Virus record (IMG/VR): IMGVR_UViG_3300046002_004973
Location: 1-42,563 of that record
Strand: one strand, 5' to 3'
Length of the DNA stretch: 42,563 nt
Origin: a virus
Both the position numbers and the translations under genes were made by a program. This document shows positions 1 through 42,563 of the stretch, piece after piece. A model generated the notes under the pieces. That model was given only the letters and a program-made list of their open reading frames with translations, made no database searches and had not been told where the DNA came from. Each line of letters starts with the position of its first letter. Within the stretch, counting starts at the first letter, position 1.

Positions 1-2
1 GG

Positions 3-458
3 GATGGCTTTTTTGGATTTGGTGATTTAATGGACTTTTGCCCAGGTCAGTTTTCCAATTGGGTTTTGTCTGGTTATTCAATATTTCCATTAACCGCACC
101 ATTAAATTACGTTAAAGGAAACGGTTGGAATAATGATAGCAGTCAATCAGGGGTTTATTGGGATGCTGAATTAATCGCTTCTTTAGATGCTTTTATTGCC
201 ACTCAAAAAGAAGATTTGCTGGATTCCTGGACGAATTTACTTTGCAAACAAACTTTGTGGTCTAAGCTTTCATCAAATCGGGTTAATTGGTTTACTCAAA
301 GTAATCAGGAAATTACCAATGCAAACATGGCAACTTTTGAAAGTCAATTTATTGATGCTATTAAGATTTGGGCTAATCAATTGAACCTACAAGGCGAGGG
401 TTTGGCGTTCAATTATTCTGATGCAGCCGTTGTTCAGAATCGGGGAATTAGGCCATAA
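3..458 (+). CDS. Virion-type protein, C-terminal part (starts at 41849)
   Basis: This is the tail of the gene that begins at 41849 and runs off the right end. Joined through the terminal repeat, the full product is 347 residues. The visible part is rich in aromatic residues (FGFGDLMDFCPGQFSNW) and has no signal peptide or membrane segment. I recognise the N-terminal half as a type often seen among structural genes of Bacteroidetes phages, but I know no biochemical role. It lies downstream of the fibre genes at 38466-41144 and just before a bidirectional terminator, consistent with the last gene of a late plus-strand unit. The first codon here reads GAT where the right-hand copy has TAT, so trust the right end. 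Confidence 0.75.
   Translation, partial: DGFFGFGDLMDFCPGQFSNWVLSGYSIFPLTAPLNYVKGNGWNNDSSQSGVYWDAELIASLDAFIATQKEDLLDSWTNLLCKQTLWSKLSSNRVNWFTQSNQEITNANMATFESQFIDAIKIWANQLNLQGEGLAFNYSDAAVVQNRGIRP
4..129. repeat. Terminal direct repeat, left copy
   Basis: These 126 bases are identical to 42438-42563 at the other end. A coding frame continues through the join, so this is the overlap left when a circular or circularly permuted molecule is assembled. The three bases before it (ggg) do not match the corresponding bases on the right (att) and are probably a contig-end artefact. True short terminal repeats on a linear genome are possible but less likely at a length close to an assembler k-mer. Confidence 0.9.
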
Positions 459-485
459 ACTTAATTCCATCGAATTCTAGGGAAT

Positions 486-519
486 AAAAAAACCAGACTT
501 AAAATAAATCTGGCTTTTA
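486..519. terminator. Bidirectional intrinsic terminator
   Basis: An imperfect stem CCAGA(c)TT / AA(t)TCTGG (493-513) has an A-run on its left and a T-rich stretch on its right. It sits between converging genes (plus gene ending at 458, minus gene ending at 555), so it can end transcription from both sides. Confidence 0.6.
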
Positions 520-554
520 AATCTTTAACCCTTTCTATTTATGAAAAACTACTT

Positions 555-1220
555 TTATTCTTCAATGACCTGCCATTCCGCTTTTGGGTTCCAAGCGTGA
601 TACATAACTCGTTCTGCCTTAATTTTCGGAATGGGTTGATCATTTAATTCTGTGTAATGGATTGCAAAAAGATTATTATTTACCTGATTAAAGATAACAA
701 TATACCCATATTTTTCAAAAAGGTGCATCCCTGCTGCAAATGAAAAGCCATATTTATTGGTTCCATCCCATGTATATCCATCCTCATACTTTAATTTCAA
801 TTTAACATCAATGGCCAATGTTGCATTAAATTCAGCAACAATTAACCGGAATTTGAAAGCCTTTAAAAGTTCTTCAAGTATGTCGTAATCGAAGGAATCA
901 ATATCAATATTCAGAAAGTCAAATTCTGTTTCTTTTGTTTCTGATTGAACAAGACTTACAATATTGTCAGGCTTCACAAATGCCTGTATAATACCAGGTG
1001 AATGTGCATTCATGTCAAACCCTATTCCAGACCATCCAGCCTCTTGTAGAGTCCGTGTGTTGCTGATTGTACCACCATATCCACCTGCACCGACATCAAG
1101 ATACCTTCTTTTTCCTGGTCCGATATTTTTGAAGATGAAATCGATGTATGTCTCTTCACCAAATTGAGAATGCCCGGTTACTGGGATTATTTTTTTTAGT
1201 TCTTTGATCCAGTTTTTCAT
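555..1220 (-). CDS. FkbM-like SAM-dependent methyltransferase
   Basis: The 221-residue product has the class I methyltransferase glycine motif LDVGAGG at residues 41-47, followed by GIGFDMN, which fits the acidic end of strand 2, and FLNIDIDSFD in the motif IV region. Such enzymes move a methyl group from S-adenosylmethionine, and FkbM-type members usually act on sugars or small molecules. It is the last gene of a four-gene minus-strand group and overlaps its upstream neighbour by ATGA (1217-1220), so the two are probably translationally coupled. Next to two glycosyltransferases it probably caps or trims a glycan, on the host surface, the virion or the DNA. The substrate cannot be read from the sequence. 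Confidence 0.65.
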   Translation of the reverse strand: MKNWIKELKKIIPVTGHSQFGEETYIDFIFKNIGPGKRRYLDVGAGGYGGTISNTRTLQEAGWSGIGFDMNAHSPGIIQAFVKPDNIVSLVQSETKETEFDFLNIDIDSFDYDILEELLKAFKFRLIVAEFNATLAIDVKLKLKYEDGYTWDGTNKYGFSFAAGMHLFEKYGYIVIFNQVNNNLFAIHYTELNDQPIPKIKAERVMYHAWNPKAEWQVIEE

Positions 1221-2143
1221 GCGTTAATTAACGGTAAAAGTTGTATTTCGATTCGGTATTTCCAAGTGTATTTTGATTCACAAAGTTGGTTCCCATTATT
1301 TGCAATTAATTGCCTGATTGGTTGGGCTTCGTAGGAAAGGTAAATATCAATCAGTTTTGTGAGTTCTTCAAGATTTGACCAGTAAACCAAATCGGAATCA
1401 TTTGTAAACTCTTCTTCAATTTCCTGAAATTTATGAGAAAGACAAAAAGCACCAGATCCAAGTATTCGGAAAAGCCGATCACTTGAATATCTTTTTAAAT
1501 CAAAATGTGAAAGGTTAATTGCAATTTTACAATTTCTATAAATGCCAGCCTCGGTATTTTGATCTAGCCATTTCGACCCTTTCCAGCCATTGCCATAAAC
1601 TCCGAAACGAGAACCATATTTGTTTTGAAGAAGTTCAACCATTTCAATACGTAATCCAGAAAGCGGAAACATACCAGGGTAGTTGTTACCCATAAAAACT
1701 ATTTCCGGTCCTGCAATCTTTGGACCTGTTGTATTATAAAATTCTTCATTATATCCAATCTGAAAATATTCAGATTTAAAACCCAAAGACTTGAACAAGT
1801 CAGAATCCGTTTTATTTGAAAATAGAGTTGTGACGTATGGTGCAAGTTCATGATACCATCTTGGAATTGGTTGTCTTACATCTCCAGTAAAGTTGAAAAT
1901 CTTTATTCCTTTTTTAGAAATCGTTCTAATCTGAGACAGGGAAAGTACTTTATCTGATTGAATTTGTAGAAACAAAACATCAAATTTTGTTCGCATCAAT
2001 GCATTTTGAATTACTTGAACTAATCGCCCCTTATGCGAAGGAAAGTTATATTCCTCGTAATGGGTCGAAATCCCACGAAGAGCGTTTCTAAGGCTCGTCT
2101 GTGGCTCGTGATTGTCAAACAGACCGATATGTAGGATTTTCAT
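1217..2143 (-). CDS. Glycosyltransferase, CgeB-like GT-B type
   Basis: The 308-residue product starts MKILHIGLFDN, as in GT-B enzymes. The C-terminal half carries the pattern YRNCKIAINLS, then SSDRLFRILGSGAFCLSH, then EELTKLIDIYL. This is the nucleotide-sugar binding end of CgeB-like group 1 glycosyltransferases, where the glycine after the Arg-rich helix and the loop touching the donor sit. It overlaps the preceding gene by 29 bases and the next by ATGA, so the four genes 555-3271 form one tight operon. The acceptor is unknown; candidates are host surface polysaccharide, a virion protein or modified DNA bases. Confidence 0.7.
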   Translation of the reverse strand: MKILHIGLFDNHEPQTSLRNALRGISTHYEEYNFPSHKGRLVQVIQNALMRTKFDVLFLQIQSDKVLSLSQIRTISKKGIKIFNFTGDVRQPIPRWYHELAPYVTTLFSNKTDSDLFKSLGFKSEYFQIGYNEEFYNTTGPKIAGPEIVFMGNNYPGMFPLSGLRIEMVELLQNKYGSRFGVYGNGWKGSKWLDQNTEAGIYRNCKIAINLSHFDLKRYSSDRLFRILGSGAFCLSHKFQEIEEEFTNDSDLVYWSNLEELTKLIDIYLSYEAQPIRQLIANNGNQLCESKYTWKYRIEIQLLPLINA

Positions 2144-2684
2144 TTAGGTAATGGGGTTTAATTAAAAGATAGGGTTTTGAAACAACCGTCCTGTGGTCAT
2201 AGTTTCGGATATTTGATGAGTGCAAATGTATGGCTTTAATTGATTTGGAAGGATTCAAAACAGTATAACCAGACCTTGAAATCCTTTCAGCGATTGCATT
2301 GTCACAACCTGGAATACCAAGACCAAAATTACAATCTGGTATTGGTTTTATTTTGCCCCTAAATACCCAAGCATCCTGTGAATCTTCACGGTCATAAAGT
2401 GTATTTCCATCCCATCTTGAAAGTGCATAGACCTCATTTTCCTTAATCATTTCAAAATGATCGAGGCTTTCAAAGTAGATATCAGAATTTGCAATTATTG
2501 AAATATCCGATTCTTCAGCCAAAAGATTAACTTTTGAAAAAAAGTCAGCAAAAGAAAGTCTGGACTGAAATGATATGACATTATCCGCACCAAAAACATT
2601 TTGATTAAAGGAAAAACACTTTTCCAACTCTTTATTTCGGGCAATGTGTTTGTCCTTATATTTATTTATAAACAACCTGATCAT
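2115..2684 (-). CDS. Glycosyltransferase-like protein (NSD motif)
   Basis: The product is 189 residues, with NSDIYF at 66-71 where GT-A enzymes carry a DXD-type metal and donor-sugar motif. A later block FGLGIPGCDNAIAERI is followed by LNPSKSIKAIHLH. I know this pair of motifs from small glycosyltransferase-like proteins in phages and polysaccharide loci. It starts inside the stop codon of the upstream methyltransferase (ATGA at 2681-2684) and overlaps the downstream CgeB-like gene. It probably acts in series with these neighbours. The catalytic role is inferred from motif resemblance. Confidence 0.55.
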   Translation of the reverse strand: MIRLFINKYKDKHIARNKELEKCFSFNQNVFGADNVISFQSRLSFADFFSKVNLLAEESDISIIANSDIYFESLDHFEMIKENEVYALSRWDGNTLYDREDSQDAWVFRGKIKPIPDCNFGLGIPGCDNAIAERISRSGYTVLNPSKSIKAIHLHSSNIRNYDHRTVVSKPYLLIKPHYLNENPTYRSV

Positions 2685-3271
2685 ACCACAGGACTCAAAT
2701 AAATAACCCCTCTTTTAGCACCTGCACTTTGAGCAAATGTGTTGTATTCAGCGTTGAATATTCCAATTGTAGAAACAAGTGGTAAAATCCATTCATATTC
2801 AAACCTTTGTCCGTGAATCGAATCAAATCCAAGTCTTTCATCCCCGGTGTAAAAGTCATGTATGGAAATGACTGGTATTACTTCGCTTTTGCCGATTTGA
2901 TCCAGTTCTGCAATCAATGGGCAATTGTTACCCCAATGAGCATCCAAAAAGAAACCAACATTATCTTTACCTAATTTCTGCAAAACATCAGAAAGAAGTT
3001 TTGAGGAATCTCCCAAAAGGAATGTAACATTATCTAAACCTTGCTTTTTGCAGCGTTCAATGGCAATCAATTGATATTCCAGATTAGCCTCAATTGTTAC
3101 TACATTTTCAAAGTTTTTAGCAAAAAAAATAGTTGATGATCCTAAACAAGTTCCAGTTTCGACAATTGTTTTTATTTTAAATTTATCACGAAGGGCTAAA
3201 AACTTTTTTTCAATAAAATGGTCACCATTAAACGGTTCCATTTGAAATGGCATTAGGTGTGGAATTTTCAT
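2681..3271 (-). CDS. Class I SAM methyltransferase (Methyltransf_24-like)
   Basis: The 196-residue product has the SAM-binding motif VETGTCLGSS at residues 37-46, an acidic end of strand 2 (VVTIEANLE) and FFLDAHWGNN, resembling the metal-binding or catalytic motif of sugar O-methyltransferases of the CmcI/rhamnosyl O-methyltransferase type. It is the first long gene of the 555-3271 operon. Its ATG overlaps the stop of a 13-codon reading frame (3268-3309). Likely task: O-methylation of a sugar made or attached by the neighbouring glycosyltransferases. Confidence 0.65.
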   Translation of the reverse strand: MKIPHLMPFQMEPFNGDHFIEKKFLALRDKFKIKTIVETGTCLGSSTIFFAKNFENVVTIEANLEYQLIAIERCKKQGLDNVTFLLGDSSKLLSDVLQKLGKDNVGFFLDAHWGNNCPLIAELDQIGKSEVIPVISIHDFYTGDERLGFDSIHGQRFEYEWILPLVSTIGIFNAEYNTFAQSAGAKRGVIYLSPVV

Positions 3272-3309
3272 ATAGGGTATTCTATGCCTTTAAAATTAAT
3301 TGTTTTCAT
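3268..3309 (-). CDS. Possible 13-residue leader peptide
   Basis: A short frame, MKTINFKGIEYPI, ends in a TGA that overlaps the ATG of the methyltransferase gene (ATGA). Five bases before its own ATG is AATATTTG, one mismatch from the -7 box TAnnTTTG. Tight coupling and promoter spacing suggest it may be translated from a near-leaderless mRNA so as to deliver ribosomes to the next gene. Too short for composition to prove coding. Confidence 0.3.
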   Translation of the reverse strand: MKTINFKGIEYPI

Positions 3310-3361
3310 CGTTGCAAATATTGTTAATAAAATTTATTTGACTATTTTAATATTTTTGTCT

Positions 3362-3586
3362 TCATCTGCTTTTCAAATAAGATTTAACAAGTTGCTCAAT
3401 TGAAGCCCCTAACAACCGTTCGCCATTTTCCCGAAAATAAAGAAAAAACCTATTGAGCTCCTTTTCAAGTTCTTCTTGTTGCATTTCTTTGGCTTGCTGA
3501 TATGCAACTGTATTTTTAATGTCGTGAAAAACGTGATGATTTTCAAGTTCATTAACTAACCATTCTACTGCTGTTTGTTTTTTCAT
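3362..3586 (-). CDS. Small hypothetical protein
   Basis: The 74-residue product is charged and probably all-helical, beginning MKKQTAVEWLVNELE. Short proteins with a TAVEWL start recur in Bacteroidetes phage and prophage early regions, but their function is unknown to me. It lies 7 bases after the 43-residue gene at 3594-3725 and ends the replication operon. No cysteine clusters, signal peptide or membrane segment are visible. Confidence 0.65.
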   Translation of the reverse strand: MKKQTAVEWLVNELENHHVFHDIKNTVAYQQAKEMQQEELEKELNRFFLYFRENGERLLGASIEQLVKSYLKSR

Positions 3587-3593
3587 ATTGTTT

Positions 3594-3725
3594 CTAATCT
3601 AAAATTTCAAGTATAATTTCTGCAAAAGCAACTACATCTCTATTCCTTAAATCACCTGACTTTTGGAGTTTAATAAAAGCCAAAATAAAAGGCTTTAAAT
3701 CATTTATTTGCTCGTCTGTTATCAT
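3594..3725 (-). CDS. Small hypothetical protein coupled to dnaB
   Basis: This 43-residue frame begins MITDEQINDLKPFIL. Its ATG overlaps the TGA of the helicase gene (ATGA at 3722-3725), the same coupling seen throughout this genome, which is the main argument that it is real. It is predicted to be helical, acidic at the N-terminus, with no known motif. It fills the gap between the helicase and the 74-residue gene. Confidence 0.6.
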   Translation of the reverse strand: MITDEQINDLKPFILAFIKLQKSGDLRNRDVVAFAEIILEILD

Positions 3726-5056
3726 AAAAAACCTTTTTGTGAATAATCACTAAACTTCATTAATGGACCATTGAACTTGACTGGAAAAGTACTTGTATCC
3801 CCATCCCGAAACTTTGCAATATCAACAATGCAAAGATTTTCAACAGGAAAAGATTCGTTATCAAAATCAACTGATTCAGTCATTTTGTAATACTCAGGAC
3901 GCATTAAGAAAATCACCATGTTTGCATCTTGCTCAATTGATCCTGATTCCCTTAAATCTGCCAATTGAGGCATTTTAGAAGGCCGTGATTCAACTGCTCT
4001 GGACAATTGCGATAAGGCAATGATAGGAATATTTAAGTCCTTTGCCAACACCTTCAAGCCTCTGGATATTTCAGCGATTTCACCCTCTCTATTTTGGCCT
4101 TTTTTATTTTGCCCCGACATTAATTGCAGGTAATCCACTACTAACAATTTTATACCAAACTTCTTTTTCCACATCAAAGCCTTAGAACGTAGTTTTCTTA
4201 TGTTTAGCCCTGCTTCATCATTAATCTGTAATGGCCAATTCCTGACCCGATTTGCGGAACTGTAAAGCCTTTCTCTATCGTAGTTGTCTAAGATGTTCCT
4301 TTTAATCTTAAAGGCAAATACATCCGAATCCTGGCTAATCATTCTTTCGATCAATTGCTCACTTGACATTTCAAGACTAAACATTCCAGTTGGAACATTG
4401 GCAATTGATAGGTTTCTAAGAATTGATAAAACAAAAGCAGTTTTTCCTTGCCCGGGTCTGGCAGCAAGAATGATTAAATCCGTATCAACTAAACCGCCTG
4501 TCTTTTCATCTACTATCTTAATGCCAGTAGATAGCCCTGCGAGGCCCGTAGCGTTGTGCTCTTGCCATTTCTGGCTTACAGCATATACAACGGTTTGTAT
4601 CGTCCTCTCGTCCTCTGTAATGACTTGTTTCATTAGGTTATCCAATCCATCATGAATTTTTGCTACGGTATCAAAAACGTCATCGGTTTCGGAAATAGAA
4701 CTATTGATAAGCCTTGCCCCTATTTGGCCAATCTCACGCTTTAAAAAGTTTTCAAGTAGAATTGATATGTGAACTTCAATATGAGCAGTTGAAGCTACTT
4801 TTTGAGAAAGTAGAGAAAGCTTTTTTGCACCTCCGACATTTTTGTAATGTCCTAAACTTTTTAATTCATGCGCAATAGTTACAATGTCAATCTTTTTGGA
4901 ATCTTTTATAAAGTCAAAAAATATTTGTGCAATTATTCTGTGATCCTCCGATTCAAAAACATTTACAGATTGAATTCTATTAGAAAATTCAATTTGGGCC
5001 TCTTTGTCGAGTAAGACTGAACCCAATACTATTTCTTCAATTATTTGATTTTCCAC
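3722..5056 (-). CDS. dnaB: Replicative DNA helicase, DnaB family
   Basis: The 444-residue product is a full-length DnaB-type hexameric helicase, which unwinds DNA at the phage replication fork using ATP. The N-terminal helical domain spans about residues 1-100. Walker A is ARPGQGKT at 199-206, Walker B LLVVDYLQL at 304-312, and the family block LADLRESGSIEQDANMV lies near 365-381, where the usual D of EQDAD is N. The length fits the family (about 450). It overlaps the upstream replication protein gene by 20 bases and the small downstream gene by ATGA. With that neighbour supplying a likely loader or organiser, the phage appears to build its own replisome core. Confidence 0.95.
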   Translation of the reverse strand: MENQIIEEIVLGSVLLDKEAQIEFSNRIQSVNVFESEDHRIIAQIFFDFIKDSKKIDIVTIAHELKSLGHYKNVGGAKKLSLLSQKVASTAHIEVHISILLENFLKREIGQIGARLINSSISETDDVFDTVAKIHDGLDNLMKQVITEDERTIQTVVYAVSQKWQEHNATGLAGLSTGIKIVDEKTGGLVDTDLIILAARPGQGKTAFVLSILRNLSIANVPTGMFSLEMSSEQLIERMISQDSDVFAFKIKRNILDNYDRERLYSSANRVRNWPLQINDEAGLNIRKLRSKALMWKKKFGIKLLVVDYLQLMSGQNKKGQNREGEIAEISRGLKVLAKDLNIPIIALSQLSRAVESRPSKMPQLADLRESGSIEQDANMVIFLMRPEYYKMTESVDFDNESFPVENLCIVDIAKFRDGDTSTFPVKFNGPLMKFSDYSQKGFL

Positions 5057-5747
5057 CTTTAAAAGTTAATTTGGTTGATGTATCTTTATTTTCAAATTTG
5101 TTAAATTCAGGTTTTGGTTTAAAAATACCTGCCCAATTATTTGCCATACTTTGTTCAATAATGTTTTCAGCATTTTCAAATTTGTTTTCTGAATATTTGG
5201 TAAGGATTTTTACAAAGGCATTTAAGCTAGCCTGAGATTTATAATTTTCCTTTCTGGAATTTTTATACTCAATCCATTTTTGAACTAAGGGAATAAATAT
5301 ACCAAATTCAGAAAAATCAAAACCCTGTATTGTTTTAGGTTTATTGTTTAAGGTTGTATGTTTATCTATACTACTATTGCTTTCCCCTATGCCTAAGGTT
5401 TGCTTTCCCCTATGCCCAAGTATTGCTTTCTCTAATGCTTTCCCCTTTTTTGGTATAGCACTTTTAAGAGTTATAATATTTGCAGTATATTGATTTTTTG
5501 ATTTTTGAACCATTCCAATAAAGCCCCAAGCAACTAAATCATTAAAATATCTTATAAAAGTTTCATGCTTTTTTATACCTAATGCATCCATTGCCATTTG
5601 ACTTGGAAGGCCAAATTTATCCTTCCATCCAAGCCGATTGCATTGGTCAATTACATAAAAATAAATTGCAGTATGGTTTGGATTAACTAGTTCAGGGTTT
5701 TCAAAGGACCAATCAAACCAGTTACGGCTTAACTCATATCCATTCAT
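5037..5747 (-). CDS. Replisome organiser / helicase loader-like protein
   Basis: The 236-residue product has an N-terminal region resembling a winged helix (about residues 1-85: DWSFENPELVNPNHTAIYFY, then a helix-turn-helix-like PSQMAMDALGIKKHETFIRYFNDL). After a polar linker comes a C-terminal block (about 150-205) with KWIEYKNSRKENYKSQASL and IIEQSMANNWAGIF. Phage DnaD-like replisome organisers share this plan and the closing helix with NNWxGIF. Such proteins bind the origin and recruit the helicase. The gene lies directly upstream of dnaB and overlaps it, which supports the role. Exact family unverified. Confidence 0.65.
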   Translation of the reverse strand: MNGYELSRNWFDWSFENPELVNPNHTAIYFYVIDQCNRLGWKDKFGLPSQMAMDALGIKKHETFIRYFNDLVAWGFIGMVQKSKNQYTANIITLKSAIPKKGKALEKAILGHRGKQTLGIGESNSSIDKHTTLNNKPKTIQGFDFSEFGIFIPLVQKWIEYKNSRKENYKSQASLNAFVKILTKYSENKFENAENIIEQSMANNWAGIFKPKPEFNKFENKDTSTKLTFKGGKSNN

Positions 5748-5946
5748 TGGAAACCTTTATAAAAAACTCCTGAATTATTAAAATAGTATTTTTATCAACA
5801 AAAAATTCTAAATCTTGTACTATTTCAGAATCATCGATTTTTGTCTTTTGAATTACTATAGATCCAAATGGATCTCCTTCTGTTTTTTCATAAACAATTT
5901 GAACCCTAGTATCGGGTATAAAAAGTGTCTTTTTATTCTCAATCAT
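5734..5946 (-). CDS. Hypothetical protein, first gene after the RNA element
   Basis: The 70-residue product is beta-rich and acidic (MIENKKTLFIPDTRVQIVYE at the start). I recognise no family. Its ATG comes immediately after the hairpin and U-run of the structured RNA element at 5947-6076, so its translation and the replication genes downstream are the natural targets of any control by that element. It overlaps the replisome organiser gene by 14 bases. Confidence 0.6.
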   Translation of the reverse strand: MIENKKTLFIPDTRVQIVYEKTEGDPFGSIVIQKTKIDDSEIVQDLEFFVDKNTILIIQEFFIKVSNEWI

Positions 5947-6040
5947 AAAAAATAAAAAACCTCACCCGACTTTCATTGGTGGAACCCGCAAGGATAAGCG
6001 GCCAATTACTGATCGAGTGAGGTCTGTTAAATTTCTTCAT
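5939..6040 (-). CDS. Possible 33-residue upstream ORF across the RNA element
   Basis: The frame begins ATGAAGAAATTTAAC after an AAAGGAA stretch, one of the few Shine-Dalgarno-like sites here. It ends in a TGA lying within the first codons of the next gene (5946). The peptide begins MKKFNRPHSISNWPLILAG. It may be a leader peptide whose translation would disrupt the hairpin, or chance. The base-pairing constraints explain the sequence better than coding does. Confidence 0.25.
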   Translation of the reverse strand: MKKFNRPHSISNWPLILAGSTNESRVRFFIFYD

Positions 6041-6076
6041 TTCCTTTTTTCCGAGTTCCAATCGGGCCTTTCGGCA
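5947..6076 (-). ncRNA. Structured RNA element with predicted pseudoknot and U-run
   Basis: Read on the minus strand. A small hairpin GCC-GAAA-GGC is followed by CCGA-(UUGGAAC)-UCGG. Then comes a long hairpin whose outer stem is 11 bp including G-U pairs (6012-6022 with 5960-5970). Above it is AUUGG/CCAAU (6002-6006 with 5975-5979), stacked on CCGC/GCGG (5998-6001 with 5986-5989). A 6-nt bulge GUUCCA (5980-5985) is perfectly complementary to UGGAAC in the loop of the second hairpin, a likely kissing pseudoknot. The terminal loop UUAUCCUU can also pair with AAGGA upstream. A U-run (5947-5959) follows the stem, directly before the ATG at 5946. It has its own -7 box (6080-6087). It could be a regulatory leader, attenuator or sRNA; I cannot name a family. 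A 33-codon frame (5939-6040) also crosses it. Confidence 0.6.
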
Positions 6077-6079
6077 ATG

Positions 6080-6087
6080 CAAATATA
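6080..6087 (-). promoter_or_regulatory. -7 promoter box for the RNA element and replication operon
   Basis: TATATTTG on the minus strand is an exact match to the Bacteroidetes -7 consensus TAnnTTTG. No clean TTG is present 19-21 nt upstream. Predicted start of RNA is near 6075, just before the first hairpin. Confidence 0.5.
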
Positions 6088-6088
6088 A

Positions 6089-6664
6089 CTAAAAATACAT
6101 TGCAGAAAGCCACAATGCAAAAAACATTAAACCGGATAATCCTAAAACCATATTCCAAAACTTCAGCTTATCAATAATTTTAAAAGCTATTTTATTTTGC
6201 TTTTGCTCAGATTCAATTATTGAATGCAACTGGCTAAACTGCTTGTCCTTAGATTCAATGGTTTGATTAATTTCTTTTTTATAATCAACAAATTTTTCCA
6301 GAAAAGAAACTGATTCGTTTTCAAGTTCATCAATCCGTTGATTATTGATCCTTTGAGCCACATCTCGCAGGTTCTCAGATTTTGCCAATTGAGTTTCCAG
6401 TTCTTCTTTGCGGATTTTTAAACGTCTTGAATATTCTTTGGAACTTTTTAAATCCCTTTCAAGAGTTTCAACTTTGGCAATGTATCGCAACACATTTGCA
6501 GACAAATAGAAAGCATCTCTAATAGGTCCATCAACTGTTAAATGGTAATTAATAGCCCACCTTTCCAAACCATCTTCATCAACAATTTTATGGGATAAAA
6601 TTAAACGACCCGCACCAACTCCAATTCGGAGACCTTGTATTAATTCAATTGGTTGCTTTTTCAT
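6089..6664 (-). CDS. Coiled-coil protein with C-terminal membrane anchor
   Basis: The 191-residue product has an N-terminal beta-rich part (about 1-60, with VGAGRLILSHKIVDEDG), a long charged coiled coil (about 65-165, many E/K/Q heptads), and one hydrophobic segment near the end (MVLGLSGLMFFALWLSAMYF, about 172-191). It probably sits on the inner membrane facing the cytoplasm. Its ATG overlaps the stop of the preceding 52-residue gene (ATGA, 6661-6664). I do not recognise a family. Its place in the early region could suit membrane attachment of replication or exclusion of other phages, but both are speculation. Confidence 0.65.
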   Translation of the reverse strand: MKKQPIELIQGLRIGVGAGRLILSHKIVDEDGLERWAINYHLTVDGPIRDAFYLSANVLRYIAKVETLERDLKSSKEYSRRLKIRKEELETQLAKSENLRDVAQRINNQRIDELENESVSFLEKFVDYKKEINQTIESKDKQFSQLHSIIESEQKQNKIAFKIIDKLKFWNMVLGLSGLMFFALWLSAMYF

Positions 6665-6819
6665 TTTTTGTATGCTATAATGTTAAAATGTTCAAAAACC
6701 TTTTCAAGACCAATTTGATCTAAAATTTTCGCAATGTCGGCAGCCGTAATCTGAAGAGTTATTTTTTGAACCCCAAAAGGAACCACATTCACTTCTTCGC
6801 AATCGATATTAATATTCAT
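6661..6819 (-). CDS. Small hypothetical protein
   Basis: The product has 52 residues beginning MNINIDCEEVNVV. I chose the ATG at 6819 over an upstream TTG at 6846 because the TTG lies inside the -7 box of the promoter, while the ATG follows an A-rich leader (AACAAATAACAAAATG) like others in this genome. The protein has a beta-rich start and a helical end (ITAADIAKILDQIGLEKVF). No function is recognised. It is coupled by ATGA to the coiled-coil membrane gene. Confidence 0.6.
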   Translation of the reverse strand: MNINIDCEEVNVVPFGVQKITLQITAADIAKILDQIGLEKVFEHFNIIAYKK

Positions 6820-6843
6820 TTTGTTATTTGTTAAAATTTTTGC

Positions 6844-6875
6844 CAAAGGTATAACTTTATTATTTTTCCTTGCAA
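6844..6875 (-). promoter_or_regulatory. Promoter TTG-N21-TACCTTTG
   Basis: On the minus strand, -33 TTG (6873-6875) and -7 TACCTTTG (6844-6851) are 21 nt apart. The -33 triplet is embedded in the palindrome CTTGCAAG (6869-6876), shared with two other promoters. Drives the 6819 and 6664 genes and perhaps the replication operon. Confidence 0.65.
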
Positions 6876-6879
6876 GTTT

Positions 6880-7302
6880 TTATGATAAATATTTGTCAAT
6901 TTCAAAAATAAATTCATCTAAAGACCAAGTAATCAAAGTTTTGTAACCTCGTTTTTTTGCATTTTCAAGGAATAATATTTGATGTTCAGTTGGTTTATTT
7001 TTGCCACATTTTAATTCAATAAAGAATCCGGCAAATCCTTTACGTGGTTCAAAAATAAGACAATCCGGAACTCCCTTTTTTACTCCTTTTTTAGTCAGGA
7101 AAATACCTTCCAAACTAAACGTAACCCCTTTTTTGGTTGTATAGGTTTTGGTCTTGCGTTCATTGGCTGGATGTGTCCACAATAGCCCTTTTAAATCCAG
7201 GTATTGAGCAACGGCAATCTGGAATTGATCCTCAGTTCCTTCATAGGGTTTAAATCCTCCTATTTGTTCACGTTTTAAAATTTTCATTGAAAATCTTGCC
7301 AT
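6880..7302 (-). CDS. VRR-NUC domain nuclease
   Basis: The 140-residue product shows the PD-(D/E)XK nuclease core of the VRR-NUC family: E25, GVPD at 77-80 (D80), FIELK at 94-98 (E96, K98), and Q108 in TEHQILFLE. Stand-alone VRR-NUC proteins cut branched DNA such as Holliday junctions or flaps, so this is probably the phage junction resolvase or a replication-linked nuclease. The length is typical. The start could also be the ATG at 7287 (MKILKREQ), because the -7 box TACATTCG ends only 7 bases before the ATG at 7302. Its promoter overlaps that of the divergent gene at 7362. Confidence 0.8.
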   Translation of the reverse strand: MARFSMKILKREQIGGFKPYEGTEDQFQIAVAQYLDLKGLLWTHPANERKTKTYTTKKGVTFSLEGIFLTKKGVKKGVPDCLIFEPRKGFAGFFIELKCGKNKPTEHQILFLENAKKRGYKTLITWSLDEFIFEIDKYLS

Positions 7303-7306
7303 TAAT

Positions 7307-7340
7307 TTGCGAATGTAATTTTAAGTAAGCTACTTTGCAA
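7307..7340. promoter_or_regulatory. Overlapping divergent promoters
   Basis: Minus promoter: TTG (7338-7340), 20 nt, TACATTCG (7310-7317), for the nuclease gene. Plus promoter: TTG (7307-7309), 21 nt, TACTTTG (7331-7337), for the 7362 gene. Each -33 box touches or overlaps the other's -7 box, so two polymerases cannot bind at once. Confidence 0.55.
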
Positions 7341-7361
7341 CTTTCTAAAATAAAAATAGGA

Positions 7362-7595
7362 ATGGCAAAAGCGGAAAAAGTAGTAAGTATTTTAACATGG
7401 GCAGAATTTGCAAGGAAGTATAGCATTCCAGACTATTGCCTGTCAAAGAAAAAGTATTTGTTTGAAACGGACCCGGGCCATGATAAGCCTAAACCATTCG
7501 ACAATGAATATAATATTAAACTGGCAAATCAAATTATGTCAGAGGCTCAAAAAAGGCCAAATGCAAAAGGCAAAAAGAAGCCTGTAAAATCTTGA
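7362..7595 (+). CDS. Small basic hypothetical protein
   Basis: The product has 77 residues starting MAKAEKVVSILTWAEFARKY and ending in a very basic tail (KRPNAKGKKKPVKS). An upstream TTG at 7335 lies inside the promoter -7 box, so the ATG at 7362 is chosen. The N-terminal part could form a small helical domain (WAEFARKYSIPDYCLSKK) reminiscent of DNA-binding helices. No family is recognised. It is followed by an intrinsic terminator and is therefore its own transcription unit, expressed opposite to the replication operon. Confidence 0.6.
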   Translation: MAKAEKVVSILTWAEFARKYSIPDYCLSKKKYLFETDPGHDKPKPFDNEYNIKLANQIMSEAQKRPNAKGKKKPVKS

Positions 7596-7627
7596 TGTCC
7601 ATAAAACAAGTTGTTAAATAATTAAAC

Positions 7628-7657
7628 TAGCCTGAATTTTTCGGGCTATTTTTTTTT
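7628..7657 (+). terminator. Intrinsic terminator
   Basis: Stem TAGCCTGA / TCGGGCTA (7628-7635 with 7641-7648, one G-U pair) followed by a run of nine T. It ends the 7362 transcription unit. Confidence 0.85.
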
Positions 7658-7687
7658 GATCTTTTTTTAATTATTTATTTGGAAAAC

Positions 7688-7718
7688 TTGCAAGATTAAA
7701 AAGTTAATTATATCTTTG
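7688..7718 (+). promoter_or_regulatory. Promoter TTG-N20-TATCTTTG
   Basis: A textbook Bacteroidetes promoter: TTG at 7688-7690 within the palindrome CTTGCAAG (7687-7694), 20 nt, then TATCTTTG at 7711-7718. Drives the acidic protein gene at 7746. Confidence 0.8.
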
Positions 7719-7745
7719 CAGCATCAAATTTTAACACTTACAAAA

Positions 7746-8090
7746 ATGACAGAACAAAATTTAAAAGCTTTCTTTCAATTATCAATAGACGAAAGCATTG
7801 ACCTTGGACTAATATCGGTTGTAAACAAACCAACTGCAAAACAATTTCAAGACTGTTTACCAGAGGCATACGAGCCTAATAAAACTTTTTCCGATGGAAC
7901 TTACTCAATGGATGTTTATTTCGCCTTTGATCGGGTTTATGGCATTGATTCAGGTGGTTACGCTTATTGTGTTGCTGGCTTAGATGAAATCAAAGAAATC
8001 TATGATAACAAAATAGATGAATATGAAATGGAAATCGAGCAAGCTAAAGAAGACGAAAAAGATTTAGCAAGCTGGTTATCACATCAATAA
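7746..8090 (+). CDS. Acidic hypothetical protein
   Basis: The product has 114 residues beginning MTEQNLKAFFQLSID. A TTG start at 7716 is rejected because it lies in the -7 box. The protein is strongly acidic, especially the C-terminal helix (DEYEMEIEQAKEDEKDL). Small acidic phage proteins include DNA mimics that inhibit nucleases, but nothing here proves this. It has its own strong promoter and ends at a hairpin terminator, directly before recT. A role in recombination or host take-over is possible. Confidence 0.6.
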   Translation: MTEQNLKAFFQLSIDESIDLGLISVVNKPTAKQFQDCLPEAYEPNKTFSDGTYSMDVYFAFDRVYGIDSGGYAYCVAGLDEIKEIYDNKIDEYEMEIEQAKEDEKDLASWLSHQ

Positions 8091-8093
8091 AAT

Positions 8094-8113
8094 AAGGGCT
8101 TCGGCCCTTTTAA
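8094..8113 (+). terminator. Hairpin with UUCG loop, likely terminator
   Basis: AAGGGC-TTCG-GCCCTT followed by TTAAATTT. The very stable tetraloop hairpin separates the acidic gene from recT. It resembles the hairpins at 30615-30649 and 30866-30900. Confidence 0.65.
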
Positions 8114-8130
8114 ATTTCACATAAAATTTT

Positions 8131-8138
8131 TAACTTTA
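8131..8138 (+). promoter_or_regulatory. -7-like box 4 nt before the recT ATG
   Basis: TAACTTTA (one mismatch to TAnnTTTG) lies exactly 4 nt before the ATG at 8143. No TTG at the expected -33 distance. One of six such arrangements. Confidence 0.4.
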
Positions 8139-8142
8139 GCAA

Positions 8143-9015
8143 ATGGAAAACAAATCAAATCAGGTAGTTACTGCCAAACAATTCTTTATGCAGGATGCAG
8201 TAAAGAAAAAATTTGATGAGCTTTTAGGGAAGCGTTCATCAGCATTTATGACATCGGTTTTGCAAATTGTGAGCAATAACTCATATCTGCAAAATGCAAG
8301 TCCTCAAAGCGTATTTAATGCGGCCTGTGTTGCGGCTACTTTAGACTTGCCAATAAACAACAATTTAGGTTTTGCATACATTGTGCCATACGGTAAAGAT
8401 GCTCAATTTCAAATGGGCTATCGGGGCTTTATTCAATTGGCTCAAAGGTCGGGACAATTTCTTACCATTTCAGCAAGTCCTATTTTTGAAGGGCAATTAA
8501 TTGAAGAAAATCCATTAACCGGATTTGTATTTGATTTTAAGCAGCCAAAAAAAGGGAACCCAATTGGATATGCTTCTTATTTCAAGTTGTTAAACGGTTT
8601 TGAAAAAACTTTATACATGACCACTGAGGAATTGAATCAGCATGGCAGACGCTTTAGCCAGACCTTTAAATCTGGTCGGGGCTTATGGAAGGATGATTTT
8701 GATTCAATGGCTCTTAAAACGGTTTTAAAACTGCTTCTTTCAAAGTTTGCCCCTTTGTCCGTTGAAATGCAAAAAGCTGTTATTACAGATCAGGGAGTAA
8801 TTGACAATCCCGATACTTTGGAAGTTTCTTATATTGACAATTCAGAACCAGAAATTAATCATGAAGTTGAAAGGGCCACAAAATTAATTGAACGGCAAAC
8901 CTCAATTGACGAACTTGAAAAGCTTTTGGAATCGTTTTCGGACGAATTGAAAATCGAATTGCATCCAGTTATTGAAAACCATAAAATCTTTATAATAGAT
9001 GCAAACAAAGCCTAA
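8143..9015 (+). CDS. recT: RecT-family single-strand annealing protein
   Basis: The 290-residue product matches RecT annealases. Typical features are the start with AKQFFMQDAVKKKFDELLGKR, the block SPQSVFNAACVAATLDLPI, and the core YIVPYGKDAQFQMGYRGFIQ near residues 85-105, followed by KTVLKLLLSKFAPLS. RecT binds single-stranded DNA and anneals it to complementary strands in phage recombination. It overlaps the exonuclease gene by 17 bases, the usual RecT/RecE-type pairing. The mRNA may be leaderless. Confidence 0.93.
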   Translation: MENKSNQVVTAKQFFMQDAVKKKFDELLGKRSSAFMTSVLQIVSNNSYLQNASPQSVFNAACVAATLDLPINNNLGFAYIVPYGKDAQFQMGYRGFIQLAQRSGQFLTISASPIFEGQLIEENPLTGFVFDFKQPKKGNPIGYASYFKLLNGFEKTLYMTTEELNQHGRRFSQTFKSGRGLWKDDFDSMALKTVLKLLLSKFAPLSVEMQKAVITDQGVIDNPDTLEVSYIDNSEPEINHEVERATKLIERQTSIDELEKLLESFSDELKIELHPVIENHKIFIIDANKA

Positions 9016-9781
9016 ATTCAGAGCAAGTGGAAACGGTCATTTAATGACTGAGCCCAAATTGAAAGCAGATAAAGACGCTGGTAATTTAAGCGAAGGTGCA
9101 AAAACCCATGTTATAAATACATGGGTTTCGTGGAAGTACAAAAGGAATGAAGAAATTTATTCAAAGTACATCGAAAAAGGAAATGAGGTTGAAGAGGATG
9201 CGATTACAACGGTTTCTTTGGCTTCTAATGTGAATTTTGTGAAAAATGAAATAACTTTTGAAAACGAATGGATTTGCGGAACTCCTGACTTTCTTATAAA
9301 AGACAAAGAGGGCAAAATAATTACCATTGAGGACACAAAGGCAAGTTGGGATATTTACAGTTTTAACCGTTCTAAAAATAAACCATTAAATAAGCTGTAT
9401 TACTGGCAAATGCAGTCCTATATGTGGTTAACATGCGCAACAATGGCAAACATTCGCTATTGCCTTGAAAATGCTACTGCCGACCTTATTTTGGATGAAA
9501 AACGAAAATTAGCTTATGCTATGCGATGCCTTGGTGAACAAGATACAAATCCAGAATACAAGGCAAAATGTGCTCAATTGGAAAGGCTAATGATTTACGA
9601 CATGAAGTCTTTTAGAAATCGTTATCCTGGATTTGATTTTGATTGTAATTTAGCGGAATGGAAATACGATGTTCCCGAAAATGAAAGACTTTATACAATT
9701 CCGATTTATAGAAATGATTCTGATATTGAAAACCTGAGATCTAAAGTTATTAAGGCCTGGGAATTTATGGAAAATTTGTAA
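8999..9781 (+). CDS. RecE/lambda-exo-like PD-(D/E)XK exonuclease
   Basis: The 260-residue product contains the nuclease motifs CGTPDFLI (D97) and IEDTKAS (E111, K114), followed by YYWQMQSYMWL at 134-144, the glutamine helix typical of YqaJ/RecE/Cas4-like exonucleases. An upstream acidic helix (NEVEEDAIT, residues 62-70) may supply another metal ligand. It would resect double-strand ends to make 3' single strands for the RecT protein encoded in the overlapping gene. The length is close to lambda exonuclease (226) rather than the long RecE. Confidence 0.8.
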   Translation: MQTKPKFRASGNGHLMTEPKLKADKDAGNLSEGAKTHVINTWVSWKYKRNEEIYSKYIEKGNEVEEDAITTVSLASNVNFVKNEITFENEWICGTPDFLIKDKEGKIITIEDTKASWDIYSFNRSKNKPLNKLYYWQMQSYMWLTCATMANIRYCLENATADLILDEKRKLAYAMRCLGEQDTNPEYKAKCAQLERLMIYDMKSFRNRYPGFDFDCNLAEWKYDVPENERLYTIPIYRNDSDIENLRSKVIKAWEFMENL

Positions 9782-9805
9782 TTGTTAAATTTGGTGTACA
9801 GATAA

Positions 9806-9839
9806 TGAAAAAAGCCCCGATTTTGTCAGGGCTTTTTCT
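9806..9839. terminator. Bidirectional intrinsic terminator
   Basis: GAAAAAAGCCCC, an 8-11 nt loop, then AGGGCTTTTTC. A and T runs flank the stem, so it works in both directions between converging genes (exonuclease on plus, capsid on minus). Confidence 0.85.
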
Positions 9840-9891
9840 ATTTTGGCCAATTAGCTGAAGCCATCCGAAAAACCATCGGAAAAGGCGTTTC

Positions 9892-11040
9892 CTAACTGGC
9901 CTGATTGAAAACCGCTTGGAATGTTCCGTTTACACCGCTTAAATAATCGCTTGACTTGAACAACTCCATTTCAGGAATGTAAAGTTCAAAGTGCAAACCA
10001 AATTTAACCTGGTAAATTTCATCACATTCAACTGGCAAGATTTTAACATCTACCTCAAGCCCGGGAGCTGTTGGAATTGGCATTGTGAACCTATCCATTA
10101 CGCCAATTTTACCAAATGATCCAACATACTGTAAGTATGGAAGGAAATTGGCAGAACCTGGCATAAAGATCAAGGCATCATTTTCAGATCCCAAAACGTC
10201 AGCAATATTTTGATCAACAAAATAACGACTGATTTGATTTGCATTTGCAACAAGTGAACCGTAATCAACACCATTGGCACCCTGACCAAAGTATTCAGCG
10301 TTTTGAGCAACTATTCGATCCAAAGGACCAAAACCAGAAATTGTATGAGGCGTTCCCATCAACATTTGCTGTCTAAGGTCTTGCTTCCATCGGAACAATT
10401 CACCAGCATCTACCGTTCCGTTTCCACTTGCATAAGCAGCAGCAGTTTGAACGGTGTATGTTTTTGAAGCGGATCCGCCCTTCCAGTCACCAACTTTTGA
10501 AACAAAGTCATTCAATAGAATAACATTCATTTTTTGGATCAATGAATCGTAAGATAAAGAGAAGTTCAAAGTGATTTCTCGTATTGCCTGAATGATTTGA
10601 CGACCTTCTGGAAGGTTACGACCAATCATTACCATTTGAGCTGGAATGTTTGATCCTGTAATGCTTTGCAATCTTGTAACCAAGTCAGGATAAAGCCTGA
10701 TCTGAGCCTCAGAAATTGTAAAACCTGCAGCTGCTTGTTGCGTGATTGTTACCGTTTCTTCCAAGTATGGCATTTCATCGCCAAACTCGCAACCATCCAT
10801 TTCAAGATCAGGATTATCTGCAAGGGTTAAACGCTGCTTAGTAGCAACCCGTACCTCTCTGATATGTCCTGTTCCATTATCATTTGCCAGCCTTAATTGC
10901 TGTGCATACGATCTGTTTTCAGGTGTTAATAAAGCACCCAAAATACCTGTGTTTGTCCTTGCAGACAAAGCATTTGTTATGCCATCATCAGAGGCTAATA
11001 TCAAAAGAGCCGCCTGAACATAGGCTAAATTTACTGACAT
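9892..11040 (-). CDS. Probable major capsid protein
   Basis: The 382-residue product has no signal peptide and a mixed alpha/beta composition (ITNALSARTNTG near the start, CDEIYQVKFGLHFELYIPEM near the end). The size is right for a HK97-fold capsid. It lies directly downstream of a scaffold-like coiled-coil gene in a morphogenesis operon containing the portal, and is the last gene before a terminator. No invariant motif proves the fold, so the call rests on size, context and resemblance. After its stop codon, the -1 frame continues through a short tail NAFSDGFSDGFS, discussed in the findings. Confidence 0.65.
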   Translation of the reverse strand: MSVNLAYVQAALLILASDDGITNALSARTNTGILGALLTPENRSYAQQLRLANDNGTGHIREVRVATKQRLTLADNPDLEMDGCEFGDEMPYLEETVTITQQAAAGFTISEAQIRLYPDLVTRLQSITGSNIPAQMVMIGRNLPEGRQIIQAIREITLNFSLSYDSLIQKMNVILLNDFVSKVGDWKGGSASKTYTVQTAAAYASGNGTVDAGELFRWKQDLRQQMLMGTPHTISGFGPLDRIVAQNAEYFGQGANGVDYGSLVANANQISRYFVDQNIADVLGSENDALIFMPGSANFLPYLQYVGSFGKIGVMDRFTMPIPTAPGLEVDVKILPVECDEIYQVKFGLHFELYIPEMELFKSSDYLSGVNGTFQAVFNQAS

Positions 11041-11043
11041 TTT

Positions 11044-11946
11044 TTATTGTTTGGAAAAATCGACAGCCTTATTTGCGCTGCCTAAAGAACTCAGAATGTA
11101 TTCTGGAATCTTTGGTTCGTTGCCTTGTCCACCAGTAGGTGGTACAAAAAATGGATTGCCTGGATTTGGGTTTCCTGCACCACCAGGAATTTCAATATCC
11201 AAAAGTTTATGTTCTTGCAAAGCTAAAGGAAATAATGTTTGGTAATCCAAAATTTTTCCATCTTTAGACACCTGCATTGAAGCATCATTTGCGTTTACAA
11301 TATTAAAGGTTCGTTTGTCAGCATCAAAAACAAGTTTTCCACCTGACTTCTCAACTTCTTTATTTATTGCATTTTTTAAAGCAATAGATCGAATATCTTC
11401 CGGAATAGCTTTATTCCATTTGACTTTTCCGATTTCATTTTGCCATGTCAAATCCTCAAATTGAGATTCGTATTTACTTTTTAAAGCAGTGATTTCTTCA
11501 ACTTTGGATTTTTCTAAGGCAAGGACTTTGTTTTGTTCCTCTTGAATTTGCCTCATGAATTCCTCACTACCTTTTTGCTTTTTTCCAGCTTCTTTAAGGA
11601 TCTCGTTTGCCGCTTCCAAGTAAAGATTTACCCTCTTTCCGCTGGATTGAGTTTCTGCATGAATTTCAGCAATTTTAGTATCACTTACTCCCATTGCTTT
11701 TGCTCTTTCCATTGCGCCTTGTTCAATCCCTGGTAACATTTGACCAGCAAAATGCTTCTTGAGTTCGTCCTTGGTTTTTGCAACCTCCAAAGTCCAAAGG
11801 TTATCGACAATGAAATTGACAGCCACATCGGGAATATCGAACCCAGCCAAAGCATCTTTATTGGCTTCCAAAAATTCAGTCAATTCCTTTTGACTTTCAA
11901 TGCCAGCACTTTTGGCTTGACGCTTTAAAAAATCTGCGATTTTCAT
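11044..11946 (-). CDS. Probable head scaffolding protein
   Basis: The 300-residue product is highly charged and helical: KIADFLKRQAKSAGI at the start, a long coiled coil about residues 115-170 (KKQKGSEEFMRQIQEEQNK and following), then a Gly/Pro-rich linker (GGAGNPNPGNPFF, about 255-275). The position, 3 bases before the capsid gene, and the composition match scaffold proteins that help capsid subunits assemble and are then lost. No protease domain is recognised. Its ATG overlaps the preceding stop (TAATG). Confidence 0.6.
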   Translation of the reverse strand: MKIADFLKRQAKSAGIESQKELTEFLEANKDALAGFDIPDVAVNFIVDNLWTLEVAKTKDELKKHFAGQMLPGIEQGAMERAKAMGVSDTKIAEIHAETQSSGKRVNLYLEAANEILKEAGKKQKGSEEFMRQIQEEQNKVLALEKSKVEEITALKSKYESQFEDLTWQNEIGKVKWNKAIPEDIRSIALKNAINKEVEKSGGKLVFDADKRTFNIVNANDASMQVSKDGKILDYQTLFPLALQEHKLLDIEIPGGAGNPNPGNPFFVPPTGGQGNEPKIPEYILSSLGSANKAVDFSKQ

Positions 11947-12413
11947 TATTCTGGATTTAAAGTTTCGGTTTCTAATGTTTCGGCTTCCGGTTCATCATTT
12001 TTCAATTTCACCTTTCCATGAATTGCACCTTTATTTTTAAGGTATTCCAGCATTTCAGCATCCGACATTTGAGGGCTTAAAACTGGATCCAAAGATTTAA
12101 CTGGTTCAGATACTTTTTCAAATCCAGCATCTTTTAAAGCTTGAATTAAAGCAGGGTCAGACAAAGAATTTTTATCAAATCTTGGTTCAAAATTATCTTG
12201 GGTAAATTCACCAGCTTTTTCAAGATAAACCCTTTTCCATCCTGAACTTCTTCTTTCAAATGGTAATGAAAGGTTTTTGTAAACCAGTTTAGCAAGGAAT
12301 TCCCTTGTGTTCCAGATCACCTTTCCTGTTTTTGGGTTTACCAGTTTGCGAAAAACAGTAACCATTGCCAAAGGGTTTTTTTGTGCCTTTGCCTTTACTT
12401 CTTCTAAAGTCAT
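11946..12413 (-). CDS. Hypothetical head-module protein
   Basis: The product has 155 residues starting MTLEEVKAKAQKNPL. I prefer the ATG at 12413 to one at 12455, because the latter lies inside the upstream glycosyltransferase gene and adds an unlikely N-terminus. The N-terminal 90 residues are basic (FRKLVNPKTGKVIWN); the C-terminal tail is acidic and disordered (NDEPEAETLETETLNPE). It is coupled by TAATG to the scaffold gene and is probably a small head or assembly factor. No family is recognised. Confidence 0.6.
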   Translation of the reverse strand: MTLEEVKAKAQKNPLAMVTVFRKLVNPKTGKVIWNTREFLAKLVYKNLSLPFERRSSGWKRVYLEKAGEFTQDNFEPRFDKNSLSDPALIQALKDAGFEKVSEPVKSLDPVLSPQMSDAEMLEYLKNKGAIHGKVKLKNDEPEAETLETETLNPE

Positions 12414-12423
12414 ATATTTATTA

Positions 12424-13086
12424 TTAAGATGTATGATGAATTTGAGATGGTGCAACTTTTAAAGGTTGCTGAGTTATTTTACCAGGCATAAAACCGTAAG
12501 TTTTAAACATGGATTGTATGCCTGTTAATTGCCAATCTAGGCCGCCTGTTTGCGTTTGAGTTTCTTCCAATAAGATTTGACAGGCTTTTTGATTTATGCA
12601 ATAAGCATGAGTAAGCCACATGCCGGAACCGGACCAAAGACCATGAAAGTTTTCGTTTTTTACAATTTCAATTGAATCTTCAATAGATGCCTTATTCCTT
12701 ATAAACCCAAAGTTTACGAAATCCCAATCGGGCATTTTATCCCAATTTTTAAAGATTGACAAATCGGAAAACAAAGCATCGTCCTCAAGTATTAAACAGT
12801 TTTCAAAACCAGATTCTAAAAACTTATGCCATGTTTTTCTATGGCTTGAAAAACAACCGACTTCCGATATAGAAACGGCCCCACGTCTTAGGTTCTTTTT
12901 TCGATACGAATTGTCAATAAAATGGCTTGGGTTAGATCCATCGTCTGCAATTATCCATTCTGGTTTATTGCCGCTTTTATCTTTTATTTCAAGTCTATCA
13001 AATTGCTCAATCAGTAACTTTCGCCTTTTCAGGCCGCTTGATTTGTTTAGGCTAATAAAATAAATGTGATCGAATGGCAAAACCAT
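12424..13086 (-). CDS. Family 25 glycosyltransferase
   Basis: The 220-residue product fits GT25 (LPS biosynthesis type): IYFISLNKSSGLKRRKLL at the start, ISEVGCFSSHRKTW at 73-86 and the metal-binding LEDDA at 100-104. GT25 enzymes add galactose or glucose to LPS or to protein hydroxylysine. Its place between portal and scaffold genes, with its own promoter, suggests it may decorate virion proteins, but action on host LPS is equally possible. The start codon lies 4 nt after the -7 box, so its mRNA is probably leaderless. Confidence 0.8.
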   Translation of the reverse strand: MVLPFDHIYFISLNKSSGLKRRKLLIEQFDRLEIKDKSGNKPEWIIADDGSNPSHFIDNSYRKKNLRRGAVSISEVGCFSSHRKTWHKFLESGFENCLILEDDALFSDLSIFKNWDKMPDWDFVNFGFIRNKASIEDSIEIVKNENFHGLWSGSGMWLTHAYCINQKACQILLEETQTQTGGLDWQLTGIQSMFKTYGFMPGKITQQPLKVAPSQIHHTS

Positions 13087-13090
13087 GCAA

Positions 13091-13121
13091 CAAAAGTAAA
13101 TATAAGTATTTGAAAATTCAA
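13091..13121 (-). promoter_or_regulatory. Promoter TTG-N20-TACTTTTG, leaderless start
   Basis: -33 TTG at 13119-13121 and -7 TACTTTTG at 13091-13098 on the minus strand, 20 nt apart. The ATG follows 4 nt after the -7 box. The -33 sits in the inverted repeat ATTTGAATTTTCAAAT, also found before the terminase gene. Confidence 0.75.
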
Positions 13122-13146
13122 ATAGTTAAATACTTAGCTGCTTTTT

Positions 13147-14946
13147 TTAAGCAAAAGCCCTGACATCAGTCGTAATCGGAACAATTGACTTGTTTATTTC
13201 AGCTTGCTTTTCAGTTGCCATTTTTACCAAATCAGTTCTTTGATCTGGTAGTTTTTTATTTAACCAGTCTGGATTTTGTTCAATGAGTTGATTTGCAAAG
13301 CCTGAAATCTGGCAAGAAAGGGTGAAATCTATTGCACTACATCCGCCTGAATCTTTGGCTAAAATCTTTTCGTCCATTGTTTTGCCATACAAAGGATCAA
13401 CATTTTTCACAACATACATTAATTTAACCTCGTCAGAATCTTCACCAAATAGCTTTTCAGTATATTGTCTTTCAATTCCAAAAACTATAATAGGATCGTA
13501 GTTGTCTTTTTTAGCAACCGATAAATTAGCAGCTAACATTTCCATTGTCAGAATATCAAAGTCAGATGGAATAGTAACAACTGGCAATGATGCAAGTCTT
13601 TTTTCTTCGCTTATTCCCCCTAGTGAATCAATGGTAATTGCATATCTAAGGTTATAAATTAGCTTGGCTGTATGTGTATAACCGTACTGAACCATTATAG
13701 CAACCTGATAAAAGAAAGTATTGATTTCTTTGCGGTCATATTGCTTGGCGATGCCAGATTGAGCCGTTGGAACTATTGAAAGCAATTCAAGACCAATTGC
13801 CTGAAATCCTTCAAAGATTTTGTCGTTTACTTCTAGTTTAAGGTTTTTAATTGCGTCATCATCTCGCTTAATATATCCAGCTGGTGGAAATGGTATCTGA
13901 GGCGCATTTGGACTGGTTACACTTGTCTTTGGTAACGATATTTCAATCTGATTAAATGAACTACCTTCTGAGCCTGTGCCAGTTCCTAAACATGAATTAC
14001 ATTGGGTTAGTTCGTTTGTTTTTTTTACAGCAACAGTTCCCCTTCCATTACAGGTTTTACATTCATCAGATTTGATTCTCCATCTCTGAGGGTTTGCGTG
14101 CATTACCCAATTCGCTTCTAGGTCATCAGACCTCATTAAAGCTTTATTCCATGATGTAAGACAAGGCGCAAGAAACGAATCGTAAACTAGTGAGCCATTT
14201 TCTATTTCGTCTAATTTAAGGCCTGTTCTGACAACTGGAAAATCTTGGAAAGCATAAGCAACCGGATAATGTTTAAAAGCATCAATATCGTCTTGGTATG
14301 CTATGTATTGAACCGATAAAACAATTCCTGACATGGTAACGGATAAAAACCGATTCCATTTAGAACCATCCTTTTTCATGTCATCCAATTTGACAATTAA
14401 TGCCTCGGATTTGTGATAAATAATGTCATCGGATTCAAATAATTGCGGGTAAGGTTTTGTAAAATCTAATGGAGTTTGATTCTCAATAAAATCTGACAAA
14501 TCAGGCAAAACCAGAAAAACAGAATTTGCATCTTCAAAAAGCTGTTTAAGGTAAATTGAAAAAGTCCAATCCTCTAAGTTTTTAAACTTTGGCAGATCCT
14601 CTTTGCAATACTTTTCTAAACCGTTTTCCTTAATGATTCCAGTTTCTGATTCCGATTCGTTCCATTTGATTGAAAAGTCATCAGATTGTTGAATCTTTTG
14701 GCAGCTTGTTTGAACCCTTCCAGTAGCGGCAATTGTAGGGCTTTGCCAGTTGTTTGCCCTGTGTTGTTTCATCCATAGTTCTTCCCCTGGATGCTGATAT
14801 TGAAGAAGGAATTCAGGGTATTTGTTTTCAAAATGAGGTCTAAGGTGTTTCGCCTTTTCCCTGATTTCAATTGCAAATTCCGATTGACCATTTCTATACT
14901 TAGAATTGTTCAACAAATTGGATAAACCCTGAATTACTTCTATCAT
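13147..14946 (-). CDS. Probable portal protein with DnaJ-type zinc finger
   Basis: The 599-residue product has the size and composition of a siphovirus portal (SPP1 gp6-like, mixed helical with a long C-terminal helical part). It lies upstream of the head genes. Unusually, residues 296-323 contain two CxxCxGxG motifs (CKTCNGRG with C296/C299 and CNSCLGTG with C316/C319), as in the DnaJ/HSP40 zinc finger. The final third (from about 370: KLEVNDKIFEGFQAIGLELL) looks like the clip/stem helices. The portal forms the ring through which DNA enters. The call rests on size, context and resemblance to Bacteroidetes phage portals. Confidence 0.65.
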   Translation of the reverse strand: MIEVIQGLSNLLNNSKYRNGQSEFAIEIREKAKHLRPHFENKYPEFLLQYQHPGEELWMKQHRANNWQSPTIAATGRVQTSCQKIQQSDDFSIKWNESESETGIIKENGLEKYCKEDLPKFKNLEDWTFSIYLKQLFEDANSVFLVLPDLSDFIENQTPLDFTKPYPQLFESDDIIYHKSEALIVKLDDMKKDGSKWNRFLSVTMSGIVLSVQYIAYQDDIDAFKHYPVAYAFQDFPVVRTGLKLDEIENGSLVYDSFLAPCLTSWNKALMRSDDLEANWVMHANPQRWRIKSDECKTCNGRGTVAVKKTNELTQCNSCLGTGTGSEGSSFNQIEISLPKTSVTSPNAPQIPFPPAGYIKRDDDAIKNLKLEVNDKIFEGFQAIGLELLSIVPTAQSGIAKQYDRKEINTFFYQVAIMVQYGYTHTAKLIYNLRYAITIDSLGGISEEKRLASLPVVTIPSDFDILTMEMLAANLSVAKKDNYDPIIVFGIERQYTEKLFGEDSDEVKLMYVVKNVDPLYGKTMDEKILAKDSGGCSAIDFTLSCQISGFANQLIEQNPDWLNKKLPDQRTDLVKMATEKQAEINKSIVPITTDVRAFA

Positions 14947-14950
14947 TTTT

Positions 14951-15802
14951 TTAAGTTGATTGAACCGTGACTGTTACCTGCAATTGGCCTGTAATACAAG
15001 AAACTGAATTTGCTACCAAAACGCTAAATGAATAAACCCCTGGGTCGCTAGGTGTCATTTCATATTCACCTGTTAATGTGTCAAAAATCAGCCCTAAACT
15101 TGCATTTTCAATTGGATAATCAATTATAGAATATTCAATATCAGGAACCGATCCTGAAACCAAAGTCTTGTTAAGTGTTGCGTCCCAAGTGCCTGAAATT
15201 GTAGAACCATCGGTTGTACTTAATTCAACTGATTCAACACCAAATGAATAAACCAATGGAACCGAAAACGCTTCAATCAAATTTTCATCAGTTACAATAG
15301 CAGAAGGATCGCCATTTGCGGTCCATTTGATCTTGCCCTGAGACATAATAAACGCCTTCAAATCATTAGCAATTACTGCATTTCCATACATTGTTATTTG
15401 CTTGGAACTTGCATCCCAAATTAACCCAGGTGTTAAGAAATACAGGTCATAATTCTGACTTGTTTTTCTGATTTGATTGTAAAAATCAATGTTAATAACG
15501 CCCTGATAATCGTCAAAATTAATAGTGTGGCTACTTGAACCAACTTTAATTTCTTGTAATCCCCTACCAGGCAATTCGGTAGTTTCTGGCAATGGTTTTT
15601 CACCATTGATATTTAGGATTAATTGCGCTTTGCCATTTACTGCCATAATATTGAAAGAGTCAAGCATAGTTTCCCCGCTTGTCTTATCAACTTCACTGGC
15701 ATATTGTTTTTGGACCAACACAAGATCAACAATCTTGGCTTTTTGGTCAATATCGCAAGGAAAGTTTGTGTAACAAACATCCTCCGGACAATTAAAAATC
15801 AT
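14951..15802 (-). CDS. Virion protein with C-terminal Ig-like domain
   Basis: The 283-residue product starts MIFNCPEDVCYTN. It is largely beta-stranded. The last 85 residues have the look of an Ig/cadherin-like domain (LGLIFDTLTGEYEMTPSDPG, then YSFSVLVANSVSC), as found on tail and capsid decoration proteins. No signal peptide is present. It lies 4 bases upstream of the portal gene in the same operon and is probably an adaptor or virion surface protein. Function not recognised. Confidence 0.55.
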   Translation of the reverse strand: MIFNCPEDVCYTNFPCDIDQKAKIVDLVLVQKQYASEVDKTSGETMLDSFNIMAVNGKAQLILNINGEKPLPETTELPGRGLQEIKVGSSSHTINFDDYQGVINIDFYNQIRKTSQNYDLYFLTPGLIWDASSKQITMYGNAVIANDLKAFIMSQGKIKWTANGDPSAIVTDENLIEAFSVPLVYSFGVESVELSTTDGSTISGTWDATLNKTLVSGSVPDIEYSIIDYPIENASLGLIFDTLTGEYEMTPSDPGVYSFSVLVANSVSCITGQLQVTVTVQST

Positions 15803-15811
15803 TTTAGTATT

Positions 15812-18319
15812 TTATCCTATACAGGAATTATTTTCGGGCTGGTAACCCTGTGTAAGTGCCTGGAATTGCATTTGCTGCAATTTCCGAAAGGATGAATTTT
15901 GGGTAAAATCCTGAGTGTTGGTGATTTCAAGATCTCCCTGAACTGATAAATTTTGACCTTGTAAAACAAAGATTGGGTTTTTCGTGGCGGAAATCATGGC
16001 TCTTTGTGTTGCTAAGTCTAAGTAATCAGTATGCAAATATATAACTTCGTCTGTACTATTTTCAGGAATTTGAAAAGTACCATCTGAATTTCTGTAAATG
16101 CTTTCCTCACTTTTTGAGGTTTGACCTGCTCCGTTTAATGGAACTCTGATTCTTTGAAGCCAACCATTAATATATTCAAAGCCCTCAATTACTGAATTTT
16201 CACTTGCTCCATATTCAAGAATCTGAGTAAAGGTTTCAAAATTATCCAATTGCAAGGGCTGTGAAATTGCCAATAAACTGGAATAATTATCGCCTTCATC
16301 TATATAGCTTTGAAAGATTCCAATAAAGTAATTACTGTTTGCGAGTGGTGGGATTGTGATGCTGGCTTCATATTGATTTGCAGGTGGAGCAATTGTTGGA
16401 AAGGAAATTTTTTCTGGTACTGAAATGACTGCAACTAATGCGTTTTCTAAAATATATGGAACTGTGGTAAAAAACCTAATAACAGTAAATTCAATTTCAA
16501 AAGAATCCCAAATTGTTGGATAACCATTGGCTGTTAAATAATTTGCTATTGAATCTGCAAATTCAAAATCAGTTCCAGATGTATCCAAACTTGCGTTTGG
16601 AATTATAATAAGAGTGTATACTAGTGCATTTTGGTCGGTTGCTGCGGCTAAAGTAATAACGTGGTTTCCAGCATCAATATTTGCCATTAGAGTATAAATA
16701 CCATAGTAATCTTCTGTCGTTGAATCCCATGCAATATTCCATTGCAAAGTCCTATTATAAGGACCTTTTAAACTCCCAATATCCTGCAAATACTGACCAT
16801 TACAATCAAAGATTCCAATTCTTGGAAATTGGTCGCTATCGGGTCCAATTTCAGGCTCAAAAATAAAATTGCTTGGAATGTTAATTTGATAAGAATCGCC
16901 TGACCTAATTGTCAGGTTAAACAATTCTTCATTTTCAACCGTTCCAAATTCGCATTGGTCATAATCGTAAAAAACCGTTTTATAAAGCTTTCCAGTGTTA
17001 GGATTTGCTGGGTCTGTACCACTTAAAAGACTTGCTAAATCTGGAGGCAAACCATCAAATTCTGCATAAGAAAATGGTGAATTATCATATGATAAAAAAG
17101 CAATAATTCCTTTTTCTAATATACTCGCCGTTGTTACAAATTTAAAAACAATTTGCCCTGATATTGTTTCGGTTGTATAAGTGGTTGGAAACCCATTTGC
17201 ATTTAAGTAGGTCTCAATTGAATCAGCAAATAAATAACTGCTTGTACTAACATCTAAGCTTGCAAAAGGAATTGTAATTAATGATGTTATCCCTATGTAT
17301 TGTTCATTCCCTCCATAAAGAATTATATCAGAGACATTATTATCAACTAATGACATTATGTCTAAAACAGTTCCATATATACCAGTAAAACTATTTATTG
17401 CAATGTTCCATTGAAATTCTGTTTGATTATTACTTTTTGTATAATTTGGGTTAACAAATCTTTGAAAATACCATATATCAGAAACATTTATTCCAGCAAG
17501 GACAAATGATATTTCATTTTCTGCACTTGAAACTGAAAGTTGTTTTTTTGATGAACTAACATTTATGAAATTAAATTCCCAATCGCCCGGCAATGCAGGT
17601 AAATAAATATTAGTATCATTCCAGTCATCATTTGTAATAGATTCTTTGATTGGCTTTTCAAGAAAGAATGAAACCATTGCTTTTTCAATTTGAGTTAGTT
17701 CCCTTAGATGAAAAATGGTCTTTGGAAGCACTCGTAAATCAGTTACACCATCTCTTTGAGGTCGGTTTGTTGATGTGTTGTATTCCCAATCGTAAGCCCT
17801 TAGAAGCCTTCTTTCTGCTATTCCTGTTGATGGATTATAAGTAAAGGTATCTGGAAATATTGCGGCCCCGTTTTGATTGTAAACAAATAGGGTTTTTGCA
17901 ATATTTAATTCTTCAGCTATGTACGGTCTTATTGTAGCGGACTCTAATTGATCGGGACCAGCTGTAAAAACGGTATCGCTTGCCGTTACAACTCCATCGG
18001 TTAAATTGAAAATTATTTCAATAAAACATTCACTATTTTGTTGAATAGCAATTTTTAAAGTGTAAACCTCTGAGCCTACCCTTGTCGGGTAAGGGCTTGG
18101 TAAAACCAATTCTAATGAGGCAAAATTTGGAGGTTCGTTTCTATATTTTATAAAATTTCTAATTTCATCAACTGCAATAAAAAATTTATAACCAACAAAA
18201 AAGTTATCAACAAAAAAAGCATTTAATACTTGAATTTGACTTTTGCGATAAGCATATTCATCACCAAAATTGCCGTTAATTTCAGCTTGATCAAATCTTA
18301 TAAAAGGAAATGGACCCAT
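15812..18319 (-). CDS. Large virion protein with duplicated internal domain
   Basis: The 835-residue product is beta-rich and has no signal peptide. Residues about 302-412 and 525-634 are copies of one another: both have QWNIA at the start, YGxY/YGIYT, then TIPFASLD / IIPNASLD, FADSIETYLNANGFPT / FADSIANYLTANGYPT and a final FxTTxxILE. Such repeats are common in tail fibres and baseplate proteins that contact the host. The gene lies between the protease and the 283-residue protein. I infer a tail-tip, spike or fibre component; no enzymatic motif is seen. Confidence 0.55.
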   Translation of the reverse strand: MGPFPFIRFDQAEINGNFGDEYAYRKSQIQVLNAFFVDNFFVGYKFFIAVDEIRNFIKYRNEPPNFASLELVLPSPYPTRVGSEVYTLKIAIQQNSECFIEIIFNLTDGVVTASDTVFTAGPDQLESATIRPYIAEELNIAKTLFVYNQNGAAIFPDTFTYNPSTGIAERRLLRAYDWEYNTSTNRPQRDGVTDLRVLPKTIFHLRELTQIEKAMVSFFLEKPIKESITNDDWNDTNIYLPALPGDWEFNFINVSSSKKQLSVSSAENEISFVLAGINVSDIWYFQRFVNPNYTKSNNQTEFQWNIAINSFTGIYGTVLDIMSLVDNNVSDIILYGGNEQYIGITSLITIPFASLDVSTSSYLFADSIETYLNANGFPTTYTTETISGQIVFKFVTTASILEKGIIAFLSYDNSPFSYAEFDGLPPDLASLLSGTDPANPNTGKLYKTVFYDYDQCEFGTVENEELFNLTIRSGDSYQINIPSNFIFEPEIGPDSDQFPRIGIFDCNGQYLQDIGSLKGPYNRTLQWNIAWDSTTEDYYGIYTLMANIDAGNHVITLAAATDQNALVYTLIIIPNASLDTSGTDFEFADSIANYLTANGYPTIWDSFEIEFTVIRFFTTVPYILENALVAVISVPEKISFPTIAPPANQYEASITIPPLANSNYFIGIFQSYIDEGDNYSSLLAISQPLQLDNFETFTQILEYGASENSVIEGFEYINGWLQRIRVPLNGAGQTSKSEESIYRNSDGTFQIPENSTDEVIYLHTDYLDLATQRAMISATKNPIFVLQGQNLSVQGDLEITNTQDFTQNSSFRKLQQMQFQALTQGYQPENNSCIG

Positions 18320-18323
18320 ATTT

Positions 18324-19520
18324 TTATTTTACTCCGATTTCAAAAACTCGTGATATATTACCCGTTCCGGTTGTAGTTAATTCAAATACTTTTCCATTGA
18401 CATTAATTGCCTTGGAAAAGTTTATGTTTGGTGTAAATCCTAATGGAACATTTACCCCATCAACTGTCAATGTCAATGTTTGGTTTGGACTGCCACCTTG
18501 GAATCCAGAATTTAAAAACACATTTGTAATTGAAACAGGAGCCGAATAAGTAAATTGAACTCGAAAAGGTCCAGTTGTTAAATACCTCGTTGTCAAATTG
18601 CCATCAGTTGCGTTTGCTGTTATTCCTGAATGAGTTGTGCCAGAATAGGTAATTATTCTTGTTATGGCAGGAGGCTCAGGACTTCCTTCAATTGGAATAC
18701 TGGAATTCTTAGCTAAAGTTTTTTGCATCGTATCTATACACCTTGGATGAAATTCAAGAGGCATTTTAATTGTTCCCCGATTATAGCAATAACTCATAAC
18801 CGTACCATTTAAAGTAAATTTTGTACTTGTTTGACCACACCCAGTAAAGCAGCTATCTATTCTTGCTGTTGTTCCATTAGGCATTTTCCAACAATCGTGA
18901 GTGTGCGGTGAACCAAAATAATGACCAAGTTCGTGAGCGATTATAAAGCTATTAAAAAAAGTGTTTTGGGCATAAACCCCACAAACTGCCGACCTGCCGC
19001 TTGTACTATTTACCCCACCAATAAAGGCTAGTCCACCCAATGGCTTATTAAATAACAATATACTGGCATCCACGTTTGGAAGCTGCCAGTAGTTGTTATT
19101 GAAGCTGTTTAAAAGCAAATAGATGTTTGTTATTGGTGTGTAAACGCTTGGAACCTTTAAGATTTCAATCCTTGCAATCTTAGTGAAAATGTTAGCAGGT
19201 TTATACGCTGCCATTGCCAGATTATGGTTATTAAGCACATACGTTGAGCACGCTGCATCGTTGCTACCAAGTGCGACATAAAGGTCATAATCAACTACAT
19301 AATTGAGCCTTGCCACTTTCTTGCTAATATCCACAATTGCAGCCCTTCCGAATCTATTTGGTTTAATTGTAAGGTTGTAATCCTTTGGAATAACATAGTC
19401 ATTTTCCTGAAAGACCAATTGAACTGAATCTTTGATTTCTTGCAATTCTGTTTTCTGGTCCTGCCTGCATCCTGACATTGAAATCAGAATAAGGCCAAAA
19501 AGTATTAATAGGTTTTTCAT
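18324..19520 (-). CDS. Lipoprotein metzincin zinc metalloprotease
   Basis: The 398-residue product has an N-terminal lipoprotein signal (hydrophobic stretch then ISMSGC, lipidated Cys18). Its catalytic motif HELGHYFGSPH at 196-206 is the metzincin HExxHxxGxxH, with three zinc ligands (H196, H200, H206) and base E197. The Met-turn is GTVMSYC at 239-245. Residues about 285-398 form a beta-sandwich-like domain (ITNVFLNSGFQGGSPNQTLT) that may bind a surface target. It lies among tail/virion genes, 4 bases before the 835-residue protein gene. The signal peptide predicts export and anchoring in the host envelope, so it may cut host surface proteins, modify receptors or act in exclusion. Secreted phage metzincins are unusual. 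Confidence 0.8.
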   Translation of the reverse strand: MKNLLILFGLILISMSGCRQDQKTELQEIKDSVQLVFQENDYVIPKDYNLTIKPNRFGRAAIVDISKKVARLNYVVDYDLYVALGSNDAACSTYVLNNHNLAMAAYKPANIFTKIARIEILKVPSVYTPITNIYLLLNSFNNNYWQLPNVDASILLFNKPLGGLAFIGGVNSTSGRSAVCGVYAQNTFFNSFIIAHELGHYFGSPHTHDCWKMPNGTTARIDSCFTGCGQTSTKFTLNGTVMSYCYNRGTIKMPLEFHPRCIDTMQKTLAKNSSIPIEGSPEPPAITRIITYSGTTHSGITANATDGNLTTRYLTTGPFRVQFTYSAPVSITNVFLNSGFQGGSPNQTLTLTVDGVNVPLGFTPNINFSKAINVNGKVFELTTTGTGNISRVFEIGVK

Positions 19521-19531
19521 TGAGTTTGATT

Positions 19532-20374
19532 TTAAAGAAAATCAGTTTCGTACTGTAAATGAAATATAATACTGTCACTTCCTAATGCTGCTGGACTTGC
19601 TCCGATACTAAAACTTATAAAACAGTTTGCATTTACAGCCGATGTAGCAATCGAAGCTGCAGTAATATCTGCCGCTGAAAAAAGATTTAAAGGTACCGTT
19701 GTAATTACAGCCAAGCTGCTCAATTTTGCACGTAAGCCAGTTGGAAGTGGAAAGTTTGCACTCATAGTGCCTGTTGGTGCACCAGCTGTACTAGGTCTTA
19801 ATCTACCATGTAAATTTACAATATTACCTGTAGTTGAAAATGTTGCATCTTGTATATTTAATTCAGAAAATTCCACCAAATCCACTGCAACTGGTTCATA
19901 ACTTCCAGAAAGTGGAACCCAAACTGCTTCATCTTCAGTTGCAACTGTACAATAATATTCAATGCCTGTAACTAAGTTTTTCCATCTTGAACCAACTGCA
20001 TAACCTAAAGTTTCATCATAAAATTCATCTGGATTTACATCATTTATGCTTTCGGCATAAACAACGGTATTAAAACTGCCAGTTGTTGAAGTCAAATATC
20101 TAACTCCATCCTCCCATTGGTCTGTTTTATCGTTTGCACAAACTCGAGCAATGCCACCGCCAAAACCATGCTGAATAACCCCTTCTCTTAACTTTGAGCC
20201 GTTGTTAAACTCAAAAACTGCATCTTCCGCAAAAGTATCGCCATTGATATTTACCCCTGAATTATTTAAAGCATTTTCAACTTCCCGAACTTTTGAAGGA
20301 GTAACTAACTTTTCGTTATTGTCAGGAATGTTTGTTGTTATTAATGTAGCGTTTTGCGCTCTGGTATTTGCCAT
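19532..20374 (-). CDS. Tail fibre / receptor-binding-like protein
   Basis: The 280-residue product starts MANTRAQNATLITTNIPDN, then KLVTPSKVREVENALNNSG, a beginning I know from fibre-like proteins of Bacteroidetes phages. The C-terminal 100 residues are beta-rich and low in charge, with hydrophobic and Ser/Thr/Ala-rich strands (VITTVPLNLFSAADITAASI), as in trimeric receptor-binding tips. It sits between the tail protein at 20400 and the protease. Inferred to be a host-contact component. Confidence 0.5.
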   Translation of the reverse strand: MANTRAQNATLITTNIPDNNEKLVTPSKVREVENALNNSGVNINGDTFAEDAVFEFNNGSKLREGVIQHGFGGGIARVCANDKTDQWEDGVRYLTSTTGSFNTVVYAESINDVNPDEFYDETLGYAVGSRWKNLVTGIEYYCTVATEDEAVWVPLSGSYEPVAVDLVEFSELNIQDATFSTTGNIVNLHGRLRPSTAGAPTGTMSANFPLPTGLRAKLSSLAVITTVPLNLFSAADITAASIATSAVNANCFISFSIGASPAALGSDSIIFHLQYETDFL

Positions 20375-20399
20375 TTTATTTGAAGTTTTTATTTATTGT

Positions 20400-22688
20400 T
20401 TAACCAAATCCATCTGAAAACCCTTCTGAGAATCCAGCTACATAAGGCACATTATTTGCCAAAAGTAATTTAAAATTACTAATTCCTGATTTTGGATCCA
20501 CTGGTTTATTTGTAGCGTTTTGCAAAAAGCCATAAAATGACTGGTTTCCGCTTGTCATTTTAATTATTCCAATTCCATTATTTGCCATATCAATAAACGA
20601 ACAAAGGCTTTGAGGGACACTGAAATCTAAACCAATTGGTTTGAAAAGGTATGCGTTTATATCCGATTGTAAAATAGCCTTTGAAATATTGGTTTTTTCG
20701 GAAACCATGCCTGTAATTTCCTGATTTGCAACTGGAAAATAAGCACTGTCAATTTCCGATTCTAAAGCTGTATAATATTCACCTGATTGAAAGAATAAAG
20801 CCGCTTTTGCAGTTGGTAAACCAAAGGTATTCATACCAAGGTATTTCCACCATCTTGCCGCTATTCTTGCAGGTGTATGCAGTATATTGTAAATCTCACC
20901 AATCGGGGCGTTTGTTGAGCCAGCCATATCAGAACCAACCGAAGCCTTACCGGGCGGAATAGTTATCGTAATATCAAATCCAAAATCAATTATGATTTCT
21001 TCCCGATTCAACCAGATTATAAAAAGATTGTAGTCGTTTGGTCTATCTGAAGAACCTGAATCGTCTCTAAGTTCTTGCAACCGCCTTGAAAATTCAATGG
21101 CATAGCCTGAAGCAATTATATTTGATCTCAGGTCCAAAACTTTCTTTTCCGCTGACCCTGACTTATTTGGAGTAAAATAAGACCTGTAAGTATGAGGCTC
21201 AAACATACCAGAAACAGCAATGTTTTTCCAGTCATCAGTAAATCCTATTTTAAAAGAATTAACCAAGTCCTCTACCTGTGCATATTGGGTAATATTGGAA
21301 ACCTTGTTAAATTCAGCTATTTGAATACCTGCATTATAAAAGTATTCCATTGGCTCAATTCTGATTTGCCAGACAGACAATGTTTCATTGTATTCAAAGC
21401 CCCACCCTAAATTGAAAATATTGCTTAAGTCCTCAAAAAACCCTTTGAATGAAGTTGTAATCTGTGGATTGGCTTGGTCTAATAATTGACCGTTACGAAT
21501 GTATAAACCCGTTGTAATTAGGTTGTTCCACATTAGCCCTGCATTATCAACTGAAAAGTAATCCGAAACTAATGGAGTGGCGTTTCCTGTGATTATATGA
21601 AGGATTCTTTTTAGGAAGTTGAAAATGTAGAGTCCTTTGCAGTTTGAGGCTGTCGACTGGTTTAATTCAACCCAATTTAAGTAGTTTTCTTCTGGCCAAT
21701 TAAACTCAAAATCACGCTTTATGTAAATTGTCGTAACAAATGGAATAACAAAACTAATTCTATCCGCAAAAATTGTAAAAGATTGATTTGGCTGAAGTGT
21801 AAGAGAAAAATTAGTAAATGTATATTCAAATGTTGTCCAAGGATTACTAATTGTATCGTATTCTAATATTCCAGTAACTAAAAGTACAGTTGAAATAATT
21901 GTGTCTCCATTATTAATTCTATAATAAATGTTTTGAGGAAAATCATTAGGTACATAACCAAATGGCTGACTAGAAAATCCATTTTGCCTTGCTCTACATT
22001 TTATCTTTCCATTAATAGTAAAAGTTCTTTCATAATCAGCATTGTTTTTAAAATAAACATTTGTAAGTGAATAAATAAACCCAGTAGGGTTGGTCAAGAA
22101 CCCAAATTGACCTTTAAAATCATTATTATCAACGTATAATGGGAAAACTATTGCTTGATCGGTTACCCTTACGGCAGTAACCTGTAATTGCTTACTTAAC
22201 CCCTGCAAATAAAGCTGTTGACTATGCAACCTAACCTCAGTAAAATCAATCGGGTCAATTGTATTCTCATCCAAGTCCTTCAACGTCAATAAATCAATTT
22301 CAACGTCTTGCCTTGCTAAAAAGTTTTCCCTAAAATTATCCTCAATTATTCCAACGGTTATTTGCCAACCTTGTGTATCGCAAGTGTTTTGCTCAGAATA
22401 CAAGGCCATATTAATAAACCCATTGAAGTCGTAAGTTGAACCATCAATCTTTTGGTTACTGGTTATCTGGAAAGGAATTTCATCATTTATAAAACCATTT
22501 TCAAAATACTCTTTTAGGATTTTTGCACCATTGGCATATCTGCCAGGTTTCCCAGAAAAACTTATTTCAGTTGAAAACGGTTGATCTATTCCATGCGATT
22601 CAAGGCGTATGGCAGTGAATTCTATTGCATCAAAGCCAATCGGTTCATTAACCTGTATATTGTTTATAAAGAATTTCCAACCTGCCAT
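20400..22688 (-). CDS. Large tail protein (hub/baseplate-like)
   Basis: The 762-residue product has an N-terminal beta region (MAGWKFFINNIQVNEPIGFD) and a middle block (about 330-480) with RILHIITGNATPLVSDYFS and the helical-loop region common in tail hub proteins of Bacteroidetes phages. It ends in an odd tail AGFSEGFSDGFG. Placement just downstream of the tape measure region fits a distal tail or hub protein. Promoter: -7 TACCTTTG 4 nt before the ATG, so the mRNA may be leaderless. Assignment by context and composition. Confidence 0.55.
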   Translation of the reverse strand: MAGWKFFINNIQVNEPIGFDAIEFTAIRLESHGIDQPFSTEISFSGKPGRYANGAKILKEYFENGFINDEIPFQITSNQKIDGSTYDFNGFINMALYSEQNTCDTQGWQITVGIIEDNFRENFLARQDVEIDLLTLKDLDENTIDPIDFTEVRLHSQQLYLQGLSKQLQVTAVRVTDQAIVFPLYVDNNDFKGQFGFLTNPTGFIYSLTNVYFKNNADYERTFTINGKIKCRARQNGFSSQPFGYVPNDFPQNIYYRINNGDTIISTVLLVTGILEYDTISNPWTTFEYTFTNFSLTLQPNQSFTIFADRISFVIPFVTTIYIKRDFEFNWPEENYLNWVELNQSTASNCKGLYIFNFLKRILHIITGNATPLVSDYFSVDNAGLMWNNLITTGLYIRNGQLLDQANPQITTSFKGFFEDLSNIFNLGWGFEYNETLSVWQIRIEPMEYFYNAGIQIAEFNKVSNITQYAQVEDLVNSFKIGFTDDWKNIAVSGMFEPHTYRSYFTPNKSGSAEKKVLDLRSNIIASGYAIEFSRRLQELRDDSGSSDRPNDYNLFIIWLNREEIIIDFGFDITITIPPGKASVGSDMAGSTNAPIGEIYNILHTPARIAARWWKYLGMNTFGLPTAKAALFFQSGEYYTALESEIDSAYFPVANQEITGMVSEKTNISKAILQSDINAYLFKPIGLDFSVPQSLCSFIDMANNGIGIIKMTSGNQSFYGFLQNATNKPVDPKSGISNFKLLLANNVPYVAGFSEGFSDGFG

Positions 22689-22692
22689 ACGG

Positions 22693-22700
22693 CAAAGGTA
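22693..22700 (-). promoter_or_regulatory. -7 box 4 nt before the tail gene ATG
   Basis: TACCTTTG on the minus strand matches TAnnTTTG exactly and ends 4 nt before the ATG at 22688. No TTG is seen at the usual -33 distance. A terminator for the upstream gene (22704-22733) overlaps the upstream region. Confidence 0.5.
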
Positions 22701-22703
22701 AAT

Positions 22704-22733
22704 AAAAAAGCCTTTCTAAATTGAAAGGCTTTT
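22704..22733 (-). terminator. Intrinsic terminator
   Basis: On the minus strand AGCCTTTC, a 6-nt loop AATTTA, then GAAAGGCT and a T-rich tail (TTTTTATTT). It ends the ParB-like gene at 22753 before the tail gene promoter. Confidence 0.85.
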
Positions 22734-22752
22734 GGGTGCTACTTTTAGAGTT

Positions 22753-23565
22753 CTAATATTTTAAAATTGGCTTTGGATATTCATCCATTAGCGGATTAAA
22801 TTTTAATATTTTTGGTTCTTCTCCTTTTATAAAATAGTTCCAAGTTTTTATTATCAAAGCAATTTTTAAAGAGGGAGGCATTTTTCGCAAAGATGTTTTA
22901 TCTTGAATCAATTTGTTTCGCAATAAATTAACAGATGAATTTGTAATGTCTGATCCTGTAGCCAATTGCTGAAAAAAAGAAAATGCTATTTCAGAATCTA
23001 ATTCAGAAAATAAAGCATAGAATCCACCAAAATAAGAAGGCTGCAAAATCTTAGCAAAGTTTATATACCAATTTTTGGAATGATTGCCAATTCTTTGCCA
23101 TTTTTGAGGGTCTTGGTAATACTGTTCCAAAAGTTCGGCATTTGTGCTTCTACCATTAACTTGAGTTTTTGATCCACTACTACTTTGCAAATAATTATAA
23201 TGTGCAATCATTGATGGTATTATAGCGTCATTTTTAATTCCAGCCGCCTTAAAAGTATCACTTGAATTTCTTGAAGAACCAGTATCTAAAACTGAAAAAA
23301 CCGATTCGTCAAGATTAAAGGCAATGTGAAACTTTATACTGCACCCCGAATGAACTATTGCCATTAATCTTTGCTGACCATCTAAAACCCTTCCACTAGA
23401 TGCTATCTTTATAGTTTCCGCAGTTTCGGACCTCCAGCGACCTGCTTTCATTTCATTTGAGTATAATAATACTCTTGGAGTTTTTGGCCTTCTATTGGCT
23501 ATATTTTGTGCCAAATAATGTTTTGCCATTTCTGGAGAAACTAGCATTTCAATAAATTCTATCAT
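22753..23565 (-). CDS. ParB-like protein with DGQQR motif
   Basis: The 270-residue product has VLDGQQRLMAIVHSG with DGQQRL at residues 62-67, the central motif of the ParB/sulfiredoxin-like fold. It is preceded by a domain (VSPEMAKHYLAQNIANRR) that specifies a replacement position. Such proteins bind or hydrolyse nucleotides and can act in DNA partition, transcription or nuclease activities; which applies here is unknown. It has its own promoter and terminator inside the tail gene region, so it is a moron-like cassette regulated apart from its neighbours. Confidence 0.6.
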   Translation of the reverse strand: MIEFIEMLVSPEMAKHYLAQNIANRRPKTPRVLLYSNEMKAGRWRSETAETIKIASSGRVLDGQQRLMAIVHSGCSIKFHIAFNLDESVFSVLDTGSSRNSSDTFKAAGIKNDAIIPSMIAHYNYLQSSSGSKTQVNGRSTNAELLEQYYQDPQKWQRIGNHSKNWYINFAKILQPSYFGGFYALFSELDSEIAFSFFQQLATGSDITNSSVNLLRNKLIQDKTSLRKMPPSLKIALIIKTWNYFIKGEEPKILKFNPLMDEYPKPILKY

Positions 23566-23599
23566 TTTGTTTTTTGTTATTTGTTTTAAAAACTTGCAA

Positions 23600-23630
23600 C
23601 AAAGGAAAGCTATTAATTTGAATAAAACAA
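23600..23630 (-). promoter_or_regulatory. Promoter TTG-N20-TTCCTTTG
   Basis: -33 TTG at 23628-23630 and -7 TTCCTTTG (one mismatch) at 23600-23607 on the minus strand, 20 nt apart. An A-rich leader with AACAAATAACAAAA precedes the ATG at 23565. Serves the ParB-like gene. Confidence 0.6.
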
Positions 23631-23660
23631 AAAAGCCAGAAAATTAATCCTGGCTTTTTT
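23628..23660. terminator. Bidirectional intrinsic terminator
   Basis: AGCCAG (23634-23639) pairs with CTGGCT (23650-23655); A-run on the left and T-run on the right. It ends the operon containing the tape measure and overlaps the -33 box of the next promoter. Confidence 0.85.
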
Positions 23661-23723
23661 GCAACAAATTTAAACAAAATGAAAAAACACAAATTGGCTT
23701 TTTAAAGCTGTGCAAAGATGCAA

Positions 23724-26381
23724 CTAATTTTTGAACCTGTTATTTAAAATTGTAGTTGATCGGTTTGGCGTTCTTACCTTTTTCATAAATCCTTTTTCAT
23801 CCAAGGAAATTGCAGCGACTGGCAAGGATCTTAATTCTCTTTTAATTTCTCCCAATTCAGTAACTATCTGCATTCCGCTTGTATCTTTTTTACTGGAATT
23901 ATTGAAATATTGGCTACTTAGATACTTGTCGTTTAATCCTAGCAAGTGATTTGGAGTAATATGTACTGGTTCATCAAATTGAGCCAGTGTAGCTGTCGGA
24001 GGTGTGTAATATTGCTTTCCTGAAAGGGTCGTTACTAATTCAGTTCCCTTTTCACCAACTATCGCTTTTCCTTTGAATGCTTTTCCTTTCGTTCCTTCAG
24101 CGAATTCCGGAACTGGTTGGGCTAAAATGAAACCGATTTGAGCAGTAGCAGCTGCAGCTGCAATTATTGCCAAAGGTGCTGTTACAACTTTAGCCAGATA
24201 TTGTGCAATTATTGGAGCCGTGTTAAATATTACATTTGCAATAGCTTGAGCCTGATTAGCCCTAAATTCCTTTTCCCTATATTCCTTTTCAGCAGCCCTT
24301 CTTCTTTCTTCAATTTCGGTAAGTTTTTGTACGTTACCATCGGCAAGTCTTACCTCTTCGTCAAATTGCTTTTGCTTTCTTGCGAAATCATTTGCAGCGT
24401 ATTGCGATTGAAGGTTGAATAAATTGTTTGTTGTCTGGGCTGCAAGGTCAATTGATGCTTGGGTTATTGCAGCCTTTTCAGCATCTTTTTTCTTTTGGTC
24501 ATCTAGGTCTTTCTTTCGCAGCAACTTTAATTTGCGGTATAGTTCTGCATTATCCGCTAAAATCTTATCATTTGCATCTAATGCCGATTTAACGCCTGCA
24601 TTTGCAGCTTCTTCGTTAGCTTTTATTATGTCTTCATTGGCAGCTATTTCATTTAAAATTAGCTTTTCATTTTTTACTGATTCTGAAGATATTTCATTGT
24701 TTATATCAATTTCGTTAAGAAACTTATTCCTTTCAATTGCTTTTAGCTTTTCGCTATAAACAACTTTTTGTGATTCTTCCTCAAACTTTCCTCTTGCAAT
24801 AAGACTTTTCTTTCCTGCTTTAAATTGTTCTTCATCATACTTTTCCTCAGCATCTCTAAATCCATCACGTTGTTTTTTAAGTTCAACCTTTACATCATTG
24901 CCTTGCTTCTTAACAATAGCAGTTTGAAGTTTCGCATTATCTTGAGCTGCAACAACTCCAAGGGCTGCATATTTTTTATCAATTACTAGCTTTTGTTTTC
25001 CAAAGTTTTCTGCATTTTCAAGTAGTTTTAAAGTTCTTTCATCCTCTCTTTCGGTGGTAACTTCAATGTTGATATCTGAAATTCTTTTTTCTATATCTAA
25101 GAGTTTAAGTTTTGCATCGTATTGCTCTTTTAATGCTTTTAGTTGAACTTCTGATAAATCTACTATTTCTTCTTTTATTTTTTTTTCTTCTTGAAACCTT
25201 GTAAGGTTTACCATTAGCCCATCTCTAAACTTTTTTTCAAGTTCATATTTACGAGTTGTCTTGTCAAGTTCGACCTGTTCCAAAGCAGACATTTTACCAT
25301 CCAAACTGAATAATATTGACTGTAAATCAAACTCTCTTTGTAATCCTCTTAATTTTGCATTCTGGTTTACAATGGCGATTTTTAAGGCTTCCTCACTTGC
25401 TTTTTTACCCGCTTGCGCCCCTTTTTCAAATGATGCACCCAAAGGATCATAAAGTCTTTTTAATTGATTGGCAATTCCTGCAGCTAATTCATAGGAACCT
25501 CTAAGAAATGGTTCCAATCTGGTTCCTATGGCTAAAACCAACCCATCAATAGAAGAATTAAACCTATTTTGAGCATTTACAAGGCCATTCAAATTCTTTT
25601 CAGCATCTTTTCCAAAGGTCTTTTCCAATTCAGCTGCAAACTTTGGCAAAGCATCTTTTGACAATACCTGACCTTGTTCCAGCATCTTATTCAATTGCCT
25701 TTCATTCACATTTAAGGCTTTTGCCATTATTGAAAATGCACCGGGAATTCTTTCGCCTAATTGCCCCCTTAGTTCTTCAGCTTGAACCGTACCCTTTGAC
25801 ATCATTTGGCCCAATGCCAGAAAAGCACCTTGCATTTGGTCAGTTGTCAATTTTAGAACCGTTCCTGCCTTTGTAACCGCTTCAAATTGCCTATTGGTTT
25901 CGGCCTGACTTTGCCCTGCCAATGTACTGGCATTGAAAAAGGATTTGTAAGCCTCAGTAGTTGAAGCAAGCCCTAATCCATACTTTTGAATAAGATCGTT
26001 TAGGAATTGTTGATTCTTTGCGAAGTTTTCAGCACTTCCGGACCCAAATTGAATCGCTTTGGAATAGCCTTCAAATTTAATTGTGGTTTCAACTAACCGA
26101 TCTTTAAAAGCAACCAAAGAAGAAACCGCAAAGAACCCAGCCAACAAGCCAGCCCCTGACTTTGCCAGACTGGTAATATTGTTCATTTCATTGCCTACCT
26201 TTTTGGCAGATTCTGAACCTTCCTGACCTGTCTTTTTTAATTGATCGTTTAGCTTTCTGGTTTCATCAACCGCTTTCTTTTCAGAATCGGTTAGTTTGTC
26301 AAACCCTGTTTTTGCTTTATTTACCTGGTCATCATTGAGTACATAATTGACTACAATGTTATTTTGCGATAGAGTGCTCAA
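23724..26381 (-). CDS. Tape measure protein
   Basis: The 885-residue product is the longest in the genome, as expected for the protein that sets tail length and forms the tail core. The N-terminal helical domain (1-70) is followed by a hydrophobic stretch (AGLLAGFFAVSSLVAF, about 78-93). Next is the TMP_2-type domain (about 130-235, with LGQMMSKGTVQAEELRGQLG and IPGAFSIMAKALNV), then a long coiled coil (about 340-730) and a second hydrophobic block (VTAPLAIIAAAAATAQIGF, about 755-775). Its ATG overlaps the stop of the preceding frame (ATGA), coupling it to the tail chaperone. It identifies the phage as long-tailed. Confidence 0.9.
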   Translation of the reverse strand: MSTLSQNNIVVNYVLNDDQVNKAKTGFDKLTDSEKKAVDETRKLNDQLKKTGQEGSESAKKVGNEMNNITSLAKSGAGLLAGFFAVSSLVAFKDRLVETTIKFEGYSKAIQFGSGSAENFAKNQQFLNDLIQKYGLGLASTTEAYKSFFNASTLAGQSQAETNRQFEAVTKAGTVLKLTTDQMQGAFLALGQMMSKGTVQAEELRGQLGERIPGAFSIMAKALNVNERQLNKMLEQGQVLSKDALPKFAAELEKTFGKDAEKNLNGLVNAQNRFNSSIDGLVLAIGTRLEPFLRGSYELAAGIANQLKRLYDPLGASFEKGAQAGKKASEEALKIAIVNQNAKLRGLQREFDLQSILFSLDGKMSALEQVELDKTTRKYELEKKFRDGLMVNLTRFQEEKKIKEEIVDLSEVQLKALKEQYDAKLKLLDIEKRISDINIEVTTEREDERTLKLLENAENFGKQKLVIDKKYAALGVVAAQDNAKLQTAIVKKQGNDVKVELKKQRDGFRDAEEKYDEEQFKAGKKSLIARGKFEEESQKVVYSEKLKAIERNKFLNEIDINNEISSESVKNEKLILNEIAANEDIIKANEEAANAGVKSALDANDKILADNAELYRKLKLLRKKDLDDQKKKDAEKAAITQASIDLAAQTTNNLFNLQSQYAANDFARKQKQFDEEVRLADGNVQKLTEIEERRRAAEKEYREKEFRANQAQAIANVIFNTAPIIAQYLAKVVTAPLAIIAAAAATAQIGFILAQPVPEFAEGTKGKAFKGKAIVGEKGTELVTTLSGKQYYTPPTATLAQFDEPVHITPNHLLGLNDKYLSSQYFNNSSKKDTSGMQIVTELGEIKRELRSLPVAAISLDEKGFMKKVRTPNRSTTILNNRFKN

Positions 26382-26695
26382 TTTGCATTTTTATTCTTCT
26401 TTTTGAGTGCCGCTATCCAAAAGGAGTATTTCAGATAGTATTCGTAATAGGAACATCTGACCAAGCTTTCAAAGTCTGTTCCAATTCCTTGTGCAAATCT
26501 AATTCTTTCTGTAAATCCTGACTTATATTTTCCGAGTTCATCAAGGTAGAATGATACTCCATGTTTTTTAGGTTCAACACGCTTATTGCCTTCAAAGAAT
26601 TCATCAAATTCTCTTGTAATTCTGTTGAGGATGTTAGATATTGATTTTGTGGCAGATTCAAAAAAAAAGCAGGTACATCGGAATTTGAAGCCCAA
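26378..26695 (-). CDS. Tail assembly chaperone, -1 frameshift extension
   Basis: A 105-residue open frame overlapping the chaperone gene in the -1 frame. Its real product is probably the fusion made at the T9 run (minus strand, 26660-26668): ribosomes in the frame of the 27192 gene reading GCT TTT TTT TTG slip back one base and continue FESATKSISN. The fusion would be about 270 residues. The extension looks like real coding sequence (YYEYYLKYSFWIAAL near its end) and its stop overlaps the tape-measure ATG. G/GT-like frameshift products in this position are a hallmark of tailed phages. An error in the homopolymer is the alternative. Confidence 0.6.
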   Translation of the reverse strand: MGFKFRCTCFFFESATKSISNILNRITREFDEFFEGNKRVEPKKHGVSFYLDELGKYKSGFTERIRFAQGIGTDFESLVRCSYYEYYLKYSFWIAALKKKNKNAN

Positions 26696-27192
26696 AACTT
26701 TACCTTTTCAACATTATATTTATAATCGAATTTAAAGGGATCCTCATATTCATCAAAGAACTTAACAGTTGCAAGTCTTATTTGCGTATCAATGTCAATT
26801 GAAAGCCCTTGCAATTCCTTCATCCTGGAATTGATTTCAGCAATCTTGAAAAGTTTGTCCTCGTTTTTAACCTTTGGGTTTTTAAGCAGGGTTTCAACCG
26901 TTTCAAAATGAAGTGATAATACTCCCGGGTTAATATGGTATTCCAGTTCCCGATAGATTGACTTAGCAGCTTCCATTCGTTCCCATGCGACCATTATATC
27001 CTGATTCCAACAAAAGAAGTTCCTATCGCCTGATTTGAAGGCAAACTGAATGGAGGCCCAATGTTTAGAATCGCAGTTGCCTTTGTAGACTGGCTTAGTC
27101 GTTGTCGATGAATCTGTTGAAACAGGCATTGGCGAAGTAGATCCAGCCAAAGGCGAAACAGACTTCTTTGATTTCTTGAGGAATTGGAACAT
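26431..27192 (-). CDS. Tail assembly chaperone (G-like)
   Basis: The 253-residue frame starts MFQFLKKSKKSVSPLAGS, with a Ser/Thr-rich N-terminal linker (residues 13-35), then helical segments (YRELEYHINPGVLSLHFETV). In the zero frame it ends ...DVPITNTI. The T9 slippery run lies at residues 176-178. The position, directly before the tape measure gene, is that of the G/GT chaperones that coat the tape measure during tail assembly. It overlaps the upstream membrane protein gene by 98 bases; an internal ATG at 27129 (MPVSTDSS) would reduce this to 35. Confidence 0.55.
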   Translation of the reverse strand: MFQFLKKSKKSVSPLAGSTSPMPVSTDSSTTTKPVYKGNCDSKHWASIQFAFKSGDRNFFCWNQDIMVAWERMEAAKSIYRELEYHINPGVLSLHFETVETLLKNPKVKNEDKLFKIAEINSRMKELQGLSIDIDTQIRLATVKFFDEYEDPFKFDYKYNVEKVKFWASNSDVPAFFLNLPQNQYLTSSTELQENLMNSLKAISVLNLKNMEYHSTLMNSENISQDLQKELDLHKELEQTLKAWSDVPITNTI

Positions 27193-27379
27193 AATGTAAG
27201 ATTAAAAATAACCAAGGCGCAATGCAGTAAGGGCAGTTACCCAAAGGGTCAGAAAGGTAGTCAGGTAGTTTGTTGATAAGATTGGAATACCATTCAAGGT
27301 ATGGAACCCAAATAATGGCATAGCAAAAGAACTGAGCAAAGAGGGCAGTTGAAATGGCTTCAAAAATTAATTGTATCAT
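27095..27379 (-). CDS. Small membrane protein with CPYC motif
   Basis: The product is 94 residues, with hydrophobic segments at about 5-27 (EAISTALFAQFFCYAIIWV) and 52-68 (CIAPWLFLILHYVPI), plus CPYC at 49-52 between them. A CxxC beside a membrane segment can bind metal or exchange disulphides, though neither is proven. It starts in the stop of the upstream gene (27376-27379) and its 3' end overlaps the chaperone gene by 98 bases in another frame. Probably an inner-membrane protein; I know no function. Confidence 0.55.
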   Translation of the reverse strand: MIQLIFEAISTALFAQFFCYAIIWVPYLEWYSNLINKLPDYLSDPLGNCPYCIAPWLFLILHYVPIPQEIKEVCFAFGWIYFANACFNRFIDND

Positions 27380-27549
27380 TTTCCTTCAATTAATATCCAG
27401 CCTTTCGTATAAGCGTCTTCAATCAATTCCTGTGCGTTTTTAAAGTGTTTTCTATCTTGAACTATGGCAAAGGTTTGATCTGGACTATAACCAGACCAAA
27501 TAGTTATTTCATTACCATTTTCAAGAATGAATATGTGCTTTTGTTTCAT
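27376..27549 (-). CDS. Small hypothetical protein
   Basis: The product has 57 residues starting MKQKHIFILENGNEITIWSG. The ATG at 27549 is chosen over 27582 because it overlaps the TGA of the upstream gene (ATGA). It is a beta-then-helix protein (FKNAQELIEDAYTKGWIL at the end). No family is recognised. It is part of a chain of overlapping small genes between the terminase and the chaperone. Confidence 0.6.
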   Translation of the reverse strand: MKQKHIFILENGNEITIWSGYSPDQTFAIVQDRKHFKNAQELIEDAYTKGWILIEGK

Positions 27550-27938
27550 TTGTTTAGTTGGAGTTCGGATCCTGTTATGCAACTATAAATATTTTGAAGT
27601 TCATGAACATTTTTAATATACCTTAAAGGCGTATCAAATGGATTTTCCCAATTATCATCAGTTCCTGCCGCACTTACTAAAAATAATTTTTCAACATCTT
27701 TAACGTCAAATTTTACATTAATAGATAAGTCATCGGAATAAATTTTTTCATAAAATAATGCCCATTTTCTAAACCCAAACTTTTGTAGCCAATCCTCATC
27801 CAAAGGAATAGGTCCATAGGTCTTGTCAATATCAACCGAAAAGCTACTTGGTTGAATAGTTGTGAAAAAATCTAATCGCTTAGAATTTCCAAGGATTTCA
27901 ACCCAATTTCCGATTCGCAATTCATTTGCTAAACTCAT
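27546..27938 (-). CDS. Conserved phage protein, NELRIGN family
   Basis: The 130-residue product begins MSLANELRIGNWVE and contains IPLDEDWLQKFGF and RYIKNVHELQNIYSCITGSEL. This set (ELRIGN, PLxxxWLxKFGF, V/IHxLQNxY..LTGxEL) is the signature of a protein very common in Bacteroidetes phages and prophages, function unknown. It overlaps its neighbours by ATGA on both sides. Confidence 0.7.
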   Translation of the reverse strand: MSLANELRIGNWVEILGNSKRLDFFTTIQPSSFSVDIDKTYGPIPLDEDWLQKFGFRKWALFYEKIYSDDLSINVKFDVKDVEKLFLVSAAGTDDNWENPFDTPLRYIKNVHELQNIYSCITGSELQLNK

Positions 27939-27994
27939 TTCCTTACTGGTTTTCTGATTACTGGCTTTGGCTTACCTCCGCAATTGCACCCCAT
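27935..27994 (-). CDS. 19-residue Cys/Lys/Arg microprotein
   Basis: The frame MGCNCGGKPKPVIRKPVRK starts within TAATG after the upstream stop and ends in a TGA overlapping the ATG of the next gene (ATGA at 27935-27938). Overlap on both sides is strong evidence for translation. The CNC pair plus a basic tail could bind metal or nucleic acid. I know no homologue with a role. Confidence 0.5.
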   Translation of the reverse strand: MGCNCGGKPKPVIRKPVRK

Positions 27995-28146
27995 TACTTT
28001 TGAATTACCTGTGATTGATGAACTTTATACCTTCCACATTTTCCATTGATCGTTAAAAATTCGCCCTCAATCTTTTTAATTATTCCCGAGCAAATAACAC
28101 CACTTGAACGCCTTACTTTTATTGAGGTTCCAATTATAAATTCCAC
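27994..28146 (-). CDS. Small hypothetical protein, GTG start
   Basis: The 50-residue frame starts with GTG overlapping the upstream stop (TAGTG, G at 28146), begins [M]EFIIGTSIKVRRSSG and ends in TAATG with the microprotein. The composition (beta-rich with basic patches, KVRRSSGVICSGIIKKIEG) suggests a small SH3- or KOW-like barrel. No ATG is available, so the GTG is inferred from the chain of overlaps. Confidence 0.5.
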   Translation of the reverse strand: MEFIIGTSIKVRRSSGVICSGIIKKIEGEFLTINGKCGRYKVHQSQVIQK

Positions 28147-28511
28147 TATGCTAAAATTGTTATCGAATCAACCTCAGAACCATTCTGAAATCCAAACTCG
28201 ATGCAAGTATAAACATTTCCGTTGGTTGCAACAAAATTAAGTAACTCGCCTGTTATAACATCAAAAAATTGCAAGGTATAAGGCCCACCATAAGATGAAA
28301 AGAAGCCACCTGGAAATAAGTCAAGATCAACTATTGCTAAATTACCAACAACTTCAATGGCCTGTTTAAATGCAACTCCCTGACCATTGGCAATTGAAAT
28401 GATATAATCAGTTTCGGTTAATGCTACCGGAATGCTTACAATCATTTCACTAAAGCAAGCCTGAAAAGGTTGGCATATTTGAAAACAAGATCCGCAATTA
28501 TTACAACTCAT
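28146..28511 (-). CDS. Cys-rich N-terminus small virion-type protein
   Basis: The 121-residue product begins MSCNNCGSCFQICQPFQAC (six cysteines in 19 residues), then a beta-rich domain (IVDLDLFPGGFFSSYGGPY). The start recalls the cysteine knot before the collagen segment of the 38466 protein ([14 protein letters not shown]), though the domains are otherwise unrelated. It lies 4 bases after the large terminase gene. Probably a structural or connector protein; no homologue of known role. Confidence 0.5.
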   Translation of the reverse strand: MSCNNCGSCFQICQPFQACFSEMIVSIPVALTETDYIISIANGQGVAFKQAIEVVGNLAIVDLDLFPGGFFSSYGGPYTLQFFDVITGELLNFVATNGNVYTCIEFGFQNGSEVDSITILA

Positions 28512-28515
28512 AATT

Positions 28516-29811
28516 TTACAATTCTACAAAGGCCGCAATTTCGCCAAAAAAAGTATTAAAAAAATATCTTGTTTCATCTAAGCTGTGAGATAGGTTTGGG
28601 TTTTTGGTTTTCCAAGGGTCCAAAGAACCGTTTCCATCAACTTGCGCCTGTTTTAAATCCTCAATTGTCAGGTCGTTTTGATCCGATATATTTATTTTAC
28701 AATGCTGCAAAACCAGGTTAGTAACTATTTTTGATTGGATGTGCGAAGGGTTTGCACTTGGAACTCTTAGCTGAAAATCAGTAAGTTTTAATTGGGCCTT
28801 GATTTGGGTATAAGCTGAAATGTTATCTGAGGTAAAAGCACTCCTGTTTTGCCCTGAAGCATCGCCAGTAACAATGAAATTGGCTTTTGGATATTCTGCT
28901 TTGATTGTTTCGCAAAGCACCTTTAAATCGCCAATTCGATAGGTTTTAATTTTATTGACCGTTCCATAATACAATTGACCAGGTGCATTCTTTGAAAACT
29001 GGTAAACACCGCAGGTATTAGTTACGTTAAAGTCAAATGATAAAACCAAGTCATGGTCCTTTGAAACTGGAATAGAACCTTTATAAACGTGCTTACTTTC
29101 GTCAAAAGCATAGGCAAAAGTTCTGTCAATTCCTTCAATTCCCCAATCGCCTAAAGCCCAAACCTTATATCGTCTTTCGCCTTCAATGCCATGCGTTTTT
29201 ATCCTTAAAAGTCTTTCATGAAGTGCATCCCTGTCAATGGTGTAATTATCCCAAAAAGTTGATTTGTGGAAAAGGCAGTCGAATTGGTTTTTATTTTCAT
29301 CAACTTCCTTTTTTAGCCAGTGATTAATTGATTCAGGATTCCAGTCCATTATTAAACTGATCTTAACTCCCGATTCGCCTCTAAGGGTTGTATCAATATA
29401 ATCCATATCCTCCCTGGTATATTGATTGGCTTCGTTTAGCCATGCAATATTGGCCCCTTCTACTCCTTTTCCTTTTTCGGCCTTATCCATTCCAAGACCT
29501 CTAAACCAATTGCCAGTATGCTTATTGATTATCTCAAAATGGTTTTTCCTGACAATGAAATCATTTTTAAAATGCTTTTGAATCAGGTTGTTAAGAATCG
29601 CAAAAGTTGAACCCTCAATATCTGAATAAACCTTTCGGGAATGAATCACATTGAACTGGTAAGGCTGAAAACTGTGGTAAATTAGCTTTCTGGCAATGTT
29701 GTGAGACTTTGCGCTTTGTCTGGTTCCATAGTGGCCCTCTTTTGTGTAGAGGGTTTCAATGTAGGGCCAATACCAGCGGAGCCACCAGGTTTTGCAGAAA
29801 TTATAGTTCAT
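28516..29811 (-). CDS. terL: Terminase large subunit
   Basis: The 431-residue product has the ATPase Walker A-like GTRQSAKS (29-36), typical of phage terminases of this type, and Walker B AWLNEAN with catalytic E127. The nuclease domain begins near LSFDFN (D260), with GDASG (D317) and SLDETRYFF near the end as further metal ligand candidates. TerL drives DNA into the procapsid and cuts the concatemer. It is the second gene of the morphogenesis operon, 32 bases after the small-subunit-like gene, and defines the packaging module. Confidence 0.92.
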   Translation of the reverse strand: MNYNFCKTWWLRWYWPYIETLYTKEGHYGTRQSAKSHNIARKLIYHSFQPYQFNVIHSRKVYSDIEGSTFAILNNLIQKHFKNDFIVRKNHFEIINKHTGNWFRGLGMDKAEKGKGVEGANIAWLNEANQYTREDMDYIDTTLRGESGVKISLIMDWNPESINHWLKKEVDENKNQFDCLFHKSTFWDNYTIDRDALHERLLRIKTHGIEGERRYKVWALGDWGIEGIDRTFAYAFDESKHVYKGSIPVSKDHDLVLSFDFNVTNTCGVYQFSKNAPGQLYYGTVNKIKTYRIGDLKVLCETIKAEYPKANFIVTGDASGQNRSAFTSDNISAYTQIKAQLKLTDFQLRVPSANPSHIQSKIVTNLVLQHCKINISDQNDLTIEDLKQAQVDGNGSLDPWKTKNPNLSHSLDETRYFFNTFFGEIAAFVEL

Positions 29812-29843
29812 GTGCTAATTTCTTTCGGAGCAATGTTAGCACA

Positions 29844-30284
29844 TCATTCATTTGTTGGTGGAGTTGGTCCTGAAATTGTAACTGTCAGATTTGATGGGCT
29901 TGCGTCAATTTCCTGTTTATCTCTCCATTCTTCTTTAAATCGGTTCTTCATGTTAAAAATCCATGCAGCAGCATTTAAAGAGGTTTTTTTGACAATTACA
30001 TTGCCTTCAGAATCCCTAGTCATTTCCTCTTTACTGACAATATTATCTAGCCCGACTTGTTCCCAGTATTTGCGACTTAATCGCAAAGATTTTTCTATTT
30101 CTTTTTTTTCGGACTGGAAAACGTCTGGTTGTTTTTTTATCCTATCCTCAATAGTTGTATAACAACAATCTACAAAGGATTGTTTACTAAGTCCTTGTGC
30201 TAAATGTTCACAATAAGCCTTTGCCAATTCTTTGATTTCATCAATGGAATAGGCTGCTTCCTGATTACCATCTTGAAATTGCAT
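29844..30284 (-). CDS. Probable terminase small subunit
   Basis: The 146-residue product is charged and helical (AYSIDEIKELAKAYCEHLAQ), with a block found in small terminases and terminase-associated proteins (SLNAAAWIFNMKNRFKEEWRD). It ends in a short polar tail (PTPPTNE). It is the first gene of the block and lies directly before terL, where small subunits usually sit. Small terminases bind the pac/cos site and form rings. The call is by context and by similarity of the WIFNMKNRF block. Confidence 0.65.
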   Translation of the reverse strand: MQFQDGNQEAAYSIDEIKELAKAYCEHLAQGLSKQSFVDCCYTTIEDRIKKQPDVFQSEKKEIEKSLRLSRKYWEQVGLDNIVSKEEMTRDSEGNVIVKKTSLNAAAWIFNMKNRFKEEWRDKQEIDASPSNLTVTISGPTPPTNE

Positions 30285-30326
30285 CTTGCTTAAATTTAAG
30301 TACCATCATTTTTTAAATGAAAGCAC

Positions 30327-30334
30327 AAAGATAA
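30327..30334 (-). promoter_or_regulatory. -7 box TATCTTTG of the late operon
   Basis: An exact TAnnTTTG (TATCTTTG on the minus strand) lies 42 nt before the ATG of the small terminase gene. The nearest TTG is only 14 nt upstream, within the inverted repeat ATTTGAATTCTCAAAT (30338-30353). The same element is at the 13086 gene promoter. Confidence 0.5.
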
Positions 30335-30362
30335 TAATTTGAGAATTCAAATAGTTAAAATA

Positions 30363-30384
30363 AAAAAAACCTCAATTAAGAGGC
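30363..30384 (-). terminator. Intrinsic terminator overlapping a stop codon
   Basis: CCTC-TTAATT-GAGG followed by eight T on the minus strand. The loop and stem include the last codons and TGA of the 30614 gene. It separates the regulator group from the terminase operon. Confidence 0.7.
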
Positions 30385-30614
30385 TTCTGATTTTCTACAA
30401 TTGCAGTAATTGGACCATGTTCCCAATCTTTAAAAATCAAAACTTCACCAGTCCATTTTTGATCCAAATAATTCTCAATCAAATTACTTATAAGATTTTT
30501 AAGCCGTTCCTTTTCAATTGTTGGAACTCGAAAGCTTATTGTAGTCGTTGCAGGGCCAGACTTTCTGCCAGCCCCTGCTTTGCGTGTTCCTGTTGTTGGT
30601 ATTCCTTTAGGCAT
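30372..30614 (-). CDS. Small DNA-binding-like (ribbon-helix-helix) protein
   Basis: The product has 80 residues starting MPKGIPTTGTRKAGAGRKSG, then TTTISFRVPTIEKERLKNLI. A basic tail followed by a T-I-S-F-R-V-P strand and a helix is the plan of ribbon-helix-helix regulators (Arc/CopG-like). The ATG at 30614 is chosen over 30656 because it directly follows the hairpin cassette and gives this canonical start. It would bind DNA as a dimer. Located just upstream of the terminase operon, it may regulate early/late gene expression; inference only. Confidence 0.55.
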   Translation of the reverse strand: MPKGIPTTGTRKAGAGRKSGPATTTISFRVPTIEKERLKNLISNLIENYLDQKWTGEVLIFKDWEHGPITAIVENQKPLN

Positions 30615-30649
30615 AAAGTTAAGGGGCCGAAGCCCCGGTTTGGTTTTTA
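30615..30649 (-). repeat. 35-bp hairpin cassette, copy 1
   Basis: Minus strand: starts exactly at the TAA stop of the 30850 gene and holds GGGGC-TTCG-GCCCC then TTAACTTT, ending at the ATG of the regulator gene. It differs at 2 of 35 bases from the copy at 30866-30900. Confidence 0.85.
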
Positions 30650-30850
30650 AATCCAAATTAATATTTCTATAACTTCTTTTAAAGCCTTAATTCCTCCAAT
30701 TGGGGAATAAGCTTTATTCTCGCCAGGCAAACATCCTTTTTGCCCTAATTCATTTATAGCGTGGTATCTTGTTGAGTTTGCCCTTCCTGAAAAAGTATTA
30801 ATAAACATTTTTTCAGAAGATTCTTTAACGAAGGTTATTTTTTGTGCCAT
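30647..30850 (-). CDS. Small hypothetical protein
   Basis: The product has 67 residues starting MAQKITFVKESSEKMFINTFSG. It has a mixed fold with a hydrophobic helix at the end (IKALKEVIEILIWI). No family is recognised. The ATG follows an A-rich leader (AACAAACAACAAAATG) like those of other genes here. Its stop is the first codon of hairpin cassette copy 1, and cassette copy 2 lies before it. Confidence 0.55.
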   Translation of the reverse strand: MAQKITFVKESSEKMFINTFSGRANSTRYHAINELGQKGCLPGENKAYSPIGGIKALKEVIEILIWI

Positions 30851-30865
30851 TTTGTTGTTTGTTTA

Positions 30866-30900
30866 AAAGTTAAGGGGCCGAAGCCCCAGTTTGATTTTTA
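30866..30900 (-). repeat. 35-bp hairpin cassette, copy 2
   Basis: Minus strand: begins at the TAA stop of the 31050 gene, with GGGGC-TTCG-GCCCC then TTAACTTT. Same position relative to a stop codon as copy 1. Possible transcript terminator, processing site or stabiliser. Confidence 0.85.
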
Positions 30901-31050
30901 TGCGGTCATGAATAATGCTTTTTCTCTTGCAGTTTTTAAATATTCAACTTGATTCCAGAATTTTTCAATTAGGCTTTTAACTTCATTTGTTGAACAACCC
31001 ATTTTAGTTAATTCTTTTTCGGTTCTTAATTTCATTGTTTCTGTTTTCAT
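30898..31050 (-). CDS. Small hypothetical protein
   Basis: The product has 50 residues starting MKTETMKLRTEKELTKMG, helical and basic (TNEVKSLIEKFWNQVEYLK). An upstream TTG start at 31092 is rejected because it lies in the -7 box. It is the first gene of a short minus-strand unit with a strong promoter, and is followed by hairpin cassette copy 2. No family is recognised. Confidence 0.6.
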   Translation of the reverse strand: MKTETMKLRTEKELTKMGCSTNEVKSLIEKFWNQVEYLKTAREKALFMTA

Positions 31051-31089
31051 TTTGTTTTTTGTTTTTGTTGCTGCTCCGTTGCAGTGATA

Positions 31090-31119
31090 CAAAAGTAATA
31101 CTTCTTTTTAATTCTGCAA
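31090..31119 (-). promoter_or_regulatory. Promoter TTG-N19-TACTTTTG
   Basis: -33 TTG (31117-31119) in GTTTGCA and -7 TACTTTTG (31090-31097), 19 nt apart. Nearly the same promoter as that at 32703-32732, including the upstream TATTTTATTA and the GTAT before the -7 box. Confidence 0.75.
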
Positions 31120-31217
31120 ACTTATTTAATAAAATAATTAAAATATTTTTAAAATAAATTATAACTCATTGATTTTCAGACCGACAAATATTTGGTAAAA
31201 TTTACTTTTTTTGTCCT

Positions 31218-31225
31218 TTAATTTG
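31218..31225 (+). promoter_or_regulatory. -7-like box 4 nt before the endolysin ATG
   Basis: TTAATTTG (one mismatch to TAnnTTTG) lies 4 nt before the ATG at 31230; a TTG is 23 nt upstream (31192-31194). Would make the lysis mRNA leaderless. Confidence 0.45.
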
Positions 31226-31229
31226 CGAT

Positions 31230-31589
31230 ATGGAATTAGAGAATTTTAACCTTTCAGAATTTGATTCACCCGATTTAGTCGGGAGCGGCTCAAAAATGAA
31301 TCCTGACTTTCTTTTGAAGCTGGATAAAGCCCGGGCAATAGCTGGAATACCTTTTAAAATCAATTCTGGCTATCGTACTGAAGCCCATAACAAAAAGGTC
31401 GGTGGTACACCAAATTCAGCCCACACAAAAGGATTTGCGGCTGACATTGCTTATTCAACAGGAACGGATGGATATAAGATTTTGATAGCTTTGCAGCAAG
31501 TCGGATTTACTCGAATTGGGATTTATTCTCGATGGATTCACGTTGATTCGGATCCTTCCTTACCTTCAAAAGTTATTTGGTCAAAATAA
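31230..31589 (+). CDS. Peptidase M15 endolysin
   Basis: The 119-residue product is the compact M15_3-type zinc peptidase. Motifs are SGYRTEAHN (46-54), SAHTKGFAADI with H65 and D72, and RWIHVD with H104 and D106, giving the usual zinc ligands H-D-H. Such enzymes cleave peptide cross-links or stem peptides in peptidoglycan. It is the first gene of the lysis cassette, before membrane and lipoprotein genes. There is no signal peptide, so it needs a holin to reach the cell wall. Confidence 0.9.
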   Translation: MELENFNLSEFDSPDLVGSGSKMNPDFLLKLDKARAIAGIPFKINSGYRTEAHNKKVGGTPNSAHTKGFAADIAYSTGTDGYKILIALQQVGFTRIGIYSRWIHVDSDPSLPSKVIWSK

Positions 31590-31907
31590 ATGAAAGAAAC
31601 ATTTTTTCAATTCGCTTGTAAGCTTAAAGAGGATTCCTACAAGTTTATTTCCGACATTTCAACAGTTGGCATTGCTTCAATATTAACCAACTCCGAAAAC
31701 TGGCTACTAATTCATGGAGCCGCTTTCCTGATCTTTGGCAGAATTGTGCTTTTACTAGCAGATGCTTATAAAAGAATAAGAGACGTTAAAAAGCCTGAAT
31801 GGGATAATATTGTGATTCCAGTTTTAAAAAAAGAAGCGGTTCAAAATCGTAAAAAATCCTTTTGGAAGAAATTAATTAATCAAATCAAACAATTTTTAAA
31901 ATGGTAA
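31590..31907 (+). CDS. Membrane protein, holin-like
   Basis: The product has 105 residues with one clear membrane segment (WLLIHGAAFLIFGRIVLLL, about 38-56) and a basic C-terminus (KKSFWKKLINQIKQFLKW). The ATG directly follows the endolysin stop. The context between endolysin and a lipoprotein suggests a holin or membrane helper, but the single segment and long cytoplasmic tail make the type uncertain. Overlaps the next gene by 7 bases. Confidence 0.55.
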   Translation: MKETFFQFACKLKEDSYKFISDISTVGIASILTNSENWLLIHGAAFLIFGRIVLLLADAYKRIRDVKKPEWDNIVIPVLKKEAVQNRKKSFWKKLINQIKQFLKW

Positions 31908-32239
31908 AATATCTGTTTTTATTCACTTTTACATTTGCTTGTAATTCTCCAAAAGTTAGTCCAACTATTGATGGCAGACTGGAATACATTGAGCAAAAAG
32001 CCAAATTGCAGGATCTTGAAATTACTAAGCTTTACGCTGAAAATGATTCCTTGGTAAATTTATGCTTAAGCATTCAGCAAGATCAAAGGACTACCGAATA
32101 CTACCTTAATCAGGACTTTGAAAGGCTGCATTCAAAAATGGATTCCCTTTCAAAGTTACCAGGCGAAAAAGGCAAAGGTTGGAGAATATTAGGTCAGGTT
32201 TTTGGCGAAGCTGCTAAACGGATTATTCCCGGGTTATAA
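31901..32239 (+). CDS. Lipoprotein, spanin-like
   Basis: The 112-residue product has a short signal with lipobox-like FTFAC (lipidated Cys14) and then a coiled coil (IEQKAKLQDLEITKLYAEND, about 30-90). Spanins that join inner and outer membranes in the last lysis step carry this layout. A C-terminal hydrophobic end (AAKRIIPGL) is too short for an inner-membrane anchor, so a partner, perhaps the 31590 product, would be needed. Overlaps the next gene at TAATG. Confidence 0.6.
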   Translation: MVKYLFLFTFTFACNSPKVSPTIDGRLEYIEQKAKLQDLEITKLYAENDSLVNLCLSIQQDQRTTEYYLNQDFERLHSKMDSLSKLPGEKGKGWRILGQVFGEAAKRIIPGL

Positions 32240-32457
32240 TGAGTTTTCAAAGATGGATGGAACTGTTTTCATTTGTCGCTGTAATAATCTTTACAGGAGG
32301 GCTTCTTATTGGCGTTGGTTGGCTTTATAAGTTTGAAAAGATTGATACTTCAGATACTATTTTGATTTACGTTTTAGGTCAGTTTATTACTGGGTTTTGG
32401 GACATGATTAAAAAAAGGAATCGGATTGAATCTTTACCTCCGCCCCCAAAGAGTTAA
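32239..32457 (+). CDS. Small two-TM holin-like protein
   Basis: The product has 72 residues with two hydrophobic segments (FVAVIIFTGGLLIGVGWLY, about 12-30, and ILIYVLGQFITGFWDMI, about 41-57), then a basic and Pro-rich tail (KKRNRIESLPPPPKS). Two-segment small proteins in lysis cassettes are usually holins. It is the last gene before a terminator, overlapping the lipoprotein gene by one base (TAATG). Confidence 0.6.
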   Translation: MSFQRWMELFSFVAVIIFTGGLLIGVGWLYKFEKIDTSDTILIYVLGQFITGFWDMIKKRNRIESLPPPPKS

Positions 32458-32485
32458 AAAAAAAGCCCCGTAGGGCTATTAAATT
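32455..32485. terminator. Bidirectional intrinsic terminator
   Basis: AGCCC-CGTA-GGGCT (32464-32477) with an A-run on the left and T-rich tail on the right, between the lysis cassette and the convergent 32676 gene. Confidence 0.75.
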
Positions 32486-32676
32486 TTTTCAATTGACTTG
32501 CAAATTCTGCATGTATATTTTTTTGATGCTTTAGCCATTATTTGGGCTTTTGCTTTTTCAATTTCTTCGGGAGTGTTTGCATAAATATCAGCAGTGATTG
32601 TTCTGTTGTTAGTGCATGAGCAAATTGTGCAGTAAGCGATTGATTTTGTTTTTAATTGTCCGATTGCTAGTGTCAT
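32479..32676 (-). CDS. Small zinc-finger-like protein
   Basis: The product is 65 residues with two cysteine pairs far apart in sequence (CTICSC near 16-21, CRIC near 56-59), typical of a zinc ribbon. Between them is a helix (PEEIEKAKAQIMAKASKK). A small DNA- or protein-binding regulator is plausible. Its promoter is nearly a twin of that of the 31050 gene, so the two are probably co-regulated. It faces the lysis cassette tail to tail. Confidence 0.6.
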   Translation of the reverse strand: MTLAIGQLKTKSIAYCTICSCTNNRTITADIYANTPEEIEKAKAQIMAKASKKYTCRICKSIEKI

Positions 32677-32702
32677 TTTCTTGTTGTTTTTATTTGTTGG
32701 GT

Positions 32703-32732
32703 CAAAAGTAATACCTTATTTTATATTTGCAA
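32703..32732 (-). promoter_or_regulatory. Promoter TTG-N19-TACTTTTG
   Basis: -33 TTG (32730-32732) in GTTTGCA and -7 TACTTTTG (32703-32710) on the minus strand. Followed by an A-rich leader to the ATG at 32676. Twin of the 31090 promoter. Confidence 0.75.
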
Positions 32733-32778
32733 ACTTTTATAATAAAATAATGAAAATATTTTTTCACTGGTTATTTTT

Positions 32779-32786
32779 TACTTTTG
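32779..32786 (+). promoter_or_regulatory. -7 box 4 nt before the MuF gene ATG
   Basis: TACTTTTG is an exact TAnnTTTG match, and the ATG follows after CCAA. No -33 TTG at the usual distance. Predicts a leaderless mRNA. Confidence 0.5.
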
Positions 32787-32790
32787 CCAA

Positions 32791-33660
32791 ATGCTTTCAG
32801 ATGAACAACTAGCAATAATTAAATCAATCCAAGATTTACAGGATAAGTTGATTAATGACATGGATGGAAAATTACCAACTATTTTCAAAGACCTATCCGA
32901 CCAGGTTATTGAAATTTCTAATGAATTTACATTTGATGCCAAAGAAAGGGTCGCAAACCTTCAAAAACTCAGAAAGCTAAAAACCCAAATAGCTGATACC
33001 ATTGTCAATAATACTGCTTATCAATTAGCGGTCAAAGAAGTTTTGACTGGATTTAAGGAAATTAAAAAGCTTAGTGATTCTTACTATTCTGCTTTAATTG
33101 ATGGTTATTCTGCAAAATCAGAACTTTATAAAGCGATTCTGGAAAGTAACATTCAAACGACCTCAGACCTTCTTTTAGGTGCTGAGATCAGATCCAACTT
33201 TGACAATGCCATTACTCAGGTATTGAAAGAAAACATTGCAGGGAATACCAATCGGACCAATCTGCAAAAGGTTTTAAGGGAGTTTATAAAGGGGACACCT
33301 GAGCAAAAAGCTTACTTGGAAAGATATGTCAAGCAAACGACAAACGATGCTGTGATGGTTTTTTCTAGGGAATACAACCAAGTTGTTAGTGATGATCTTA
33401 ACCTTCAATTTTATACCTACGTTGGAACTCGAATAGATACTTCCAGACCTTTTTGTGATGCAAGGGCAGGAAGGTTTTTTAAAAAATCTGAGGTTGAAAA
33501 TTGGGCTAATTTAGGCAACTGGCAAGGGCGGATGCCGGGTACAACTAAGACTACTATATTTTCCCTTGCAGGTGGATTTAATTGCAGGCACGAGCTGTAT
33601 GCATGCACCAAGGCACAATATACGGTTGCTCAAAAGAAAGGACTTTCTGGCTTGAGATAA
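32791..33660 (+). CDS. MuF-like minor head protein
   Basis: The 289-residue product has a helical N-terminal two thirds, then a C-terminal MuF-type domain (about 205-280): TYVGTRIDTSRPFCDARAG, then GRFFKKSEVENW and GGFNCRHELYA. Conserved C, R and H residues here are family marks. MuF-domain proteins are minor head components ejected or assembled near the portal. They usually sit beside the portal gene; here the gene is a lone plus-strand unit far from the portal at 13147, after the lysis cassette. Followed by a terminator. Confidence 0.75.
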   Translation: MLSDEQLAIIKSIQDLQDKLINDMDGKLPTIFKDLSDQVIEISNEFTFDAKERVANLQKLRKLKTQIADTIVNNTAYQLAVKEVLTGFKEIKKLSDSYYSALIDGYSAKSELYKAILESNIQTTSDLLLGAEIRSNFDNAITQVLKENIAGNTNRTNLQKVLREFIKGTPEQKAYLERYVKQTTNDAVMVFSREYNQVVSDDLNLQFYTYVGTRIDTSRPFCDARAGRFFKKSEVENWANLGNWQGRMPGTTKTTIFSLAGGFNCRHELYACTKAQYTVAQKKGLSGLR

Positions 33661-33692
33661 AAAAAGCGAACCTAAAATAGATCCGCTTTTCG
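33661..33692. terminator. Bidirectional intrinsic terminator
   Basis: AAAAGCG (33662-33668) and CGCTTTT (33684-33690) form the stem; flanking A and T runs. Ends both the MuF gene and the convergent 33719-37932 operon. Confidence 0.75.
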
Positions 33693-33718
33693 CAATTTTC
33701 AAACCAAGAATTAATCTT

Positions 33719-33979
33719 TTATTTATTTCCTTGTGATACAATCCATTCAAGCTTAAGCATTTTGCACTGAGCCATAAATTCATCTTTTTTATCAATTGAA
33801 TTTACCCGGTATTCGAACCAATCCTTTGTGATAGTCCGGCAAAGAATACCCATCTTGCCCAATGCCTCTATTTTTACAGGAATCTTTTCTGTCTTAATAA
33901 ACCCAACAAAAACACTTCCATCCTGCAAAAGATTAAAAAGTGTTTGGTAGTCGGTGGATAATTGATAGGACGATTTCAT
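33719..33979 (-). CDS. Hypothetical protein
   Basis: The product has 86 residues beginning MKSSYQLSTDYQTLFNLLQD, mixed alpha/beta (GSVFVGFIKTEKIPVKIEAL). No motif is recognised. It is the last gene of the minus-strand operon containing IbrA/IbrB-like genes and is followed by the bidirectional terminator. Small accessory role likely; function unknown. Confidence 0.55.
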   Translation of the reverse strand: MKSSYQLSTDYQTLFNLLQDGSVFVGFIKTEKIPVKIEALGKMGILCRTITKDWFEYRVNSIDKKDEFMAQCKMLKLEWIVSQGNK

Positions 33980-33999
33980 GCTTTATTTACTTTATATTC

Positions 34000-34209
34000 T
34001 TAAACTTCTATAAATTTTAAAATAGACCTCAACCTAACTATTTCAATTTGTTTCTTCCGGATGCTGGCTTTATAATTAGCCTTGTTTTTTACACCTTTTA
34101 AAAGGTATTGATCTAGCCTTCTTTCCAAGGTTTCAACCTGCTTTCTGGTAATTATTATCAGGTTGTATCTGGTTAATAGTTCTGATTCTTTTATTACAAA
34201 GTTTTCCAT
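34000..34209 (-). CDS. Small coiled-coil protein
   Basis: The product has 69 residues, helical and basic (TRKQVETLERRLDQYLLKG, KASIRKKQIEIVRLRSILK), probably a coiled coil or helical hairpin. It follows the glycosyltransferase gene after 3 bases. No family is recognised. Confidence 0.55.
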   Translation of the reverse strand: MENFVIKESELLTRYNLIIITRKQVETLERRLDQYLLKGVKNKANYKASIRKKQIEIVRLRSILKFIEV

Positions 34210-34212
34210 AGA

Positions 34213-34878
34213 TTAACTTGAAATGTGTCGATTTGCTCCCAAATGTTTTACAAATCCCTGCATCAAAGTAGCGGCTTTAAACCCTGCTTTTTTATAAACC
34301 TGACCTACTTCTTTTTCTGACTTCCAAGGCTCTTTGATGTTAAACTCTGTTACACCTGCATAACCATTTGGAAAAGTGTTTTTGTAATCGCTTAACCTTC
34401 GTAAAGTAGGCCCAAATGATGTGCCATGCCATTCCCCTCTGTAATCAGTTTTAACAATTTGATATTTTGTTCCCGATTTGGTTTTTTGAACTAACGAATG
34501 AACCGGATGACCATTTCTTTCATTTCTTAATCTTAGCCATACTTCAGATATTTTAGAATTACTTTTTAGAATATCCAAACTTTGGCCCATAAAACCGCTT
34601 GACAAGGTCTTCCAATCGTCTTCCAATGTAAAATAGTATTCAGTACTAACTTTTGACAAAAGGAGATCCAAAGCTTTTATTTGGCCTATTTTCGGGCATG
34701 GTTCAATGAATTCTATTTGAGGAAACAAAATTTTTAAATGGTCATTAATGCCATGAATTCCAGAATCTTCATAAACATAGATTTTTGAAATTGGAAGGTC
34801 TGCAAACTTTAAAAACGATTCTATTGTTTGCTTTAATAAGTCTTGCCTTCCGCAAGATGTAATGGTTACGTCAATCAT
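34213..34878 (-). CDS. GT2/GT-A-like glycosyltransferase
   Basis: The 221-residue product begins MIDVTITSCGRQDLLKQTIES, the N-terminal strand of GT-A glycosyltransferases. It has FTLEDDW with E86, D87 and D88, resembling the metal-binding motif used with nucleotide sugars. The C-terminal half (GVTEFNIKEPWKSEKEVGQV) has a basic surface. It starts right after the IbrA-like stop. It may act with IbrA/IbrB products or on a surface glycan. Family assigned by motif. Confidence 0.65.
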   Translation of the reverse strand: MIDVTITSCGRQDLLKQTIESFLKFADLPISKIYVYEDSGIHGINDHLKILFPQIEFIEPCPKIGQIKALDLLLSKVSTEYYFTLEDDWKTLSSGFMGQSLDILKSNSKISEVWLRLRNERNGHPVHSLVQKTKSGTKYQIVKTDYRGEWHGTSFGPTLRRLSDYKNTFPNGYAGVTEFNIKEPWKSEKEVGQVYKKAGFKAATLMQGFVKHLGANRHISS

Positions 34879-36111
34879 TTAAATTATTGGTTGAATTCTA
34901 GTTTCAATTTCTTTCGCAATTCTCCTTTTATTTTTAATTTCTTTAAATTGCAAATAAGCTTCTGATTTTGGTTGTGTCTGACCAAGGCTTTTGCACCAAT
35001 AATCATTTCTTAAAATAACCTTGCACATTCTTCTCCAAGATGGAGCCCAGCATTTATTTTCTAATTCAATTGGGCTTTCGTCTGGTATTACATCGTAACC
35101 TCTGTCTTTCCAGCCCGATATAAACTTCTTAAATCTTATTTTATAATGCGATTGTGTTTTTTTAGGAAGCGTTTTTAACAAAAGATTGCAAAATGATTTC
35201 CACGTATGTCCCTCTGGTTTTGTTATTTTATTATACCCAGTCATATTACCATTTTCTTGAACATACAAAGCCCCTGAATTTGCGCCATTAACCCTTGCTA
35301 CAACTTTATACCATGTTTCTGGCTCTAAGATATGGTAAAGCCAAAGTCCACGCCTTTGATCGTCTCCGTATGGCTGACAAAGCCTTTGTTGGCTTAGCTT
35401 TACACCTGCCATATTCATTTTGTCGTAAATTTTATTATGTGGCAGGGCTGAATATTTGCCATGAAAAATCCAAATATCTTCGGTTCTCCAATCGTAAATT
35501 GGGTAAATATTGAAAAGCGTTTTTGCAACTTTTGTGGTCCATTTGTAGCCATTATGAGTTAACCCCGTTTTGTTTCTGGCAATTGCGCAATAACGATGCA
35601 GGCTTTCATCGGCCCTTATTCCAATCATTCCAGCACATAGTTTGCCTTGTGAATACCAATCACCAAACAAAACCATAAACTCCTCAAACTCCATTTTTGG
35701 CTGGTAAAAAGGATAAATTTCTGGATTTATAGCTTGCATTGGTTTTGGCCTTACCCAAATATCTTTTTTATCTTCGTCCCAACAAATCCACCTTGGTTCA
35801 AAATTAGAAACTGCATTTCTTAAAAGCATAGGAACGGCAACCCAATTAAGATCAATAATATCTTTATACATATTAATAACAGAATGAAGGTGAACTATTG
35901 TATCTGCATATTGAGCTTCAAGATCAATTATTAAAACCCCGAAATTGCGACCTCTTTTAATTGCTTCTTCTGCAACCAAATGAATCATTACCGTTGAATC
36001 CTTTCCACCAGAAAAGCTTACATAAACCCTTTCGAATTCATCAAAAGTTGTTTTTATTCTTTGCCTTGCAGCCTCAAGAACATTATAGGATTGATACTCT
36101 TTGATTTTCAT
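34879..36111 (-). CDS. IbrA-like PAPS reductase-family protein
   Basis: The 410-residue product has the N-type PP-loop SFSGGKDS at residues 32-39 (nucleotide pyrophosphate binding), then VLIIDLEAQY and DWRTEDIWIFHGKY, typical of the PAPS reductase/DndC superfamily and of the DUF3440 (IbrA-like) members. Its partner, the ParB-like gene upstream (2 bases away), gives the IbrA/IbrB pair known from many phages and from E. coli, where IbrA/B alter expression of Ig-binding proteins. The chemistry may involve ATP-activated substrate or sulfur transfer, but this is not established. Possible DNA or tRNA modification or regulatory role. Confidence 0.75.
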   Translation of the reverse strand: MKIKEYQSYNVLEAARQRIKTTFDEFERVYVSFSGGKDSTVMIHLVAEEAIKRGRNFGVLIIDLEAQYADTIVHLHSVINMYKDIIDLNWVAVPMLLRNAVSNFEPRWICWDEDKKDIWVRPKPMQAINPEIYPFYQPKMEFEEFMVLFGDWYSQGKLCAGMIGIRADESLHRYCAIARNKTGLTHNGYKWTTKVAKTLFNIYPIYDWRTEDIWIFHGKYSALPHNKIYDKMNMAGVKLSQQRLCQPYGDDQRRGLWLYHILEPETWYKVVARVNGANSGALYVQENGNMTGYNKITKPEGHTWKSFCNLLLKTLPKKTQSHYKIRFKKFISGWKDRGYDVIPDESPIELENKCWAPSWRRMCKVILRNDYWCKSLGQTQPKSEAYLQFKEIKNKRRIAKEIETRIQPII

Positions 36112-36113
36112 AT

Positions 36114-37280
36114 TTAATAAATTTCAGCTTGTTTATCAATAAGTAATGCCTCTTCAATTGAAACCGTTTGAATTCCATTTCTAGAAAGCCATGTATTCAA
36201 GTATTCCAAAGCAATTTCATTTGCTCTTTTTTGCTGCTCTTCAGTCAAAAGATTAAATCCGCCACGATAAACAGATGGAATTCGTTTTGCATAGCATAAA
36301 GAAGCCTGTCCAAGCCATGCAATGCGATTCATTGCCTTGTTTGTTAGGTAATGTTCGCAGGAATGCTTCCACTCGCTTATGACCGATTGTAGGGCGTTTT
36401 TAAATTCATCTTCATTGCTCAAAAGCAATCTATATTCTTCAAGACATTGCGCCTCTGTCATTCCTTCTTTTGTCGTGTTGTAAAAACCATATTGGTAGCA
36501 CTCCCATTTATCATAGGTATGAAAAATTCTGGTTTCATCGCTTGTGTTTACTGTCCTAAATTGATTTGCTAGCTTTTCTTCTTCTGAAATTTCATCGTTC
36601 AAATCTTCAAATTCTAATTCGGAATCTTCAATCATCCATGATTTTGAAAAGTCATCGTCCTTAAAAAGGCTTTCCAATCCTGTTATTTGCATTAGCCTTA
36701 AAACTTCATCTTGGTCCATTCCTAATTCTTTGGCAACCCTTTCGTTTGTCCAATTACGATTCTTTAACTCAATTACAATTTCGGACATGGCATTAACCAT
36801 GTGCTTACCTCTTGCCCGATTATGCCTTATTGTAGAAGCAATCCTATTCTTTTTATCAGTTTGCTCAGATCGAATAATAACAGTTGGCAAAAAGCCTTTT
36901 ATCCGGTCCCTAATAACAACTGATTCTTTGCCAACTCTGTGTCTATGGAATCCGTCAATAACCTCTACCTTATCATCATGTGGCCATGTTACAATTGGTT
37001 GAGTATATCCATCATTTAAAATGGATATTTCCAATAATTCCATTTCTGGAGGTGCTACCTTGTTTGGGTTGTAGTCGTTTGAGACGACATTGCCAGAAGA
37101 TACCCATTTAACAAAATCAACTGGTTCTGATTTAAAAGGAGAAATAGAATGAATATGCTCTCTAATAGAATTGATAATATCAACACTTTGCGCAAAATCA
37201 GCATCTTTTAAAAGATCAGAAATCGCGTTTTTAATACCTTGCTCTGTCGGTTTAATATCTGAAAATAATGATAATTGCAT
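36114..37280 (-). CDS. ParB/IbrB-like protein
   Basis: The 388-residue product has the ParB N-terminal fold: IDGFHRHRVG at 108-117 (the GxxRxxA-like region), RHNRARGKH at 152-160, then a helix-turn-helix-like segment (WTNERVAKELGMDQDEVLRLMQ). ParB-family proteins bind CTP and slide on DNA. IbrB is a ParB-like partner of IbrA. The C-terminal part (about 230-388) is less conserved, with helical segments (CLEEYRLLLSNEDEFKNALQ). It lies 2 bases before the IbrA-like gene, which suggests one complex. Confidence 0.75.
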   Translation of the reverse strand: MQLSLFSDIKPTEQGIKNAISDLLKDADFAQSVDIINSIREHIHSISPFKSEPVDFVKWVSSGNVVSNDYNPNKVAPPEMELLEISILNDGYTQPIVTWPHDDKVEVIDGFHRHRVGKESVVIRDRIKGFLPTVIIRSEQTDKKNRIASTIRHNRARGKHMVNAMSEIVIELKNRNWTNERVAKELGMDQDEVLRLMQITGLESLFKDDDFSKSWMIEDSELEFEDLNDEISEEEKLANQFRTVNTSDETRIFHTYDKWECYQYGFYNTTKEGMTEAQCLEEYRLLLSNEDEFKNALQSVISEWKHSCEHYLTNKAMNRIAWLGQASLCYAKRIPSVYRGGFNLLTEEQQKRANEIALEYLNTWLSRNGIQTVSIEEALLIDKQAEIY

Positions 37281-37281
37281 T

Positions 37282-37485
37282 TTACTTGTTTCTAATTGGT
37301 TGTAACTGATTCAAAGGAATTGTAATCGAATCCCTATAATTTCCTTCCCGACAAACGACTGCATTTGCACCTTCAATGGAAAGAATAACTACATTTGAAG
37401 TAGCGGCAATAACACCGCTATAAGGACCATTGCCTACCAGATCATTGACTGGTTTACAAAGCTCATATTGCTTTAATCCCGACAT
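37282..37485 (-). CDS. Small hypothetical beta-barrel-like protein
   Basis: The product has 67 residues starting MSGLKQYELCKPVNDLVG and rich in short strands (SGVIAATSNVVILSIEGANA, ITIPLNQLQPI), suggesting an SH3/KOW-like barrel. It overlaps the 35-residue membrane peptide gene by 23 bases and ends 1 base before the ParB gene. Probably part of the same operon. No family is recognised. Confidence 0.5.
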   Translation of the reverse strand: MSGLKQYELCKPVNDLVGNGPYSGVIAATSNVVILSIEGANAVVCREGNYRDSITIPLNQLQPIRNK

Positions 37486-37570
37486 AAAAAATCAAAAGAG
37501 TAAATATGAGAATTAAGCAAAGCCATGAAAATAAATTCATTTTTGGCTCTTCGTTTTGTATCATTTGCAT
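37463..37570 (-). CDS. 35-residue single-TM microprotein
   Basis: The frame starts MQMIQNEEPKMNLF, then has one hydrophobic segment (SWLCLILIFTLLIFYVGI, about 15-32). Its ATG lies 2 bases after the stop of the upstream gene and its 3' end overlaps the next gene by 23 bases, typical of genes here. Small membrane peptides often tune host membrane complexes, but no target is visible. Confidence 0.5.
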   Translation of the reverse strand: MQMIQNEEPKMNLFSWLCLILIFTLLIFYVGIKAI

Positions 37571-37572
37571 AA

Positions 37573-37932
37573 TTAAAAAACAAAATATGAGTTATCAATT
37601 AATGTCAATCGAGTGCCTTGTTCGCAAATGAAAGTATCTGATGAAAAAGCTACCAATTGATTGGCGTATGCTATTTCGGATAGCTTAAAAGTACAATTAA
37701 ACTCAGCATCTTTTATTTTGACTTCAAATGACCCAAAAAATAAAAACTTATCTGTTAAATATTTAACCTTTGTAATCTTAAAGGTTCCACCTAGATAAAA
37801 GGCCATTCCCTGAATACTTTCCAGACTGCAATCTGAAATAAATGAGGTAATTGATTGACCCGACTCACCTAATAAAAGCAGTCCAGTGTTTAGGAATGCT
37901 ATTTCGGAAACTGGCTTAATGTTTTGATTCAT
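37573..37932 (-). CDS. Hypothetical protein
   Basis: The product has 119 residues starting MNQNIKPVSEIAFLNTGLL. A frame upstream to 38031 adds an implausible N-terminus, so the ATG at 37932 just below the promoter is chosen. The protein is beta-rich (FKITKVKYLTDKFLFFGSFE). It is the first gene of the 33719-37932 operon. No family is recognised. Confidence 0.6.
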   Translation of the reverse strand: MNQNIKPVSEIAFLNTGLLLLGESGQSITSFISDCSLESIQGMAFYLGGTFKITKVKYLTDKFLFFGSFEVKIKDAEFNCTFKLSEIAYANQLVAFSSDTFICEQGTRLTLIDNSYFVF

Positions 37933-37957
37933 TTTTTTATTATTAAATTTGTGGAGA

Positions 37958-37988
37958 CAAACATAGAACAAGTTTTTCAATCTTGCAA
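37958..37988 (-). promoter_or_regulatory. Promoter TTG-N20-TATGTTTG
   Basis: -33 TTG (37986-37988) within the palindrome CTTGCAAG (37982-37989), 20 nt, then -7 TATGTTTG (37958-37965). Drives the IbrA/IbrB-like operon. Confidence 0.8.
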
Positions 37989-38004
37989 GAAAATAAAATA
38001 AAAA

Positions 38005-38469
38005 ATGGCAAATTATACTTCTACTAAACAATTTTTAGAGGTGCAAATCAGGAATTTAACTAATGCAATGAATCCTGATAAGGTTCTACGTCAAGCAGTT
38101 GGTACAATGACTGGTGAATTGAAAAATAGGATTCAGCAAGATGGAAAACTTTCAAATGGAGGGAAAATTACAAGTCCAAGTCCTAAAAAGTTTGGTGCTT
38201 ATTCTGAAGGATATGGAAAAAAAAGGGCTAAGAAAGGAAGAAATATCACTATTATTGATTTGACGTTTAATGACCAAATGATTTTAAACCTTAAACCAGG
38301 CCCGACAGGACCAAACTCATTTGGACTTGGTTTTCTTTCAAACGAACAAAGGAAAATTGCAGGTTTTAATGAAGAAAGGTTTGGTGCTATCTTTGACCCG
38401 ACAGATCAGGAATTAAAACAGTCGCTTGTAACGATCAATAAAGCCATTCAAAAAGAGTTAAGCAAATGA
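38005..38469 (+). CDS. Neck/tail-completion-like protein
   Basis: The 154-residue product (MANYTSTKQFLEVQIRNLTN at the start) is basic and has TMTGELKNRIQQDGKLSNGG and LSNEQRKIAGFNEERFGAIF, resembling head-tail joining proteins of the HK97 gp10 type. The call is tentative. It overlaps the fibre gene at ATGA (38466-38469). The promoter upstream is weak by eye. Confidence 0.45.
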   Translation: MANYTSTKQFLEVQIRNLTNAMNPDKVLRQAVGTMTGELKNRIQQDGKLSNGGKITSPSPKKFGAYSEGYGKKRAKKGRNITIIDLTFNDQMILNLKPGPTGPNSFGLGFLSNEQRKIAGFNEERFGAIFDPTDQELKQSLVTINKAIQKELSK

Positions 38470-40433
38470 ATAATAACACGTTACAAAAAATCAACTCTGA
38501 AATAAGAAGGCAGTTAAAATTTAAGGTGTTAAACTATGGCGAAAGTCATAAAGTAATAACTGAAAATACTGGTTTTAATTACCGATCAATTGAAAGTGAA
38601 ATCCCTTGCTCAGTCGATGACAATTACGACTTAGTTTTGTTTTTTGTTCGGGAAAACTCTACACCTGATGAAACTGAAGGTAGAGGGCTAAAACAGAAAC
38701 TAAGCAGGTCAGTAAATTATAAACTGGTTGCTAATTCCAAGTTAGCATCTAATGACTATAATTTGAACTATATTTTAAACAATATTAAAGAGGTTCAAAA
38801 AATTGGAACAACAGATAATAATTCAAGATCAATTGCGCAAACCTTTTTTGGCATTGATCAATTCGACTTTACAACGTATTTTTTGGCAATTGATTTTTCA
38901 ATAATGGAGTTAATGGATTGTAATAATAATTCTTGCAGTGCTGGGAATTGCAATTGTCCACCAGGGCCGCAAGGGCCAGAAGGACCAGAAGGACCAGAAG
39001 GACCAGAAGGACCAGAAGGACCAGAAGGACCGCAAGGGCCAAAAGGAGACCAAGGCGATAAGGGCGATAAGGGAGACCAAGGCGATAAGGGAGACCAAGG
39101 TGATAAGGGCGACAAAGGAGACCAAGGCGATAAGGGAGATCAAGGAGACCAAGGCGATAAGGGCGACAAAGGAGACCAAGGCGATCAAGGTCCAGAGGGT
39201 CCAGAGGGGCCGCAAGGTCCGGAAGGTCCACAAGGACCAGCAGGGGAAAATGGTGAATCTGCTAGTTTATATCTTTACAATGCGAGAACCACCGCAACAA
39301 GTGGAAACCCTACACCTGGAAGATTACTTTGGAACAATGCGACACAGGTAAGTTCGACTCAAATAAACATTTCACATCTTACAGATGATGGGATTGATAT
39401 TGATGTTTTTTTGGCTTTGATAATCGTTGGAACAACCATAATCATTCAAGACAAAAATCAAAGTGCCAATTTTCAGACTTGGGAAATTAATGCCCTTCCA
39501 ACTTTAATTACTGGCACAAATAACTATTGGCTTTTACCAGTTACCTTAGTTTCTTCTGGAGGTACCGGGACAACTAACTTTGCAAACAACCATAATTTGA
39601 TTGTTGCTTTGTTGCTGCAAGGTAATAAAGGCGACCAAGGCGATTCTGCTTACCAAGTAGCGGTGAATAATGGTTTTGTTGGAACTGAGGCGCAGTGGCT
39701 TTTATCTTTAGAAGGTGCAAATGGAACCAACGGAACCAACGGAACCAACGGAACCAACGGCACAAATGGAACCAATGGAAATACTATCCTTTACGGGTCA
39801 GTTGCGCCAACAACTGAGGGAGTAAATGGTGATTTTTTTATAAATACTGTTACCAATTTCATTTATGGTCCAAAGGCTAGCGGTGTTTGGCCTTCAGGTA
39901 TTTCTCTAGTTGGACCGCAAGGGCCGATTGGACCCCAAGGACCGACAGGAGCTTTTAGTCCTCTAGGGCTTAAATACTTCAAGAATACTACAACTGTTAC
40001 CCATACCGGTACGCTTGCAAATACTATTTTGGCTTCCATTTTAATTCCTGCCAATACCTTTGCGGAATCAAATTCATTTGAGGTGCTTATTAGAATGCAA
40101 ACGGCCGCTGCAGTTGTAGCTAATGTATTTATAAGGGGTTATTTTAATACCAGCAATTCCCTTAGTGGTGCTATTCTGTTTATGAATACGGCAATGCTTC
40201 CAGGTGCAATTATGTCATTAGGTCAGAGAAACGTAATTGTAAAATCCAGTTCTAGTACGATTGTTTTTTCAGTGGCTACAACTGTTCAATCAGACATCTC
40301 TACTAATGCCAGCGCACAGGCTAACTTAAATATTAATTGGGCAGTGGATCAATACTTAATAGTTGCGGTAACATTAGGGGCAGTCGGGCAAAGCATTAAC
40401 CATTTAGCGACATTAGTCACTCCAGTAGCATGA
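38466..40433 (+). CDS. Collagen-like fibre protein
   Basis: The 655-residue product has an N-terminal domain (1-150), a cysteine-rich neck ([14 protein letters not shown]), then 33 uninterrupted Gly-X-Y triplets (residues 167-265, DNA 38964-39260), mostly GPE, GPQ, GDK and GDQ. A beta-rich domain follows, then GNKGDQGDS, eight further triplets mostly [16 protein letters not shown], and a C-terminal beta domain. Collagen-like triple helices are common in phage fibres. The N-terminal domain would attach to the virion and the C-terminal part would bind the receptor. The N-terminal domain is duplicated alone at 40680-41144. Confidence 0.8.
38964..39260 (+). repeat. Tandem Gly-X-Y coding repeat
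   Basis: 99 codons of Gly-X-Y with near-repeats at 9 and 18 bases, such as GGACCAGAA and AAGGGCGATAAG. Long antisense frames over it arise from the repeat. Prone to slippage and unequal recombination. Confidence 0.9.
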
Positions 40434-40660
40434 TAAATTTAATTTATAATTCAGAAATATTAACTTTTGAAAATGCCAATTACAGTATTATTGGCTATCA
40501 AAATATTGGTAATGAGGGGATTCATTTGTTCATTTTAAATGAAACCAACTCAATGGTCATTTATTTAAGTGTTGAAACTACAACCGTAAATGATGATACT
40601 TTTGAAACATTAAACGAACTACTGACTGCTTTAGGAAATCCAATTGAAATCCCAATTTAA
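40430..40660 (+). CDS. Small hypothetical protein
   Basis: The product has 76 residues starting [20 protein letters not shown], beta-rich with an acidic middle and a closing helix (TFETLNELLTALGNP). The ATG overlaps the fibre gene stop (ATGA at 40430-40433). It could be a fibre assembly chaperone or small virion protein. No family is recognised. Confidence 0.55.
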   Translation: MINLIYNSEILTFENANYSIIGYQNIGNEGIHLFILNETNSMVIYLSVETTTVNDDTFETLNELLTALGNPIEIPI

Positions 40661-40679
40661 TCTAGTAAAACATTTTAAA

Positions 40680-41144
40680 ATGAAAAACGGACCGCTTAAA
40701 AAGATATGTTCTGAAATCGAAAGACTTTTGAAAATCAAAGTTTTAAATTATGGGGAAAGTCATGAGGTTATAACAGAAAACCAAGGCTTTAATTTTAGAT
40801 CAATTGATTCAGAAAGACCTTGCTCAGTTGATGACAATTACGATTTAGTCATATTCTTTGTCAGGGAGAATTCAAGTCTTAACGATGACGAAGGAAGGGG
40901 CTTAAAACAAAAGCTTTCCAGAACTGTTAATTTCAAATTGATCGCCAATTCCAAAACGGCCTCAAATGATTACAACCTGAATTTTATCCTTAATAACATC
41001 AAAGAAGTTCAATTAGGCGATACCAGCAATGATGCTAAATCAATTGCACAAACTTACTTTGGAATAGATCAATTCAATTTTGAAACGTATTTCGTTACGA
41101 TTGATTTTTCTATTGTGGAATTGGTTGATTGTTTGGATTGTTAG
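40680..41144 (+). CDS. Collagen-free paralogue of the fibre N-terminal domain
   Basis: The 154-residue product aligns along its whole length with residues 1-150 of the 38466 protein (shared blocks [14 protein letters not shown], [34 protein letters not shown]). It stops after a final CLDC, where the fibre continues into its cysteine neck and collagen. I chose the ATG at 40680 over 40644 from this alignment. It may be a competing or capping subunit, or a second attachment module. Its 3' end overlaps the convergent Mom-like gene by 35 bases. Confidence 0.8.
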   Translation: MKNGPLKKICSEIERLLKIKVLNYGESHEVITENQGFNFRSIDSERPCSVDDNYDLVIFFVRENSSLNDDEGRGLKQKLSRTVNFKLIANSKTASNDYNLNFILNNIKEVQLGDTSNDAKSIAQTYFGIDQFNFETYFVTIDFSIVELVDCLDC

Positions 41145-41775
41145 CCTTTGGATATGGAAATATTTGATATTTCAATTTTCCTAAAAGTTCTTTTTTCCTT
41201 TTTTGGCTGCAATTAAAATAGATATATCGGTGTTTTCTAGGTCGTTCAACTAAGCTAAATTTATCTCCGTACTTTTCTCTTATTTCAATTGCAGTGTATT
41301 TATCTGCAATGGTTTGGCAGTGCTTATCTATTCCTTTAATAGTCCAATTTGTCCTTTTTGCAGAAAGCCCTGTATAAAGCCAATTTGTGGCCTGATAAAC
41401 AATTCCTAAATGGCCTTGCTGAATTTCTGCATAACTTACAATTATTTGCTTATCAACTTTTCCGATTGTATTCCCAATTAAATAGCTTTCTGTATTCTTT
41501 GGCGTTCCATCTTTTATCCAAAGTCTTGTAAGTTCAATTACATTTTCTTTTTCATCTAAACCACAAATTCCGCCCCGTAATGGTGCTGAAGATGGAGTTC
41601 CATAAATAACAACTCCAATGATATCTTTTGATTGTTTACAAAATAACCCAAAGGCAAAAGAACAAGGGGATTGCCTATGCAAATAATGGTTTTTAATAAC
41701 TATTTCCATTGCTAGTTTATAGCCTATTTTTTCAATATAATAAAGCTGCTTTGGACTTGTTTCTTTTAAATTCAT
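41110..41775 (-). CDS. Mom-like DNA adenine modification enzyme
   Basis: The 221-residue product has the features I know from Mom-family proteins (GNAT-like fold; Mu Mom makes carbamoylmethyladenine): NHYLH at 29-33, GVVIYGTPSS, ELTRLW at 81-86 and SYAEIQQGHLGIVYQATNW at 114-132, followed by LYTGLS. Modified phage DNA resists many restriction enzymes. The length (221) matches Mu Mom (about 240). The ATG lies 4 nt after a -7-like TAAACTTG, so the mRNA may be leaderless. Its 3' end overlaps the fibre paralogue. Confidence 0.75.
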   Translation of the reverse strand: MNLKETSPKQLYYIEKIGYKLAMEIVIKNHYLHRQSPCSFAFGLFCKQSKDIIGVVIYGTPSSAPLRGGICGLDEKENVIELTRLWIKDGTPKNTESYLIGNTIGKVDKQIIVSYAEIQQGHLGIVYQATNWLYTGLSAKRTNWTIKGIDKHCQTIADKYTAIEIREKYGDKFSLVERPRKHRYIYFNCSQKRKKELLGKLKYQIFPYPKANNPNNQPIPQ

Positions 41776-41779
41776 GTTG

Positions 41780-41787
41780 CAAGTTTA
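41780..41787 (-). promoter_or_regulatory. -7-like box 4 nt before the Mom-like ATG
   Basis: TAAACTTG on the minus strand (one mismatch to TAnnTTTG) ends 4 nt before the ATG at 41775. No TTG at -33 is evident. Confidence 0.4.
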
Positions 41788-41848
41788 GCAAATAAAAACC
41801 AATATTTTAAATATTTCTTTTTTCCGTACTTTTACAAAAAATATTAAA

Positions 41849-42563
41849 ATGAATCCTCTTTTAGATTACGTTGGAATTCGAAGCTGTGGTGTAACTCCTG
41901 AATCTGGAATATTTATAAACCAGTTCCCGGGAATGAGTACGGAGTTGATGGACAAAATAGCCAGTCAGGATCAAATCACTTTTAAGCAAGTTTGGAACGA
42001 CATACAAGAATCTGCTTACCTCCGATTTAAAACAGTTGTTCAGGATGCTTTGGTAAAATCAGGATCCGCAAGGTTTGATCAGGTTCTTTACCAGACACAA
42101 AAACCTTTTGTGCAACAATGGGCAGAAATAGAAGGCCAACCTGCTGAGGAAATTTATAGAGGCTGTATTGCTTCAATTGCCGGATCTCGCTATTTGGGCT
42201 TAAAAATCAAAAACATTTTGGTTTATAATTCTGGTGAAAGCGATGTTCCTTATGTCGATATTCGATTGGTTCAAACTCAGGATGGTAAAATCTTAAAACA
42301 ATTGACCGAAACAATTAAACCTGGAATGAATCGGATTTCAATAAACGAAACCTTTTTTTCTGAATTTGATAAAATCAATATTGCCTTATTGGTTGATTGC
42401 ACCAATTTACCAACTTTAAATGGTTCATTTATGGATTATGGCTTTTTTGGATTTGGTGATTTAATGGACTTTTGCCCAGGTCAGTTTTCCAATTGGGTTT
42501 TGTCTGGTTATTCAATATTTCCATTAACCGCACCATTAAATTACGTTAAAGGAAACGGTTGGA
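41849..42563 (+). CDS. Virion-type protein, N-terminal part (continues at 3-458)
   Basis: The frame starts at ATG 41849 (MNPLLDYVGIRSCGVTPESG) and runs off the right end; with 130-458 of the left end it gives 347 residues. It begins about 75 bases after the Mom-like gene start in the opposite direction, a divergent spacer with a weak -7-like TACTTTTA. Blocks seen are FKQVWNDIQESAYLRFKTVV, AGSRYLGLKIKNILVYN and INIALLVDC. This type of protein occurs near structural genes of Bacteroidetes phages; role unknown, no enzyme motif. Confidence 0.75.
   Translation, partial: MNPLLDYVGIRSCGVTPESGIFINQFPGMSTELMDKIASQDQITFKQVWNDIQESAYLRFKTVVQDALVKSGSARFDQVLYQTQKPFVQQWAEIEGQPAEEIYRGCIASIAGSRYLGLKIKNILVYNSGESDVPYVDIRLVQTQDGKILKQLTETIKPGMNRISINETFFSEFDKINIALLVDCTNLPTLNGSFMDYGFFGFGDLMDFCPGQFSNWVLSGYSIFPLTAPLNYVKGNGW
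42438..42563. repeat. Terminal direct repeat, right copy
   Basis: Identical to 4-129. See the left copy. Removing one copy gives a unit of about 42,434 bp. Confidence 0.9.

Follow-up and report, generated by a model that had tools for sequence, protein, structure and literature searches.

Several described systems resemble the RNA element reported here, each in part. The attenuator of pT181 repC, reportedly described by Novick in 1989, belongs to an initiator gene, in whose leader a terminator hairpin immediately precedes the initiator start, and the element, so far as its sequence alone can tell, is built alike; unlike that attenuator, it has no conserved antisense -7 box and no antiterminator kept throughout, contains two pseudoknots, and belongs to phages of Bacteroidetes. 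In the pseudoknotted leader of IncI-alpha repZ, said to have been studied by Asano and Mizobuchi in 1998, the loop of one hairpin in the initiator leader pairs with another hairpin further on, near the start, and a leader open reading frame (ORF) is present. The element shares the former feature on the evidence of covariation, and has a tentative counterpart of the latter in one of its classes only; it differs from the repZ leader in that the partner of its first pseudoknot (PK1) lies inside a terminator-like hairpin, and in that neither an antisense RNA nor, in its other two classes, a leader ORF was seen. In phage lambda, the O gene has the origin inside it, and p'R gives rise to the attenuated 6S leader; the present locus is comparable in having an O-like initiator gene with iteron-like repeats and a promoter followed at once by a leader with a terminator signature, and is unlike lambda in that no antiterminator is known and the fold is pseudoknotted. 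Plasmid RNA II is the model for an RNA belonging to an origin, as primer or as activating transcript. The immunity RNAs P4 CI and P1 c4 are short phage RNAs that act by pairing, and the element, which would likewise be a short phage RNA that pairs near replication or antirepressor genes, differs from them in having no Rfam match and in pairing within one RNA. The P1 c4 antisense RNA is Rfam family RF01695 (listed in PMC2864571), and that model gave no match at its gathering score in the locus or in 12 relatives.

The element was found in a virus record of 42,563 bases, analysed whole and referred to as the window, where it directly precedes a set of replication genes (Table 1). An initial annotation had placed there a -7 box, small hairpins, a long hairpin (H2), two complementarities and a U-run before the ATG at 5946, all of which are present at those positions; its inner AUUGG/CCAAU and CCGC/GCGG stems of H2 were also correct, whereas the outer stem, given as 11 base pairs, has 12. 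RNAfold, proposed by the same annotation as a check, put this nested structure at -42 kcal/mol; shuffled sequences averaged -31.05, giving a z of -2.92, and 2 of 200 of them did as well.

Table 1. Positions of the parts of the element and of neighbouring genes in the window, and of the element in three cultured phages
Feature	Position	Strand	Remarks
-7 promoter box, TATATTTG	6080..6087	minus	Bacteroidetes -7 type; fits TANNTTTG / TAHHTTTG of Flavobacterium
H0, GCC-GAAA-GGC hairpin, GCCGAAAGGC	6066..6075	minus	near predicted 5' end
H1, CCGA/TCGG hairpin	6051..6065	minus	loop TTGGAAC
PK1 5' strand	6060-6055	minus	TGGAAC in H1 loop
PK2 5' strand	6042..6046	minus	AAGGA in linker
Class A leader ORF, 33 codons (tentative)	5939..6040	minus	through H2, overlaps ATG 5946
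H2, long hairpin	5959..6023	minus	outer stem 12 bp; AGUA/GAA internal loop
H2 inner stems	within 5959..6023	minus	ATTGG/CCAAT and CCGC/GCGG
H2 apical loop, UUAUCCUU	5997-5990	minus	
PK2 3' strand	5994-5990	minus	UCCUU in H2 apical loop
PK1 3' strand	5985-5980	minus	GUUCCA bulge of H2
U-run (terminator signature)	5947..5959	minus	right after H2; ends at ATG 5946
First operon gene, 70 aa	5734..5946	minus	no family found
Replication initiator (O-like), 236 aa	5037..5747	minus	
DnaB replicative helicase, 444 aa	3722..5056	minus	Pfam DnaB_C E 1.1e-84, DnaB E 1.8e-15
Four 18-nt iteron-like repeats	5375..5450	minus (letters on + strand)	in initiator gene; spacing 23, 23, 12
Element, Flavobacterium phage 11b	L194:3397		PK1 CGGGCAGG, 8 pairs; between gp61 and gp62
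Element, Polaribacter phage Danklef_1	L192:2518		PK1 GGTGGAA, 7 pairs; before gp42
Element, Flavobacterium phage elemoF_6-3D	L195:2182		GTGGAGG, 7; before gene preceding replication initiator

Relatives were chosen from viral contigs by the pattern of promoter box and H0 alone (TANNTTTGCANNGCCGAAAGG), without use of the pseudoknots; the pattern occurs in 54 stretches, and the loci collapse to 38 distinct sequences, the window included. (Three further loci, L030, L032 and L034, which have the exact DNA pattern across PK1, were unrelated and were dropped.) In all 38, box and H0 are followed by H1, a linker, and then a long hairpin with a U-run. We grouped these sequences ourselves into three classes: class A, to which the window belongs, in which the PK1 partner of the H1 loop is the 3' bulge of H2; class B, in which it is the H2 apical loop; and class C, which has the same partner as class B and an extra hairpin in the linker. 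Inside H2, AGTA and then GAA, which we take to be a loop-E motif, are found in 28 of the 38, none of them of class C.

The PK1 pairing was examined by picking H1 loops regardless of pairing and comparing each with the inside of its own H2. Between 5 and 8 Watson-Crick pairs were obtained in every one of the 38 sequences, and at least 6 in 36 of them (L018 and L078 have the shortest helix, of 5 pairs), whereas comparison with the H2 of members having another pairing core reached only 2-4 pairs in 1033 of 1208 cases and 5-8 in 175. In class B (n=19), 97.4% of the PK1 helix is paired and 4 of its 8 pairs have changed on both sides; pairing over the full structure is 98.2%, falling to 37-47% on sliding; in class C (n=6) the corresponding figures are 100% for PK1 (changes on both sides at 3 of 7 pairs) and 94.5% for the whole, one of the drawn pairs forming in none of the six. 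The class A model alignment (n=16) has the H1 loop out of register, so that the count there had to exclude PK1 and covered nested pairs only: 25 of 28 changed on both sides, 97.5% of cells were paired, and none of 500 shuffles scored as high, with the reservation that an alignment fitted to the structure favours that structure. H0 also covaries, its GCC/GGC stem being replaced by GGC/GCC (GGC-GAAA-GCC) in L187 and L218.

In class A the second pseudoknot (PK2) joins the 3'-terminal 5 nt of the apical loop of H2 to the 5 linker nt right before a conserved ATGAA-like anchor, the two pseudoknots being nested in each other. A search by longest complementary run was discarded as uninformative, the linkers and loops being AT-rich and 39% of shuffled linkers reaching 5 pairs. 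An anchored test, for which anchors and offsets were set by hand after the sequences had been viewed and mismatched pairs were given equal freedom, placed 13 of the 14 members entered in register (4.5-5 of 5 pairs), as against 2 of 172 mismatched combinations, and 20,000 random reassignments reached at most 8 of 14. The exception, L038, misses the register and has a shifted 7-nt match. Three of 17 members were left out: L035, whose loop is identical to the window's, and L176 and L147, which have no clear match, their best pairings, of 5 and 4 pairs, lying outside the register. Comparison across relatives has thus borne out both pairings that had been proposed from the window alone, namely bulge GUUCCA with UGGAAC of the H1 loop (PK1) and the H2 apical loop with AAGGA of the linker (PK2). 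The accompanying argument that so many agreeing pairings exceed chance has also held, since pairings and stems are maintained by compensatory change; a lack of covariation, named in advance as a refutation, was looked for, and covariation proved strong. With replication genes downstream, these results support the proposal of a pseudoknotted regulatory leader, attenuator or small RNA before them.

Covariance models were built from class B (R1) and from five class A sequences (R2). R1 finds 35 of the 38 sequences, members of classes A and C among them (it misses L018, L035 and L078), and scores the window at 38.6 bits (E 1.7e-5); R2, which was given 16 class A loci (not L018 or L078), recovers every one of them, with E 5.7e-7 for the weakest, together with 6 weak matches (E 0.002-0.09) on the opposite strand of five of those loci and of L035. 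The initial annotation could name no known family, and the Rfam search that it recommended agrees: none of the 4227 families of Rfam 15 matches the window at its gathering threshold, and in 12 relatives its only match was a tRNA in L042, with none at the element. The best weak match, PyrG_leader (25.9 bits where 65 are needed, E 0.26), was rejected, permissive matches being at chance level. The element matches no Rfam 15 family and is located before replication operons with differing initiator genes.

A same-strand ORF ends at most 31 nt from the box in 37 of the 38 loci; the element lies on the operon's strand in all 38 and close before an ATG in the 35 for which one was assigned (three have none), at most 7 nt from the segment end in 27 of these, although the distances for L047 and L071 use a misplaced stem end. 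No clear -33 box was recognized upstream of the window's -7 box; TTTG begins exactly 25 nt before the box in 14 of the 38 sequences. After the H2 stem, 6-7 of the first 8 nt are T in every sequence, and the criterion for a predicted intrinsic terminator (a G+C-rich stem with a U-run at once) is met by H2 in all 38; a terminator scan limited to loops of 3-8 nt did not call it. The consensus to which the box was compared, TANNTTTG / TAHHTTTG, is that given for Flavobacterium in PMC6847099.

To reach the initiator gene, any transcript, whether from this promoter or from the upstream genes, must cross H2 and the U-run, so that a terminated leader is the simplest reading. We hold it to be probable, if only modestly so and without transcript data, that the element is a structured, transcription-attenuating leader RNA of a phage replication operon. 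Comparison of sequences, and nothing beyond it, supports the position of the element, its fold including the two pseudoknots, and its signatures of a promoter and a terminator, and from these transcription, termination, read-through, regulation and RNA stability are inferred. As between a leader, an attenuator and a free small RNA, the choice that best suits the position, in the absence of RNA data, is an attenuating leader from which a short RNA is released as well. It is distinctly improbable, in our judgement, that H2 does not terminate and acts instead as a stabiliser of the 5' untranslated region or a translation standby site, the U-rich stretch serving initiation and the fold protecting the 5' end of the mRNA. 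The closeness of the ATG to H2 would suit such a role, as would the absence of Shine-Dalgarno sites in Flavobacteria and the tuning of their initiation by mRNA structure and upstream bases, as described in PMC6847099; yet the favoured upstream bases given there are A at -3 and -6, not U, and in the seven loci whose ATG lies 14-29 nt further on the U-run remains on the stem. An attenuating leader is compatible with some of this, in that H2, near the ATG of genes translated in the manner just described, may act on translation too.

Under the attenuating-leader reading, the promoter would start an RNA of about 125 nt, in which H0 and H1 would fold first; as H2 emerged, the H1 loop would pair with the bulge or loop of that hairpin (PK1) and, in class A, the linker with its apical loop (PK2), thereby docking the 5' part of the transcript on the terminator hairpin. 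Most transcripts would then stop at the U-run to give a short, stable RNA, and a regulated fraction would read on to transcribe the initiator and helicase genes, the first start codon of which is a few nt downstream. The leader would in this way limit the supply of initiator, and perhaps also transcription over the iteron-like repeats in the initiator gene, which a transcript from its promoter would cross. Several points speak against attenuation: the pseudoknots alone leave the outer stem of H2 unaltered, and no termination switch was identified; no alternative antiterminator fold is kept throughout the classes; the short-loop terminator scan fails on H2; PK1 falls to 5 pairs in L018 and L078; and half of the upstream regions scanned in one initiator family (29 of 58, see below) have no element with at least 6 PK1 pairs. 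A conserved antisense -7 box was not found, an opposite-strand box lying within 200 nt in 6 of 37 loci where about 3 would be expected (background 0.09 boxes per 200 nt; the search covered -7 type promoters only). In class B and in 6 of 13 class A sequences, but not in the window, the 5' arm of H2 has a complement in one half of H0, GCCGAA or AAAGG, and this pairing may form an antiterminator in L042, L057, L060, L064, L081, L084 and the class B loci.

A special case of attenuation, which we consider quite unlikely, would have the leader sense translation: a ribosome on the class A leader ORF would unwind H2, with read-through and coupled initiation, and otherwise PK2 would cover the region before the ORF start and H2 would terminate. 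The ORF frame (frame 0) is open through H2 in all 11 class A members with an MK start, in which 21 of the 22 other frames contain stops, and it is closed in three members without the ATG, L038, L183 and L018; however, L147 has an ATG near the ORF start and a stop at codon 4, the frame is open in L042 and L078 despite the lack of an ATG, and no leader ORF was seen by eye in classes B and C. The test is further weakened by the kinship of the members and by the fold's conserved bases, which are free of stops in that frame.

The distribution of the element was surveyed through the initiator proteins and with the models. For the window's initiator family the best 80 of 315 related viral loci were taken, of which 58 non-redundant upstream regions were scanned for box, H1, H2 with U-run, and complementarity, duplicates and upstream stretches shorter than 300 nt being left out. 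At least 6 PK1 pairs were found in 29 of the 58 and at least 7 in 21, as compared, for the lower threshold, with none among 55 downstream regions, one among 58 when the reverse strand was scanned, and 0.3 per set of dinucleotide shuffles, and with 0.05 per shuffled set for the higher. The set includes close relatives of the window; many of the matches are wholly different in sequence, with the pairing kept. Single matches near a score of 13.5-14 mark the chance level: coding regions of the window hold two, and genome loci totalling 115,634 bases hold another. In a second initiator family (best 80 of 274 loci taken, 64 used) the element is present in 7 of 64 non-redundant upstream regions, against 0 of 79 downstream controls. 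Six of these seven carriers were already in the set and L218 was new; L208 was scored through a pairing other than that of the PK1 test. The element does not go with the second initiator family as such.

Cultured phages carry it as well. In 13 records, mostly stretches around replication genes (11 cultured Bacteroidetes phages and 2 faecal clones), a convincing element was recognized in three of the 11 phages, 11b, Danklef_1 and elemoF_6-3D, and was not seen in the other eight; BLASTN of the RNA against cultured phages gave nothing convincing, and the three carriers were found via their initiator proteins. A weak scan match in phage lotta8-1 (score 14.0) was not counted. Phage Danklef is reported, in PMC8776804, to have an integrase gene. 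Of host origin there was no sign: R1 matched none of 395 Bacteroidota genomes (under stricter filters, in a set without a positive control) and none of 3 genomes in the run that matched all 8 virus records included in it, and after 15 matches of the box and H0 pattern in genome contigs the RNA was absent in 14, the other, L093, being cut off after 68 nt. The element is shared by a set of viruses of Flavobacterium-type bacteria.

In each of those 8 virus records, which are possibly fragments, R1 matched one place only (in that of L078 only at E 0.3). This bears on whether the element is a free phage small RNA acting mainly in trans on a host or phage protein or RNA, its site before the operon being one of convenience, which we regard as unlikely. 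It is a complete unit from promoter to terminator and folds compactly, in a form that persists although the flanking genes and the type of initiator vary, and the RNA of L035 is 96.8% identical to the window's over 157 nt with a different gene directly downstream; against a free RNA stand the lack of a second place in any of the 8 records and the position of all 38 sequences on the operon strand, close before the ATG wherever one was assigned.

Returning to the attenuating leader, we offer a more specific form of it as a possibility that remains doubtful: two nested pseudoknots would lock the 5' part of the transcript on its terminator as an exchangeable valve before differing initiators, metering the operon and releasing a stable early RNA, and one class would be read by ribosomes via the leader ORF, such that the translation capacity of the host sets replication. 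An RNA device of nested pseudoknots on a terminator was not described in the sources searched, and no structured RNA controlling replication of Bacteroidetes phages was found in the literature searched, an earlier mention, for example in the genome paper of phage 11b, not being excluded. The element matters for its heavy covariation, its lack of an Rfam 15 family, its recurrence before different initiators and its presence in cultured phages, which makes its role directly testable; it would offer a way into the timing of replication by these phages.

Two observations concern the sequence just upstream. In the window, a hairpin of 10 pairs followed by TTTTT (minus strand, 6119-6096) lies where the upstream gene ends, immediately ahead of the promoter. 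Among the loci (for example at L056:4266-4310) a kept stretch precedes the -7 box, containing TGTGAAATAA in 15 of the 38 sequences and TAATTTTG in 12; the latter fits a -7 box too, and a second start or an operator may therefore lie there.

The genes downstream are those of replication, with initiators of differing kinds. DnaB lies downstream in 24 of the 38 loci, and in 20 of the 28 that have at least 2.5 kb of downstream sequence. The window's initiator (236 aa) has no Pfam match; it matches PHROG 678, 'replication initiation O-like' (E 2.2e-7), and best the unnamed family phrog_18589 (E 2e-12). Of seven initiator-type proteins, six match PHROGs for replication initiation, helicase loading or primosomal proteins, the match of L049 being weak; L046 matches an unnamed family only, and for L049, L058 and the window an unnamed family is the best match. 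The window's iteron-like repeats, present in 4 copies where none of 60 shuffles has more than 3, mark a candidate origin inside its initiator gene, and similar arrays occur in the initiator genes of L012, L035 and L037. That the element is the RNA of the origin itself, as primer or as the transcript of a transcription-activated origin by analogy with plasmid RNA II, would accord with these repeats and with the replication operon, but appears very improbable: the repeats are in the initiator gene and not in the RNA, they occur only as pairs in L045 and L064 and not at all in the initiator genes of L018, L049 and L074, and the RNA is kept before different initiators. As regards the exchange of such genes, L035:4884-5040 and window 5940-6100 are nearly identical in the RNA and have differing genes directly downstream, and the leader may be a crossover point for the swapping of replication modules.

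What the first reader, a model, noticed from the sequence alone, without database searches (positions are those of the whole stretch)
18324..19520. Lipoprotein metzincin protease inside the virion operon
HELGHYFGSPH plus the Met-turn GTVMSYC and a lipoprotein signal at the N-terminus predict an exported, membrane-anchored zinc protease. Virion proteins do not normally have Sec signals. It may be displayed on the host during infection to cut surface proteins or block superinfection, or be taken up into particles. The C-terminal beta domain may provide target binding.
Basis: partly seen in the sequence, partly recalled or inferred. Interest (0 to 1): 0.75.

Follow-up and report, generated by a model that had tools for sequence, protein, structure and literature searches.

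The report
Exported metzincin protease of Bacteroidota phage
An apparently virulent virus of Bacteroidota-type bacteria carries, wedged between two tail genes, a gene for a snake-venom-like zinc protease that the infected cell should export and anchor in its envelope; every comparable relative keeps one such gene even though its place in the genome has moved, which points to a real but untested job of cutting the host's own envelope.

Summary
The ORF is real but on the minus strand (19520->18324, 398 aa). It has a Sec/lipoprotein signal (MKNLLILFGLILISMSG|C), a reprolysin-like (M12B-type) metzincin domain (HELGHYFGSPH, Met-turn VMSYC), and a C-terminal domain that as a profile matches a CBM32/discoidin module. 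The AlphaFold model matches snake-venom and ADAM proteases. It is packed 11 and 4 nt from its tail-gene neighbours. No relative was found in 50,697 named phage records, but relatives exist in uncultured Bacteroidota-type phages and hundreds of cellular genomes. In the phage's own clade each of 12 contigs covering the decisive site encodes one exported metzincin, at one of two loci; where it sits at the lysis-gene junction, fibre slots keep a 32-codon remnant of a protease C-terminus (three contigs). Architecture and signal type vary while export and active site stay. Unlike 41/41 cellular relatives checked, the window protein lacks a long pro-domain with a cysteine-switch-like Cys, so it may be active once exported. 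Best reading: an envelope-acting protease made in the infected cell, not a virion part, for receptor removal/superinfection exclusion or help with lysis. Surface display is not supported by the known Bacteroidetes export signal.

The parts
18324..19520 (-). Exported reprolysin-like metzincin, 398 aa (P0001)
19467..19520 (-). Sec/lipoprotein signal MKNLLILFGLILISMSG-C18
   Evidence: PS51257-type pattern; nearly identical in P0003 (71% identical orthologue)
19320..19466 (-). Short linker (residues 19-67) where most relatives have a long pro-region with a cysteine-switch-like Cys; no Cys here
   Evidence: A2 alignment
18696..19319 (-). Metzincin catalytic domain (residues 68-275)
   Evidence: Pfam; AF2 pLDDT about 90 over residues 68-230; Foldseek TM(target) about 0.8 to venom proteases
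18903..18935 (-). Zinc site HELGHYFGSPH (196-206); H196, E197, H200, H206 invariant in a 63-sequence alignment
18786..18809 (-). Met-turn NGTVMSYC (238-245); M242 invariant
18327..18659 (-). C-terminal beta domain (residues 288-398), CBM32/F5-8-type-C-like, putative glycan-binding
   Evidence: profile A5 against PDB: YeCBM32 2jd9 E=2.3e-6; relatives L130/L132 carry Pfam PF00754
19532..20374 (-). Upstream fibre-like gene (280 aa), 11 nt from the protease start; in relatives replaced by other fibre genes
15812..18319 (-). Downstream conserved tail-region gene (835 aa), 4 nt after the protease stop; borders the same slot in relatives
31230..32457 (+). Lysis cassette (M15 endolysin, putative holin, small lipoprotein, TM protein); in sister phages the metzincin gene is convergent with it
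33661..33999 (-). Region corresponding to the site where sister phages carry their metzincin; the window has only a small gene (33719-33979) here

Best explanation
An enzyme that the phage makes with its tail proteins but that is exported by the host Sec/lipoprotein pathway into the infected cell's own envelope, where the metzincin domain cuts host envelope proteins while the C-terminal CBM32-like domain holds it on a glycan. Shown computationally: a real, widely kept gene, an export signal, an intact zinc site and fold. Inferred: activity; late timing (co-transcription with tail genes); anchoring in the outer membrane, periplasmic face by default; benefit. The most likely benefit is to remove or disable surface/receptor proteins late in infection, so that sibling phages and progeny do not adsorb to the dying cell and its debris (about 0.35). 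Help with lysis and release is nearly as likely (about 0.3). The missing pro-domain and cysteine latch suggest the enzyme is active as soon as it has crossed the membrane.
For: Signal conserved in orthologues. Zn site and Met invariant in 63 sequences; fold matches VAP1, adamalysin and ADAMs. No integrase or resolvase found in a terminally overlapping, apparently complete genome. Each of the 12 clade contigs that cover the site used by their group encodes one exported metzincin. The enzyme can sit among tail genes or beside the lysis genes, with lipid or type I signals and different C-terminal modules, so export plus protease is the constant. dN/dS well below 1 where measurable. CBM32-like C-terminus. 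Adjacent to a fibre gene here, and at the end of the tail module in the distant relative L130, as T5 llp is next to the receptor-binding protein gene (PMC9586334).
Against: No export, activity, substrate, timing or phenotype data. The known surface-export signal is not met. The catalytic core is only about 50% identical between orthologues whose fibre genes are 89% identical, so protease and this fibre do not diverge in step. Sister phages encode it away from the fibre gene. The host species is unknown.
Confidence: 0.5

Rival explanations
1. Lysis helper: the protease weakens the envelope (for example by cutting outer-membrane-peptidoglycan tethers or regulatory lipoproteins) so that holin and endolysin release progeny efficiently.
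For: In seven sister contigs the metzincin gene is convergent with the endolysin-holin-lipoprotein cassette; in L030 an Amidase_2 endolysin lies one gene downstream. A secreted metzincin of phage origin in Listeria, together with its lipoprotein partner, raises virion release about five-fold (PMC8235301). Default periplasmic orientation fits.
Against: In the window the gene is about 12 kb from the lysis genes, next to fibre genes; the sister arrangement is convergent, not one operon. No adjacent TIMP-like partner in the window.
Confidence: 0.3
2. Virion component: the protein is built into the tail and digests a protein layer of the next host during entry; the hydrophobic N-terminus is not used for export.
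For: Tight packing between tail genes; discoidin-like domains also occur in phage tail proteins (L130 domain matches phrog_17517 'tail protein').
Against: Lipobox conserved in orthologues; sister enzymes have type I or lipoprotein signals, others carry or resemble T9SS sorting domains, and they are encoded outside the tail genes. Virion proteins are normally not Sec substrates (general knowledge).
Confidence: 0.1
3. Cargo gene serving the host or phage nutritionally (extracellular proteolysis) or as a lysogenic-conversion trait.
For: Closest cellular relatives are long exported reprolysin-like proteases of Bacteroidota, Ignavibacteriota and others.
Against: No integrase or resolvase found; no own promoter-like element directly upstream; embedded among tail genes; lipid-anchored in the window's clade.
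Confidence: 0.1

Closest known systems
Reprolysin/adamalysin-like (M12B-type) metzincins, Pfam PF13688 Reprolysin_5
   Same: Catalytic motif, Met-turn, fold, Pfam score over the cut-off
   Different: No pro-domain/cysteine switch and no disintegrin or Cys-rich domains; phage-encoded; lipoprotein signal
Listeria monocytogenes Mtz/Tim metzincin-lipoprotein pair of phage origin (PMC8235301)
   Same: Exported metzincin linked to phage; sister phages have it beside a small lysis-cassette lipoprotein
   Different: Gram-positive host, cryptic locus with CI/Cro-like switch, TIMP-like partner; here no adjacent partner in the window, lipid-anchored, among tail genes
Phage T5 Llp superinfection-exclusion lipoprotein (PMC9586334)
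   Same: Phage lipoprotein encoded next to a fibre/receptor-binding gene; [quoted passage not shown]
   Different: Llp is a small non-enzymatic blocker of FhuA expressed early; this is a 398 aa enzyme without homology
TIGR03952 metzin_BF0631 zinc-dependent metalloproteinase lipoprotein (Bacteroidota)
   Same: Lipoprotein plus metzincin design
   Different: 13.3 bits against a cut-off of 208: not a member
CBM32 / F5/8 type C (discoidin) domains, e.g. YeCBM32 (PDB 2jd9)
   Same: C-terminal profile match over most of the domain, E=2.3e-6
   Different: No Pfam hit for the window protein alone; ligand unknown

Membership tests
Metzincins, M12B reprolysin-like | HExxHxxGxxH/D zinc motif | tested here: met
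   HELGHYFGSPH 196-206; invariant positions in A4
Metzincins, M12B reprolysin-like | Met-turn after the zinc motif | tested here: met
   NGTVMSYC 238-245; M242 invariant
Metzincins, M12B reprolysin-like | Catalytic-domain fold | tested here: met
   AF2 model, residues 68-230 pLDDT about 90; Foldseek to 2erq, 4j4m, 1kuf, 4dd8, E about 1e-11 to 1e-10, TM(target) about 0.8 for single-domain venom proteases. Zinc-ligand distances were not measured (coordinates not available).
Metzincins, M12B reprolysin-like | Pfam model over gathering score | tested here: met
   PF13688 43.9 bits vs 27
Metzincins, M12B reprolysin-like | N-terminal pro-domain with cysteine switch (usual, not defining for the clan) | tested here: not met
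   41/41 cellular relatives have a Cys 17-42 aa before the domain; window, L009 and L020 have none besides the lipobox/signal Cys
Bacterial lipoprotein | PS51257 signal and lipobox Cys | tested here: met
Surface-exposed Bacteroidetes lipoprotein | Lipoprotein export signal after +1 Cys | tested here: not met
   RQDQK vs K-(D/E)2, Q-A-(D/E)2, SDDDD, SDDFE; rule known from three species only, host unknown
CBM32 / F5-8 type C domain | Sequence-profile match over the domain | tested here: inconclusive
   hmmsearch of A5: 2jd9 E=2.3e-6; Pfam scan of P0001 alone: none; hhalign against the L132 domain not significant
TIGR03952 metzin_BF0631 | Score over the curated cut-off | tested here: not met
   13.3 vs 208.1 bits
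T5 Llp-type superinfection-exclusion lipoprotein | Blocks the receptor of the phage | not testable with these tools
   needs phage and host
Listeria Mtz/Tim pair | Adjacent TIMP-like (lipo)protein partner | tested here: not met
   window neighbours are tail-region genes; in sister phages a small lipoprotein is adjacent but convergent, and its fold was not tested

The most novel reading that the evidence does not exclude
A whole class of Bacteroidota phages carries exported, latch-free reprolysin-like proteases as receptor-destroying enzymes: a proteolytic form of superinfection exclusion and progeny release, comparable in role to influenza neuraminidase, kept in every member of this clade while being moved between the fibre slot and the lysis junction and re-fitted with different glycan-binding modules.
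Probability: 0.25. Interest if true: 0.85.

Novelty: new variant of a known kind. Interest (0 to 1): 0.57.

Why it matters
Phage proteases described so far mostly act on phage proteins inside the cell. This gene and its relatives suggest that uncultured Bacteroidota phages routinely export metzincins into the host envelope, a mode for which I found one experimental precedent (Listeria Mtz/Tim). If confirmed, it gives a testable enzyme for how phages of a major environmental and gut phylum control receptor availability or outer-membrane breakdown, and a phage-derived relative of ADAM/venom proteases that lacks the usual pro-domain latch.

Tried and rejected
First AF2 run with 10 gappy sequences failed (pLDDT 44); repeated with 63 sequences. 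First genome-contig scan with alignment A1 found nothing because its patterns fell in the N-terminus; a catalytic-domain alignment found at least 484 relatives. PHROGs, NCBIfam and named phage records gave no relative. BFVD Foldseek gave only weak or partial matches. hhalign of the C-terminal profile against the F5/8 domain of L132 was not significant, so CBM32 identity rests on the PDB profile hit. Bacteroidota-type promoter matches (5 in the window) are few enough to be largely chance; none lies directly upstream of the gene. Assembly chimera rejected: independent contigs with the same junctions. Positive selection on the catalytic core not claimed: synonymous sites are saturated there, which fits exchange with a diverged copy better. 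A single acquisition of all phage metzincins is not supported: the virus label needs about 9 changes on the tree, at least 3 forced by well-supported branches.

Full report
CHECK. The ORF at 18324-19520 is on the minus strand and encodes 398 aa starting with ATG at 19520. A PS51257-type signal occurs in 1 of 63 window ORFs and in 61 of 20,000 shuffles of this protein; the extended zinc motif in none of 20,000. Pfam Reprolysin_5 scores 43.9 bits against a cut-off of 27. The gene starts 11 nt after a fibre-like gene and ends 4 nt before a conserved tail-region gene, so co-transcription with virion genes is likely but inferred.

STRUCTURE. With 63 homologues AlphaFold2 gives a confident catalytic domain (residues 68-230, pLDDT about 90; mean 76). 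Foldseek matches snake-venom metalloproteases and ADAMs (E to 1.3e-11; TM normalised by target about 0.8 for single-domain venom proteases). Zinc ligands, the catalytic Glu and the Met are invariant in the 63-sequence alignment; distances were not measured. The C-terminal domain (about 288-398) is all-beta; a profile of six phage versions matches YeCBM32 (2jd9, E=2.3e-6) over most of the domain, and two further phage metzincins (L130, L132) carry Pfam-recognised F5/8 type C domains. I therefore read it as a glycan-binding module; ligand unknown.

EXPORT. The signal is nearly identical in the 71% orthologue (P0003) although the catalytic core between signal and C-terminal domain has diverged to about 50% aa and 51-59% nt identity while the ends stay at 82-89% nt, a mosaic that suggests exchange of the core. 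Relatives keep export by different means: lipoprotein signals (L026-L028, L132, L172), apparent type I signals (P0002/P0004, L029, L030, L128) and a Pfam T9SS sorting domain just under its cut-off in L131. Residues +2 to +6 (RQDQK) do not match the lipoprotein export signal described for Capnocytophaga, Bacteroides and Flavobacterium (PMC5080379); the default reading is an outer-membrane lipoprotein facing the periplasm, not the surface.

LATCH. In 41 of 41 cellular relatives examined, and in most phage ones, a Cys, often in a PFxC[GE]-like context, lies 17-42 residues before the catalytic domain, behind a long pro-region: the layout of a cysteine switch. The window protein, P0003 and P0002 lack it, and the window has only about 48 residues between lipid Cys and catalytic domain. 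Absence of zymogen control is an inference.

GENOMIC CONTEXT. The record overlaps itself at its ends by at least 118 nt, so it is probably a complete genome of about 42.4 kb; no integrase or resolvase was found. In group A (terminase about 98-100% identical: the window, 3300046003_004709, 3300046011_006709, 3300046010_009561, 3300042469_000516) the metzincin is in the slot between the fibre and 15812 homologues. In group B (endolysin 89-93% identical but terminase 34-37%) it lies at the end of a glycosyltransferase-containing gene row, convergent with the lysis cassette, in seven contigs (one ORF cut by the contig end). So 12 contigs of 12 in which the group's site is covered encode one; several are near-copies, so the independent number is about eight. 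In group B, three contigs (L006, L007, L016) retain in the fibre slot a 32-codon stretch 75% identical to the C-terminus of the group-B protease (E=2e-12), which suggests that a protease or its C-terminal module once stood there. More distant relatives (portal 42-44% identical: L012-L014, L207, L212; also L194, L195) have no metzincin in the part held. An even more distant phage, L130 (capsid protein 28%), has a larger exported metzincin at the end of its tail/fibre module.

DISTRIBUTION. No relative among 50,697 named phage records. IMG/VR gave 50 distinct loci and GTDB genomes at least 484, mostly Bacteroidota and Ignavibacteriota among the 80 kept. On the tree of catalytic domains the window protein groups with P0003 and the viral L140, near the base among several phage lineages; virus and cell labels are interleaved, so several exchanges are likely.

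MECHANISM. Shown computationally: gene, signal, fold, active-site residues, conservation of an exported metzincin in the clade. Inferred: expression with tail genes, Sec export, lipid anchoring, proteolysis in the envelope. Two purposes remain close: receptor removal/superinfection exclusion (T5 llp, a lipoprotein gene next to the receptor-binding gene, is the precedent for place and topology; PMC9586334) and help with lysis (Listeria Mtz/Tim, a phage-derived exported metzincin with a lipoprotein partner, increases virion release about five-fold and needs the intact protease; PMC8235301). I put about 0.35 and 0.3 on these, 0.1 on a virion role, 0.1 on a host-serving cargo gene, the rest on other envelope functions.

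VERDICT. New variant of a known kind: a metzincin of known fold and a phage lipoprotein of known type, in a combination and clade-wide maintenance of which I found no description.

Noticed in passing
window 12-129 and 42446-42563: Bases 12-129 repeat the last 118 bases exactly, and the gene cut at the 3' end (41849) continues from the 5' end: the record is probably a complete, circularly assembled genome of about 42.4 kb.
   Followed up: yes
L027:6596-8845 (also L028:4638-6887): The large terminase ORF is interrupted near the Walker A motif (..GGSG|CFGPNQLIE.. to ..NSENILVH..) with an ORF resembling an HNH homing endonuclease between the pieces: looks like an intein in the terminase.
   Followed up: no
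window 34879-37280 (-): A PAPS-reductase/DUF3440 protein (PF01507, PF11922) next to a ParB-like gene, resembling IbrA/IbrB-type pairs of other mobile elements.
   Followed up: no
window 31901-32239 (+): Small predicted lipoprotein (TFAC lipobox at residue 14) in the lysis cassette, spanin-like in position; in sister phages it is the convergent neighbour of the metzincin gene, so a metzincin-lipoprotein partnership as in Listeria Mtz/Tim is worth testing.
   Followed up: partly
window 38466-40433 (+): Protein with long collagen-type GxY repeats (Pfam Collagen) and NGT repeats; probably a fibre or adhesin.
   Followed up: no
window 12424-13086 and 34213-34878 (-): Two glycosyltransferase-like genes, one inside the head-gene block between portal-like gene and MCP and kept there in related phages; family assigned by eye only.
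   Followed up: no
L020:1156-2952: Group-B protease P0002 carries a stretch (YTYSTWSSCINGVQTRS..C..C) resembling a thrombospondin type-1 repeat, as in ADAMTS proteins; Pfam did not call it.
   Followed up: no
L035:2252-13495: A 106 kb viral contig has very large exported metzincin proteins in tandem, sharing the C-terminal module seen in P0002 and L029.
   Followed up: no
L128:7443-9086: Phage metzincin with HELGHNFNSKH: the usual Gly of HExxHxxGxxH is Asn.
   Followed up: no
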